Shown: one piece after another, positions 1-64,000 of the stretch | Numbering within the stretch: the stretch's first letter is position 1 | How the letters are laid out: each line of letters opens with the position of its first letter | Origin: Selaginella tamariscina | Lineage: Eukaryota > Streptophyta > Lycopodiopsida > Selaginellales > Selaginellaceae | Reading direction: 5' to 3' | DNA: 64,000 nucleotides | NCBI GenBank assembly: GCA_003024785.1 | Contig: PUQB01000529.1 | Location: 1 to 64,000, forward strand | Program-made: the position numbers and the translations under genes | The notes under the pieces: model-generated | The model's database searches: none | What the model was told of the DNA's origin: nothing | What the model saw: the letters and a program-made list of their open reading frames with translations, nothing else

Positions 1-850
1 TAACTTAATACGATTACAGTCACGTAAATTTAATATGTCATCTATATAGATTTATAATATATAATATTCCATTTCTTATATTATCATAATTGTACATTTT
101 ATCCCACTTGCAGCCTTGTATATTGTTATAACAAAGAAACACGCACACACATTTATATGTATAATAGTGTCAAGGAGTGGTGAGTAATATATCTATCTGT
201 GTATATGCTGTGTATATACAACGTATACAGATGCACGGACATTTCAGTACTTGTTATTTTGTCATATGTTCAGAAGACACATAGACATATATACTCTCTA
301 TGTATATCAGCGACATATATACTCTCTATTAAATATTTTAATTAATGTAATACTCACCTCAAGGGCATGTCCAACAGTGCAATCTGTCAAAAACCTCCAT
401 TACCTAGTGTGTGGCAATCTGCTTCTTATTCTCGGCCTCACCGGATTTCTCATGAAGAACACTAATTCTTGTGTAGCGCCTCCTTGAAATCAGTACTCCC
501 CGAACACATGAACCCTTGAAGCAAGCGATTGAACCAAGAACATCCCCTGTTTTTAGGGGTCTTCCCTCATAAACCCTAAATTCAAATTAACTTAATATGT
601 GTTGTGTATGTTCCCATGCGTCGTTCAACAATATAGTACTTATGTTATATTTTATATAATGTCTTACACAAAACATTATATAGTAAGAATTATTTTAATA
701 AAAAGTTATATAGATATATATGCTCTGTTATAGTGTGTGTATATATATGAGATATACGTGGACTTTAACACGAGTTTCTCGTGGTTTTCAAAAAGATATT
801 TAATGAGGTAAAAACCATAAAATATCCAGAGCATATGCGCATGATTGGTT
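1..850. other. AT-rich flank upstream of the PLAT gene
   Basis: Mostly AT-rich sequence with short TA and CA microsatellites. A more complex patch at about 355-540 reads open for roughly 45 codons on the minus strand and ends in a splice-donor-like GTGAGTATT. I recognise no family in it, so at most it is an unidentified relic exon. Confidence 0.4.
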
Positions 851-851
851 C

Positions 852-860
852 TATATTTAA
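852..860 (+). promoter_or_regulatory. TATA-like element of the PLAT gene
   Basis: TATATTTAA lies about 40 bp upstream of the ATG chosen for the PLAT gene. The position would imply a very short 5' leader. The call rests only on motif and spacing. Confidence 0.4.
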
Positions 861-898
861 ATGAGCGTTGTCTTCTATTTTGTTATTATTTCTTCGAC

Positions 899-1419
899 AT
901 GGCTACCTCCATTCTTCTTCTAGCATTCCTTGTGTGCATTGTGCCTGCCACTGCTTACTTCAAAGGATCCAGTGATATTACTTGGGTACGTTTTAAATCT
1001 TTTAATTTCATTAATTTTTGTCTTTAATCATGGTTTTTAAATCCTATAATTATCAAAAGATGATAGAAATGCATAGATCTCTATATATTTTCTCTTAATC
1101 TTTTAATAATGCATACAAAAGAACTATGATGGTACGTTAACTGATTATTAAGTTGTTAGACTTTAATAATTTAAATAAATAGATATTTAAAATTTAAAAA
1201 TAAGGAATGTGCCTGAGCGGAAAAAAGTAAATTTACAATTGTGTTTTATTCCATTTTAACATCTGTAATGCTGCTATTGAAGGCAGGATGAAGACAGGAT
1301 ATATATAAATATATTTATATATGTGTGTTGCACATGCAATGTGTTGTGTGTGTGTGAGAGAGAGAGAGAGCAGCTCCCAATATGTGTGTGTGTGGTGTGT
1401 GTGTGTGTGTGTGTGTTGT

Positions 1420-1476
<57 letters not shown>

Positions 1477-1494
1477 ACAGCTCCTAGATAGCAA

Positions 1495-1526
<32 letters not shown>

Positions 1527-1637
1527 GGGGGGGGAGAGAGAACAGCTCCTAGATAGCAACGTGCGTGTGTGAAAGAGAGAGTGTGTGCGCGTGTGAGAGA
1601 GAGATAAAGAGAGAGAAGCTCCTAGATAGCAATGTGA

Positions 1638-1671
<34 letters not shown>

Positions 1672-2216
1672 AGCTACTAGATATGATACTCTCCCTCCTC
1701 TCTCTCTCACACGCACGCACGCACTCACACGCACACCCACTCACACACACATCTGACATTTGTTATTAGCAGTCCGACAACTGCGTCTACACGGTCTTTG
1801 TACGAACAGGAAGCGTGCTCAAGGGAGGAACAGACTCTATAATAAGCATTGAACTCTTCGACTCATACAACAACAGTGTCGAGATCGATAATCTGGAGAA
1901 GTGGGGAGGACTAATGCCCGTGGGATGGAACTACTACGAGCGTGGTAACCTCGACGTGTTTAGCGGGCGTGGTTATTGTCTAAGCACGAGCCCGTGCAAG
2001 ATTGTGGTTACTTCCGATGGCTCTGGTGACCACCATGGTTGGTATGCTAACTATATAGAGGTTACCATTACCGGGCCGCATATCGGATGTGCTCAGAGAA
2101 AGTTCACCATCGAGCAGTGGCTGGCCAAGGATGCGTACCCGTACCAGTTGAGTACGAGTGTGGATAAGTGTAGCTCGGATGACGACTTTGTTCTTAAGAT
2201 GGTGGATAAGCAGTGA
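899..2216 (+). CDS. Secreted PLAT/LH2-domain stress-type protein (PLAT1-like), two exons
   Basis: Exon 1 (899-985) encodes a start Met, a hydrophobic signal peptide (SILLLAFLVCIVPATA) and a short mature N-terminus. A phase-0 intron (986-1772, GTACGT...TTAGCAG) follows, and exon 2 (1773-2216) ends in TGA. The 176-residue product matches the usual length of plant single-PLAT proteins (about 180). Family hallmarks are NCVYTVFVRTGS at the domain start, a G-G-T-D-S loop, WGGLM, ERGNLDVFSGRG, TSDGSGDHHGWY and VEVTITGP, then the C-terminal FTIEQWLA and PYQL. Six cysteines lie in the mature part, as in secreted members. Known family members are ER or apoplast proteins induced by abiotic stress; the lipid- or protein-binding role is inferred from the PLAT beta-sandwich. 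The gene looks intact and is more GC-rich than its surroundings. Homology to Arabidopsis PLAT1 is judged from remembered motifs. Confidence 0.93.
1338..1765. repeat. GT/GA compound microsatellites inside the PLAT intron
   Basis: Alternating (GT)n and (GA)n runs recur in four or five blocks. A short unit containing AGCTCCTAGATAGCAA separates them (about 1480, 1545, 1617 and, degenerate, 1670), so the intron expanded as a minisatellite of roughly 65-75 bp carrying the dinucleotides. Open frames through it are artefacts of the simple repeat. Confidence 0.9.
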
Positions 2217-2244
2217 TTATAGCGCTGTGATTGTTTTGAATGTG

Positions 2245-2250
2245 AATAAA
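2245..2250 (+). terminator. Poly(A) signal AATAAA of the PLAT gene
   Basis: AATAAA lies 29 bp after the stop codon and is followed by a GT-rich stretch, as expected for a plant 3' end. Confidence 0.6.
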
Positions 2251-3300
2251 GATGTGTTTAATCACGTGCGTGCGTGGTGTGTGTGTGTGTGATAGAGAAG
2301 TTCGTGTACCGGTGTGTGTTGAACCCTGTGCGTGTGCGTGTGCGTGTGTGTATATGTGAGAGAGAGATGTGTGTGAATGAGAGGTTAGAGAAGATTATTA
2401 AGTTCAAATATACACAAACTATACTGGTTTAATATTTATTTACTGGTTTAATATTTATTTACTTTATTATTTATGTTTTAAGTGTGAGAGAGAGAGAGAT
2501 TTTTGTGGCTTAGTTTAAATTCCAAATAATATAAATAATTATTGGAAAAAAATGCATATAATTTTTAAAAAAAACAATTTTCTATCAAAGTTATCATGTA
2601 ACTATTAATATTTAATGACAAAATTCAAGTTTTAAATGGCGTTAAAAATACAAAATTTTAATATGTTTTAAAATTTTTAAGTCTCTCGTTGCAATAATTT
2701 AAATAAAATCCTAAATAAAGTTATGTAACAATAGTGATATTTACTAATATATTATAATGTCACATATTGTAATCTTTTTTTCTCAGTATCATAATTTAAC
2801 ATTCAGAATTTGGTAATTAGATTGTTATTTCACTAATAAAAAAGTATAAGATAACATTAATAACTAATGAATTTTCTGAATACTCTAGCAGAATATATTA
2901 TTATGATTAAAATGTATTAACAGATAGTCATTAAAAAGTAGACATTTTATTAAGTAGATTAAATTCTTTTATTAATTTAACAACGTAGGACACGAAATGC
3001 CAATCCTTGTATGTATATGTATGTATATGTGATTTTCTAAAACTTTATTATTTTAAATTATTAATTTCATTTAATGATTGTTATTGCATAAAAAGCTTTT
3101 TCTTAAAGTTCCGTTTAATTAATTGACTCAACAGTTCATTCATTACATTATCTGTGCTTGAAGCTGCCTAGCATCTTGAAAGTTAAATAATAATATAATC
3201 TTCTATAAAAATGTAATATATAGTATGCATGTATATATGTGTTGCATATAATTACATGTATATATGCATGTAATATGCAAGTTATAACAATTACCAGAGA
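2251..3300. other. AT-rich intergenic DNA
   Basis: GT/GA simple repeats to about 2500, then very AT-rich sequence with no open frame of note. No gene is seen. Confidence 0.7.
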
Positions 3301-3580
3301 TTAACCATGTAGTTAACTCCTTGTTATCTAAGGGTGGAACCTGTCCTTGAGCTTCTAGAGTATAATAAATATAGATATGTAATTATACTAATAGCATAAT
3401 AAAACTATATAATAAATCATAATACAGATTTTCAAAGTATATTACATATTAATATATATAATTAATGAGTTAGTCTATCATAATAGTATTACACATAATG
3501 GTTTAGACAGTAGTCGTTCAAAGAAATATCGGACGGCTCAAACAAAAAATGAGACCGAAAAAACAATATAAAATGAAAAT

Positions 3581-3658
<78 letters not shown>

Positions 3659-3660
3659 AG
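3581..3660. repeat. (AT)n(GA)n microsatellite
   Basis: A TA run followed by about 35 GA units. The same compound repeat follows the homologous exon at 56605-56700, so it predates the duplication of the hydrolase gene. Confidence 0.9.
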
Positions 3661-3928
3661 ATAATAGATAGAATTGCAACAAATACACGCACACGTGTTA
3701 GCATATATGTTGTCTTTGTACACTACACTTACATACACATTCATACATGTATCTGTATATACAATTTTATATAACGATATTATACATTATATATAAAAAA
3801 GTACAGTAATGCTGTAAATAATATTTAAAACATAAATACATATGTTAATACATCATTATGACGTACAATATACATATCTATAATGTGTATACACACTTGT
3901 GTGTGTAACATAATTGTTTTCACTCAAT

Positions 3929-3960
<32 letters not shown>

Positions 3961-4280
3961 GTGTGTGTTATGTATGCATATATGTGTGTGTATAATATAT
4001 ATAGATGTGTGTGCGTTCATACACACGCATCCATATATACCCTCACGCAGACGCATATAAATCTGTCTCCATATATGTGTGTATTCATACATATATGTTG
4101 TATACATACGCATACGTAGCGCATGTATAGACATACATACACACAGGCGCACCAGCATGCACCTATTTCCCATATATAACATACAACTCCAACCAAATCC
4201 AATTAAATTCAAATGTTTCTTTGCAAGCTCTGGAATATTATACCTACACACCGCACGCACACACACATGCATATGTGTGC

Positions 4281-4312
<32 letters not shown>

Positions 4313-4629
4313 GTGAATGTGGCTTCTACAAATAAAAAACGCACAAAACAATCAGTACCACAATTACTATAGTTTTTACACGCATAGATAGATATAGATA
4401 GATAGATGTTGTGTGTGTGACTTGTCGGAGTTGTGACATTGTTGAGTCAACATAAAACATAGTATTATAAACATTGAGTATATAACATTTCTACTTGTAT
4501 AATAATATGTTACGGATTAAATTATTATAATAAGCTAGAGCATTTTCAAACTCTAAACTTAGATGCTCTTTTATAAAATTATGAAATTGTAAGAGATTAA
4601 CAATCTTAATCAACATTAAAATAAATATA

Positions 4630-4985
4630 TAGATGTTTAAAAATAATTTATAAAAATTATATTAAACAAATAAAGGTGTCTCGAGTAGTTTTAGGAGAAT
4701 TTAAATAAAAAATCGAACTTTCTAAAAATTTTGTACAGTAACTAACTATGATAGAAAAATGATCATTCATTCTTTTATAATGTAGACTATCATTATTATA
4801 GTGTTTAGTATGGTATTATAATTATTTAGTTTTTGCCTTCTCTTTAAATCTATATTAAAAATACTAATATGTCAAACATACTGATCAAATTTATGTAATA
4901 AAAGATGAAGTCACAGAACTTTGTAAATCGAACCTATAGGTATATTCTTCAAGTTAACATGTAGTTGGTGCCTATAAATTCATAT
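4630..4985. repeat. Dispersed AT-rich repeat, copy shared with 48.78-49.12 kb
   Basis: About 350 bp (from TTTATAAAAATTATATTAAA onward) recurs in the same orientation near 48780-49120 with scattered substitutions and small gaps. No coding content. It may be the interior of an unrecognised element or part of a segmental duplication. Confidence 0.75.
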
Positions 4986-5044
4986 TTGTTTAAAATCTTG
5001 TATTACTAATATCAAGTAAACATATTTAAATTAATATTAAGTAA

Positions 5045-5345
5045 ACAAGATATTCATACAATGTACACACACATGGGTACACAGATTTATACGTGTCTGC
5101 GTGTGTATCAATATATATGAAACTATATATATGCTACATGTATGCACCTATACATATATTTCTATTGAATTTAAAACGTACATTCCTCACATGCATAACA
5201 CATTTGTATGTGTACAGTTGTTCTCACAAACATACATTCATATAAACATACATACAGAAAGATATATGTATGCATACATATGCGTATGTATGCGTGTATG
5301 ATGTACACACACACACACATACATATATATAACATTTATGTATAT
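5045..5345. repeat. Repeat shared with the upstream flank of the intact hydrolase (58.9-59.25 kb)
   Basis: CA/TA-rich sequence with the landmarks CTATACATATATTTCTATTG, TTGTTCTCACA and ATAAACATACATACAGA recurs at about 58910-59250. It supports the view that the 3.3-5.7 kb relic and the 56-59 kb gene descend from one duplicated segment including flanking DNA. Confidence 0.75.
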
Positions 5346-5849
5346 CATTAAGTTAATAATAACATGTATCGATGTTTTAAATATTATTTACAGCATTTGT
5401 GTACTCCTTTGTATACAATATATAATATTTTATTTTGTATATACAGATATATGTATGCATGTATATTCTCAGACACACACATGTATCAATGTGTAAATGT
5501 AGTACATGTTTCTATTGTATTTGTTATTCTAATAATATTTTGCATTGAATTATAGCTAATATATATTGCATTTATAGTAAATTTTGTAATAAAGAATGAC
5601 AGCAGAATATCCGGAATCAATACCGGACATAAGCGGGCAAAAGGTAATATACTCAGAATCTCCAAGATTAGAATATTCGCATCTGAATATGAAAATTAGC
5701 ATTCAAGCAACATTGAATAAAGTAAGTTTGCATCTCTTATGTATGTATCTATATCTATATCTATTTCTATACATACATACATATATATATACATATACAT
5801 ATATATATGATTTTATAATTATTTTTACATATGTAATTTCAACTTAAAA

Positions 5850-7090
5850 AAAGAATGTATTTTCCATTTTGGAACCATAAATTACATATTTTAATTTAAA
5901 ATATATTATAATAAATAACAATGTATACTTACATTATACTAAAATCACATTGTTGATTTTAAAATTAAAATTTATTAAATTTTAATTTAATTAAAATCAA
6001 CAGTGAAATCCTTACATTCAAATTTGAATCCCACTAACCATTAAAATTATATTGAAAAACAAGATAATAAGGATTTCAACATTAAAAACTTTCCCTTCCA
6101 ACATTATTGTATGCAAGCACTTTACAAACATACTCCAACGTTACAAAATTTAATACCATACCATTAAACATATGATCCATTTTGTTATATCCTTGAGAAA
6201 GATCATAACTATGACTTATCCACACCAATAAGACTTAACATGTACTACATACTTGTAACTTTCTTCTTTAGACTCGGAAGAATCATATTCTTATACTTAG
6301 ATTTCTTGAAATATTTTTCCCCTTTAAAATTGTTTGTACCTGACTTTGCTTCTCATCTTCACAAATCACAAATTGATTATTGTGAATGTATCCTATATTT
6401 AATTACCTAAAAATAAAACAATAGTTTTATTACACCATAACCAAGACTAGATGTAATTAAAAAATATTATTAAATTAAATATGTGTTACAAACTTACATA
6501 TTTAAATCATTTTGTCTTAGCTTAAATCTAAATTTACTCTTAAGAACAGGAAACACTCCAAAAAAAGAAGACGCTCAACTGTTGGACTTAGAGAACATGT
6601 ACACATAGGAAACATATATAGGAGCAAGAATCCATCAACGAAGCAAAAAGTTCAAAGGATCAAGAAGTTGTCAACGAAGAGATCGGACTTATGTTGTAGG
6701 AAGTATACTTCACAGTACTTGGTGTAGTATGTATGTGGGCCCGCAGATTCCTCTTCATTTTGCTGTCATAGATGTGGGTTAACTGCATACCTACACATAT
6801 AAAGAATCTTAAATGAGATAAATATAACATTAGGTTTAATTAATTAAATAATTAATTTTTAATTGATTAATAAGATTGTGATAATTCAGTTCTTATAAGC
6901 AACATAGAGAAATGTCACTTTAGTGCAAGTGCATGTTGGATAACATTATCACGAGCTTTTTAAATAAATACTCACTGTTTAAGCATTTTACTTTAGTTTA
7001 ATTTAATATTTAATATATGTTGCTACAGGATCTCACTTACGTCACCTTACTGCACCTCATCTCAGACAATGACTGCCCTCCTGGTTAACC
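5850..7090. other. AT-rich intergenic DNA upstream of the BAHD 3' end
   Basis: Apart from the basic open stretch at 6524-6727 I see no gene. The composition is AT-rich with short palindromic AT runs near 5940-6000. Confidence 0.6.
6524..6727 (+). other. Open 67-codon lysine/arginine-rich stretch, possible exon
   Basis: This stretch has no ATG start. It follows an acceptor-like TTTTGTCTTAG and stays open for 67 codons to TAG. The reading is strongly basic (for example NRKHSKKRRRSTVG and TKQKVQRIKKLSTKR) and is less AT-rich than the sequence around it. It could be an exon relic of an unrecognised gene or transposon. No family was recognised. Confidence 0.25.
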
Positions 7091-7097
7091 AATTATA

Positions 7098-7103
7098 TTT
7101 TAT
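7098..7103 (-). terminator. Poly(A) signal AATAAA downstream of the BAHD gene
   Basis: TTTATT on the plus strand, read as AATAAA on the minus strand, lies about 37 bp past the BAHD stop codon. Confidence 0.45.
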
Positions 7104-7139
7104 TGAATGGGTGACAAATGAAAAACAAAATAAACTTTA

Positions 7140-8578
7140 CTATAATGTTGGACATGTATTCAGAGGAGTAGCGAACCTCCGGAAGAGATTGTCGGCCAGT
7201 AGTCTTTCCATGGCAGCTTGTGGCAAGGCGATAGCAATCTCCCTGCTTCTGCCTCCGTGTGGCGTAGAGAGCATAAAAGCAACTCCATCACCAAAACACT
7301 GGTCAACCGAATAGTGAACTGGCTTCCCGATTCCAAACTCGGCCTCATAGATTGGGAAAGTGTACAAGCTGGTGCAATACACGTCGGTTCCCTTGTACAA
7401 GTCGCAGTTCAAGCCGACTTTGAGGCCCTTGTTCATCTGCAGCTGCATCCAATCTATGGAGGATCTGACGGTCTCCTTGCAGATGAAGTTTATGTCTTGG
7501 TGGATAAGATGTGCAGCGAAGGAGAGGTGATTGGCTTTGATATCACCAGCCAGCGCCGGCAAGCATGACACATGAACAGCGTTCCCAAAGCTTCCAACTG
7601 GTATTACTGGATCCCAGCGCTTAGGATTGTTGCGTAAGCTGAGGACATACATGTACTTGGTCACAGATTCATCATCCAGCCGACGTGCTTCGGTTATGCA
7701 CTTCCACACCAGTGCAGCCATTGCCTGAAACGAAGTTGCTCTACCATAGCTGAAAGGACCATCTTCAACTTCTTTGACAAGAGAAGTTACCTTATCTTCA
7801 GAGATGGTAACGACGACACGGTGATATAGTTTCTCACTCATCTTCTTAGTTGCCAGGTCGGCAGCAACATAGTCTCTCGTGGGAATCTTCACTTGGGGAG
7901 GATCTCTGGCCTGAAACACTACGTCAAGGTTGAAGACAGGTGGATTTGATAGAGGTAATCCTCTATGGACTTCAGACCAGGATTGCATGAACTGGAATGA
8001 GGAGTGACCATCTGTCACAGTTGATGAAGCAGCGAATCCGAGTGCAATGGATCCACAGCTAAACCTTGTCACCTTTTAGAGTTGACCAATACGCTTTTAG
8101 AATATAGAAAGTGCAAATGTAGAGAAGCGTTACCTGGATCTGGACGAGTGGACTAGTTACACCTTCAGCAATTACGAATTCATCTTGTGGAACCAGCTGG
8201 GCTTCAACTTCGCATTTGTGGGCATTTTCAAGCCTGAAAAGAATGAAACAACAGTCAGTAAACAAAGTAATGCGGACGAAACCTTGCTTCCGTGGTAGCT
8301 ACGTGAAGCGGGATTCCTCGGTCATTGCAATTGACTAGCACCCGACCTCCTACACGCTGTGCTTCTCCTGCCAATGGATAGAAATGGACGAGAACGAGAC
8401 AATGATTTTTTAAGAGCATCTACAAAGACGTTAAAATCAGAGGGGATAGGCTGGACTTGTAGTAGTGGACTTGCTTGACGTAGGTACTTCCAATCAAGTC
8501 TAGATTGGAAAGCATCCACAAGCAAGGCTGGACCGTTGGAACTGCTGGTGCAATTGCCTGCACTTGCACTTCAACCAT
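7140..8578 (-). pseudogene. BAHD acyltransferase (hydroxycinnamoyltransferase-like), degenerate
   Basis: Minus-strand gene with inferred exons 8283-8578, 8134-8233 and 7140-8072. Introns are only 49 bp (8234-8282) and 61 bp (8073-8133), both GT-AG. Recognisable parts in order are LSNLDL near residue 20, VHFYPLAGEAQRVGGRV, QSWSEVHRGLPL, RDPP, and the C-terminal EFGIGKPV region. BAHD enzymes transfer acyl groups from CoA thioesters to alcohols or amines in the cytosol, using the His and Asp of HXXXDG. Here that motif reads STVTDG, so the catalytic His is absent, and the structural DFGWG reads EFGIG. In exon 1, around 8400-8450, two compensating indels put a TAG in the original frame, while the frame before and after is conserved. 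The gene is therefore probably dead. The rest is well preserved, so inactivation looks recent or the product was already non-catalytic. The exact acyl acceptor cannot be told. Confidence 0.85.
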
Positions 8579-8629
8579 ATTTCCGAATAATACAAGCTGA
8601 ATGGCTGAGTGTTGAATATATGTGTTCGC

Positions 8630-8840
8630 ATGGAACGGTTTTCTCGTGGGTGGTCTTTTCTCTCCACGACAATCTGAACATTATCTAAAGTTGGAACGGT
8701 TTGGGTGGTCTTTTTCTCTCCACGACAATCTGAACATTATCTAAAGTTGTGTGTATTCGCGGAACGGTTTTCTCGTGGATGGTCTTTTTCTCCACGTAAC
8801 AGCAGCATTGATATTAACAATCTGAACATTATTTAAAGTT
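8630..8840. repeat. Three tandem copies of a ~56-92 bp unit upstream of the BAHD gene
   Basis: Units begin near 8630, 8693 and 8749. Each carries GGAACGGTTT, TGGTCTTTTTCTC, TCCACG and AATCTGAACATTAT(C/T)TAAAGTT. The array lies 50-260 bp upstream of the BAHD start codon and therefore covers its likely promoter. The units differ by small indels. The repeated CTCGTGG...CCACGA half-sites could pair or bind a factor; function is unknown. Confidence 0.85.
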
Positions 8841-9321
8841 TAGCTGCTGACCTTAATGTACTATGGAAGTTACACCATAAATGTTGGTGCATTTCTGAGT
8901 GTAAATGTTGTTATGTCCAAGGCCATTAATAAAGTATGAATAAAATTAAAAAAGAATACTATTATAAAAGATCGACCAACAACTAATGTTAAATTAAAAT
9001 ACTTAAACTTTAACATTAGCCTCCTTTATATATGAGGACATGGTATCATTAGACCACTAATTATAGATTTGAATCTGGATCTAGACCACATATCACATAT
9101 TTAAATCAAACTTTTGGTTTTGAATTTAAATTTAGACAATGATCTTTAAATCTAATCTAGACCATTAACTTATGATTTAAGAATATATTTTTTCTAATAC
9201 TAGCATTATCATCAACTTGGTATATTTTAATAATTTATGACATCAATCCCATCTTCAATGACAAGTACTATAAGTTAGATCAAAATGGGATCTAGGTTTG
9301 TCCAAGTATTGAGTGTGAAAT
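8841..9321. other. AT-rich DNA, no gene seen
   Basis: Contains three loosely repeated phrases with ATTTAAATC and TAGACCA (9050-9170). Nothing is recognisably coding. Confidence 0.55.
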
Positions 9322-9885
9322 GTTATTAAAGTTTTAACCCGAAAGGCTAACACATGACTATTAAGTGGCCATTCGAAGTTAACACCTTGTGTAAGTAGTG
9401 TAAGCAATGGTAAGTTTCCAAGATGACCTTGAGAGCCTGACTTAATTGTCAAAATAGGCATGAGACTTAGGGTCGTGCCCTAAGTCTCTCCCGAACCCTA
9501 AAGGATAACTTGAATAAACTGTAGGATCTTATCCCAGGAGACCAAGAGATGTTCATGTTCTAACCCTACCAAAGAGACATGTTTCACACATACCCCCATG
9601 AGAGAGCTAAGACACTGCTACTTACCCCTTGAGAGATCATCTTCATTCGAGAGTACAACCCCTTTACGTGTTTCACACATACCCCCATGAGAGAGCTAAG
9701 ACACTGCTACTTACCCCTTGAGAGATCACCTTCATTCGAGAGTACAACCCCTTTAAGGTGACAAGGGACCTTGATCCATGACTAACCCTTAAGGGTTTGA
9801 GTGGTTAAGTCATACTTAGACATAAGGTTAGTACTTAGTGAGTACATGAGTGTGCGTCGTAAACAGACATGAGTATTCTACTAAC
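9322..9885 (-). mobile_element. Fragment of an LTR (same family as the 11.4-18.2 kb element), reverse orientation
   Basis: This segment matches the reverse complement of the 3' half of the LTRs at 11393-13027 and 16578-18154 (landmarks include CCCTAAG, TTAACACCTTG and AGTACAACCCC). Within it an 89-bp unit is tandemly duplicated (9581-9757). It is an old, truncated fossil with no interior attached. Confidence 0.75.
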
Positions 9886-11387
9886 TTTGATGTGGGCTTT
9901 TAGACTAGTGGATTCAAACTATTCAAATGTTTACTCCGGAAGAGTAATTAGCAAGGACAACAATTTAATAATGGGAGACATAAAGAATGAGTAACAACAC
10001 TCCAATTGGATTGAGGCATTTATAAGTTGTACTATATACATGTTGATTAAATAACTTATTTAACTTGGGTATGGTTCCATCTAATATGTGGGTGGGCATA
10101 TAAGAAAATGTGTAGATTTTATATTCTTTGACTCGTCGGACATTTGGTTTTGCCTTACTTAATTAACAAGTTGTTTATTATCTTTGGAAACCTTTATTCT
10201 ACCCTTGCTTGCCTTACTCAACTAGCAAGTTGTTTATTATTTTTGGAAACATTTATCTACCCTTGCCTTGCCTTACTCAACTAGCAAGTTGTATGAAAAC
10301 CTTTTACTTGATGGTACTCTTTAATCATACCTATATAATCAGCAACTTTATCTAATTGCGTAAAAAAGTTTAGGGAGAGATTTGCTGGTGAAACTAGCAT
10401 ATGAAGGTGAATATATAAATCATATTGACATTTTAAAGAACTTTTAATTCCTTTATGTGTCCAATACATCACTTCTGCACCTTTTAATATTTGGCACAAT
10501 GGAATGTTAAAGCTATCCACAATGAGTTAGAGATTATGGATTTTATTGTGAAAGTCATTCAAAAAGTGATTTGTTTGTGAATGGGACTTTCTAGTTTAAA
10601 AGCCACAATGAAAAAGTCAATTTTAGTAGCACTATAAAAGTATTTTCCACAGTGACTAATTATGTAAACTAAAGAGTGGTGTCAAATAGTGGAAAGCCTA
10701 GGGAGAAGCATGTATAAAATAAAGTGGATTCACGAGTGGGTTCTAATAATGGTTTCGATAGTGGAAAGTCTTAGGGCAGCCAAAACATTATTTGAGTGGC
10801 TTGAAATGTGACAAGGATGTTAAGTTTTTTAGTGGTTTCATTGATGTAGCTTACAATGTGAGAACATTGTTCACAAATTTATTGATTGTGAAAATGACTT
10901 CTTAGGCCAAATCCAATTGAGTGCTACTACTTGGAATACTGTAATAAAACAATATATATAAACACATATATGTGCATAGTTTAACATATGGAGAATTTAA
11001 ATATAAAATTAACATAGTCATATTATAAATCGCAATGTTAATTACAAGCCTATGTGTAAATAACCAAAAATATATATACATATATATAATTATTTATTTA
11101 TTTATTTATTTTTTATTTTTTAACACAATCATGTACTAAACTCTTTAATAAGAACAAAAGCTTTTGTATATGCATGTGTGTGTGGTACATTTGTATTACA
11201 TACTTGTAGATTGAATAGCCTCTAGGATTGCTTTGTTGAATCTGGCACATTACTTGCACTGTTCCTTTGGAGCCACAATATACACAACCAAAGATGGCAC
11301 GATATGCCATTCTGTAACTCTATATCCCTATCCTTTCCAAATACAAATATAATATCAATTAGCCTATGTATAAGAAGAAGAGAGAGA
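9886..11387. other. Non-coding DNA with a ~60-bp triplicate
   Basis: A unit containing GCCTTACTCAACTAGCAAGT followed by TGTTTATTATTTTTGGAAAC is present three times (about 10150-10300). From 10530 to 10920 short phrases such as AGTGGAAAG and AAAGCCACAATG recur. No gene is seen. Confidence 0.55.
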
Positions 11388-11392
11388 GCTCA

Positions 11393-13027
11393 TTTCATAG
11401 TTTTTATTATGACTTTTTACTTTGAACATTAATTGTTGTTATCTATTGTACTATGTTGATGAACCCTAGATGTAATAGAAAACAAACCCACTTAGTGCAT
11501 TTGGGTATCTGGTGATGTCAAGCCGGGTGTCATTAGGTATTTGCAGGAAACTTTATGCGAAGCTAGAACTTACCTTCTAGAAAATCCACCCAATTTTAAT
11601 ATCCCAATTAGACTGATTGGTTAATGCAAATAAGTGTGTTAAGTAGGGTTAGGAACACCCCTAGGGTTGACCTAATCCACGCCCTAAAAACCCCCACCCC
11701 CTTGGGTAGGGTTTAGGGGTAAGAATTAGTTAAAATATAAGCTCATCTCCATTTACAAGGTCTAGAATTTCGTGCCAGCCCACTTACACATATAGGAAAA
11801 AAAGAAGTGAGGGTTCCTGGGTTCATGACTGAGTTCATTACTCTTCTCCCAGTGCAAGCTTTAGCTTGTGTCGTCAAGGCATAACCGTCTATTGTGTATT
11901 AAAAATAGGGGTATATCCGACCTTCTGGGTAGCCTAACCTTAACATTGGCGAATCCATACATGGGAGGTCTTGTCAAATTGCACGTTCCAAGAGGCAAAG
12001 GTTGAGGCTTGTCTCCAACCTCCTCCTTCGCATCAAGCTAGGTGTAGCACTCACGGCCAAACAAGTCATATTTGTGTCCTTGTCCAACTGTGGGTTTGGG
12101 ATCTTGTTTAACAGGTTCATGTTACCAGTTTCCTAAGGGTTCACTAAGGGGTTCTAGAGTTGGCATTTAAGGGAACTTGGTGCAACTCTTGAATCTAAGG
12201 GTCTATGTCATGATAGCCCACATCGTGGAAGGCAGTGTCACATGAAGATGTGACAGTGGGTTAAATGTCACACAATACAATGCCCAAGGCATGCCCTTTG
12301 GGGTTGTGTCATGGGTTTGTCGCTAAGGGATTGGATACTTAGCACACAAGCATGCTTGTGCTCACACTAGGGTGCTAAGACTTGGGCATCGGCTCAAAGG
12401 AGGTTAGGTCTCATAACTAGGTGTGCTTTGGCACACTTGGCTAAGAGAGTATCCTCCTTGGAATCCAGGGATTGAACAACCTAGGCTTGTTAGCATGAGC
12501 CCTTTCGTGAGGCACTTGCAAGGTTGTGTACTTAGGGTTATCTAAATTTAACCTTAAGGAGTTTGCTTAGCAAAACATTCATGTCCGCCTATGGCATACA
12601 CTTGTGTCCTCACTAAGTACTAGCCCTAGGTCTAGGGTATGACTTGGCCACTCAAACCCTTAGGGGTTAGTCGTTTTAGAGTACCCCTTGTCACCCTAAA
12701 GGGTTATACTCTTGAATGAGGTGATTTTTTAAGGGGTAAGTAACGATGCCTTAGCTCTATCGAGGGTATGTGTGAGACACATCTCCTGTGGGGTTAGGAC
12801 ATGAGCCTGTCTAGGTCTATTGTGACATGATTCTAAAGTTTACTCGATGATCATTCTAGGGGATTTAGGGTAGGACTTTAAGTCTTTTGCTTAATTAGGC
12901 ATCTGAGCTAGACTCTTGGAGTTATCTTGAAAGACTTAGCATTGCTCACACATACTGATGATGCAGGATGGCCACTTGACAGCCACGTGTTGTCACGTGT
13001 AGGCCCTTTATGTTAAAAACTCTGACA
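11393..13027 (+). repeat. Left LTR
   Basis: Direct repeat of 16578-18154. It contains runs such as CCCTAAAAACCCCCACCCCC and GGGTTTAGGGG, which mimic telomere repeats but are part of the LTR. It ends in TGACA immediately before the primer-binding-site-like sequence. Confidence 0.85.
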
Positions 13028-13028
13028 A

Positions 13029-13042
13029 TTGGTACCAAAGCC
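13029..13042 (+). other. Primer-binding-site-like sequence
   Basis: TTGGTACCAAAGC lies two bases after the left LTR, where reverse transcription would be primed. It differs slightly from the common plant initiator-Met tRNA complement TGGTATCAGAGC. Confidence 0.7.
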
Positions 13043-16000
13043 TAGTCTCTGCCGTCAATAGGATTGTTTAAAGTGTAGTGTGTTTTAGGGTTTATTTAAT
13101 TCTAAATTCGTGAAGTACTCTATCACTTTTGGCTAACATGTTTGAATTTTACGCGGAGAGTTGGTCTTAAGATTTACAACTCTTTAAAAAACACCTACTT
13201 CATAAATGGGTGTGAGTTATGTACTTCAATGTCGAAAGTAGCACTTAGAAGGTAACTTTCAGGTTGTATGTTAGGTTACCTTACCTTATGATTGTCAAGT
13301 TACTTTACCATACACTTTCACAAGGCATGGCAAGTTGGTATGTTTTGACTTACAAACTAAGTTTTATGAAAGTGGATCTTGTGGTATCTTAAGTCTACAC
13401 ATTATTGAATTTTTTTTATTTTTATTTTTTAAAGTGTATGAAATTGGGATAACACATGATTGAGAAAGTGACTGCATCCATTGAGTTTTGGCTTAGTTCA
13501 AAATTCAATATTGGGTTCAGCAATAATGTTCAAACGAAGAAAGGCTTATATTCAATATGCATATTTGACTTCGAAAGAAAGGGCATATTCAAATGTAAGA
13601 GTGAACATTACATTTTGACAAAAGATGTAAAATGAGCTCTCATTATAGTGCATGTTTTCAAGAGTGTAACTCAGGAAGCGAACTATTGTGATGAACTTAT
13701 AATACAACGAAAGTCGAATATTAACATATGATGAATATGTTAAATAGTTGGTTCAAAAGATCCAATATAATCAAAGTATTGTCCGATGTTCGTAATATTT
13801 TAATGATAGCTATAAGTAAGTTCAAGTCCCTTGATTTGAATGAAGTTTAACATGAAACCTTAATTAATTGTAAGTGCGCACTCTATGTTCAAGCTAACCA
13901 ACTTGGCTAACTCGTTTCAAGTTATATCTCATATGAGAAAGACTTGAGATAATAGTTTAAGGATTTTGCATCCTTATCAGTACAGTTTAGGGTAGATGGC
14001 ATGATCTACCAAAAACAAGAATGTTGGAAATATACATTTACATTTTTAGTTTTTTTAGTAATGAAGAACTTGCATAATGAAGGTATTCGGCACACACTTG
14101 TGCATTTTCATTGTTAACTCTTTGATTTTGAAATGTAACATTGTTTGTAATGTGGGGATAAGCTCTTGAACAAGGGTGATTCCCTGGTTAAGAAGAAGCA
14201 TAATTTAAGGTTCTTCACTTTGTTTATCGACTAAGTAAGGAAACTAGTTAAGTTTGATAACTTATGTTGAAAACTGCTGATGAACCAGTAATAGTTGGAA
14301 TTTTCATTGGGGGTTTAAATGCATGTGCCTCCTTAGAGAGTCATTATTCGATGGGATTTAAAAGTCGGTGTTGGTTTTTGGTATCGACTTCATCTTAAAG
14401 CCGAATACAAAAATTTGAAAAAAGTCAATTTCTTGACTTGGCATCATGGTCGCAATTGTGGGCACTCAAAGAATATATAAAGTATGTATCTTTGGTTATT
14501 AGGATATCAAAAAACAAGACATGTCTTGACTCAAGTGTTGGTTTCTTGAGTTTGATTCAATATTCGTGTAAGTACGATATCGAGTGGCATGATTAGCTGA
14601 AGAAGTTGGTGTCCCTTCTTGAAGATCGTGAATCATGGTTCCTAACATATAATTTAATATCCAATTCAAGAATATGAGGTTTCTATCACCTCATCCATTG
14701 AGATATATATACTTTGAACTTTAGAATTATTTGTGACAATCTTTTTAAGATTGGTTATAAATGACTTGGCAAAGTATGGTATGAAATCTCTTAAATATTG
14801 AGTTTAGAGAACTCAATATTAAAACTTGGTTATAATCACATAAAGTGGTCATAATCATGAAATATACAACTCAAGCAAATCTGAATCTGACACTTTGGTA
14901 GGGTAGTACCTTAATGTTGTAACTTAAAACGCATTTTTAAGTTAATTAAGAAATGAGGCATTTCAATACATTGCTTGAGAAGCAATGTGGTACTTTGTGG
15001 ATTACTAAGTGTCTAAAAATAAAAAGTGTATCTTAGTTCGAATATTGAACTAGATATCTTATTCATGTTTGGGGAGATTTATTGAATTAAGAGATATGAC
15101 TAAAACATAAAGTTTAGTGTGGCACTTCGTGTCATGAATAACATTAGTGTAGAAGATAATATCTTACTAAATCAGTTAAATGAACCAAACATTAATTTAT
15201 GATTTCTCTTAGTCTCTAAACGGTTTCTTTGAATATTGAAGTAACATTATGTTTCCATCTCAAAATTGAAGTTTGATTTGTCCATGTCCATGTTATAATT
15301 ATAGCATTTCGATAAATTAATATGATTGTAAGGTTATATCTACTAATGTAATAATTAATTAGTAAACTTTGGATTTGAACATTGAGACAATCGAAATCAA
15401 TTTGAGAATTGGAAAAGATATATTGTTATAACGGCACGCAGTATTACAAGTTCATGGAGACTCTTATTGTGAAAATTAAGTTTTGAAATTCGGTATTTTG
15501 AACTTAATGAGATAAGGAGTTAGAAATTATTAAATAGCATCTAGTATGTTGTGCTCTTTGGTGAAGAGTACAATGGGAGTGTCGGTTAAGACACATGATA
15601 TTAGAGATCGCAAATTGAGACACTAAATATAAGTTGAGTATTTTAGTTTCACATTAAGTTGATAAAAGGTATGTTAGCTTTTATTTGTTCTGAATTGGTC
15701 GGTGTTATTAAAAGAATACAACGTCGGTTTCAAAAAGTGAATATTATGCTATAACACTTGGTAATATATTTGACTTGAATTTAATTTCCATCGAGAATGA
15801 AGTTATCTGAATGACACATCAAGTGAATGGGCTAATTTCAAATTAGCGGGACCTTATCGTATACATGTGTACATCCATGCTCCTCTGGATTGCCTCTAGC
15901 AAGATTGACATGTTTACAAAGAATAAGGTTTCAAAAATAGTACTTAGTATCGAAAAAGACTTAATTTCAATAAAGTCTCATACCTAATCTGACATAACTA

Positions 16001-16577
16001 TATACTAATGGGGGATAGTATAGTAGCAAACCCTTATGTAAAGGGGCAATGAGAAATACTAAAGGATGCAGAAATGTGATACCATGTGGAAATGTGGAAC
16101 CATTGGAAAATCAAAGAAACATGAAGGCGTTTGGTCAATCATTTGAGATTAACTCAAAGCACTTGTTATGTACTAGATGATAAAGGTTGTCAACAATGTT
16201 TAATATTAAGGAAAAAAGCAAGTCTTTATTTTTTGTTAACCAAGGAGCCAGCAACAACACTAACAATATAAATTCTAGCTAAGTAAAAAAATTAACCATT
16301 GTGCTATCTGCATGAGTTGACAGACTTTGTAGATGTGCAAAAGGTCTCCATGTGACTTCATGTTATAGGTGGTGCCTCTAGTAGTTGAGTTTACGACTTA
16401 GTGAATGACTCTAAAGTACTTGGTTTCGCATAATGCAAAGAGGATAATAAAACTTGTGAACTTTTTGCTGACTTTGCATAGAGTGATTAACGTTAGTTTT
16501 CAGTTAAACTTTTCTAACCTAGTCTACTTGGAGTTGGATGTTAATGAGGACGTTGACATTTTTAAATGTGGGGAGTC

Positions 16578-18154
16578 TGTGATAGTTTTTACTATTACTC
16601 GACCTTTTATGTTGGAGGTTGATTGTTGTTACCTAATGTACTATGTTAATGGACCCTAGATGTAATGAGAAACAGCCCCGCTTAGTGCATTTAGGTGTTT
16701 AGGGGTATTCTGGTTGGCTAGCCTTAGATATTGAGAAACTTTAAGCAAAGGTAGCACTTACCTTTTAAAAAATCCACCCCCAATTTTGACGTTCCAATTA
16801 GGCTGATTGGTTAATGTAGGTGAGTTCAATGTGTTTAGTAGGCCCTATGGTTGACCTAACCCTAGAGTTGCCCTAACCCACGCCCTAAAACCCCCACCCC
16901 CTCATGTAGGGTTTAGGGGTAAGAATTAGGTTTCGTTGATAACTCATCTCATTAGCTAAGGGACATGCATTTCATGCCAGCCCACTTACTCTATTAAGAA
17001 AACGTGGGGGGCTCCGTCATATAAAAAAGGTAGAGTATGTAGAAGTGAGGGTTCCTTGAGTTCGTTACTCTTCTGCTAGTGCAAGCTCTAGCTTGTGTCG
17101 TCAAGCACAACCCTTTGTTGTGTCGCCTCAACTCCCAGACAATAGGGGTATGTCCCACCTTGGGGTAGCTTACCCTTAACATTGGTGAATCCATGCCTGG
17201 GAGGTTTTGTTGGACTGCATGTTCCAAGATGCAGAGGTTGAGACTTGTTTTCAACCTCCTCCTTTACATCAAGCTAGGTGTAGCACTCACGGCTAAGCAA
17301 GGCACATTCGTGTCATTGTTCAACTGTGGGCGTGGGATCTTGTTTGACATGTTCACGTTACCAATTCCTAAGGGTTCACTGACGGGTTCTAAAGTTGGCA
17401 TTAGGAGCCACGTTTGTGGCACTTGGTGTAACTCTTGAATATAAGGTTATGGCATAATGTCCACATCGTGGAAGGTCAGTGTTATATGAAGATGTGACAC
17501 TATATTAAACGTCACACAATATAATGCTCGAGGCATGCTTTGTCACTAAGGGGTTGGATACTCTAGCAAACATGCATGCTTGTGCTTGCACTAGGGTGCT
17601 AAGCCTTGGGCATCGGCTCAAGGGAGGTTAGGTCTCGTAACTAGGTGTGCTTTGGCACACTTGGTTAGGGAGTATTCTCCTTAGAATCTAGGGGTTGAAC
17701 AACCTAGGCTTGTTAGCATGAGCCCTTTCGTGAGGTACTCGCAATTAAGGTTATCCAAAATTAGCCTTAAGGAGTTTGCTAGACCTAGGGCTAGTACTTA
17801 GTGAGGACACAAGTGTGTGTCATAGGCGAAGACGAGTATTCTGTTAAGCAATGGCTACTCAAACGGGGTTAGTTGTGGTTCAGAGTACCCCTTATCGCCC
17901 TAAAGGGGTTGTACTCCTAGATGAGGTGATTCTTTAAAAGGTAAGTGACGATGCCTTAGCTTTGTTATGGGGTAAGACACATCTCCTTGGTGGGGTTAGG
18001 GCACGAGCCTATCTAGGTATATTGGCTTAGAGTCTTCTATTTAATTGGGCATCTGAGTTAGACTCTTGGGGTCATCTTGGAAGACTTAACGTTGCTCACA
18101 TAGGTTGATGACATCGGCAGCCATGTGTTGCTACATTGAGTTAAAACTTTGACA
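16578..18154 (+). repeat. Right LTR
   Basis: Direct repeat of the left LTR, beginning TGTGATAGTTTTTA just after the purine tract and ending TTGACA just before the GCTCA target duplication. Open frames inside it (for example 17193-17438) are not genes. Confidence 0.85.
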
Positions 18155-18159
18155 GCTCA

Positions 18160-21100
18160 CATGATGAAAGCAACTGCACCATAGCCAAACCTTACACAAC
18201 CTGGCCCTAAAGCAAGGGGGCCCTAAATCAAACATTCCAAAATGGGTAGATTAATAGTCAATATTTTAGAGATTTAAACAGCTTAACAATTAATGAGAAA
18301 ATAATTTATTGTAATACATATTATATAAATTCCAAATGTGTTTTATAAATCAAAATTAAAAATATAAATTAATAATTTAAATAGAATTTGATATATAAGA
18401 GAGAGTTATATATGAAAGTAATTAAATAAATATAAATAAACATTTTAATTAATGAAATATTATAACTAGCTGTGTGTGAGAGAAAGATAAAGAGACTATC
18501 ATTTTAATGACAAAATTAATGTAGTAATATAATATAAATTTAAATTAATATATTATATAATAATGTAATTTTAAATATGTTCTAAAAATTTAAAATTATA
18601 AAAAATTAAGTAAACTCGCATGTAAACTCGCATGTAAACTCGTATGTAACCACCTATATAGGTTTGACTCATGTGCACTCCAAGTTTAAAATGTAGGTTT
18701 TCAAAAAACTAGGTGCACTGGCATTGTACATATCATACAAGTATAAAAAAAAACATTTCCTAACGATAGAAGCCAATTGCATGCCAGTACTTATGGGATG
18801 GTCTAAATTCAGTGTCACAAGAAAGGTTCAATTCACTAGTGCTGCAGATAGCACTATGAAGTACTTTCTGATTTATAACGATTGAATATGGAAGTAAACT
18901 TTTTCTTATACTAGCATATAGCCATAGGAAGCCTTAATCAAATACCATTCCACATGTCACAACCCATAAAAAAGTTTAGGGTTAAATAAGCCACTAATTA
19001 AGATGGCTTAAGCCCCTTGTTAGCTTTTCATAAACTATAGTCACTCTCAAAAGCCACATTGTTTTCCATAGCCCACAATTGAAAGCCACAGTCGTTCAAT
19101 TATCCCTCACCAAAAGCCATAATCAAACCTAAATCCTTTACAAAAAGCCATAATCAAACCTAAATCCTTTACAAAAAGCCACAGTTCACTTGCAAAATCT
19201 ACTTTACTTTCATACTGCTCGTAAAACACAGTGTTAAATGGCTTTTATTGTCAAAAGCCACAAAGGTTTAAAAAGTCATAATCTTTGGCTCGTTGTGATC
19301 ATGGTGTTCGATGTGTCACTACTCTATGCAAAAAGAAAATTTTAAATTGTGGTGAAAAATTGTAAAGTAGAACTCACCTTATGTTTGTTCAAGCTTCTCA
19401 TTTCCCTTGCATTTTTTGTTATGGCCGGAAACACTAATTATAATAGCTCCTCATCTTGAATTTTTTCTACCATATGTTCAATTGCACTAGCGTCTGTGTC
19501 TTCAATCTATGTCTAGAGCTTGGTGTAGTCTCGACCACTACAGTTTGGGTGGGCAAAGGTAGACGAGTAGAAACAGTGCTCTGTGGTTCTGCAAGAGCTT
19601 TGTGAGCTTGAAGATGAATCAAACCATCTCCATACATGTGATAATTGTCACTCTTTGAGCAAACCATCCGACAAACATCGTCCTTTATGTCAAGGAAGAA
19701 TTATGCTTATTCAATAGTATTACTACAAATGAATTGGTATCATTAAATATAAGACACATTGTGTGGAAAGAGGTAACTTACATGTAAACACATATTCTCA
19801 TGAAAAATGGCTGCCCTGGATTTTTCTTGAACAAAAGAGATCCAGATGCTTTGTTTTCACAATCCAGATGTTTTCATTGCAATTTCACAATCTCGTATGT
19901 AAGCCTCAAAAGTAACATCATTCGCCAAATCCATTTCTGAGTAACTTTTCTCCTTCATCAATAAGACATTGATCCATCTTAGCATTCACCTTAAACAACT
20001 AATCTAGTGTGGTGTCCAAGAGTGTGTCGTGGTTTTGCAATTTGGATGAGCTTCCACAATTTATCTTTCTTGTTCAAGGTGATATGTATGTCTTTGGCAA
20101 CAAGCAATTTCTCCAATTCTTCACTCATCCAAATTAGTATTGTAACTTATGAAAGTTTGTTGTTTCACATTCACTTCTGGCTATAAAACACGTATGAATA
20201 AACATGAAAGAACTGAAATAATGAATACCTTGATCAAATCCCGAAAATAAAGTCGAATGATGTTTGATACTAAAGTGGCAATTTTCGATTTCATTTCTGA
20301 AGCTTCACATCCATGTCTTTGTAAACCTCAACTAGATAAATTTCCTTTAATCACATAAAAAATAAAATATTATACTTATTGATTTACCATATTATGAAAT
20401 TTTGCGGCTTTTGTTTGTGTGCAAGGTTTGATAACAACAGTTGGAACCCCTGTGTGTGTGACTCAAAATGTAGATGATCCTCTATAGCGTTCATTATTGC
20501 AATACAAATTGAATGGTGATTCATCCTCTATATGGAATACATTTCCAACCATGAACTCGTTTGTGCCTACTTTGTCATTTGATTCCATGACTCATTGATT
20601 GTCACTTAAGTTCGATGGCTTAATGTCTTCAATTACGGTGCACCACATGGTTTCTATCCTATAAGGACAAACTAGGAACATATTTGTCTCACTAAGGCCA
20701 TTTTGATAAAAGACAAAATACATCAGGAGATTTACCATTAAAATTAAACAAAGTTAATCAACATAGAAGAATTAATTGTTGAAGATTTCGGATATCTTAT
20801 GTCTTTGACAAGCTCGTTAATTGTTTGGTCCTTTGCCTAAGAACTATCCTCCTCACCCTAATTTCAATTTGTCCTTCAGACTCACTCATAGTCAAGTTTG
20901 ATGAATTAGGCGCAAAGATACCTTCCTTGGATGGATGGATGGCACTTGTTCCATATTCTAAGGTTGCGTTGGAGGCTGGTTTGTAAGAGAGAATGTTAGA
21001 GTATTTTGAGGTTGTGATGAAAGCAGAGGGGATACTATATTTTGAGGATGTGGTGGAGGCTAGTTAGTGTGGGGAGGGGATGCTAGATTATTAAGAGGAG

Positions 21101-22549
21101 AGTGAATAGCATGGAGATTCAAGTTGAGAGGGAAAGTGTGGGGATAGTGGGACCTCATGATTTAATAGTTTCAAATCATGAAAAGATGTAGTCAATCAAA
21201 ACTATTCATAATCAAAAGAGGTTTGCCAGCGAACCTAAAAAGGAATGTTATTTTATGCCTTCAAAACTACATTTACAATAACAGATCTCTATCTATGAGA
21301 GATTTGTGGGCAAACCTTGTACGCAAGAACAATCTATAAACTAGGATAGATACACTCAGAAACATAAATACGTGAATTTGAGGTTTGTATAAATACCTTT
21401 TTCGATGGCATTGGTTGATTTTCTAGAAGAATAGTTGCATAAATAATTAACAAAAACTTGGATCAATTTTGCAACCATTAACTTTATATGAGTCTCGTTA
21501 AGACTAAATCAATGTATAGAATTAATATTTAGTCCTTAATTTATTTTCTTTTAAAATAGGTTATCTTTTATTTCATTTATACGAGGACCATTTTACATTT
21601 GATAATGTCACAATTCTTACCTAATTTAATCACTTTATTTAAGTAGATTAGATTATTTAGTTAAGTAGCATAAAAGTTCTTTATTGCTCATAATCTTTAT
21701 GGTTAAAGGGTAAGGAATAGGGTATGACAAATAAAAAAAACAATTATGAAATCTTTATTTAGTACTTAATAAGATATGATATTAAATAAATTTAAAGTCA
21801 TAATTAAGATTTTATGAATTTAAGTAAAATTTTAGAACTTATACTTATTCAATAACATGCTTTATTAAGATGTGTTATAATATGCATAAATGTATATCTA
21901 AGTGTGCAACATTTATGTGTATACACACATCTCAACCTTAATTTATTGTTAAGCCCACTTAAGATGTCTTTAAAGCAAATTTGTTAAACGCATTCGAAAT
22001 TACTAATGCCTACTCCAGATTTTGCACTTACCCATCATCTATTGAAAAATAAATAAGCAAATGAATAAATGAATAAATAAAAATGTTATCACAATGATAT
22101 TATACATACATAACATGTAGATGATGATGTCCTTGGCATCATTTACATTTACTGAACAATGTGTTCATTAAAATATATAGTGTCATTTCACTTGCACCAC
22201 TAACTAAAATGAGATCTTTGCACTAGCTAAAGAGGATAGGAAAACCTTTAACGATCTTATTGCTCAATAAATTAAAAGATAATCTTTTTTCTCTCTTAAA
22301 AATGATCTTATTTGTAGGTTAGGAATATGATATTTACAATTATATAAAATTGTATTTGTAAGTGTCAGTGAGTATCAAAACGATAAAAATGCATATATTA
22401 GGACCAAACTTTAACTTAATTAATGTAGGTGATGACATATAAGTAAAATAAGTGGCTCACCTAGGTGTTTAGAGTGTCCCTCACACGTGAAATTAAGTTG
22501 CCAATCAAAGCTAATGGTAATATATCCTACATTAGAAAGTACATTAGAC
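18160..22549. other. Non-coding, repeat-derived DNA
   Basis: AT-rich to 18700. From 18960 to 19300 phrases with AAAAGCCA(C/T)A recur, including a tandem duplication of about 34 bp near 19106-19175. The stretch 19380-21150 is more complex and may be decayed transposon or gene sequence (short open pieces on the minus strand such as 19467-19667), but I recognise no domain. From 21400 to 22549 it is AT-rich with nothing recognisable. Confidence 0.5.
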
Positions 22550-25480
22550 TATTAAAGAATAATATGTATATATTTATATATATAGAATAATATATATTTA
22601 CCAAAAGATAATCATGAGATTTAAGACCCACAATTTATCATCTTTAACACATAGTTTCAAATTACTCATGCACATTATTTTAAATTACTCATGTATCCAG
22701 ATAAAACTTTAGTAGTTGAAACAATGGACAAAATCCTTACTTTTAAATGTTATCAAAACCATGGTGCTTGTTAAACAAAATACATCATTAATTCACAAAT
22801 CTTTTTTGGTTCTAAATCTTTAAAAATCACAACAAGCTGCTACATTCTCCTTTAAGCCTAAAATATAATTTATAACTAAAGAAGCATAATTTGTAATATG
22901 GGTGGTTTAAAGCTTTGTCAATTTCATCTAACATACATGCCAAATTCCAACATCTTAATCAATTTGCTATTGTACATGTTGAAGTTACTTTATTTACACA
23001 TATTTCACCATTAAACAAGTTTTTTCTTCATCACAAAATGGATGTTGAAAGTGAGAAACCTTTTATAACCATCATGAAATAAACACATGGGAAACTTATC
23101 TCATTTTCCACTCATTATCATTAAAAGCCTTGTTGGTCCATCATGAATCATGTTTAATAAAACTTATCGAAAGATAAACTCTTGTTGCCCCTATGGTCAT
23201 GGCCTTTCAAGCATATATATCCCTTGTTCTTATTTTTTTCATTTCATTTACAGTGAGAGCATAGTTGTTTTTGACAATCAAGTCATGAAAGAAAACATAA
23301 TAATTGTATATTTTGTCGTTTTTGTTGCATACTCTTCAAAGTTGTGATTTACTACAATAAATGCTCAGCAACTATATGGTTTACTAGTATGTCAATGGAA
23401 AGGTACTATTTCATCACTAATTAAACCTACTTGGCAATTTTTACCATCACTAACAAGCTTTAGATGACCCAAATCAACATTTCTCTATGGAGTCATGTGA
23501 TTCAAACTGTTGCTTCAATATATCTTTCAAAAGAAAATAAAAACTTTCTTCTTAAGTGTCTTCTTCCTATTAATATTGTTATATGTACAAGCATCACATA
23601 TGGGACAATGCTCAAGCTTTTCATATTCTCATTAATATATTATACATTCATGTTCACACAATTGTATCTCTTGCAACTCAATTTAAATACAACAATGATC
23701 TTTTTCATCGATGCATAATCCATAGGTAAATTGTTACTGAAAACTATTACTAAATTAATAATATTAAAGATATTAATAGTAATATACATATAATAAGGTT
23801 TAATAATGAAGAAATTTTATTATATGAAATATATATTATAATAAGATACTATTAAATAAGAAAATATTTATGTATATAAAATAATATATATTATAAAATA
23901 AATTAATCCTAATCGAATAACTTACTTGTAAAAAATAAAGATAATTGTGAAATTTAAGATTCACGAATTTTAACATCTTTAACATGTCATTTAAAGTACT
24001 CTTATATCTAGACAAAACTTTAATAGTTAAAACGATGGAAAAAACCATTATGTTTAGATGCTGTCAAAATCCATGGTGTTGGTTAAACAAACAGCATCAT
24101 TAATTCATAAATCTTTTTTGGTTCCAGATCTTTCAAGATCATAACGAACTACTACACTCTCTTTTAAGCCCATTTAAGGTGATTTAAAGCTTTATTAGTT
24201 TCATCTAGCATACATGTCAAATTCCAATGTCTTAACCAATATATTACTATATATGTTAAAGGTGTTTGTTTAGTTTTTTTTATTCTAAGAGTGAAGAAAC
24301 CTTCTACAACCATCATGAATAGTGGTATCTAATATTTTGAAATAAACATATAAGAAAACTTTTGTTGATTCATCATGAATTTGTTTAATAAAACTAATTA
24401 AAAAATAAACTCTTATTACCCTTGTGGTCGTGACCTTTCAAGCATATGTAACCCTTGTTCATTTACAATGAGAACCATATGAATATTTAATTGTTTTGAA
24501 CGATCTAAGTCATGAAAGAAGACATAATAATTGCATATTATATCATTTTTGTTGCATACTCCTCAAAATTGTAATTTACTGCAATAAATGCTCAACAACT
24601 AAAACTACCATGCTAGTGTACTAATCATGTGATCATAATCATCATGTTGTCTAGTATGTCAATGAAAAGGTACCATTTCATCACTAATTAAACCATCACT
24701 AACAAGCTATGGATGAACCAAGTCAACATTTCTCCATGGAGTCATGTGATTTATATAATATATTTTTTCATTTAAATTATTCACATTTTGCATGTTTTGG
24801 AGAACTCAAACTATTGCTTAAGTATATCCTTCAAAATAAAATAAAAAAACTCTCTTCTTAGGTATCTTCTTACTATTGATATTGTTATATGTATAAGCAT
24901 CACATATGGGACAACGCTCAAGCTTTTCATATTTTCCTTGATATATGCATGTTGTAACTAAAATGGCATGATATAGGAAAATGGGAATAGAAAATAAATA
25001 TTAATTAATATTTAAGTTTTAATTTTTAATTAATTATTTAATAAATATACATTTAAATCTTTCTTTAAATGTATATTATTCTAAAGAATATTTCTTTAAT
25101 ATTAAAAAATATTAATTAAATATTTAAAATTGCTAATATTACTAAAAAATGGGACTATAGAAATGCCCATTTTAGTTACAACATGCATATATAGGATACA
25201 TTCATGCTCACACAATTATATCTCTTGCAACTCAATTCAAATATATTAATGATCTTTTTTAATTGATGCATAATGCATAGGCAAATTGTTACTAAAATAA
25301 GTTTTAATCATTTGTAATAAACCATTATTAAATTAACAATAAAAAATATATTATGATTTATTATTTAATAATAATATACATATAATAAGGTTTAAGAATG
25401 AAAATTTTTATTATATGAAATATATAATATAATAAGATACTATATTAAATAAGAAAAATAATAATATAATACCTTAATAA
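22550..25480. repeat. Tandem duplication of a ~1.3-kb unknown sequence
   Basis: Copy 1 (about 22550-23870) and copy 2 (about 23880-25480) align in the same orientation through many landmarks, for example CATCATTAATTCA, ATCACATATGGGACAA, CTCAAGCTTTTCATATT, ATCTCTTGCAACTCAATT and ATACATATAATAAGGTTTAA. Copy 2 has gained the MITE at 24945-25188 and some smaller insertions. The sequence has scattered open pieces on both strands, probably a decayed mobile element, but no domain was recognised. Confidence 0.8.
24945..25188. mobile_element. MITE, 244 bp, deletion derivative of the 15-kb element
   Basis: Terminal inverted repeats start ATGCATGTTGTAACTAAAAT and are flanked by ATAT on both sides (24941-24944 and 25189-25192). 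The paralogous site in copy 1 of the surrounding duplication (about 23615-23650) lacks the insert, which fixes the borders. About 110 bp of its left end matches 30317-30430 and about 130-150 bp of its right end matches 45130-45290, the two ends of the large transposon. It has no coding capacity and would have depended on a transposase supplied elsewhere. Confidence 0.85.
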
Positions 25481-26241
25481 CTTGTTAACACTTGTATTAG
25501 ACCAATTGTGTGTAGTTGCAATATTCATTAAATGTATAAGGACCATTTTCAAAAACTATGCATGGAGGCTTCATTAGCATATTTTTCCTAGTTATCTTCA
25601 TTAAAAAAAATCCAAATTATATCTTAATATACTTTCCATCTTAAAATTATCACAACTTGTATTATCGAATGAATATTGATTATATCTTAATATACTTTCC
25701 ATATTAAAATTATCACTATTTATATTATCAGATGAATATTCTATATAGCACTAACAAATTCTATCATTAGCAAATTATGAATATTCATATGAATCCTATC
25801 ACTAGCAAATTCTACATAAGATTGTTTGCGTGTAATGACCATTTATTCATTGTGTATGCAATTAGATGTTTAAACTAACAAGTTGGACATGTTGCTAACC
25901 TTCATTATAAAAAAGCCCTATCGCTAGTAAATTTTACATGGGATTGCTTTAATGTAACAACCATTTATTCATTGTGCACATGTTCCTTTGTGTTTTTACA
26001 ACTCTCACATCCTCATCCTTTACATTTACCACCAAGTGTTAGATTTTTTTTCTTTGTCCCTTCTTTTAGTTTCAATTGTCAGATTTAATAATCATAGACT
26101 TTTCGACCTTTACCATCATTAAGTGGTTATGGTTCAGTAGTTTAGCATGCTGCCTTGACACATTCAAACGTTACATCACTATTTCTAATCATTTTCCAAT
26201 TGTTCAATCACTCTCTATCAGATTAAATATGCAATACAAAG
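25481..26241. other. Non-coding DNA with short tandem duplications
   Basis: A unit of about 63 bp containing TATCTTAATATACTTTCCAT is duplicated at 25619-25740, and a phrase around TCACTAGCAAATTCTACAT is repeated in degenerate form to 25970. No gene is seen. Confidence 0.6.
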
Positions 26242-26246
26242 TATTA

Positions 26247-27290
26247 GGGGCCTCTGCACCTGTCTCTTGCTTAAAAGTCTCTTTTAAGCATTTAAAAGAA
26301 ATGTCTTAAAACCCAAACTGCACTACCTTTTAGTATGAACTTTAAGGTTAAGGAATATTCGCTTAAAAGGATTGTAAATAGAGTCCTAAAACTGACGCTT
26401 CTACACATATCCTTTTAGCAGTTTTTGTTTATACATGCGTGCATACTCTGCACCTCCACCACTAGGATGGACGCCAACTCTGGGTGAGCAGCAGCGAAAG
26501 AAAAGCTCCCGGCTAAGCAGCTAAAAAGAAAGAGTTGCCGACTGAGCAATAGCAAAAGTTGAGCTTCCCGAATGAGCATTAGCAAACGGAGATCTATCTG
26601 GCTGAGTAAAAAACGCCAGGCTGCTCTGCTAAGTTCCAAACATTGGGCTACTTAAATATGCTAGGGAGCTTTGATGAACATGGACTAAGCTAGGAATCCC
26701 CATAGGGTGTCCCGCTCCGTGAAGCCCGTTGTGTATCCCCTGGCCATGGACTTAGGCATGTCCATGGAACCCTCCAGCTCTTTGGCCAACTCCTTGATCA
26801 CCTGCTGGAGACGATCGCAACGATGGATTGCTAAATCCACCCAGGTCTACCCAACTGTTATGAAAATGCACTAACCCATGACTTCAGGACCTTGAGCTTC
26901 AGAGGCTTGAGCTTGAGTTTGAGAATCATCCATGATCGGCGCTTGGTGGTGCAAAAAGCTTCACCACTTGCACCCTATATTAAATGTTATTGTGCTGTCG
27001 TTGACGTGGCACTTAGAAAAACTTAAAGATCCTCTTGAGGATCTTTAGGCTCTTCTAAATTTCTATCAAAAAATGAGTGGATATTCCCTTGTTATTCCTC
27101 TTAAAAGAATTTTTTAAAGAATGGTGCGGTTCCAACTCTTTTAAGAAGATCCTTTGCCTAAAAGAGTCAATTTTAACACTTTTAACACAAAAAGTAGGTG
27201 CGGTCGCGATTTGTTCACTTTCTAAGGAGATAAAAGTGTTCACTTTCTAAGGAGATCAAAAGTGATTTTAAAAGCAGGTGCAGAGGCCCC
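26247..27290. mobile_element. Non-autonomous TIR DNA transposon, 1044 bp
   Basis: The ends are inverted repeats beginning GGGGCCTCTGCACCTG, and TATTA is duplicated on both sides (26242-26246 and 27291-27295). Inside, several short phrases with CTTTTAAG/CTTAAAAG recur near both ends. The interior (about 26400-27000) has no recognisable transposase; an open stretch at 26415-26639 (minus) is leucine-rich and not convincing. Superfamily is undetermined: the 5-bp duplication does not settle it. The termini differ from those of the 15-kb element and its MITE. Confidence 0.75.
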
Positions 27291-27295
27291 TATTA

Positions 27296-28190
27296 ATAGT
27301 ATATTACATCAAATTTTGAGACACGTGCATAGTGCCATGTGTATGTATATATATATATATAAAATATTTCATACTATAGAACTCAATCACAATGATTTAA
27401 AATCTATACAATCGTCCTACGTTAATTGTTGTGTATGTAGGTGTACTCACACAAAAAAATTAATTATACTTACATATGCTACACTTAATTAATATGTAAT
27501 TAATTTAAATGAACTGACATATGGGTACCATTAATAATCTATGATAATTAATTACTATAAAGAGATTCTTATTAAGTCAATCCAGCTTTGATTAATAAAA
27601 AAAGTAAAAAAATGTATGTGTAAGTTCCAATTCCCCATATGTGTCATAATTACTTAATGTTTATGCATATTATTTAATTCACGTTTTTATGCTTTTTTAT
27701 TTAAATGCTCTTTTAATTATGCATAGTTTATTTAATTCTTATTCATGCTAGATAATATTTAATATATATATATAGTAAAGCATAATTTTTAATTTATTTA
27801 TACATTTTATACAAATTACAGCCGTGCCCATTAGCAATTCCACGTCACGGGATACACGTGGTCTGTCCGCAGGCTAAGACCGATGATTAATGTTTATATA
27901 TCAAGTTATATAAGTACTCTTAAAATAGATAAGTTAATTCACACAAATAATAAACTCAGAATACACACACACGAATGTGTATACAGTATTTATTATATAC
28001 ACATGCAGTTTATATAAACATACCTAGGGAGCGCCATTTGCATATTCAGCAGCACCTATACGTAATTTCTTTATATTATATACAGGTCCCTGTATACGTG
28101 TGTATAACTCACTAATATGAAGAAACTATATAACAAACATGGTCATGAAATATATATTAACAAGATTGACCTATGTATGACTCCATAAGC
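27296..28190. other. AT-rich DNA with a dispersed repeat at 27955-28180
   Basis: Very AT-rich to 27800. The last 220 bp (landmarks GAATGTGTATACAGTATTTA and GCGCCATTTGCATA) also occur in the same orientation at about 48590-48760, with small differences. No gene is seen. Confidence 0.65.
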
Positions 28191-28239
28191 TTAGCTTAAT
28201 TATATATTTCTTTTTAGGACAAATTGCTTTGTTTTAAGA

Positions 28240-29430
28240 TAGTAGATCACCATCATACTCACCCTCCAAAGCCAGGTCATCTCCCGATCAATCTCTTCTT
28301 TCAGGAACGAAGCTAGTGGCATCACATCACCAGTCTTATCTGCTTTCAAGAGTGCATCAAAATACTTATGCTTGCGTTTGCTGGACACCACGACAGGAGG
28401 GAGCCGCACTTGATCAATGGAATAGAAGAAATAAAGCGGCTCACCCGCCGTTGCCATCGGCAAATGGGTGTATGGACAGGAAAGCCTTTTGTAACCAAGC
28501 GCACACTAAAAACGGATCAGCGGAGTCATCTGCAAGTACGTGTTGGGCCACTTGGATATACCACTGCATTTCCGTTGGAATTTGTTTCCACGGACAAAAC
28601 CGCGTCTCCACCATAGGACGTGAATGTTGCGTGAAACAAGGCACCTTGCGATATACTCCACATGGCACCAGCTACACGAACGGCTGCTCGTCCTTGTCTT
28701 GCTCGTAGCTCAAATTTTCCCCCATGAGCAGCGCCTTATGGATCTCCTTGATCTTGTACTGCCCTTATTTGAGGAATTGAAAGCAGTCGTTTGTGTTTCT
28801 TAAGATTCTCACGATCTTTCCTTTTTCTTTCTGAATATTCCTTGGATTGAGTTGGCGAAGAACCCCCTCTTCACCAGCTTGGACCAGCTTTGCCCCTCGA
28901 GGGAGAAGACACCCTCCAGAACGTTAGTGGAAAAGTGTGCCGAATGAACTCTGGGCACTTGGCCTTGTCCAAGGCCTGCCACTTCCGACGTGTGTCGTCC
29001 ACGCTCCAAGGACACGCGGGAGGAGAAACATAGCGGTCTGACATAAGGAACGATTGTCATGCCCTCGTCCACCTCTTCGTCGTCTTGAGCTTGTTCATCA
29101 CCTAAAATCTGGAATAACTCGTACACGGCATTGTCGAGTTCTGGATCTTGCCCCTGCCCTAAAACTTTAGCAACCGATCGTACGCTCCATGCGTATCGTT
29201 CAACAGGTAATGTATCTCTGCGCATAGGACCGTGCCCAGAAGCATGGTACTCCTCTACTTTGTACAACCTCTTGTAGCAGTCAGAGATCGAAAGCTGACT
29301 CCACTTAGTGCTGGAGCGATACACAGGGATGGATACCGACTGGCTTCAGCTTCCCATGCTGCTGCATCATCCGGATCCAACTCTGGCTCATCCCTTTTAG
29401 AAAGTGGACCAGTCGTGCTAAGGTTCTAAA
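28240..29430 (-). pseudogene. Fic-domain protein gene, broken fossil
   Basis: Minus-strand gene relic. The signature of Fic (AMP- or nucleotide-transferase) proteins is clear: HPFADGNG near 28445-28470, preceded by PFLVCAWLQKAFLSI and followed by a helical segment with PPVVVSSKRKHKYFDAL. The upstream part (28809-29324) reads YKRLYKVEEYHASG and RYAWSVRSVAKVLG, which I associate with the N-terminal region of plant Fic proteins. Fic enzymes modify target proteins at Ser, Thr or Tyr using ATP. The coding sequence is interrupted several times and is not functional as it stands. Composition is more GC-rich than the flanks. No neighbouring gene suggests an operon-like or toxin-antitoxin arrangement, and a host origin is as likely as transfer. 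Confidence 0.75.
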
Positions 29431-30119
29431 GACCACATTGTCATCTCAAATTATTCTATATCCATATCAAAAAGGTTGCCATAAAAGGTAATTGCTACTC
29501 GGTTCTCACCTGGGTTTTCTCCATGTGTTTCGTACTCTTCACAAATGGAGTGTGATACTAATACTCTATCATGGGAGCTTACCACTGGTGTTGAACAAAT
29601 AATGAACCAGGTGGATAATGCGCTGATTAGCTTCTTTTAAGGCTTACCACATATATATTCTTTTAGTATTTAACACGTCTTGTTTTTTTCTTGGATTTCA
29701 TTTTGCTGTGTTTAATGGTTGAATAATGTTTTGCTCTTGCATTCTTACCTTGTCCTAAGGGGGTCGGTCCTAATATTATGCTCTTGGCTGAGTGATTGGC
29801 TCACCTAAAACCATAAACGATACGTGTCAAAATTAAATGATATATCACATTTACAAGATCATCTCTATCCGTTCTTGTTATTTCTAGAATATTGTTAAGT
29901 ATATACTGACTTAAGAAAAGAGTTTATAATTCATAGCTATTGAAATATATTCATGATCTAACATTTCAGCTTTAAGCTTATTCTACCTTGCTGAGATGAC
30001 ATAGGAATAACACTTATTATAACCTTGAGACCTAGATCGGAGAACTAACATAATTATAATATCTTGTCAAATGGTATTTAAATATTAGTTCAAAGATAAA
30101 GAAATTAACCAGATTATTA
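29431..30119. other. Non-coding DNA, no gene seen
   Basis: Unremarkable sequence between the Fic relic and the retroelement remnant; a GGGGGTCGG patch at 29755-29770 has no recognised role. Confidence 0.5.
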
Positions 30120-30316
30120 TATGTAACCAGGTGACAGACTTTACAAATATGTAAATCTCTTCATGCGACTTAATGACCGATTAACTCAGTGAACAATGGT
30201 TCAATGTAAGGAGGTTGACTTTGAATAGGGCTCGGTGAATGAAAGGAGGTATTGTAGAACTTTCTGTTGACTCTGCATAGAGCAATTCGGTGTTAGTGTA
30301 TTTTTTTTTAACATTT
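30120..30316 (+). mobile_element. Retroelement interior remnant, left of the 15-kb insertion
   Basis: Sequence from GACAGACTTTACAAATATGTA to CTCTGCATAGAGC and GTTAGTGTATTTTTTT matches 16313-16510, the interior of the LTR element at 11.4-18.2 kb. Its counterpart resumes at 45295 after the large insertion, so this is a second old copy split by the DNA transposon. Fossil. Confidence 0.7.
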
Positions 30317-30343
30317 ATGCACGTTGTAACTAAAGTGGGCATG
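30317..30343 (+). repeat. Left terminal inverted repeat of the 15-kb element
   Basis: 27 bp, differing at two positions from the right repeat (45264-45290). The left subterminal 110 bp, AT-rich with TTAATTAATTAA runs, is also shared with the MITE at 24945. Confidence 0.85.
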
Positions 30344-30588
30344 ATACGTGAAAATGGGAATATAAAATAAATTACTAATTAATACTTAAGTTTTAATTAT
30401 TAATTAATCATTTAATTAATATGTAATTAAGCCTTAAATATTAATTAATTAATTAATTAATCCTTCAATAACCTTACTTAGTAAGGAATATTCCTAAAAT
30501 ATCTTAGAATATTCATATTATTCTAAAAATAGTTTACAATAATGAAGAAATACTATCAAACATAATTACAAATGAAATCATTTTCTTA

Positions 30589-31782
30589 TCAACATGTTAA
30601 TTTTTTATAAATACTTTCTTTTATCATACAAAGAAATCTTTTCATTTTGTCTAAATCATCACTCTCCGGATTAATCAAATCATTTTGGTCAATATCTTGA
30701 TGTTGTTGCCACCACTTAACACTCTCACGAATGCAATTGGGAGTTGCCATCCTTGTTAATACATAAGATGTGATAAGAGAAGGTCTGCATAAAGGCTCAT
30801 CTAAAAACTGACGTTCCTTAAGAATAATATTATAAAGCGCCCGGTTGCTATCCTTCATTTTATAAAATTCAATATCACGAGAAAGAAAAGCTTCAGGAAA
30901 TGTATGATACGGTGGATACTGCTCACAAAAATTTTCGAGATTCTTCTTTCTGAGGCACGTATCCAAGTAGTTCACTAGCTCATCCATGATATCGGTATCA
31001 GAATATGGATCGAAAGTGATTGGATGAATACAAGCAATGTTTTGGTTGAGCATAGCCTTCTGAGGAGAGTCGTCTACTACTAAGATATGTGCATTCTTCG
31101 TTATCCTTAAGCGACTGATCTCCCCATGAGTCCCAATTATTCTTTCATTCTTGAAGAAGTATGGCTTGCTTTCCTTTCTTATATTGTGAAATTCGAGAGG
31201 TTTATACACATTCGCTGGTCAAAAATCCAATCTTTACGAATCACCTCTTCTGCAACACTACAATGTTTCTTAAGTAAATTCAACAGCGGTGTTAAGTTAT
31301 GAATCTGCATGCATGACCAAATCCCCACAAGCGCACCCATCTCCTTAAGCTTTTGAAAGAGACGATCCAACCCTGGACGAAAAATAATATCATATCGAAA
31401 TTTACCATGACAAGGAATGAAATCTCCTTGTTTGATTTCTTTTTTCTATCCTGGGCCTTTGTCGATGAAGCAGAACACCATTGACATCCAACAACACAAT
31501 ATGGCCATGAGTAACATGAGATAGCGTTGCCTCTTGAATACTTTGCAAATCACTTGTTTGCTCCCTTTCACATTTATCCGTTGCCACTATCTCGTTGCCT
31601 ATCCCTTCATCATTTAATTGTACATCATCCTTACAAGATTCAGATATTGCATGCGCTGAAGAAATTGATTTCGGAACTGAAGCCAATAAAAATGATGATG
31701 AAGTGGCCCCCATGGTAACGATGTTTTGAGCTGCATTATTATCCATTTCCTGCATGAACTCTGTCATTCTGACATGTGGCAC
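30589..31782 (-). pseudogene. FCP1/NLI-interacting-factor type phosphatase, element cargo
   Basis: Minus strand. The N-terminal part (from Met at 31782) ends in the HAD nucleophile motif VLLDVNGVLLHR, the DxNGxL variant of DxDxT typical of plant NLI/FCP1-like proteins. Then come FRPGLDRLFQKLKEMG, the motif-II-like GIWSCM, KPLEFHNIRKESKPYF, and motif III HILVVDDSP followed by NQNIACIHP. The C-terminal tail (to 30589) is Lys-rich. FCP1-type enzymes dephosphorylate Ser or Thr, classically the RNA polymerase II tail; the target here is unknown. Two single-base frame changes are evident, one in the A-run near 31440 and one near 31215, so the copy is dead. It starts about 270 bp from the left TIR and lies in tandem with the ParB-like gene upstream. 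It could alternatively be the 3' part of a longer fused transcript. Confidence 0.75.
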
Positions 31783-32134
31783 AAGAAATTGTCGCCAAAC
31801 CCCTCTCTTACCTCATGGCAATGCTGAAAATCCATGTTCTCAATTATTTCATTACATCTGCAAAATGATAATTAGCTGACCTTAAAATTATCAAGGTATA
31901 TTATTTACCTTGTTAATGTGTGACCCATGTTTGAACTAAAAGCTTCATTAATCCTTGAGAATTTATTTTCTGTACAAATATAAAAGAAATATACAAAAAT
32001 GCCTTATGTTACACTCATTTACAACTATTCATCACTCTATCAATTCATTATCAATTCTTCTTCGCTATTACCTTCTGAGTGAGGCGAAGAAGGTCTAAGC
32101 CGCTTGTGAGATGGTTCAAGATCTTCTGCATCTT

Positions 32135-35100
32135 CTATTGATGTTTCCATGGGTCCTGGAGTGTGCGAATGTTCTGTACTCCTCGAGATAACTTCCGGTC
32201 TAATATCTGATTGAAGTTCGTTCTCAGACTCCGAGATTGAACCAGATTCACCTTCACAGAGCTATCGCACTTATCTGGAGGGAACTTTCTCAAATACGCC
32301 TTTATGGATTCGTTGGGGTACTCAGTTGAGACCCAATCTATCCACTTGTTCAGGTCCTCAACCATGGTCTTATCCTTTTCAACGGCAAACACACATGTAT
32401 GCCGAAGGTAACACTCCTTCAAGACGGACCCCCTAGTGCAGTAGTCAAAAACCCACGCATCACTGTGAGGACCCCTGATCAAGTTGACGATGCTCCGTGC
32501 CGCTTGACTTGTAATGTTTGGATAACGTACATTGCCGAATACGTCACTCATACCTATCGGTGTATCGGATGGAGGTTCAGGGCCGTTGGAGTGCAAACAG
32601 ATGCCTGGCCAGTCATTTGGAAGCTTGAAATTGTTTGGCGCATTCCTAACAACCAAGTGAACAACGTATCAATGCACTTGGGATTAGCATCGTTCATATA
32701 AAATCCTGTCCAACGATGTCTATTCTTCTTGGCGAAGGCGAAGGCAAAAGTATCGGTGACATGAGCAAGAATCAAGAAATAAATACCTGAAAAAGTAGGT
32801 ATCAGTGAAGAGCGCAAGCATGAATTCAATAATAAATACCTTCTATGTATATGCTTGCACGGCTAAGTTTCTCCACCAGATCCTCTAGTGCCCTATCTGT
32901 CGAAAGATTTTTTGACACCCGCCGATCCATCACGAACAATTGAAACGGTTTCCTACAAGCAGTGATGTTACCCCATAAAGTCTCCGAATCTAACAACAAA
33001 CATCTGTAGGGCTTGTCGTGATTCGTAGCATCCTCCTTTATAAGGTTCAATTCGGTTCTCCGCTGCTGAAGGACTGCCATAAGAGAAGGCGTCATCCCAA
33101 TGTTCTCCTTTTTGGCGTTGGCGTGCAATAGATTCTTGCCTAGATCTTCCGATTGGTTCACCCATTCGACAAGCATATCATCGTTCGTCACATGCAAATA
33201 TTTGCTGACCTCTTCATATGTTGAAGTCGAGGTCCAACCCAGTTTGTGGCAGTGTATTCCCAACCACTCCTTGAAATGCCTGACCGTCTTCAACTCCATT
33301 GCCTTGAGATGAAAAGGAGAGGTTGGGCTGCTGTTATTAATTTGTAGTTTGCCATCGATCACCAAATCAGCCAAGACTTCCATCTCCTCCATCGTTGTTC
33401 CATTTAAAGGCTTCAACCATGTGAGCTTGAAATCGTTGTCTACATCCTTTGTAGATTGAACAGACTTAGCCTTCGGCGTCTTACTGGGTTTCTTTGCAGA
33501 CTTTTCTGAGGGCTCCCCTTCACTTGTCTGCTTCTTCTTCAGTGTTCCTTTTGAAAAGGATTCCATAATCCCCAACCATTTGGCAAAGATCCTATCTTCG
33601 GGGCAAGAAATCAACATCATCAGAAAGGATGTTTCCTTCCCGCCCACCTGGGCAAAATCAACTGCTGCAATTTCTTCAACTCTCTGAGGAAAAAGACAGA
33701 TTAATATACCGGCGAGATAAATCCCGCCCAAACAATTTGCTTACCCGGTATTCCGCAGATTGTGTATTCCCTGCGGTAGCTCTTTGTGGTCGCTGAAGAG
33801 ATTCCCACACGGCTCGCGTGTGTTTAAACTTCTCCCATATTTTGCTGTTGTAGTGGTTGGTGTCGGCAGCGTCCCATTCCGCCGATAACTTATGGTACTG
33901 CTCGATTGTGAGATTCGGCTTAGCTAAAAACGCCGATCTTTTTGTCAGCTTCTCACGGGTATGCTCGGAAAGTTTTGTTGCCATCGTTCCTTTGTTGTGT
34001 TCATCGAGAAGTCGTTGGGCTGCCGTTATTGTGTGCTGGCCACTAATGATGTAGTACTTGATAGATTTTTATTCTCCGTCTGAATCTTCATGAGTTGTTC
34101 TGGTGTTGTGATCCAGACTTTGTCAGGCCCTTCCTTCTTTCATAGTATGGACACAAAACAGCATTATGTGGAACGGTATAAGAATTGTCGTCCTTCATCT
34201 TCTCCATGAGCTCAGCTACACGTTCCTGGTTGAGTGGCCTGTAATTGAAGTTTGGGTTGACGCTGCAATATTTAACCCTACAAGGATAAATCTTATCATC
34301 CAACATCATTTCCTTGTGACTTATTGCAGCATGAGATGCCACAGGTGCAGCTGACAAAACGATTGATGATTTTCTTTTGCGATCCGAATCAACATGTGTG
34401 ATCCCCGACTGCAGCTGTTCTAGTGTTCTCGGCACACTCTTCCAGCTCCCAAGCTTCCTAAGCAAATTGAACGTGATCTGTAGAGAACCTGAGACCGAGC
34501 CACCCTCAATCTCCCTTTATGATGTCGCTGTGTTCTTCTTCAATGTGAAGAGGGAAGATTGCTCCACTTGCTGATTTTCTGTATTGTGAAGCAATATCTC
34601 CTGACAATACACCTACTCGATGAGTCTGAAGATCTTCGAAGTAGACATCCAGATGGATCCCCTCCATAGATGGGCTTTCGTTGAGTTGAAGAAGAACTCC
34701 AAGGTCAACATCATTAGTGAACACGTGAACGTCATTATCCACAAGTCGACAAAACCACCCGAAATTAATGTTGTAACTGACGACCTCTGGATCCGAGAAC
34801 GTGACATTGGATGGAACAAGGCATATGTGTCGAGCATCGTCCAATCTGGGTTCGCAGCCTGCTTTCGGGTGCTTGACTAGCGAATCTACTTTCCATTGTT
34901 TTGCTTGTCCATGAGATGTGACAGAGGTTAATTTGACAGCAACCATGGTTGCTCCAATGCGCTTCCCATTTATCTTAAAATATGGCCAAGTTGATTCCAG
35001 AATCCCCCTGCCCATCTCTTCTCCTGCTCTTGTCTTTAATGTCACCTCAAATCCACATCTGAATACAAAAATGATTAGTTCAAGTATCCGAGTATAACAG

Positions 35101-35181
35101 ATTTTATTTTAATTCTTACCCAGAATTTGACGACGACTCCATACTAATGACTCGATCTCCTTGTTTGATCAAATCGTCCTT
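32135..35181 (-). pseudogene. ParB/sulfiredoxin-like gene with possible methyltransferase-like C-terminus
   Basis: Multi-exon minus-strand gene. A 62-bp exon (35120-35181; LIKQGDRVISM) is joined by a 61-bp GT-AG intron to 34506-35058. Further introns fit at 33684-33744 (61 bp) and 32787-32839 (53 bp). The middle carries NPNFNYRPLNQERVAELMEK and, after damage, KYYIISGQHTITAAQRLL. The pair resembles the ParB/Srx fold (R-x-L...RV..L...M and the I-x-G-x-H-R loop). A Lys/Ser-rich linker near 33500 follows. The C-terminus contains AWVFDYCTRGSVLKECYL and VFAVEKD, which looks like the SAM-binding motif of N4/N6 DNA methylases; ParB-methylase fusions are known in bacteria and phages. No DPPY-type catalytic motif is obvious, so that part is tentative. 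Several frame changes (about 34120, 34050, 32650) make this a dead copy. It is one of three genes in the 15-kb element. Confidence 0.6.
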
Positions 35182-35284
35182 CTGCAAAATAATACACTAT
35201 GAATACAAATCATATAAAAACGCACACACACTTGTATAAACCCGAATATACAAAAATAATACACAGAGAGAAGTAGACGTAATT

Positions 35285-35371
35285 AACTGTCCGAAGCTCA
35301 CATTTGTGTTAGTGCAAAAGAAAGATAACATTTCGTTTTAGAACCACCACAAATGTGAGCTCTGGACAGTT
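35285..35371. repeat. Imperfect inverted repeat / hairpin upstream of the ParB-like exon
   Basis: Arms of about 24 bp (AACTGTCC-GAAGCTCACATTTGTG and its near complement at 35348-35371) are separated by about 40 bp. The sequence lies between the first recognised exon and palindrome array A, within the inferred first intron or 5' region. It could be a tiny MITE or an RNA hairpin. Confidence 0.7.
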
Positions 35372-35483
35372 TTACATAGATTCCTAGCTTTTACTCGAAA
35401 TATTATATAAGATGATAAAAGTAAATAAAATGAGATATGCAACTTATATATACTAATACACATATATATTCACATGGAAGGTG

Positions 35484-37046
35484 CGGCGGGATTAATCTCG
35501 CCACCCCTTCAATGCCTCCTGAAAGAGTGGGCGGGATTAATCTCGCCACCTTTCTGGAGGCCTTGAACGGGAGTGCGGAATTAATCTTGCCACCCTTCTC
35601 GGTCTCAGAGAGAACTGGGCAGGATTTATTTCTCACACCCCTTCAGTGACTCCAGAAAGGGGCGGGATTAATCTCGCCCACCATGTAAGGATGGTTAAAT
35701 GAATTTCCCCACCCTTCCCAATTCTCTCCATTGGTATGTTGAAACCTTCTACGTCTCAGACAGAAACGTTTGGATTGGTCCGACTCACCAATGGAGAAAA
35801 AAGGAAGGGTGGCGGGATTCATTCCTCCAACAGGCATTGAAGACTCGGCGGGATTAATCCCGCCGCCCAGGGCCTTCACTCGGTCCCTATGCGGCGGGAT
35901 TAATCCCGCGGACGCCAATTCCCTGCGCGGAATCGGGCGGGATTAATCCCGCCGCCTAGGCACTTCAGGCAGGCCAATGGCGGCGGGATAAATCCCGCCC
36001 GATTCCGCACAGGGATGCGTCGCGGCGGATTAATCCCGCCTCCCAGGCCCTTCACTCGGGCCTTAGTCGGCGGGATTAATCCCGCCGAACGCCAATGCCC
36101 TGTGCGAAATCTTGCGGGATTAATCCCGCCGCCTAGGCCCTTCAGGCAGGCCAATGGCGGCGGGATAAATCCCGCCCGATTCCGCGCAGGGCATGCGTAC
36201 GCGGCGGGATTAATCCCGCCCACCATGTAAGGGATGGTGAAATTAATCCCACCACCCTTCTCAGTTCCCTCCATTGGTATTTTGTAAACCTTCTCCGTCT
36301 CAGACAGAGTTAGTCGGGATTGATTCAACATACCAATGGAGGAAAAAAAGAAGGGTGGCGGGATTAATCCCGCCACCGGGCAATGAAGGTTCGGAGAGAC
36401 TAATCCCGCCGCCCTCTCGTAAATCATGCGCTCACACATATATATTGGCTGCGGCATTTTGAACAGGGATGGGTGGGGGCGGGATTAATCCCGCCGCTTA
36501 TATCCTGCGGAAGTGCCTGAGCGGCGGGATTAATCCCGCCGCCCTCCGCGAAGGGCATGAGCGTGGGGCGGATTAATCCCGCCGTTCATGTCCTGCGTGA
36601 ATTCCCTGGGCGGCGGGATTAATCCCGCCGCCTTACGCGCAGGACATGTCATGCAGGCTCTTCGGTTAGCCTTCCGTGCAGGATCTTTCATGCAGGCTCT
36701 TCGGTTAGCCTCATGAGCGGCGGGATTAATCCCGCCGCCCATCCCCTGTAAATGCCCTGCGCGGAATCCGCGGGATTAATCCCGCCCATTAGGGCCTTCA
36801 CACAGGCCATTGCCGGCGAGATAAATCCCGCCGCATTCCGCGCAGGGCATGGGTGAGCGGCGGGATTAATCCCGCCGCCGAGGCCCCTCACGCAGGCCAT
36901 GGGCGGCGGGATTAATCCCGCCGCCCATAGCCTGCGTGAAGGGCCTCGGCGGCGGGATTAATCCCGCCGCCATGGCCCCAACCTATAGCGGCGGATTAAT
37001 CCCGCCGCCGAGGCCATAAACCTATAGCGGCGGGATTAATCCCGCC
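35484..37046. repeat. Palindrome array A: ~28 copies of an 18-bp perfect palindrome
   Basis: The core GGCGGGATTAATCCCGCC is its own reverse complement. About 13 copies are perfect and about 15 have one to several changes; the most degenerate are at the 35.5-35.7 kb end nearest the ParB-like exon. Spacing between centres is about 40-49 bp over long runs, for example centres near 36865, 36911, 36957, 36996 and 37036. Spacers are GC-rich and share phrases such as AGGCCCTTCA, CGCGCAGGGCATG and CTGCGCGGAATC, many present in both orientations. All six frames stay open through parts of it because the palindrome encodes GGINPA or AGLIPP; these are not proteins. It is not a CRISPR array: repeats are self-complementary, spacers are related, and the context is plant. 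Function is unknown. Confidence 0.95.
35695..36375. repeat. Two ~150-bp stem-loop units within array A
   Basis: At 35695-35830 and 36225-36375 a longer unit occurs twice. In each, a left arm (CCACCCTTC...CTCCATTGGTAT) pairs with a right arm (ACCAATGGAG...GAAGGGTGG) across a loop containing CTCAGACAGA. The arms are about 30 bp. The units sit exactly where the regular palindrome spacing is interrupted. Confidence 0.8.
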
Positions 37047-37059
37047 GCTCGAGGGGCTT

Positions 37060-37128
37060 AGCGTGTGTGCGAGAGATAAAATTAATAAATAAAAAAATTA
37101 TACAGATAAAAACACACACATATATATA

Positions 37129-37175
<47 letters not shown>

Positions 37176-37539
37176 GTGTGTGTATGTATGTATGTATAGG
37201 AGTGTACGTGTGTGTGCAAGAGATAGATAAATAAATAAAATTATACAGTACTGGTACACATAATATATGTGTGTACATAGGTATATATATGTGTGTATAT
37301 GTATATCGTGTGTATGCGTGTGAGCGAAACAAATAAAATCATACAGATAAACAAACACACACACACACATATATATACACAGGAGTGTGCATGTGTGTGC
37401 GAAAGATAAAACTAATAAATAAATAAAATTATACAGATAAACACACACATATATATGTGTGTATATAGATATAGAGAGTCTGTGAATATATAAGCATATA
37501 TATAAACTAGTGTTGTATACTATTTGTTAATATGCATTG

Positions 37540-37580
<41 letters not shown>

Positions 37581-37926
37581 AAGCAGTGTGCGTGTGTGTG
37601 GGAGAGATAGATCAATAAAAAAAATTATATAGATACTGGTACACATAATATATGTATGTATATATGTATATAGGTATATATATATGTGTATATGTATATT
37701 GTGTGTATGCGTGTGTGAGCGAAATAAAATCATACAGATAAACAAACACACACACACACATATATATATACACAGGAGTGTGCGTGTGTGTGCGAGAGAT
37801 AAAACTAATAAATAAATAAAATTATACAGATAAACACACACATATATATATGTGTGTATATATATAACCCATATGAATATATAAGCATATATATAAACTA
37901 GTGTTGTATACTATTTGTTAATATGC

Positions 37927-38003
<77 letters not shown>

Positions 38004-38267
38004 GCAGTGTGCGTGTGTGTGGGAGAGATAGATCAATAAAAAAAATTTATAGATACTGGTACACATAATATATGTATGTATATATGTATATAGGTATATA
38101 TATATATGTATATGTATATCGTGTGTATGCGTGTGTGAGCGAAACAAATAAAATCATACAGATAAACAAACACACACCCACACACACATATACATACACA
38201 GGAGTGTGCGTGTGTGTGCGAGAGATAAAACTAATAAATAAAATTATACGCACACTCCTATACATAT

Positions 38268-38298
<31 letters not shown>

Positions 38299-38300
38299 GA
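37060..38300. repeat. Tandem microsatellite-bearing units of ~400 bp
   Basis: Three degenerate copies of a roughly 390-420 bp unit rich in (GT)n, (TA)n and (CA)n. Unique marker phrases repeat: TAGTGTTGTATACTATTTGT at 37508 and 37898, and AAAGCAGTGTGCGTGTGTGT at 37581 and 38000. Open frames read as runs of HTHTHT or IYIYIY and are not genes. Confidence 0.9.
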
Positions 38301-38306
38301 TCTCAC

Positions 38307-38365
38307 CTGTGTGCACAGCCGCGCCGCCGATTTCACAGCGCCGCCTCTTGAAACCCTAAGAATAT
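38307..38365 (-). other. Candidate first exon of the ParB-like gene
   Basis: A GC-rich stretch in simple-repeat DNA that reads open on the minus strand and ends in a good splice donor, CACAG|GTGAGATC. If it splices to the acceptor at 35182-35183, array A and the microsatellites would form a 3.1-kb first intron, mirroring the 1-kb array-containing intron of the plus-strand gene. Supported only by donor quality and symmetry. Confidence 0.3.
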
Positions 38366-38470
38366 ACCTAAACCCTAAAGGAATTAAATATATATATTAA
38401 CCCTAATAGAATATTCCTTCTGAGAATATACTTAAACCCTAAAAAGAATAAAATATAGATTCGCCCTAAA
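38350..38470. promoter_or_regulatory. Cluster of telo-box motifs in the divergent central region
   Basis: AAACCCTAA-type motifs occur at about 38350, 38370 and 38433 with related CCCTAAA/AACCCTAA forms at 38399 and 38464. In plants this motif is a known promoter element of growth and S-phase genes and a Polycomb recruitment site. The position between the two diverging element genes suggests a promoter, by inference. Confidence 0.4.
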
Positions 38471-38684
38471 CGAATATTCTTTCATTATATTATTAGCGCG
38501 TGCGTGTGCGTGGTGTATCACATACACCCCAAAAATATAAATCATGCAGGGATTTAACATGTGTGTGTCCATGAGAGTGTTAAAGTTTCATGTGTATCAA
38601 TACATACATACACATTGCATATATTAATACACATAATATATACATACACACGTGTATACACACAGACATACATACATATTACAT

Positions 38685-39264
38685 GGGTTTAGGGTTTAGG
38701 GTTTAGGGTTTTGGATTTAGGATGGATCATGCATGGTGTGTATGTATGAGAGAAAGAGAGTGTTGAAAAATTATTTTTGTACACATTGCATATATTAGTA
38801 CACATATATACTTACACATATTATACACAGATATACATACATAGTATATGAGAGAAGAGAGACAGTACATATTATGGATCATGCATGGTGTGTATTATAC
38901 ACACAGACATACATACATATTAGTACATAATATTTGAGAGACCGAGTACATATTATAGATCATGCATGGTGTGTATGTTTGAGAGAAGAGACACAGTACA
39001 TATTAACATGGATCATGCATGTGTGTATGTATGAGAGAAGAGAGAAAGTACACATATATACATACAGAGTACACATATATACATACACACGTGTATACAC
39101 ACAGACATACATACATATTACATGAGTAAATTCATTGTGTTACATATTAGGGTTTAGGGTTTAGGGTTTAGGATGGATCATGCATGGTGTGAAGAGAGAG
39201 TGTTGAAAAATTATTTTTGTACACACATGTATACACAGGGTTTAGGGTTTAGGGTTTAGGGTTT
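38685..39264. repeat. Three short interstitial TTTAGGG runs within a degenerate tandem repeat
   Basis: Three or four TTTAGGG units occur at 38685-38712, 39147-39172 and 39238-39264. Between them a unit containing GGATCATGCATG(G)TGTGTAT and GAGAGAAGAGA recurs about five times (38714, 38876, 38957, 39010, 39174). The runs are short and internal, so they do not mark a chromosome end. Confidence 0.85.
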
Positions 39265-39499
39265 GCTCCCAACAAGCTTAATATAAATATTACACATGTA
39301 AATTCAATGTGTTACATACACACAGATTGAGTACATATATCATACATGCGTTGAACATGATGTTTTCAATAAAGAAGCAACATATTTCTTCAGTTTGGTT
39401 TAGGGTTGTGCATGTGTGTGCATATGTGTTTTTGTAAGTTCTTGTAATGCGTGTGTAAATTTATGATTGTGTTTATATATGTGTGCAAAACAAACATCG

Positions 39500-40260
39500 A
39501 ATAATTAAGAAAATAATATTAATAACACACTATGAACATATTTTAAATTATACATAATAATATATGATTTTATCTAATATATAGCCATATATAGTTTTAA
39601 TAATATATATTAATTTAATATTGATAAAAAGGTTTAACATTGAAATATTCTTGAAATAATAAGAAATTAATTGAGAAAATCCCATTAATATATACAAATG
39701 TAAATTAAGTACTCAAATAATTAACTAAATTAATTATCATAATCATGTTTAATATTGGAATATTCTTGGAATAATAAGAAAATAATAAAGAATATCCCAT
39801 TAATATAAAGAAGATTAATTACTCAAGTAATTAAGGAAATGATATTAATATACACACTATGAACATATTTTAAATTATACATAATAATACATCATTTATC
39901 TAATATAGTCATATATAGTTTTAATAATATATATTAATTTAATATTGATAATAAGGTTTAACACAGGAATATTCTTGAAATAATAACAAATTAATTGAGA
40001 AAATCCCATTAAATATACAAATGTAGAATAATTACTGCAATAATTAAGAACAAGACTAATTTAATTATGATAATCAGGTTTAATATTAGAATATTCTTCA
40101 AATATTAATAAAATAATAAAGAATATCCCATTGATACTAGGAAATGAAAATTAAATACTCGAGTAATTAAGAAAATAATAATAATAAACAGACTATGAAT
40201 ATATTTTAAATGATACATAATAATATATCAATTTATTTATTGTATAAGTATATATTTATA
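39500..40260. repeat. ~330-bp AT-rich tandem repeat, two to three copies
   Basis: The landmark CACTATGAACATATTTTAAA recurs at 39527 and 39854, and in degenerate form at 40191. AATATTCTTGAAATAATA and AATCCCATTAA recur within each unit at matching distances. No coding content. Confidence 0.85.
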
Positions 40261-40503
40261 TATATATATAATATAAATATACTTGAATACTAAGAATGTA
40301 GAATATAGTCTAAAATTTCGTAATATTAAACAGCTTGAATCACTTGAATAACATTAAATGCAATTTTAAAATACTCATTGGAACTGGAGAGTATATATGT
40401 CAGAGTGTCGGATATTTGTGTCAACTCATCTTAAATTTTATTTTCTGTTCTTTTTAAAAAATTTGAATTTCTGACATATGTATTGTCGGTCTGACATGTA
40501 AAT

Positions 40504-43500
40504 TTGAAAATGCATTTAATTTCCCACTCAAATTCAGATCTGGTTCTTTCTCCGGCAAGGGTTTCTTCATTTCTGTATTTTTCACTCTTTAGATCTTCTT
40601 TTTTCTTCATAGTGATCATCTCAGGAGCGAGATTAAATTGGGTGCTATTCTTTATAGGAAAGCACGGCGCCTTCAGTGCTGTTTACAAGTAAGTATTATA
40701 AACAAATTTAAAAATACTTATAAAGATTCACTCTCTTACATTCTCTTAAAATTACAATTTAGGGGTTTAGGAATGCATTAGGATTATAATATATTCCGTT
40801 AGGGATTTATCCCGTTTAAATATCTTTTAACTTAATATTCTAGGTTAACCGGGGCGGCGGGATTAATCCGGCCATTTCTTTTTCGCCTCTTCGAAGAGGT
40901 GGCGGGATTAATCCCGCCACCATCTCTCGGGCAATGCTTCTCCGCCACTGAAAAAGAGTGGCGGGATTAATCCCGCGATAACCTTCTCAACTGATGAAGA
41001 GTTACCAGAATTTATTAGAAAGAGTTGTCGGCGGGATTAATCCCGCCAACCATTTTAGGAGGCAGGGAAGGGGTGGCGGGATTAATCTCGCCACCACATC
41101 CCTGTTTTAAGGATTTGGGGACAGGATTTATCCCGAGATCTCTTTGAAATCATAGTTTTGAGAGAGTTATGTGCGGGTTTAATCCCGCCACCCATTCCCC
41201 GTCGTAAGAATTGTGGGCGGGATTAATCCCCCTTGGACTCCCTCCGACAAGGAAGAGCCGGCGGGATTAATCCCGCCGCCTCTTCCTCCTCGGGAGAGTC
41301 CAAGGCGGGATTAATCCCGCCGACTCTCTCCGACGAGGAAGGGAGTCCGGCGGGATTAATCCCGCCGACTCATCCTCGTCGGAGAGAGTCGGCGGGATTA
41401 ATCCCGCCGGACTCCCCCGAGGAGGAAGAGGCGGCGGGATTAATCCCGCCAACTCTCTCCGAAGGGGTTGAGTCGGCGGCGGGATTAATCCCGTCGACCG
41501 TTCCTCGTCGGAGGGATTCGTGGGCGGGATTAATCCCGCCATCAATTGTATTAATCAAACATGAGATATTATCTCTAAACATAATTATGTATTATTGCAT
41601 ATGCATATTATTAAGTAACCGTAATTCAAATTTCTTAGAATATTGCATAAACAGATATCATAAATAATACAATTATTTATGTGCAGGACAATATGTTTAA
41701 TACTGGAGATAAAGTATGTCTTCTTCGGAACAACGAGTAAGTTTGGCACTGGAACTGTGGAAGTTCGAGATAATAATGCATCATGTCACAATATTGCCCA
41801 AGGATCTTGTGTGTACGTATGGGTGAACACCATTTACAAGCATGTTGAGGTTCTGGGAATGGAATTTTGAGGAGGGTTCTCCTGTATTGTGGAATTTGGA
41901 TGAAGTCAAGGCTGACACAGAATATGCAGAGTCACAAACAAATATTAGCACGAGTTTACCAGATGATGGCTTGCCTGCTGTGATGGATGAGGTGATTCTC
42001 TTTCTTGTGAGATTGAAGTCGGAAGAGGCATCATCACAGCTATAAATCCAATGGAAGCAGTGTCAGAAGAGAAACTAGGGTCCGACTTCGTGGGTGTAGT
42101 TGTGACAGAGGTTTCACCTAATGGCACATTGTATCCTGGATCCCTCGTGAGGTGGCGAACATCTGAATTAAGACGGCAAGATGGTTCAACATATTCTGGG
42201 TTGGATTTAATAATAAAACCCGGAAGAACAACTCATATTTGAAGAGGTTCCTTGCATTGGTCCTATTGTAAGAAAAAGGCGATTCATGGGTTGTAGATCT
42301 TCCCCTGCAAGTTTCAGCAAGAGGGTAAAGATGGATCCTACATCTTCCGAAAGTGTTACGAGCATTTCCACGATTGACTGTTGCAAGAAGAAGTGTTGTC
42401 AGATGGCAGACCGGAATGAAATTACCCAATGTAGACATGTCTTTCGTATGCTCACCCAAAAGCAAAGGCATGAGTTTGTATATGCTGCACTAACTGGGTG
42501 TATTGATGGAATGGCCTCGGACACAGGTTATCAGAGTACATCCATGGTATTTAATAAGGTGGCCATCTGCTTCAAAGCTTGGTAGTATATACGGGATCCC
42601 AAAGACCACGTTCTACCGTCGGAGGGATGAGTGGCTAGATGGAGCGCGAACCTCAGTACATGGGAACACTTGCTTGGTCAAAACCCGCTCTCACATCATG
42701 GCAGCCATAGAGATACTCAAGGCTTTTGTGGAAGCAAATGCAGACATGATGCCTCACAAATGCCGAACCACAATGCAGGGGTCAGGGAAAATCTCAAGGT
42801 TTTGCCTTCAATCTACACTCAATTGAAGATGTGTGAACATGTGAACAAGTGCCTCAGTTTGATGGGGCTCCAAGCAATCTGCACTGGTACCTTCAACAAC
42901 ATATGGAATACTCATTTTAAGGATGTGAGATTGCAAACACTCTAGCTTTTCCAAGTGTGACACTTGTACATCATTGAAGGCTGCAGAGGCTTGTGCAAAA
43001 ACCTTGGTGGAATCACTGCCATTCAAAAGAAGATGGAGGCCCACATGATTGCACAACAAACTTGCCGGTCTCAGTACTATGCACACCGCATGCTTTCTGT
43101 GTCACGCCCATCAGAGTACCTGTGCTTGATCCATGACAAGATGGATCATTCAAAGACCAGCATTCCAAAGCTCTTTGCAACACTAAAGTGCCTTGGAAAT
43201 GTCATGAAACTTCCGATTTCATTGACAGGTGTGCTAACACATGGACACGGTTGTGAGTCATATGGACACTTTTCACTTCCACATTGGTCTAGCGACTCCA
43301 ATTTCACTATTGGGTCATTAGCCATGTGTTTCAGAAACCTTGAAGCCCACTCACAGACAAGTCCTATCAGTGATCTCAAAGTGAAGAAACAACACCTTCA
43401 ACCTTTACATAATGCTCTCATGAACACGTCTGCACTTGAGGCTACTTGGGAATATGAGAGGCATTGTCACAGCCTGCAAGAAAATAGATGGCCTGTTGAG

Positions 43501-44735
43501 AGTTCTGGTTCAGTGGAGGGATCTAGCTCAAATAGTGTACATGTGTCCTCAACATCAAATAACTTCCTCGTCATTTGCTTTTAAATGGATAATTGTGCAG
43601 GCGAGAACAAAAATAGGTAAATCATTTTACTTAAGGTTTCTCAAGCTCATACTTACTTTTATTTTCTAGATATGTGCTAGCATACTTGTTCAATGCTTGT
43701 TGCCAAAGGTGTGTTTGAAACAATCACGCTCAGTTTCCTTATGGTTGGTCACACTCATGAAGATATTGATGCGTTCTTCAGCAAGGTCTCCAACTCTACA
43801 AAAAGGACAAGTGCACTTACTTTACCGCATATGATGAATCTTTTTTGAAAATTGCATCTCCAAAAAAGTTGTGCTTTGCTTGTGACTGAGGTGCCAGACT
43901 TCAAAAAATTTCTCAAGGAGTATATAAAGAGGGGAGTGATTCTTTAGTTGGTCACCTTGTGCCGCTACAATTCTTTTTCTCCATACGAGATGGTATACCT
44001 ATTATGCAGTACAAGTTACGGCCATCAGAGCAGGAGTGGTTACCGAAAAGGGCTTAATGCTCTTCAAAAGTGGAGAGGATGGAAAGCCACTTCTCCCAGA
44101 AGGACAACCAGACCCTATTCCATTGAGTGCCCAGCTCAAGGAACAAGAGGTTATTATTGATGGCATCAAAAATATGTGGCATGGGTTCAAAATCGATGCC
44201 AAAGAATTCTGATAAGGCAACTGGTTACTCAGAACTATATAAGCATGTGGTCGACTATTGGGAGACTGTTGTTCGAGAGTTGGAAGGGCCTACTGTCACA
44301 AGTACGAATTGCAACACCCTTTCTGGCCTAAACAAGGTGGCGAGAGGAGATTGAAATGACATCACTGAGCATAGACGACATAGAAGCCAGTAGTGATGTG
44401 GAAGTGCAAACCCCACACTTTGTTGGACAAAGGAACCAAAAACCTAAAGCATACTTTGATTGTTGCCAGGATCTTCAAAAACTAATGATGGTTCTCATTA
44501 CTCCAGATGCGTCATATAATCAGCCTATTTGGATGGGTCAAATTATCGACACACCTGAAGTAATCACAAAAAATAGTATTTTAGGTTGCATGGTTCAAAC
44601 CACAAAAAAGGCGACACGAGAAGGAGAGCGAAAGATATAATGGATGCCTAGAGAAACATGGTCTCCCAATCAAAAAGACCCAGCATGTTTTATAAATGTT
44701 AAATCCATTCGATATGGGTGGATGTCAAGAAGCGT
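40504..44735 (+). pseudogene. DUF7869-type transposase-like gene of the 15-kb element
   Basis: A first exon ends at 40688 with donor GTAAGTATT. A 998-bp intron (40689-41686) holding palindrome array B ends in ATGTGCAG. Downstream, in order: a small N-terminal domain (GDKVCLLRNNE, SKFGTGTVEVRD, CHNIAQGSCVYVWVN); a Cys-rich zinc-binding-like segment with CCKKKCCQ (about 42390); YGIPKTTFYRRRDEWLDGAR; VHGN; MPHKCRTT; DKMDHSKT and LTGVLTHGHG (43.13-43.25 kb); MDNCAGENKNR (43585-43616); a 53-bp intron (43617-43669); YVLAYLFNACC; and LSFLMVGHTHEDIDAFFSKV. The D-N-x-x-x-E-N-K-N and GHTHEDID blocks are the hallmark of a widespread eukaryotic transposase-like, RNase H-fold family that I recall as DUF7869. 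A C-terminal segment with PIWMGQI follows to about 44640-44735. Multiple frame changes make this copy inactive. It probably encoded the element's recombinase. Confidence 0.75.
40852..41542. repeat. Palindrome array B: ~15 copies of the same 18-bp palindrome in an intron
   Basis: GGCGGGATTAATCCCGCC and close variants are centred about every 41-46 bp in the regular part (41258-41540; six perfect copies and one near-perfect). It is more degenerate at the 5' side, and one remnant is visible at about 40796. The spacers differ from those of array A: they are built from CTCTCTCCGACGAGGAAG and its reverse complement, so consecutive spacers also pair. The array lies inside intron 1 of the plus-strand gene (donor 40689, acceptor ending 41686). 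Confidence 0.95.
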
Positions 44736-45263
44736 TTAAAGTCACGATTAACAAAAACTGCAAGGGAATGTATGTTTTCTGAAGCTTAAAAGCAATTACA
44801 AAATTATAAATATCATATATTAATATTCATAATTATTATAAACTCTTTAATAATAGTACCAAATTGTATACTTAACTATATAAATTTAAAAAATGATATG
44901 GAAGATTGACTATATTATTATAGGATTTATATATATATTATTACTACTACAAATTTTTAATTAATAATGTTATATTTAAATATTAATATTTAATAACAAC
45001 ATCAATATTTATATAATGTACCTCTTATGCTCTTCCTTAATTGTTATATTAGGCAATATATTATATAATTTAATACTTTACTTTTATAATGTTATTAATT
45101 TTTATTCAATGAATGCTATAATTTATTAAAAAGGTAGAATACAAAATAAAATATTCTAAAGAATATTCTCTTTTCAAACATATATTCTAAAGAATATTCC
45201 TTTATTATTAGAAATGCTAATTAAATAGCTAAAATTGCTAATTATTAAGAAATGGGACTATAG
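44736..45263. other. AT-rich right subterminal region of the 15-kb element
   Basis: No gene. The last 150 bp, with two TATTCTAAAGAATATTC motifs and AAATTGCTAAT, match the right half of the MITE at 24945-25188. TATTCTAAAGAATATTC is itself a near-perfect palindrome repeated in both elements and may be a subterminal binding site. Confidence 0.7.
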
Positions 45264-45290
45264 CATGCCCATTTTAGTTACAACTTGCAT
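45264..45290 (-). repeat. Right terminal inverted repeat of the 15-kb element
   Basis: Complementary to 30317-30343 with two differences. It is followed by ATTT, the same four bases that precede the left end. Confidence 0.85.
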
Positions 45291-45294
45291 ATTT

Positions 45295-45385
45295 ATCTAG
45301 TCTTAAAGTTACACGTTAACTAATACAATCGTATTTCAGAAGGATTATCGTAGTTTTTAATACGACTCTATCCAATGCTCACTTT
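45295..45385 (+). mobile_element. Retroelement remnant, right of the 15-kb insertion
   Basis: Landmarks CTAGTC, GTTAA, TCGTAGTTTTTAATACGACTC and CC match, in order, 16515-16605 of the LTR element, spanning the junction of its interior with its right LTR. With 30120-30316 it forms the interrupted host site. Old and diverged fossil. Confidence 0.55.
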
Positions 45386-48300
45386 GTTCCTAGAACATGC
45401 AACCCTCCATGTTTGTCTTGAGGGCAGTCATGCAAACCTTCACTTCTATCATGCTTACATCAATTGTACGTCTAATTACACCTTGCCAATGCAAACACTA
45501 TGTTTCCTATAGTGAGAGGCATATTAATGCTGCTTGAAACAACCTACGAAGGAAGCATATGAGCCTGTTGAATAAGCGGAAGGAGATTCCATAAAGGTTG
45601 AGGATTGTGTAATCCCGTTCTTAATGCCTTCCCTTGGAGAATGCGGCTCTGCTCTAGTCACCTCTGCCTTGGAGAACATCAGCGATTGTCTGGTTGATGG
45701 AGTCCTCTAAACAATGATACACAATTGCCCCATCTTCAACGTCATCAGCTTTATGTCATTCTTGAACACCAAATTTGTAACTACTTTCCATATCCTCAAC
45801 ATGCTCTTACTGCTATTGAATTGAGTTTCAGTAAAGAGTGATAACTTGTCATAAGTGGCATTCCGAATAATCTTCTCCGTTGCATTACGCTGGCCCATTG
45901 CAGATCATAGTTTGCCTCTTTCAAGGCCCATTTCCCACTGCAAGTCCCTATTTTGTAGTAGTCACTTGAGGGTGTTTTCAGAGTCTGTGTGGTTATGAGT
46001 TGATTGCAAATATATCAATGAAACGAATAGGCATGTGATTTTAAAGTGTCTGTTTAACATCAGTATGGTGTACAATGCGTCTCTGACAACCCGGCATCAG
46101 TCCTTACATCTTTTATACATGGTAGATCTGGTCCGTCCAGATATCGACACCGTGGATTATAAATTTTACGTGTTTGCTTTTACATGGAATTTTTATAATA
46201 TAGCTATATAAATAATTAAATGATATATAATTATACATATATGAATTTATATTTTATGTATAATTTTAAGTTTTATGTATACACCTGTGTATACATATAT
46301 ATCAATTGAAGAAGTTAAACTTAAACTTAAATATTAAAAGTTAAATTTAAAATATATCAAATATTATATATTTAGGATTTCATACATGTGCCATTAAATA
46401 GCATTTGACATATTTGAAATTCTAAATTTAATTCTAGAATTTATAAACATGCTATAGCATGTTTAAATTTATATATTATGTATATAAGTAATATATTAAT
46501 ATGACAAATATGTTATGCTTTATATACGTAAATATATAAAACTTAAAATTTGATATATATATATACAAACACACATATAAATACTTCAAATTTATACATA
46601 AATATATAAATTTATGTATTATGTATAATTTATATTCGTTTAAATATTATATAGGTGCCACATGGGTTTTCTGTATAAGTATTACCTATTACTATCATGT
46701 TTGGAGTTTGCCTAATTCGTATTTAGTTAAAAGAGGAATATATGAGCACCACCTAAGGCTAGGTCATTTAAGTCGTTTGGCTAGTGATGCAGTATAGGGG
46801 GATTCACTCAACTTCACCGTACACACCAAGTGCCTGTACGACATAGAGGGTGATCTGTATGTGTACGTATGGAAAGTTGGAAAAACTCTCTGCCGTATGC
46901 ACGATTAAGGGATTGGGTGAAGTAACAAGTGAAGAACACACATACACATTCCCAGGGCCAGGAAATGAAGAATTAGGGATAGAGTGAGAAGAGGTTTGAT
47001 TTTGATGCTACATCTGTATTCACTCTTAAAAAGATCTTCAAAAGAACTATGAACAGGTACACTTAGACTTCCTCCTTCTATGTGTATCTATAATATGGAC
47101 AGACATGCACTTTAGGATCTCCCACTTCTTCAGATATCCCACTAGTGTTTTAGTGGAGACACACACATGATCTAACCACCCAACAAGCATCACGTTCAGC
47201 ATATCACTTATGCCCCTTTCCATATGAGAGAAGATAAATAAATTAGAAGTGTTTGACCAGAAGAACTAAACATTATATAAATTGAGAACCTTACTTCTTT
47301 TAAAAATTTAGTTTTTTTTAATGTTAAATTTGTACCTTCTGCAACATGTCAAGAGTCAAACAAATTCTTACAATTTTTTTATATATTTTCTAAATCAGCA
47401 TGCATGAATGATATTACTTGCAGAAAAAATATATTTGTATTCAACTAGCTCACACTTACATTAAATATCATAATAGGATAGTCACAAAAACCTTTTTTTT
47501 TGTGCACATATGAGACTTATCTTGGAAAATGTCCTTTTTGATATTAAAAATCTTCTTTGACACCAAGGATTGTACATAATTATTATATAAAAAAAACAAG
47601 AAATATATGTTACATAGTGAAACCTTTAACATTAAAGTCATAAATTTTTTACAATTTAGTTCTAATATAAATATCATATTATCTAACATCTTATATAAAT
47701 ACTTCATTTAACAATCATTATAAATAGTAAACTCACATAATCTATTTAACATCCATTTTTTAAAACTCTACTCATGATTGATTAAAGTCTTTTAAAATAA
47801 CTTTGACATAAAAGATTTTATATAAACAATGGTTGTCTTAAATTTTAAATTCATGTGACCTTGTCTTACCACTTAAATCATAAACCCATGCGACTTTATT
47901 TAATGGTATCTTGAACTCTCTTTTATATATAAAAAACATCATTAAAAGAAGAAGAAAACAAACCTAATACAAGTATTAAAGAAAATCAAATAATGACACA
48001 ATTGAATTAATCAACCTTAAAGTTGTTTAGTCAAAGGCAAAAAAAAAAAAGAAATAACGGTGGTTTAAAGAAGAACAAATGAAAAAATATTAAGTATTAT
48101 GTTAATAAATTAATTTGAATACTTTATGTATAATATAAATAACTAATGTATATATCTACTATAAACGCAGTTATGCATATCATTTTAAATATATGTTTTT
48201 ACATTGTTATATAAATGATGTTTCATGTATGTTTTATACGTAAATCTCATTAGTGAACTTAACATCAATTAATTTGTAATACTTTTTTCATTATGCATAT

Positions 48301-48539
48301 CCTCTTATTTAAATTATAATTACTTTTTAAATCCTATTATAAATAAAATTCTTCACCTATCACAAATTTATTCTCGCAACAAAAATAAAAAATATCATTA
48401 GTATAAAGTAAAAATTATAAACAATATTATTATTTAAGTGAATCTTATGCCAATGTCAATGGCACAATGTCAAATTAAAAGAATATTTACTGTATATTCT
48501 GTATAGTTGCATGCAGAGCACTTCTTAAGTTATACATAA
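45386..48539. other. Decayed, AT-rich DNA without a recognised gene
   Basis: From 45386 to 46140 the sequence is more complex; an open minus-strand stretch (45707-45898) has no recognised domain. From 46150 to 46650 it is AT-rich with TATATA runs. From 46660 to 47240 there is moderately complex sequence without a clear frame. From 47250 to 48539 it is AT-rich. Confidence 0.5.
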
Positions 48540-48587
48540 GTACAGATAAGTTATTGCACAGATCCATGTCCTACACACGAATATCAC

Positions 48588-49125
48588 AAACTCACACACG
48601 CGAATGTGTATACAGTATTTATTATATACACATGCAGTTGATATAAACATACCTAGGCGCCATTTGCATAATTTCTTCATATTAGTAGTGAAAATATACA
48701 GGTCCGTGTATACTATATATGCGTGTATGACAATATGAAGAAACTATAGTAAACATGGTCAAAAACAAATATATAAATGTTTAAATAATTTATAAAAATT
48801 ATATTAAACAAATAAAGGTATCTAAGTATTCTTCAGGAGAATTTAAATAAAAAATCAAACTTTCTAAATAAAACTTTTGTACAATAATTAACTATGAAAT
48901 AAAATTAATTAAGTATGAAAATGATCATTCGTTGTTGTATAATGTACTATCATTATTACAGTGTTTAGTATGGTATTATAATTATTTAGTTTTTACCTCT
49001 CTCTAAGTATATATTAAAAATACTAAGATGTCAAACATACAGATCAAACTTATGTAATAAACGATGAAGTTACAGAACTTTGTAACTCGAACTTATAGGT
49101 ATATTCTCTAAGTCAACATGTGTGT
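48588..49125. repeat. Mosaic of two dispersed repeats
   Basis: 48588-48760 matches 27955-28180 and 48780-49120 matches 4630-4985, both in the same orientation. The two lie next to each other here but far apart elsewhere, so they are separate repeats or parts of a larger element that is intact only here. Confidence 0.75.
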
Positions 49126-51342
49126 CGTTGGTGAATTTAGATATACAAACATACACACGCATACACACCACAGTCTCAATAATATTTTTAAACATATATA
49201 GGACATATAATTATAATGTCAATTAACCATGTTGACATGCACCAAATAAAACTTTGGCTTTTGCGAGTGTCTTCAAGAGCCCCACTTAAGGATATTCCAA
49301 TATCATTATTTGAAATAATATAACTTAAGGATATTCTAATATTATTCTTTAAAATAATACAACTCATTGATATTATTTTTATGAGATTAATTTTTTTTTA
49401 TTAATTAATTTTTATAATAAATCAAGTTACAACTTTGTCCGTAATAAATAATAAATTCCTTTGTTATTATAATTATTTCAAATGCACAGACGTATATACA
49501 GCCATGCATAATTTTGTTAATTTAAATAAGTAGTTTACTACTCTAGAATTTAATTTAAAAGTTTTTATCATTTTTTATAGAATCTACTAGTGCAATTAAA
49601 TAAAAAATTTAAATTAAATTTCGACTTAAAAAGGATGTTCATTTGATTTAATTTAACGAGGCATATTATGTACAACCGCATATATATATTATATGTATGC
49701 ACACACGCATGTACATGTACCTATATCATTACATACATAATCATCTACAGTATTGATAATCTAGCAGATTTTTATGTTTAAGAAAATAACTTAATAAAAA
49801 AAATAACGCATAGATAAACCAAAAGTAACCTTAATCAATCCTCCTCTCCCTGGTTATCTTCTTTATAAAGCTTCACCATGTCATCAATATGCAATAGGCA
49901 CCCCCATAACTATGATTTTATAAATATAAATTAAAAAGACCTTCAAGGTTAATGTATTATATATATTATATATATATATATATATATATGATTTGGTATA
50001 CATAAATTTTCTTAAATACATGTTTTTATCTTTGTTTTTAGTATTTATTAATTAATCAAATTTTAATTAATTATTATTAATACAAAAAGGAGACTAGTAG
50101 CAAATTAATAAGCAGGCAGATTAGTTTATATTATATTTAAAAATCATTAATTAAGTATAATTATTCATACGTTAATTAAATTCCTAAAAATTATGTATGT
50201 TTACATATATGTCATGTATATAGGGACCTGTAGTTTGCCAATGGCTGGCTCGAAAACTCCAGCCTCCAAATTATTCCTCAATGTTAATATTAGCCTAAGT
50301 AGGTATAATATACACATTTGTTATACATGTTTACATCTCATATCTTATATAAGATAAAGTGTTGTATATATATACACATACATACAAACGAATGATTAAG
50401 CATGTAAACATTTAACACTATACCTGGGGCTTGTGTTGCAATACATATTGGTGCAAATTCATGGGTATTACCAGCTCCACTATTACTTCCCAGGTATATA
50501 TATTCTAGTTGTATACATTCACGTGCACACACGCATACATAACTAATAGATACGTAATATCATACATACTTGTATATACAATTGGAGTTATATTATGTAG
50601 ATGTAAACACCTACATAGGTAAAGATATAGGATAATGCATATTCATATATACTTACATTGGTATGTGTATAACCTTATCAGATGACTAGTAAAGAGGCTT
50701 ATGACTTTTAGGTGTTCATAAGCAGCGAGTTGATACACTTATTAAATCCCCACACAAGATCGTAATATAATAGCAACCATAATTTTATCATATCTCTCCT
50801 CTCTCTCTTTCACACACACACCACACACACGTATAGATATATGAATTTACTTTTTTATAGAATTTTTATTAAGTTACCTAACATACTTAAAGCGGTTCTA
50901 TTTAAATAAAAATTAGTTGAATCTAAATATTTTAGGAGTAATTAAAAGTAATTAAAAATTAATTATATAATTTTAATTTTGTTTATATAATTATACATTA
51001 TACAATGTATATCACAAATTGTATTGTGTATTTATATTGATATACAACATAACTTTAATTATAAATGTATTGTAAGTATGATTATCTTAACATTGATTTT
51101 TATAAATGATAATGCCTAAGACCTATTAAATTTTTCATTTCTAATGAGCTTTTTACAAAGTAATATAAGTAAAGAATACCAATTTTACGATAATTCATTG
51201 TTAACAGAAAGCGAAGCTCGTTAATAATATCATTCTTCATAACGATTTGGTTGCATATAAAATGCATGTTAAAATTTAAAAAAATAATACATTATATATT
51301 TTAATGTAATCAGAGCAAGTGGAATAAAATAATCATAAAAAA

Positions 51343-51384
<42 letters not shown>

Positions 51385-51642
51385 TGCTTGATGAAGGCTT
51401 TGGACTTTAAATTTGACGTGCAAAATTGTTCGCAAGGAAGTCCATATAAATATTCTAACATGATTTTGAACGGTTCTTATAGATAAATTCCTCACTTCAT
51501 CTATATGCACTAAGATGCAAGCTTAATATATATGAATATATAAATATATTATATAGTTAAATTAGAAGGTGATGGAGTATTGATTTCAAGTTTAAGCAAA
51601 ATATTACAAAATATTATAGTAATCGTGTATATTTAGGTTTGC

Positions 51643-51674
<32 letters not shown>

Positions 51675-54600
51675 TTATATGTAAACTTCAAAAACAATAA
51701 AACTAGTAAAAGCAATTTGAATTTTATCTTTTTCTAAATTAATAAGTTTTATTATTTTTCAAAGATATTGAACTCTTGCACCGATATACATATACATGAG
51801 ATATATACACACGTTGATTTAACTCCATTAAAACAATAACTTGTTCATACAATATTATACTGATTTATAATTTTAATTTAAATGTAAATGAACACTCTTC
51901 TTAAGGTCATGATTTTTAAGTTCATATACACGCTTGTATTTACGTATGTTATTGTGTGTGCGTGTTTATATTATATATATATAATTGATTAATGTACTTG
52001 CTATTATATTAACTAGTGTAAAACATATTTTATTAATTCAATTCTAATTAATTATAAATTATTTTAAAATACTCAATAGCTTTTATAAATGTTAAAAAAT
52101 GGTTTTAACAAAATTCAAACACTATTTATACGTTATGTGAATTATCTAAATGAGAAAATGTAAAAATATTTATATGCAAACAAAAAAATCAAAGCTGAAA
52201 GTAAAACACAACTTTTTAGTATTTATTGTTTGTGTCTCTCTTTCTATCTATATATATATATATATATATACATTAGACTGTGAATAAATAAAGAATAACA
52301 ACATGTGTAAAAAAAGAAAAACCTCAATAAATATTTAAAACAAAACAAATATTCATGATAATTATCATTTTATCAATTTAATTTAATAAGTAAATGTGTA
52401 ACATGTGTAACAAACTGTATATATATAAAATATTATACACAAAAGACATACACTCACACGTCCTTCTTTTTGCTTTTCATATATCTATATGTATTTTTTA
52501 TATTTTTTATCTTTTTTTTTTAAATAAATCACACGACTTTAATTAATGTTCAAGTTGTGGTCAAATGATTTTTTAACATTTACAAAAGTTGGTAAGCATT
52601 ATTTAAATGTCTTAAATAATGTATAAATAGATCACAATTAAATTAGATTAATAAAAATAAATTTTATACTAGTTACTACATAATAAGCTATATATATACA
52701 ATAATATACTTACACGTACACGTAAATATGAACTTACAAATCTCAACCCTAAGAAAAATTATTTATTTATTATTAAAATTATTGTAAATTATTACAATAA
52801 AATGAACAAATTATTATTTTGATGATTATATCAATGGTCAAATTAATGTGTGTATAAATATATATTTAATCATCATGTAAATGTATATCAATTTAAAAAT
52901 CCAATGTAGTAATAAAGAATTATTAATGTAATAAGGCGATAAAAATCAATTTGCTTTTGTTGTTTTTAATGTATTAAAAATTTACATATAATATATACAT
53001 ATACAAACCTAAATATACATAATAAGACCTATAATTATGATTACATAAATATATATACAAATATATTTATGTATGTACATGTTTACAATTGCGATTAATA
53101 TTATAGTATTTTATTTGACATCTTAACACAATCGACATTCATTTTTTTTATAGTAATGATTTTCACTTGCTAAGATTAATCAATGCTTATATAATGTTAA
53201 TATTATTTTTAATAGCTATAAAATTGTTATTCATTATTGCATGGTTTTAAAAAAAAATATATTTTAACAATATAAATCATTATGAGATAAAAAAGAATGA
53301 AAAAGTGCACGTCTTATTTTTTTCAATATCATTTACAAAAACTATAATATATTTAAATTAAAACATGTATGTAAGTCAACATAAATACACAATATAGTAT
53401 GTGATATTCATTATTTAATATATAATTACACAATATAAATTGTTTATTTAATTTTAATTACTTATAAATTATCTTATAATATTTAAATTTAACCAGCTTT
53501 TAATTAGGTATAATATCTCCACACTACTATTTATATTAGGTAGGTCAACAAAAATCATGTAAAAAGAATAAATATTGCTTTGTATACCTATGTGAGAAAA
53601 AAATAATATTAAATTATATTTATATTACATTATAATTAAAAAAAAAGTCATACTTATTTTATTCTGAAGCTTTTGTAAGACTTTCTTTTTTATAAATATT
53701 ACTATACACAAATATTTATTAATCCATATATATATATATATATATAATATATATATATTACTTTTGATAAAACTAAAGTCTCATCCAATTTGCTTGAAGC
53801 AAATCTAATTTTAACTCATTAAGATCATATATTAATTTGGCAATACTATTCTTCGAATTGTTATATAAATTTTAAAGATCATGAATAACATATTTTATAA
53901 CATCAAGTACAAAATTTTCTGTCTCGGAATAACGATAAGTTATTTTAAAGTATTATATGAAGATGAATAATTAAAATATATGTGTTTTTATAATTCATCA
54001 TCTTTATTTAAATTAAAATATTAAACCATGTCACATTATAATAAAAACATATTCAATATATTATTAATGTTCATGTGATATATTAAGTAAGCATATATTA
54101 TGAGTATGTACGAAATATAAATATTCTATATAATATTATCGTTACATATGATAAAACCATTTATCATATATTTACATAAATATAAATTAGTTTGTATACA
54201 CAACATGTTATTAAATTCAAAAATTGAACTTTTGAAATGTAATTTTGAATATAAAATAAGAACTTTAGACTTCATAATTATATTTATGGATGAAAAAGTG
54301 TAAACATTATAATAGCAACCATGTCAACATTTTTAATGCAACACCAAGAATTAATTTAAATAAGACTTTATATTATTAATGAATAATATAAGTGTAATTA
54401 AATTAAAAAGGGGTAAATATTAATCTTAATTGGTTTAACATGATCACGTACAACATATATTCAAAAGTCACTCCAATAGTAATTCTTAATCAAATAATTA
54501 AGAAAAATGTTAATTGTAAAGACTTTTAATTTAAAAGAATGCACTGACAATTATGTCACATCATACATAATAAAATAAAAAATAATTTATATGAGCTACT

Positions 54601-56239
54601 TTAACATTTAAAAAAATGTAAATCTTAAAAGAACATGAACCTTCACATAATATAAAATAATTAGATAGACTAATAATATATGTATTTCTCGTTATTGAAA
54701 ATAGACATATGCAATCAATTTAAAAAAATGATAAACTTGAATATATTATAAAAAGTTACTGAAAAGAGTAAAATTAAAATTTTAAACTTAATAAATATAA
54801 ATATTGGTGAAATTTATGCTAAATACAAGGTCAATATAATATAAAATGCAATTTATTAAGAACTTTGTAAAAATGAGATAAATATAAAATGTATCATCAT
54901 AAAAAATTTGAAATTAAAATGAATAGAGAAGGGGTCATCATAAAAAAAAAAATTTAAAATTTAAATATGTAACAAATGAAATCATTAGCCAATATGTTTT
55001 ATGCATTACAATCAAATTCACAAAATAAAAAAAAAAATTTACAATGTAAACTATGCAACATAATTATAAAACTAAATATCAACATATATTATCAACTCAA
55101 GAGTCTTAAGAATATCAATGATTTATTAATTTTATTATTTTAAATATTGTGCTAACCAATGTCAAGAAGGATTAAGCAATGATCTTAGTTTTAATAAAGA
55201 CATCCAATCAGTAATGACTGGAGCACATGCCAATTCTGTGTATTTGTCACAGGTAATTAAATATTATTACATGAACGTTCAAGTACTTTTTAATTTCTGT
55301 TAGTTGATTTTGATGTAATTTATAAAATATAACTATATATGTATGCAAATAAACATGATCTTGATAAGCTCCTATAAATTCATATATTTTAAATTCTTGT
55401 ATTACTAATAAGGGTTATCATATTAAAATAACTTATAGGGTTATCATATTAAATGTTTGCAACACTACAATATATGCATGTGATGTACGTCCATATACAT
55501 ACACAAGGTGGTATTATATCTATGTCATTTTGAACTTGGATTCTAACACATAAACATACACTGCTATGCTTCTAATATGCACACCAACATGCACACACGC
55601 ACTTCTAGGTAAAAAAAAATAAATTAATTTGAAATTCTTTATAAAGTATTTAAAAATAAATATAAAACATATAAAAGTAACTTTTAACTTGATTATGGGT
55701 TTTAGATAAATTAAGCATCATTTAAAACCAGAGATATATACTACAATAAAGTTCACTTTTGATTATTTGTTAATTGAAATGTTTTCAATATATATGGACT
55801 TTATCTTGCTGCTCAACGTAACTATATATACATTAAAACCCCAGTATACAAATAAATATTTAAATAATATTGATATTTAGATATTTATCACACATGTAAT
55901 ACAATTTAATTAGACCAAACCTTACCTCAAAACTTAATAAAACATATTATGAGATTTATGATATTGGTATTTTAGAAAACAGAACACACTCAGAAATTGT
56001 AGCCTGTTGTGCAATGTTTATATTAATTAAATAATTTAAAGACATCAGTATAATGTACACCAATAGCATCTGCAAAAACAAGTTTTAATAAATGTAATAT
56101 TTCTATATGCTTGTATGTATGTGTTTGTGTACACATACATACGCATGTACCTAGTTATAAAGCTATTTTTATTATGTAAAGATTGTATATATGCAGTAGA
56201 CACATATACATACGCAAGTTTACATGTGTGTGTATACAA
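49126..56239. other. 7 kb of AT-rich DNA, nearly featureless
   Basis: Dominated by A/T with TA runs (49960-49990, 51342-51380, 52246-52270, 53730-53760). The exception is 50225-50505, where two minus-strand pieces are less AT-rich: one reads LGSNSGAGNTHEFAP and IATQAPG, ends in a donor-like CAG|GTATAG and lies at 50426-50500; the other reads FGGWSFRASHWQTTG at about 50230-50275. They may be relic exons of one unidentified gene. Confidence 0.5.
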
Positions 56240-56286
56240 TTACCAAAGATTAAGTGAAGATATCCATGTAGTTAACTCCTTGTTAA

Positions 56287-58728
<2,442 letters not shown>

Positions 58729-58744
58729 GATTAGGGCGGTCTCA

Positions 58745-59520
58745 TCAAGATTTTTGTTTAAAATCCCCGCGCAAATTAATTTAAATTAATGTTAAGTAAA
58801 CAGTCAAAATACGAATATACTAGGTATGTATCCATAGTCATACAGTGTGTGTTATGTCCATACTGTGTATGTATACAATGTACACACACACACACACACA
58901 CACGCACACACACATATATATATATGGGTACACACATAGACATAGATTTTTATGTGCATGTCTGCGTATCAATATATATGGAAATGTATATATGTTAGAT
59001 CCTGCGGGTCTGTATCAATGTAACGACACCTATACATATATTTCTATTGAAGTTTAGACGTACGTACATATCATACACATATACATGCATTCATTACATG
59101 CATACCATACTTGTATGTGTAACACAGTTGTTCTCACACAAATACGTTCATATAAACATACATACAGAGTGATTTATGTATGCATACATATGTGTACGTG
59201 TGCGTGAATGTATGCACACACACACACACACACATATATATATAACATGTATGTTAAATCATAAGATATTTATGTATGTTTTAGATATTATTTACAACAT
59301 TTCTGTATTATATATATGTATGCATGTATATTCTCAGACAGGCATGGATCTAATCTCTGGTAATTGTTATACACACATATAAACTTGCATGTGTGTATGC
59401 ATATATATATATATGTGTGTGTGTGTGTGTCTTAAAAGCTTTACTAAGTAACTACATGTGTATGTATACATGTATATGTATATAACACACATACATACAT
59501 GATATTACATTTATTAAACC
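58745..59520. other. CA/TA-rich flank of the hydrolase gene
   Basis: Microsatellites (CA runs at 58880-58915 and 59215-59240) and the sequence shared with 5045-5345. I see no exon carrying a plastid transit peptide here. Confidence 0.6.
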
Positions 59521-59925
59521 TTGCTTTATAAGCTCTTATATGATCATGACCCAGTGTTACCGTCGGAGTTGGGTCTACCTTCTCACTTGCCACAAGTTGT
59601 TAATGCTAGCTCTTAGGATCAGTATTTAACAAACATTTTTTCATTGGTCTTAGTGGAGTCTGCAAAACACTTGGACCACAAATAAGTGGGACAACAATGG
59701 CACTACGACTCTCATCATTGTCCACTTGCAAAATACAAGGTGAATGAACTGGTGTTGGTTTGTTTTTCCAAGCTTATGGTGTGTGGTTTAACCAAGAGTT
59801 AGTGAAAGGGACTGTATCGAGTGTTGTGGCAAGTAAGGCCACAAGTTTATGAGGTTGGACATGACATTCAACTTGATCCTCCAAATATTGTACATGTGCA
59901 ACAGTTAAAGCGTTTCATGCAACGG
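59521..59925 (+). mobile_element. Retroelement remnant on the plus strand
   Basis: The end of this stretch reads DPPNIVHVQQLKRFM, which resembles the region after the integrase of Ty3-type polyproteins (an F-x-V-x-x-L-K-like block). It is an old, broken fossil, and an LTR of another family has inserted at its right edge. Confidence 0.4.
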
Positions 59926-61152
59926 TGTCAGAATTTTAACTTGGAGGGTTAACACGTGGCCGCCAAGTGGCCTTCTAACGTCAATTCCTTGTGTGAGCAA
60001 TGTTAAGTCTTCCAAGACAACCCTAAGAGTCTAACTGAGATGCCTAGTTAAACACAAGACTTAAAGTCTTACCTTAAGTCCCCTAAATGACCATCCCCTA
60101 AACCCTAAGGGATTACCCTAAGTCCCCTATACTGACCATCCCCTAAACCCTAAGGAATAACTTGAGTAGACTTTAGGATCCTTTCCCAGTAGATTTAGAC
60201 AAAGCTCATACCCTAACTTTATTGAGGAGATGTACCTTATACATACCCTCATGACAAAGCTAAGGCATTATCAATTACCCCTTGAGGAATCACCCTCATT
60301 CAGGTGTACAACCTTTTTAGGGCGACAAGGGGTACCCTAAACCACAACTAACCCTTGAGGGTATGGCATTAATTACCACAAATGTGGTTACTAAATGCCA
60401 ACTCTAAAACCCCTCAGTGAACCCTTAAGTAATGTGAATATATCAAATAAGATCCCATGCCCATAGTTGGACAAGGACATGAATGTGCCTTGCTTGGCTA
60501 TAAGTGCTACACCTAGCTTGACGTAGAGAAGAAGGCTAGAGACAAGTCTCAACCTTTACCTTTTGGAACATGCATTCCAACAAGACCTCCCAAACATGGA
60601 TTCGCCAATGTTAAGGGTAAGCTACCCCGAAGGTGGGGCACAATAAAGGGTTGTACCTTAACAACACAAGTTAAAGCTTACACCGGCAAAAGAGCAACGA
60701 ACTTAGTCATGAACCCAAGAGCTTTCCTACATGTACTACTTAATATATGTTGACAGAGCGCTCCCCCCCCTCATTTTCCTGTTTGCATAAGTGGGTTGGC
60801 ATGAAATCTCATTCTTAAAAGGAATATACCTGGTGAGTTAATTAGTGATCCATTAACCCCTAAACCCTAACCTGTCAAAACCTAGGGGTATTTCTAAACA
60901 TATCTGACATGTCGAACTTACCAAAATTAACCATTAACCCAACCGGGACACAAAAAACGAAGATAAGAGATTTTAAAGGTAAATGTTACCTTCGCTTAGA
61001 ATTTCTTGCGATACTTAAGGATAGCTGGCCGGACTATCCCTAAACACCTAAGTGCAATAAGCGGCGCTGTTTCTCACTACATATAGGGCTTATTAATATA
61101 GTTCGGTAGGTAACAACAATTAATGTTCAAAATAAAGAGAAGTACTATGACA
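59926..61152 (-). mobile_element. Solo-type LTR, reverse orientation
   Basis: Starts TGTCAGAATTTTAAC and ends ACTATGACA, the complement of the ends of the LTRs at 11.4 and 16.6 kb. Flanks are AACGG and AATGG, a likely diverged 5-bp duplication. Neither a primer-binding-site-like sequence nor a purine tract adjoins it, so it is best read as a solo LTR left by recombination, shorter than the 1.6-kb copies. Fossil. Confidence 0.75.
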
Positions 61153-61900
61153 AATGGGGTCATGAATAAGTTGTGCCACCTACAAATTCACCAGTGCTTC
61201 TTCCTAATGTTCCTTCAGGTCAGGGATCATTTACTAAAGAACCCTAACCACTTTCCATCCTTACAAGATGAGGGGATGATGTAAGGTCCACATGTACAAC
61301 TGCATGCACACATACTATTATTAGCATAGTGAGATTTTGATAATCGTTGGATTGGTTTTAATCTAGACCACTCGCTCTTGTATATAAGCTAGGGTTTTGG
61401 ACTAATACGATATACACATTTTTATATTCCGAGCTTTCACAAGTGTAATTAAAAATGTAGTATTTACAAACTTTGTTTCAACCCACCAATAAGATTAAGA
61501 ATTTGCAAAAGAAAGGTGGTGAAGTTCCAATGACATAAGCATATCAAAGAGACGGGTAGATAACCATCCTAATCTGAATGTTGACATTCAAGGTAAGCCT
61601 TCAAATCCACAATCAACTTTTTGAACTTTTTGCATCTTATTCAAAGAAGGTAAATCTAACTCTGCACCTTGCAAACACTAATGTCAAGTACAATAACTAC
61701 TAATGATATTGAATCCTCATCAAGAAAATTTACTAATGTTGGAATAACTGGCTCCTCTAGAACAAAAAGAGAGAGAGAAGATGGAAGAGGAGCTTAAGAA
61801 AGAGCATTAGCATAAGTCATGAATTCCTTGGGTGATGAGCAACCTCGAAGTCGTAAATCTGAAACTTCAAGGCCCATTGAGCAGTATAATCAACCAAGTT
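61153..61900. mobile_element. Probable retroelement-derived sequence
   Basis: Continues from the solo LTR with patches that look coding-derived (for example 61175-61300) and a K/E-rich patch near 61760-61810. No domain can be named with confidence. Confidence 0.35.
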
Positions 61901-61903
61901 TTT

Positions 61904-62860
61904 CTACTTCAACAACAAAGTGACTACAACATGATCACATTTCAATAGTATCTGAGAATCATGCAAGTAAGCATGGAGCTTCTCAATATCCCAAATTGCT
62001 GCTAGACACTCCTTCTTTATTGTATAGTAGCTCACCTCTACTAGCTGCAACGTACAACTAATGTAAGTAATGGGATGACGTTGACCATGCACACTTGTAC
62101 TCTCCTGCATCAACACGCCCTTAAGACCAATGTTAGAAGCATACATGCACAAGATGAAGGGACGAATGTAATCAGTGTACACCAAAACTGGAGGAGTTAT
62201 TAATAACTTCGTAAGATCTGCAAATGCCTACCTACAATTGTTAAACTAGACAAGAGATGATGTTTGACGACTTCAGCAACGTCCGCAATGGTGCAATACA
62301 ATCCGAAAGATGATTCACAAAATAATCAAGATATTATACCTTGCTAAAAAGTGTTGCACATTATTTACACACTTCGACGTAGGGAACTTCAGAACTACAA
62401 TAAGTTTATCAGGATTGACTTGCAAACCTTCATGGGAAATGCAAGAGCCACTGCATCAAGACCTTCCATTGCAGCTGTGCCAACCGAACATTGTTTGTTG
62501 CCAAGGCCTTTACCATGAAAATGGAGGACGCCAATCGTGATAACGTCGGCAATGCTAATAAGTGTGTCCAATCTCATCACACGCCCAACAATGGACTGCA
62601 CATCCATGTCCATGGGCCCAACCTTGTGTTGGTACACGAGCAACGGCAATATCAATTTCCATCGGAGCATGACCATCTCCAACAATGAAATAGAACTAGA
62701 GAATGTGAAGCTGCAAGTTGGAGAGGCGATGTCTCATATCGTTGTGCCAGTTGCAAAGCATCATCAAGAGTCATTGGAGCTAGTGCATGCACAAGCCCCA
62801 CAAGGTCTTAATAAAGTGTTGACCACAACATACCTAACTTGATGCTGTCTGACATGTTAA
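61904..62860 (-). mobile_element. Ty3-type retroelement fossil with RNase H region
   Basis: On the minus strand 61904-62185 shows the RNase H hallmark of Ty3/gypsy polyproteins: FILCMYASNIGLKGVLMQ, PITYISCTLQ, and YYTIKKECLAAIWDIEKLHAYL. Upstream (62395-62685) is a patch that may derive from the gag-protease part. It is incomplete and broken; no LTRs of its own were identified. Confidence 0.75.
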
Positions 62861-64000
62861 GGCTTTATATGCAACAAAAAGCTCCAAAAATGAACATCAA
62901 AATGCATCGTCGACTCAAATGAATCTTGACGAATACGATGCAATTGCTAAAAAAGTATTGTCACAGTTGTCAACATGCTTAAATGCATGTTTGAAGATTG
63001 CTAAAAAAATACTTTAATCCCATGAGTTACGACATCAAGATCATTGTACCATTACAACGTTATCCCTTAAGAAACTTGCACAAAACACTGTCTATAATAT
63101 TGGCCCAGAACCCTAACTTATATACATAAGCAAATGGTTTAAATTGAAACCAATTCAATAATTATCAAAATTAATAACAATACATGTGCATACGCCGTAC
63201 ATGTGGACTAATACGATTTTTTTCATGATTTATGTAGTTAACTGGTTAAGTTATTTATATTGGTCAACCAAAACTGTCTGTGAATATTTATGCTATAAAA
63301 TTGTTTTTAATTATTAATTTCATTTTATAAATTAACAGAAGGTAATTAGAAAGGTTCGGTTCAGTTAAATTGTAGTCTTTCACATGCCTATGCTTTTAAT
63401 TTCTATGTGTTCAATCTATATATTTTAAATTGCAAGTATAACATTCTTAGTATATACATTATGCATATCATAAATATAATATATACGAAAACTAAGAGGA
63501 AAAAATACAAGATTAACTAAGATTGTATCCGTATTTATATGGATGTATATATAACTAAATTCACATCTTATGAGTTTAACATAAAGAATATACTTAAATA
63601 CTTCATCTTTCATTAAACAAATTTAATATTTTAGTAGGTTACATTATGTTTGATATATTATTGAATTACTAATTATTATGTTAATAATTAATATAAGGCC
63701 AGATATAGCGTACTAAATACGATAATAATTAGTCTATAATATATAAAGTTTGAATGATAATTTCCTCACATTACATTCACACACACATACATATTTAAGT
63801 GCGTGTGTGTATAATATATGTATTACATGCGCTCTCCACTATACACGCATACGTGTAGATAGATATATAGATAGATAAATACGTACTATAATAATTGTAC
63901 ACCGGGCTAATATGTTTGTGTGTACCATAGAATATGCATAGATATGTAAAAGTATAGAGTATAAATAACACAAAGTGTGACAACTATATAAAAACACGTT
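62861..64000. other. AT-rich DNA to the window end
   Basis: No gene is seen. CA/TA microsatellites are at 63780-63900. Confidence 0.6.

Follow-up and report, generated by a model that had tools for sequence, protein, structure and literature searches.

Arrays of an 18-bp palindrome as fixed features of a Selaginella tamariscina DNA transposon family and as putative clusters of protein-binding sites

To our knowledge, the targets of VANC proteins are the clearest known case of a transposon with dedicated motif arrays controlling its own chromatin. In excerpts of the account of the Arabidopsis elements VANDAL21 and VANDAL6, the VANC motifs are 8–9 bp long (YAGTATTAY, AGTTGTCC/AC) and are not palindromes, the VANC21 motif is repeated within introns of VANC21 and VANB21 and also upstream of VANA21, and binding and demethylation by VANC are demonstrated (PMC5735166). 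Among CACTA elements, subterminal repeats of Spm/En are described in part of one source as cis-determinants of excision, and the repeats of soybean Tgmt*, which can form palindromes, as lying no more than 159 and 732 bp from the ends (PMC2613891). Sola2-type elements, in the sections consulted, have AT-rich 4-bp target site duplications (TSDs; including ATAT and ATTT), short terminal inverted repeats (TIRs) and sizes that can exceed 15 kb, and Sola has been reported from a moss (PMC3627910, PMC10741241).

In a window of 64,000 nt (the whole stretch of S. tamariscina DNA that was analyzed), the palindrome GGCGGGATTAATCCCGCC has 38 matches at ≤2 mismatches, 37 in two arrays and one outside (Table 1), while each of 100 dinucleotide shuffles of the window gave 0 matches. 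Exact copies number 21, with 13 in the left and eight in the right array. An initial annotation of the window had counted about 43 copies, a fair figure beside the units found at ≤6 mismatches; this looser search also returned weak matches at 40799 and 50247. Its description of two GC-rich arrays that share one word, differ in their spacers and stand in AT-rich DNA was confirmed (59% and 56% GC, against 27% in the stretch between them). The period of about 45 bp and spacing of 40–49 bp that it gave hold for most intervals: 31 of the 44 between neighbouring units of the two arrays measure 41–46 bp, and in 40 right arrays genome-wide the commonest lengths are 45 bp, with 158 intervals, and 44 bp, with 89. 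It had not seen the word elsewhere in the window, but a copy with two mismatches stands at 33711. This lone unit is identical in all eight close copies, the window included, and has decayed to six mismatches in a diverged relative at C1:2053k.

Table 1. Positions of the palindrome arrays and of the surrounding transposon features in the window.
Feature	Position	Strand	Details
Left palindrome array	35485..37046		23 units at ≤2 mismatches, 31 at ≤6
Right palindrome array	40856..41540		14 units at ≤2 mismatches, 15 at ≤6
Single unit with 2 mismatches, GGCGAGATAAATCCCGCC	33711..33728	+	Inside a putative left-gene intron of 61 nt (33684-33744, minus strand); intron limits by eye
DNA transposon of ~15 kb enclosing both arrays	30317..45290		Flanked by 4-bp duplication ATTT (30313-30316, 45291-45294)
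Left TIR, ATGCACGTTGTAACTAAAGTGGGCATG	30317..30343	+	Read in sequence
Right TIR, ATGCAAGTTGTAACTAAAATGGGCATG read on minus strand	45264..45290	-	Read in sequence
244-bp derivative with both termini	24945..25188		TSD ATAT; no palindromes (no word match at ≤6 mismatches)
AT-rich centre between arrays	37047..40855		27% GC; microsatellites, short TTTAGGG runs; presumed divergent promoter region
Putative first intron, right gene	40689..41686	+	Holds right array; ACAA/GTAAGTATT ... TGTGCAG/GACAATATG
Putative first intron, left gene	35182..38306	-	Holds left array; CACAG/GTGAGATC ... TTTTGCAG/AAGGACG
Right gene: DUF7869 protein, presumed transposase	41693..44640 (end approximate)	+	Broken by frame changes in the window copy
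Left gene(s): NLI-interacting-factor-like (NIF) phosphatase part (about 30.6-31.8 kb) and large protein	30589..35150 (approximate)	-	Domain match in copy L020

Both arrays are constant features of a single transposon family, standing at the same two places and sharing one word but not their spacers. In all seven full copies they abut the equivalents of window positions 35485 and 41540 (the window and six copies on C1; two share flanks and may be one duplicated insertion, and for one the left end comes solely from an exact search of the genome for the terminus). Across the genome (300.7 Mb) the word has 27,128 exact matches, against 0 for the control, so that it is not unique to the arrays of the window. 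All 11 word clusters inspected on C1, among about 100 places listed of the 27,128, lay within the same family or a relative; the generic satellite independent of the element that the initial annotation had named as the contrary case was not what these clusters showed. In diverged relatives (77–87% identical) the units scatter round the same word between different spacers, with only 4/18 and 1/17 units exact and with the symmetric variant GGCCGGATTAATCCGGCC recurring. Prokaryote genomes yielded 49 stretches, 44 of them with one site only (≤3 mismatches), which is near chance level. Viral contigs yielded one stretch holding a single site, and a viral origin of the word was rejected. Searches of the accessible literature found neither the word, nor two of its 15-mers, nor the name DUF7869, and, judged by title and start of abstract, none of the matches listed for palindromes, DNA transposons and mosses concerned such arrays.

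Alignments between the window and the copies on C1 stop at 30316-30321 on one side and 45289-45292 on the other; identity is about 94–99% in the gene parts and lower in the centre. The sequence ATGCANGTTGTAACTAAARTGG, found at either transposon end, is matched exactly 2,971 times genome-wide (control 0). The TSD is AT-rich and 4 bp long, exact in four of the six elements read (ATTT in the window, ATAA, TTAT, and ATAT in the 244-bp derivative), with one mismatch in the fifth and not clear in the sixth. Since this small derivative, which consists of the ends only, has moved, the arrays are probably dispensable in cis for the act of transposition. The family looks recently active, given the close identity of its gene parts and the long open frames of the right gene in other copies (up to 1092 aa among the rows listed). 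The DUF7869 match in the piece from the window itself reaches 25.5 bits, a little below the cut-off of 26, and that in L021, a close copy, 95.3 bits (E 4.5e-27); a homologue search with the exon returned two homologues. Three DUF7869 hits picked as possible families with a different word (C585, C660 and C869) proved to belong to the same family. The NIF match in L020 has an E value of 3.1e-10, the window's own pieces falling below the cut-off, and domain searches of the other left-gene pieces gave no significant match. For the TNP1/En/Spm protein domain of CACTA elements, a Transposase_23 match reached 15.2 bits (E 0.02) against a cut-off of 21. No DNA-binding domain encoded by the element was identified with confidence in the pieces scanned.

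Judged from splice-site strings, both arrays appear to lie in first introns of the divergent genes. We searched for these strings in 50 sequences (the window, nine stretches of C1 and 40 short loci, L029-L068, fetched beside DUF7869 exons). For the right intron the donor was found 34 times and the acceptor 39 times; for the left intron the donor was found seven times and the acceptor only three (window, C1:780k and C1:2068k), and the left call is the weaker one. The 40 right arrays compared here comprise 31 of the short loci, eight arrays on C1 and that of the window; the other nine loci (L037, L040, L043, L048, L049, L050, L059, L065 and L066), with 0 to 14 sites apiece, were left out as not bracketed by both flanks. 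Loci cut beside DUF7869 exons carry at least four sites in 40 of 43 cases and fewer than four in three.

Within the arrays of the window, pairwise identity is 89% (left) and 91% (right) for palindromes, values inflated because units were picked by similarity to the word, against 56% and 58% for spacers and 49% and 45% for shuffled spacers. The comparison took 28 of the 31 left units (without 36236, 36313 and 36393) and the full set of 15 right units, with spacers restricted to lengths of 15–40 bp (23 left, 12 right). In a check that did not choose units by their likeness to the word, the best match 45 ± 2 bp beyond a near-exact unit (n = 425) had 0–1 mismatch in 193 cases, at least 10 in 172 and an intermediate number in 60. 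At seven orthologous outer units in 40 copies, we counted 10 shared changes in 126 palindrome sites (0.079 per site) and 28 in 234 spacer sites (0.120 per site), and the shared/singleton contrast between palindrome and spacer was not significant (p = 0.56). The claim that the palindrome is kept while spacers diverge is thus borne out between units of one array and not at orthologous units; as the latter contrast is not significant, individual copies drift, and a difference becomes visible only when units are compared with one another, at greater time depth. The related proposal of selection or array-specific amplification rather than drift gains from the word being kept across units with diverged spacers and from its less variable centre, and loses from orthologous palindromes mutating about as fast as spacers.

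Such similar rates count in favour of a passive minisatellite, that is, functionless intronic tandem repeats resized by slippage, unequal exchange and palindrome flips, whose palindromes would be alike because they serve as a recombination hinge. Turnover of array units is real, their number ranging from 9 to 19 across the 40 right arrays, and spacers more than 80% identical make up 18/178 adjacent pairs and 18/124 pairs at lag 4. Spacers also occur in both orientations in 8/61 right-array and 3/31 left-array families, although an alternating inverted array was rejected as a rule (lag 1 direct 0.563 vs. reverse 0.560). Homogenisation of whole units, however, should keep spacers alike, and these differ by more than 40% where palindromes differ by about 10%. 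Imperfect outer units persist unchanged, the one at 41075, for example, being alike in 33 of 40 copies, which gives no sign of their being corrected into perfect palindromes, and the units of relatives centre on the same word despite their other spacers. We consider a passive minisatellite somewhat unlikely.

Variation inside the word bears on whether it acts as a binding site or as a structure-forming unit, both of which the initial annotation had proposed. Genome-wide, the central ATTAAT is less variable than the arms, with 1,772 changed sites against 13,708 in the inner arms, a ratio of 0.13, or 0.26 leaving aside one family-fixed variant. The margin is modest because A/T sites mutate less anyway, their rate of change in the arrays and flanks being only 0.3–0.6 of that of G/C sites. 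A structural unit could take the form of DNA cruciforms or of hairpins in a transcribed intron, yielding dsRNA or a replication or recombination signal, and folding of window positions 41160-41542 as RNA gives a single long hairpin (-304 kcal/mol; z = -22 relative to 100 dinucleotide shuffles). Shuffling the spacers alone, with palindromes kept, lowers stability (mean z -11.5 over 20 arrays, namely 18 of the 40 right arrays and two stretches of the window's left array), but the order and orientation of spacers matter little (mean z -0.83, 4/20 arrays below -2). Paired changes in the arms show no clear excess except at position 4 (nine seen vs. 3.3 expected), the site of a symmetric variant found repeatedly in diverged relatives. 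At position 5 there are 144 symmetric doubles beside 3,500 and 3,510 singles, where independence predicts about 450 if both sides are equally common and fewer if one dominates. An extension of the palindrome beyond 18 bp was rejected, as complementarity there is not steady (pairing above the within-array null at flanks 1 and 8, below it at 2, 6, 11 and 14). The part of the word that would form the loop is, moreover, better kept than the stem, with the reservation on A/T sites given above. Low variation in the centre, together with the lack of a clear excess of paired changes, mildly favours a protein-binding site over a hairpin, and a structure-forming unit appears unlikely.

We suggest that the arrays are clusters of sites to which a sequence-specific protein, probably in the form of a symmetric dimer, would attach so as to act on the regulatory regions of the element's two divergently transcribed gene sets, a reading that we hold to be evenly balanced between right and wrong. 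This protein would bind the arrays, would be encoded by the element rather than by the host and, by analogy with VANC proteins in VANDAL elements, could keep the element's genes expressed or relieve their silencing. The arrays show no sign of lasting hypomethylation in their C-to-T spectrum or CpG content, on small numbers: C-to-T changes at CG sites amount to 19/1,183 in palindromes, 7/513 in spacers and 3/295 at the gene start, and spacers taken by themselves have CpG observed/expected ratios of 0.58 and 0.72, similar to the remainder. A host transcription factor, for example of E2F type (core GGCGGGA/TCCCGCC), might instead drive the element's genes through arrays that adjoin both gene starts. 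The half-site GGCGGGAT resembles the E2F core but is without the TTT of the plant consensus, and the exact 18-mer occurs, among the places inspected, only in the same transposon family; we regard a host factor as quite improbable.

A more specific form of the element-encoded reading, which we think very improbable, is that the left-gene protein, with a ParB-like stretch (NPNFNYRPLNQERVAELMEKM ... YIISGQHTITAAQRLL, seen by eye), would load on the arrays, spread, and keep both gene sets and their introns active and unsilenced; if true, it would mean a parS-like nucleation array in a plant transposon. The likeness of this protein to ParB, or to a methyltransferase, was noted only by eye and was rejected after Pfam, PHROG and NCBIfam gave no support. 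Searches with it found no homologue at E 0.001 and no PDB match better than E 0.28, those listed being unrelated.

The element shares with CACTA (En/Spm) elements many motif copies per element and the juxtaposition of GC-rich and AT-rich parts, the repeats there being bound by TNPA-like proteins according to part of one account (PMC2613891). It differs in that its arrays lie 5.2 kb and 3.7 kb from the ends and are not subterminal, its termini read ATGCA rather than CACTA, and its TSD is 4 bp rather than 3 bp. Its AT-rich 4-bp TSD, short TIRs and large size recall Sola2, a likeness at the level of published descriptions, whereas internal palindrome arrays go unmentioned in the portions of the Sola2 descriptions consulted (PMC3627910, PMC10741241). 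The closest resemblance in arrangement is to VANDAL21 and VANDAL6 as partly described, where a short motif likewise forms tandem arrays in introns and upstream noncoding parts of the element's own genes and arrays vary between copies; here the arrays lie between divergent genes, inside putative first introns whose limits come from sequence. Unlike VANC motifs, the unit here is a GC-rich 18-bp palindrome at about 45-bp spacing, with roughly 20–40 units per element. Mutator-type elements have a TSD of about 9 bp, and at 4 bp the present element is unlike VANDAL. DUF1985 and DUF287 (VANC protein) were not found in the element pieces scanned, the left gene being covered in pieces, and demethylation and binding are established for VANC while the present arrays are known from sequence. 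Because the sites are long and near-perfect and number tens of thousands in a family apparently recently active, biochemical isolation of any factor that binds them should be straightforward. Were the element to encode this factor, its target arrays would be an independent parallel to those of VANC, and the factor might supply a DNA-binding domain with a long site. Our best reading is that these arrays could be analogous to VANC motif repeats, in a transposon unrelated to VANDAL.

The word GGCGGGATTAATCCCGCC has 38 matches with at most two mismatches in the window (21 of them exact) versus none in each of 100 shuffles, and its two arrays are a real and striking feature of this DNA. The arrays and units described in the initial annotation were borne out, but not the confinement of the word to them: it is also found at 33711, and is very common genome-wide. 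Across 40 right arrays, the commonest unit-to-unit distances are 45 and 44 bp.

Palindrome units and putative introns of the element in the window
Feature	Position	Strand	Description
Left array	35485-37046		23 units at ≤2 mismatches, 31 at ≤6
Right array	40856-41540		14 units at ≤2 mismatches, 15 at ≤6
Lone unit outside arrays	33711		≤2 mismatches; within a putative 61-nt intron
Putative first intron, right gene	40689-41686	+	contains right array; predicted from sequence signals
Putative first intron, left gene	38306-35182	-	contains left array; predicted from sequence signals

Both arrays are part of a single DNA transposon. Copies on C1, a contig of the same genome, align to the window as far as 30316-30321 and 45289-45292, the gene parts being about 94-99% identical and the centre less so. 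The termini are inverted repeats, ATGCAMGTTGTAACTAAARTGGGCATG, lying within a 4-bp AT-rich target site duplication (TSD; ATTT in the window, ATAA, TTAT, and ATAT in a 244-bp derivative) that was exact in four of the six elements read, with one mismatched and one unclear, when two C1 copies with identical flanks are taken as one. The end pattern ATGCANGTTGTAACTAAARTGG has 2,971 exact matches in the genome (control, 0). Among the first 100 matches listed, 23 neighbouring facing end pairs lay less than 40 kb apart, 17 of which span 10-16 kb and one 245 bp; long copies therefore seem to make up most of the family and, judging from genome counts, plausibly number 1,500-2,000. The transposon looks young and is abundant. 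The 244-bp derivative (window 24945-25188), about 5 kb away from the full-length copy, retains both transposon ends and has its own TSD. At about 899-932 kb of C1 (stretches L014-L017), two element copies with identical flanks stand about 18.7 kb apart, a pair that reflects either segmental duplication or duplication in the assembly.

The protein of the right gene (+), the presumed transposase, matches DUF7869 just below the cut-off in the window's own piece (25.5 bits) and well above it in the close copy L021 (E 4.5e-27); matches of the window piece to HTH_psq and Transposase_23 were weak, both below their cut-offs. The left side (-) encodes a NIF-type phosphatase part (E 3.1e-10 in the copy L020), and pieces of the long left protein gave no significant match in domain and sequence searches. 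A ParB-type-like stretch and a methyltransferase-motif-like stretch were seen in the left protein by eye, neither of which is supported by any domain library. For the right gene, long open frames occur in many copies, reaching 1092 aa among the rows listed. About 1.6 kb beyond the left end of the element lies a Fic/DOC domain piece (28441-28671, -; E 1.6e-8; motif HPFADGNGG), and other open frames in the window resemble, by eye, BAHD acyltransferase and alpha/beta hydrolase proteins of plants; these frames and the TTTAGGG runs in the window point to a plant host.

Restriction of the 18-mer to this transposon family, a question raised in the initial annotation, holds among the matches listed once relatives are included, but the word is far from rare, with 27,128 exact copies in the genome (reversed control, 0). 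The roughly 100 first-listed places form 11 loci on C1, 10 of which align with the element or a relative; the eleventh, near 2,071,485, has spacers and flanks in common with the relative at C1:2053k. Of 43 short stretches taken from next to DUF7869 exons, 40 contained at least four sites. Outside the plant genome the 18-mer is near chance level, being found in one viral contig and in 49 stretches among 84,980 prokaryote species genomes, 44 with a single site. In two bacterial records (L101:4945-5006, titled Pararhodobacter, and L114:4168-4229, titled Rubellimicrobium), a related palindrome, GGCGGGGTTAACCCTGCC, occurs with an exact copy of the 18-mer 44 bp away, at identical spacing.

The relative at C1:2053k is 77-87% identical to the window's element in parts. 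Units in two relatives scatter round the same word (4/18 and 1/17 exact) while their spacers differ; a symmetric variant, GGCCGGATTAATCCGGCC, recurs in relatives, and the lone site has decayed in a diverged relative. Positions 1336-6137 of L026 (C1:2053000-2062999) hold a relative on whose left side an inverted right end of the element is joined to left-gene parts; the palindromes of this relative, GGCCGGATTAATCCGGCC among them, are clustered a few at a time, with microsatellite-like stretches of about 330-470 bp between the clusters.

The outer edges of the arrays are fixed in all seven full copies (six on C1, of which two are perhaps one duplicated insertion, plus that of the window): the start of the left array corresponds to 35485 and the end of the right array to 41540. 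Each array lies within a putative first intron. The putative right acceptor is followed by an ATG after six bases, and the donor and acceptor strings recur 34 and 39 times, respectively, in the 50 sequences searched; the left intron is less certain because its donor was found only 7 times and its acceptor 3 times. The centre between the arrays in the window is 3.8 kb long with 27% GC. This AT-rich centre also holds short plant-telomere-like (TTTAGGG)n runs (38685-38721, 39147-39172, 39237-39264) and, near the right array, tandem and dispersed repeats about 78-86% alike (39502-40280).

The claim that the palindrome is kept while spacers mutate stood for comparisons between units but not for orthologous units. 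Pairwise palindrome identity within the window is 89% (left) and 91% (right), values inflated by the picking of units by similarity, versus 56% and 58% for spacers in best orientation (shuffled spacers, 49% and 45%). A scan 45 ± 2 bp past near-exact units of right arrays, where next units were not chosen by similarity to the word, was two-humped: of 425 places, 193 had 0-1 mismatch, 172 at least 10, and 60 fell between, 25 of these with five mismatches, the number in the fixed unit at 41120. Across 40 copies, seven orthologous outer units carried 55 singletons and 10 shared changes over 126 palindrome sites and 112 and 28 over 234 spacer sites, the contrast between palindromes and spacers being non-significant (p = 0.56); the upstream flank carried 23 and 12 over 150. 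Whole right arrays of nine copies gave 4.3% for palindromes, 14.9% for spacers and 7.1% for the flank, figures that tilt towards the palindrome because non-orthologous units are mixed in. C-to-T changes at CG sites were alike in palindromes (19/1,183 cells), spacers (7/513), upstream DNA (5/265) and gene start (3/295), and resident copies therefore do not look protected at these sites.

Within the word, the centre is changed with GGCGGG/CCCGCC arms intact at 1,772 sites genome-wide (28,900 minus 27,128), while 13,708 (40,836 minus 27,128) have an intact centre and changes among the six inner arm bases, a ratio of 0.13. A single variant, which at its listed places turns up in the same units from copy to copy, accounts for 7,010 of the latter; without it the ratio is 0.26. 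The margin by which the centre is better kept than the arms is modest, since in arrays and flanks the frequency of change at A/T sites is 0.3-0.6 times that at G/C sites.

Were the palindrome a structure-forming unit, its centre would be the loop of a hairpin, and the right array does fold into a single long RNA hairpin (z = -22); the would-be loop, however, is the better-kept part. Shuffling the spacers of 20 arrays cost stability (mean z -11.5), whereas permuting and flipping them left it almost unchanged (mean z -0.83); stability therefore comes from the palindromes and mutual spacer complementarity, not from a kept arrangement. Among 337 sampled units, symmetric changes were clearly in excess at one arm position alone, position 4 (9 observed, 3.3 expected), which fits a hairpin and is where the relatives' symmetric variant sits. 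At position 5, 144 symmetric double changes stand against 7,010 singles, with about 450 expected under independence if both sides are equal and fewer if one dominates, a rough test in that the singles are largely identical by descent. The better-kept centre, the lack of a general symmetric excess and the unimportance of spacer arrangement thus mildly favour a DNA sequence that would be recognised by a symmetric protein over a hairpin.

Most likely, we infer, the arrays, which are fixed in the transposon, are clusters of regulatory protein-binding sites. The nearest precedent is the VANC system of Arabidopsis VANDAL elements, in which a protein encoded by the element binds a short motif and removes methylation; tandem repeats of the motif build up in the introns of the element's genes and upstream of them (PMC5735166; PMC10398659). 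The array layout here is alike, although element, word and genes are all different. CACTA subterminal repeats (PMC2613891) differ in place, termini and TSD. On the TSD, the feature compared, the element matches Sola2 (PMC3627910; PMC10741241).
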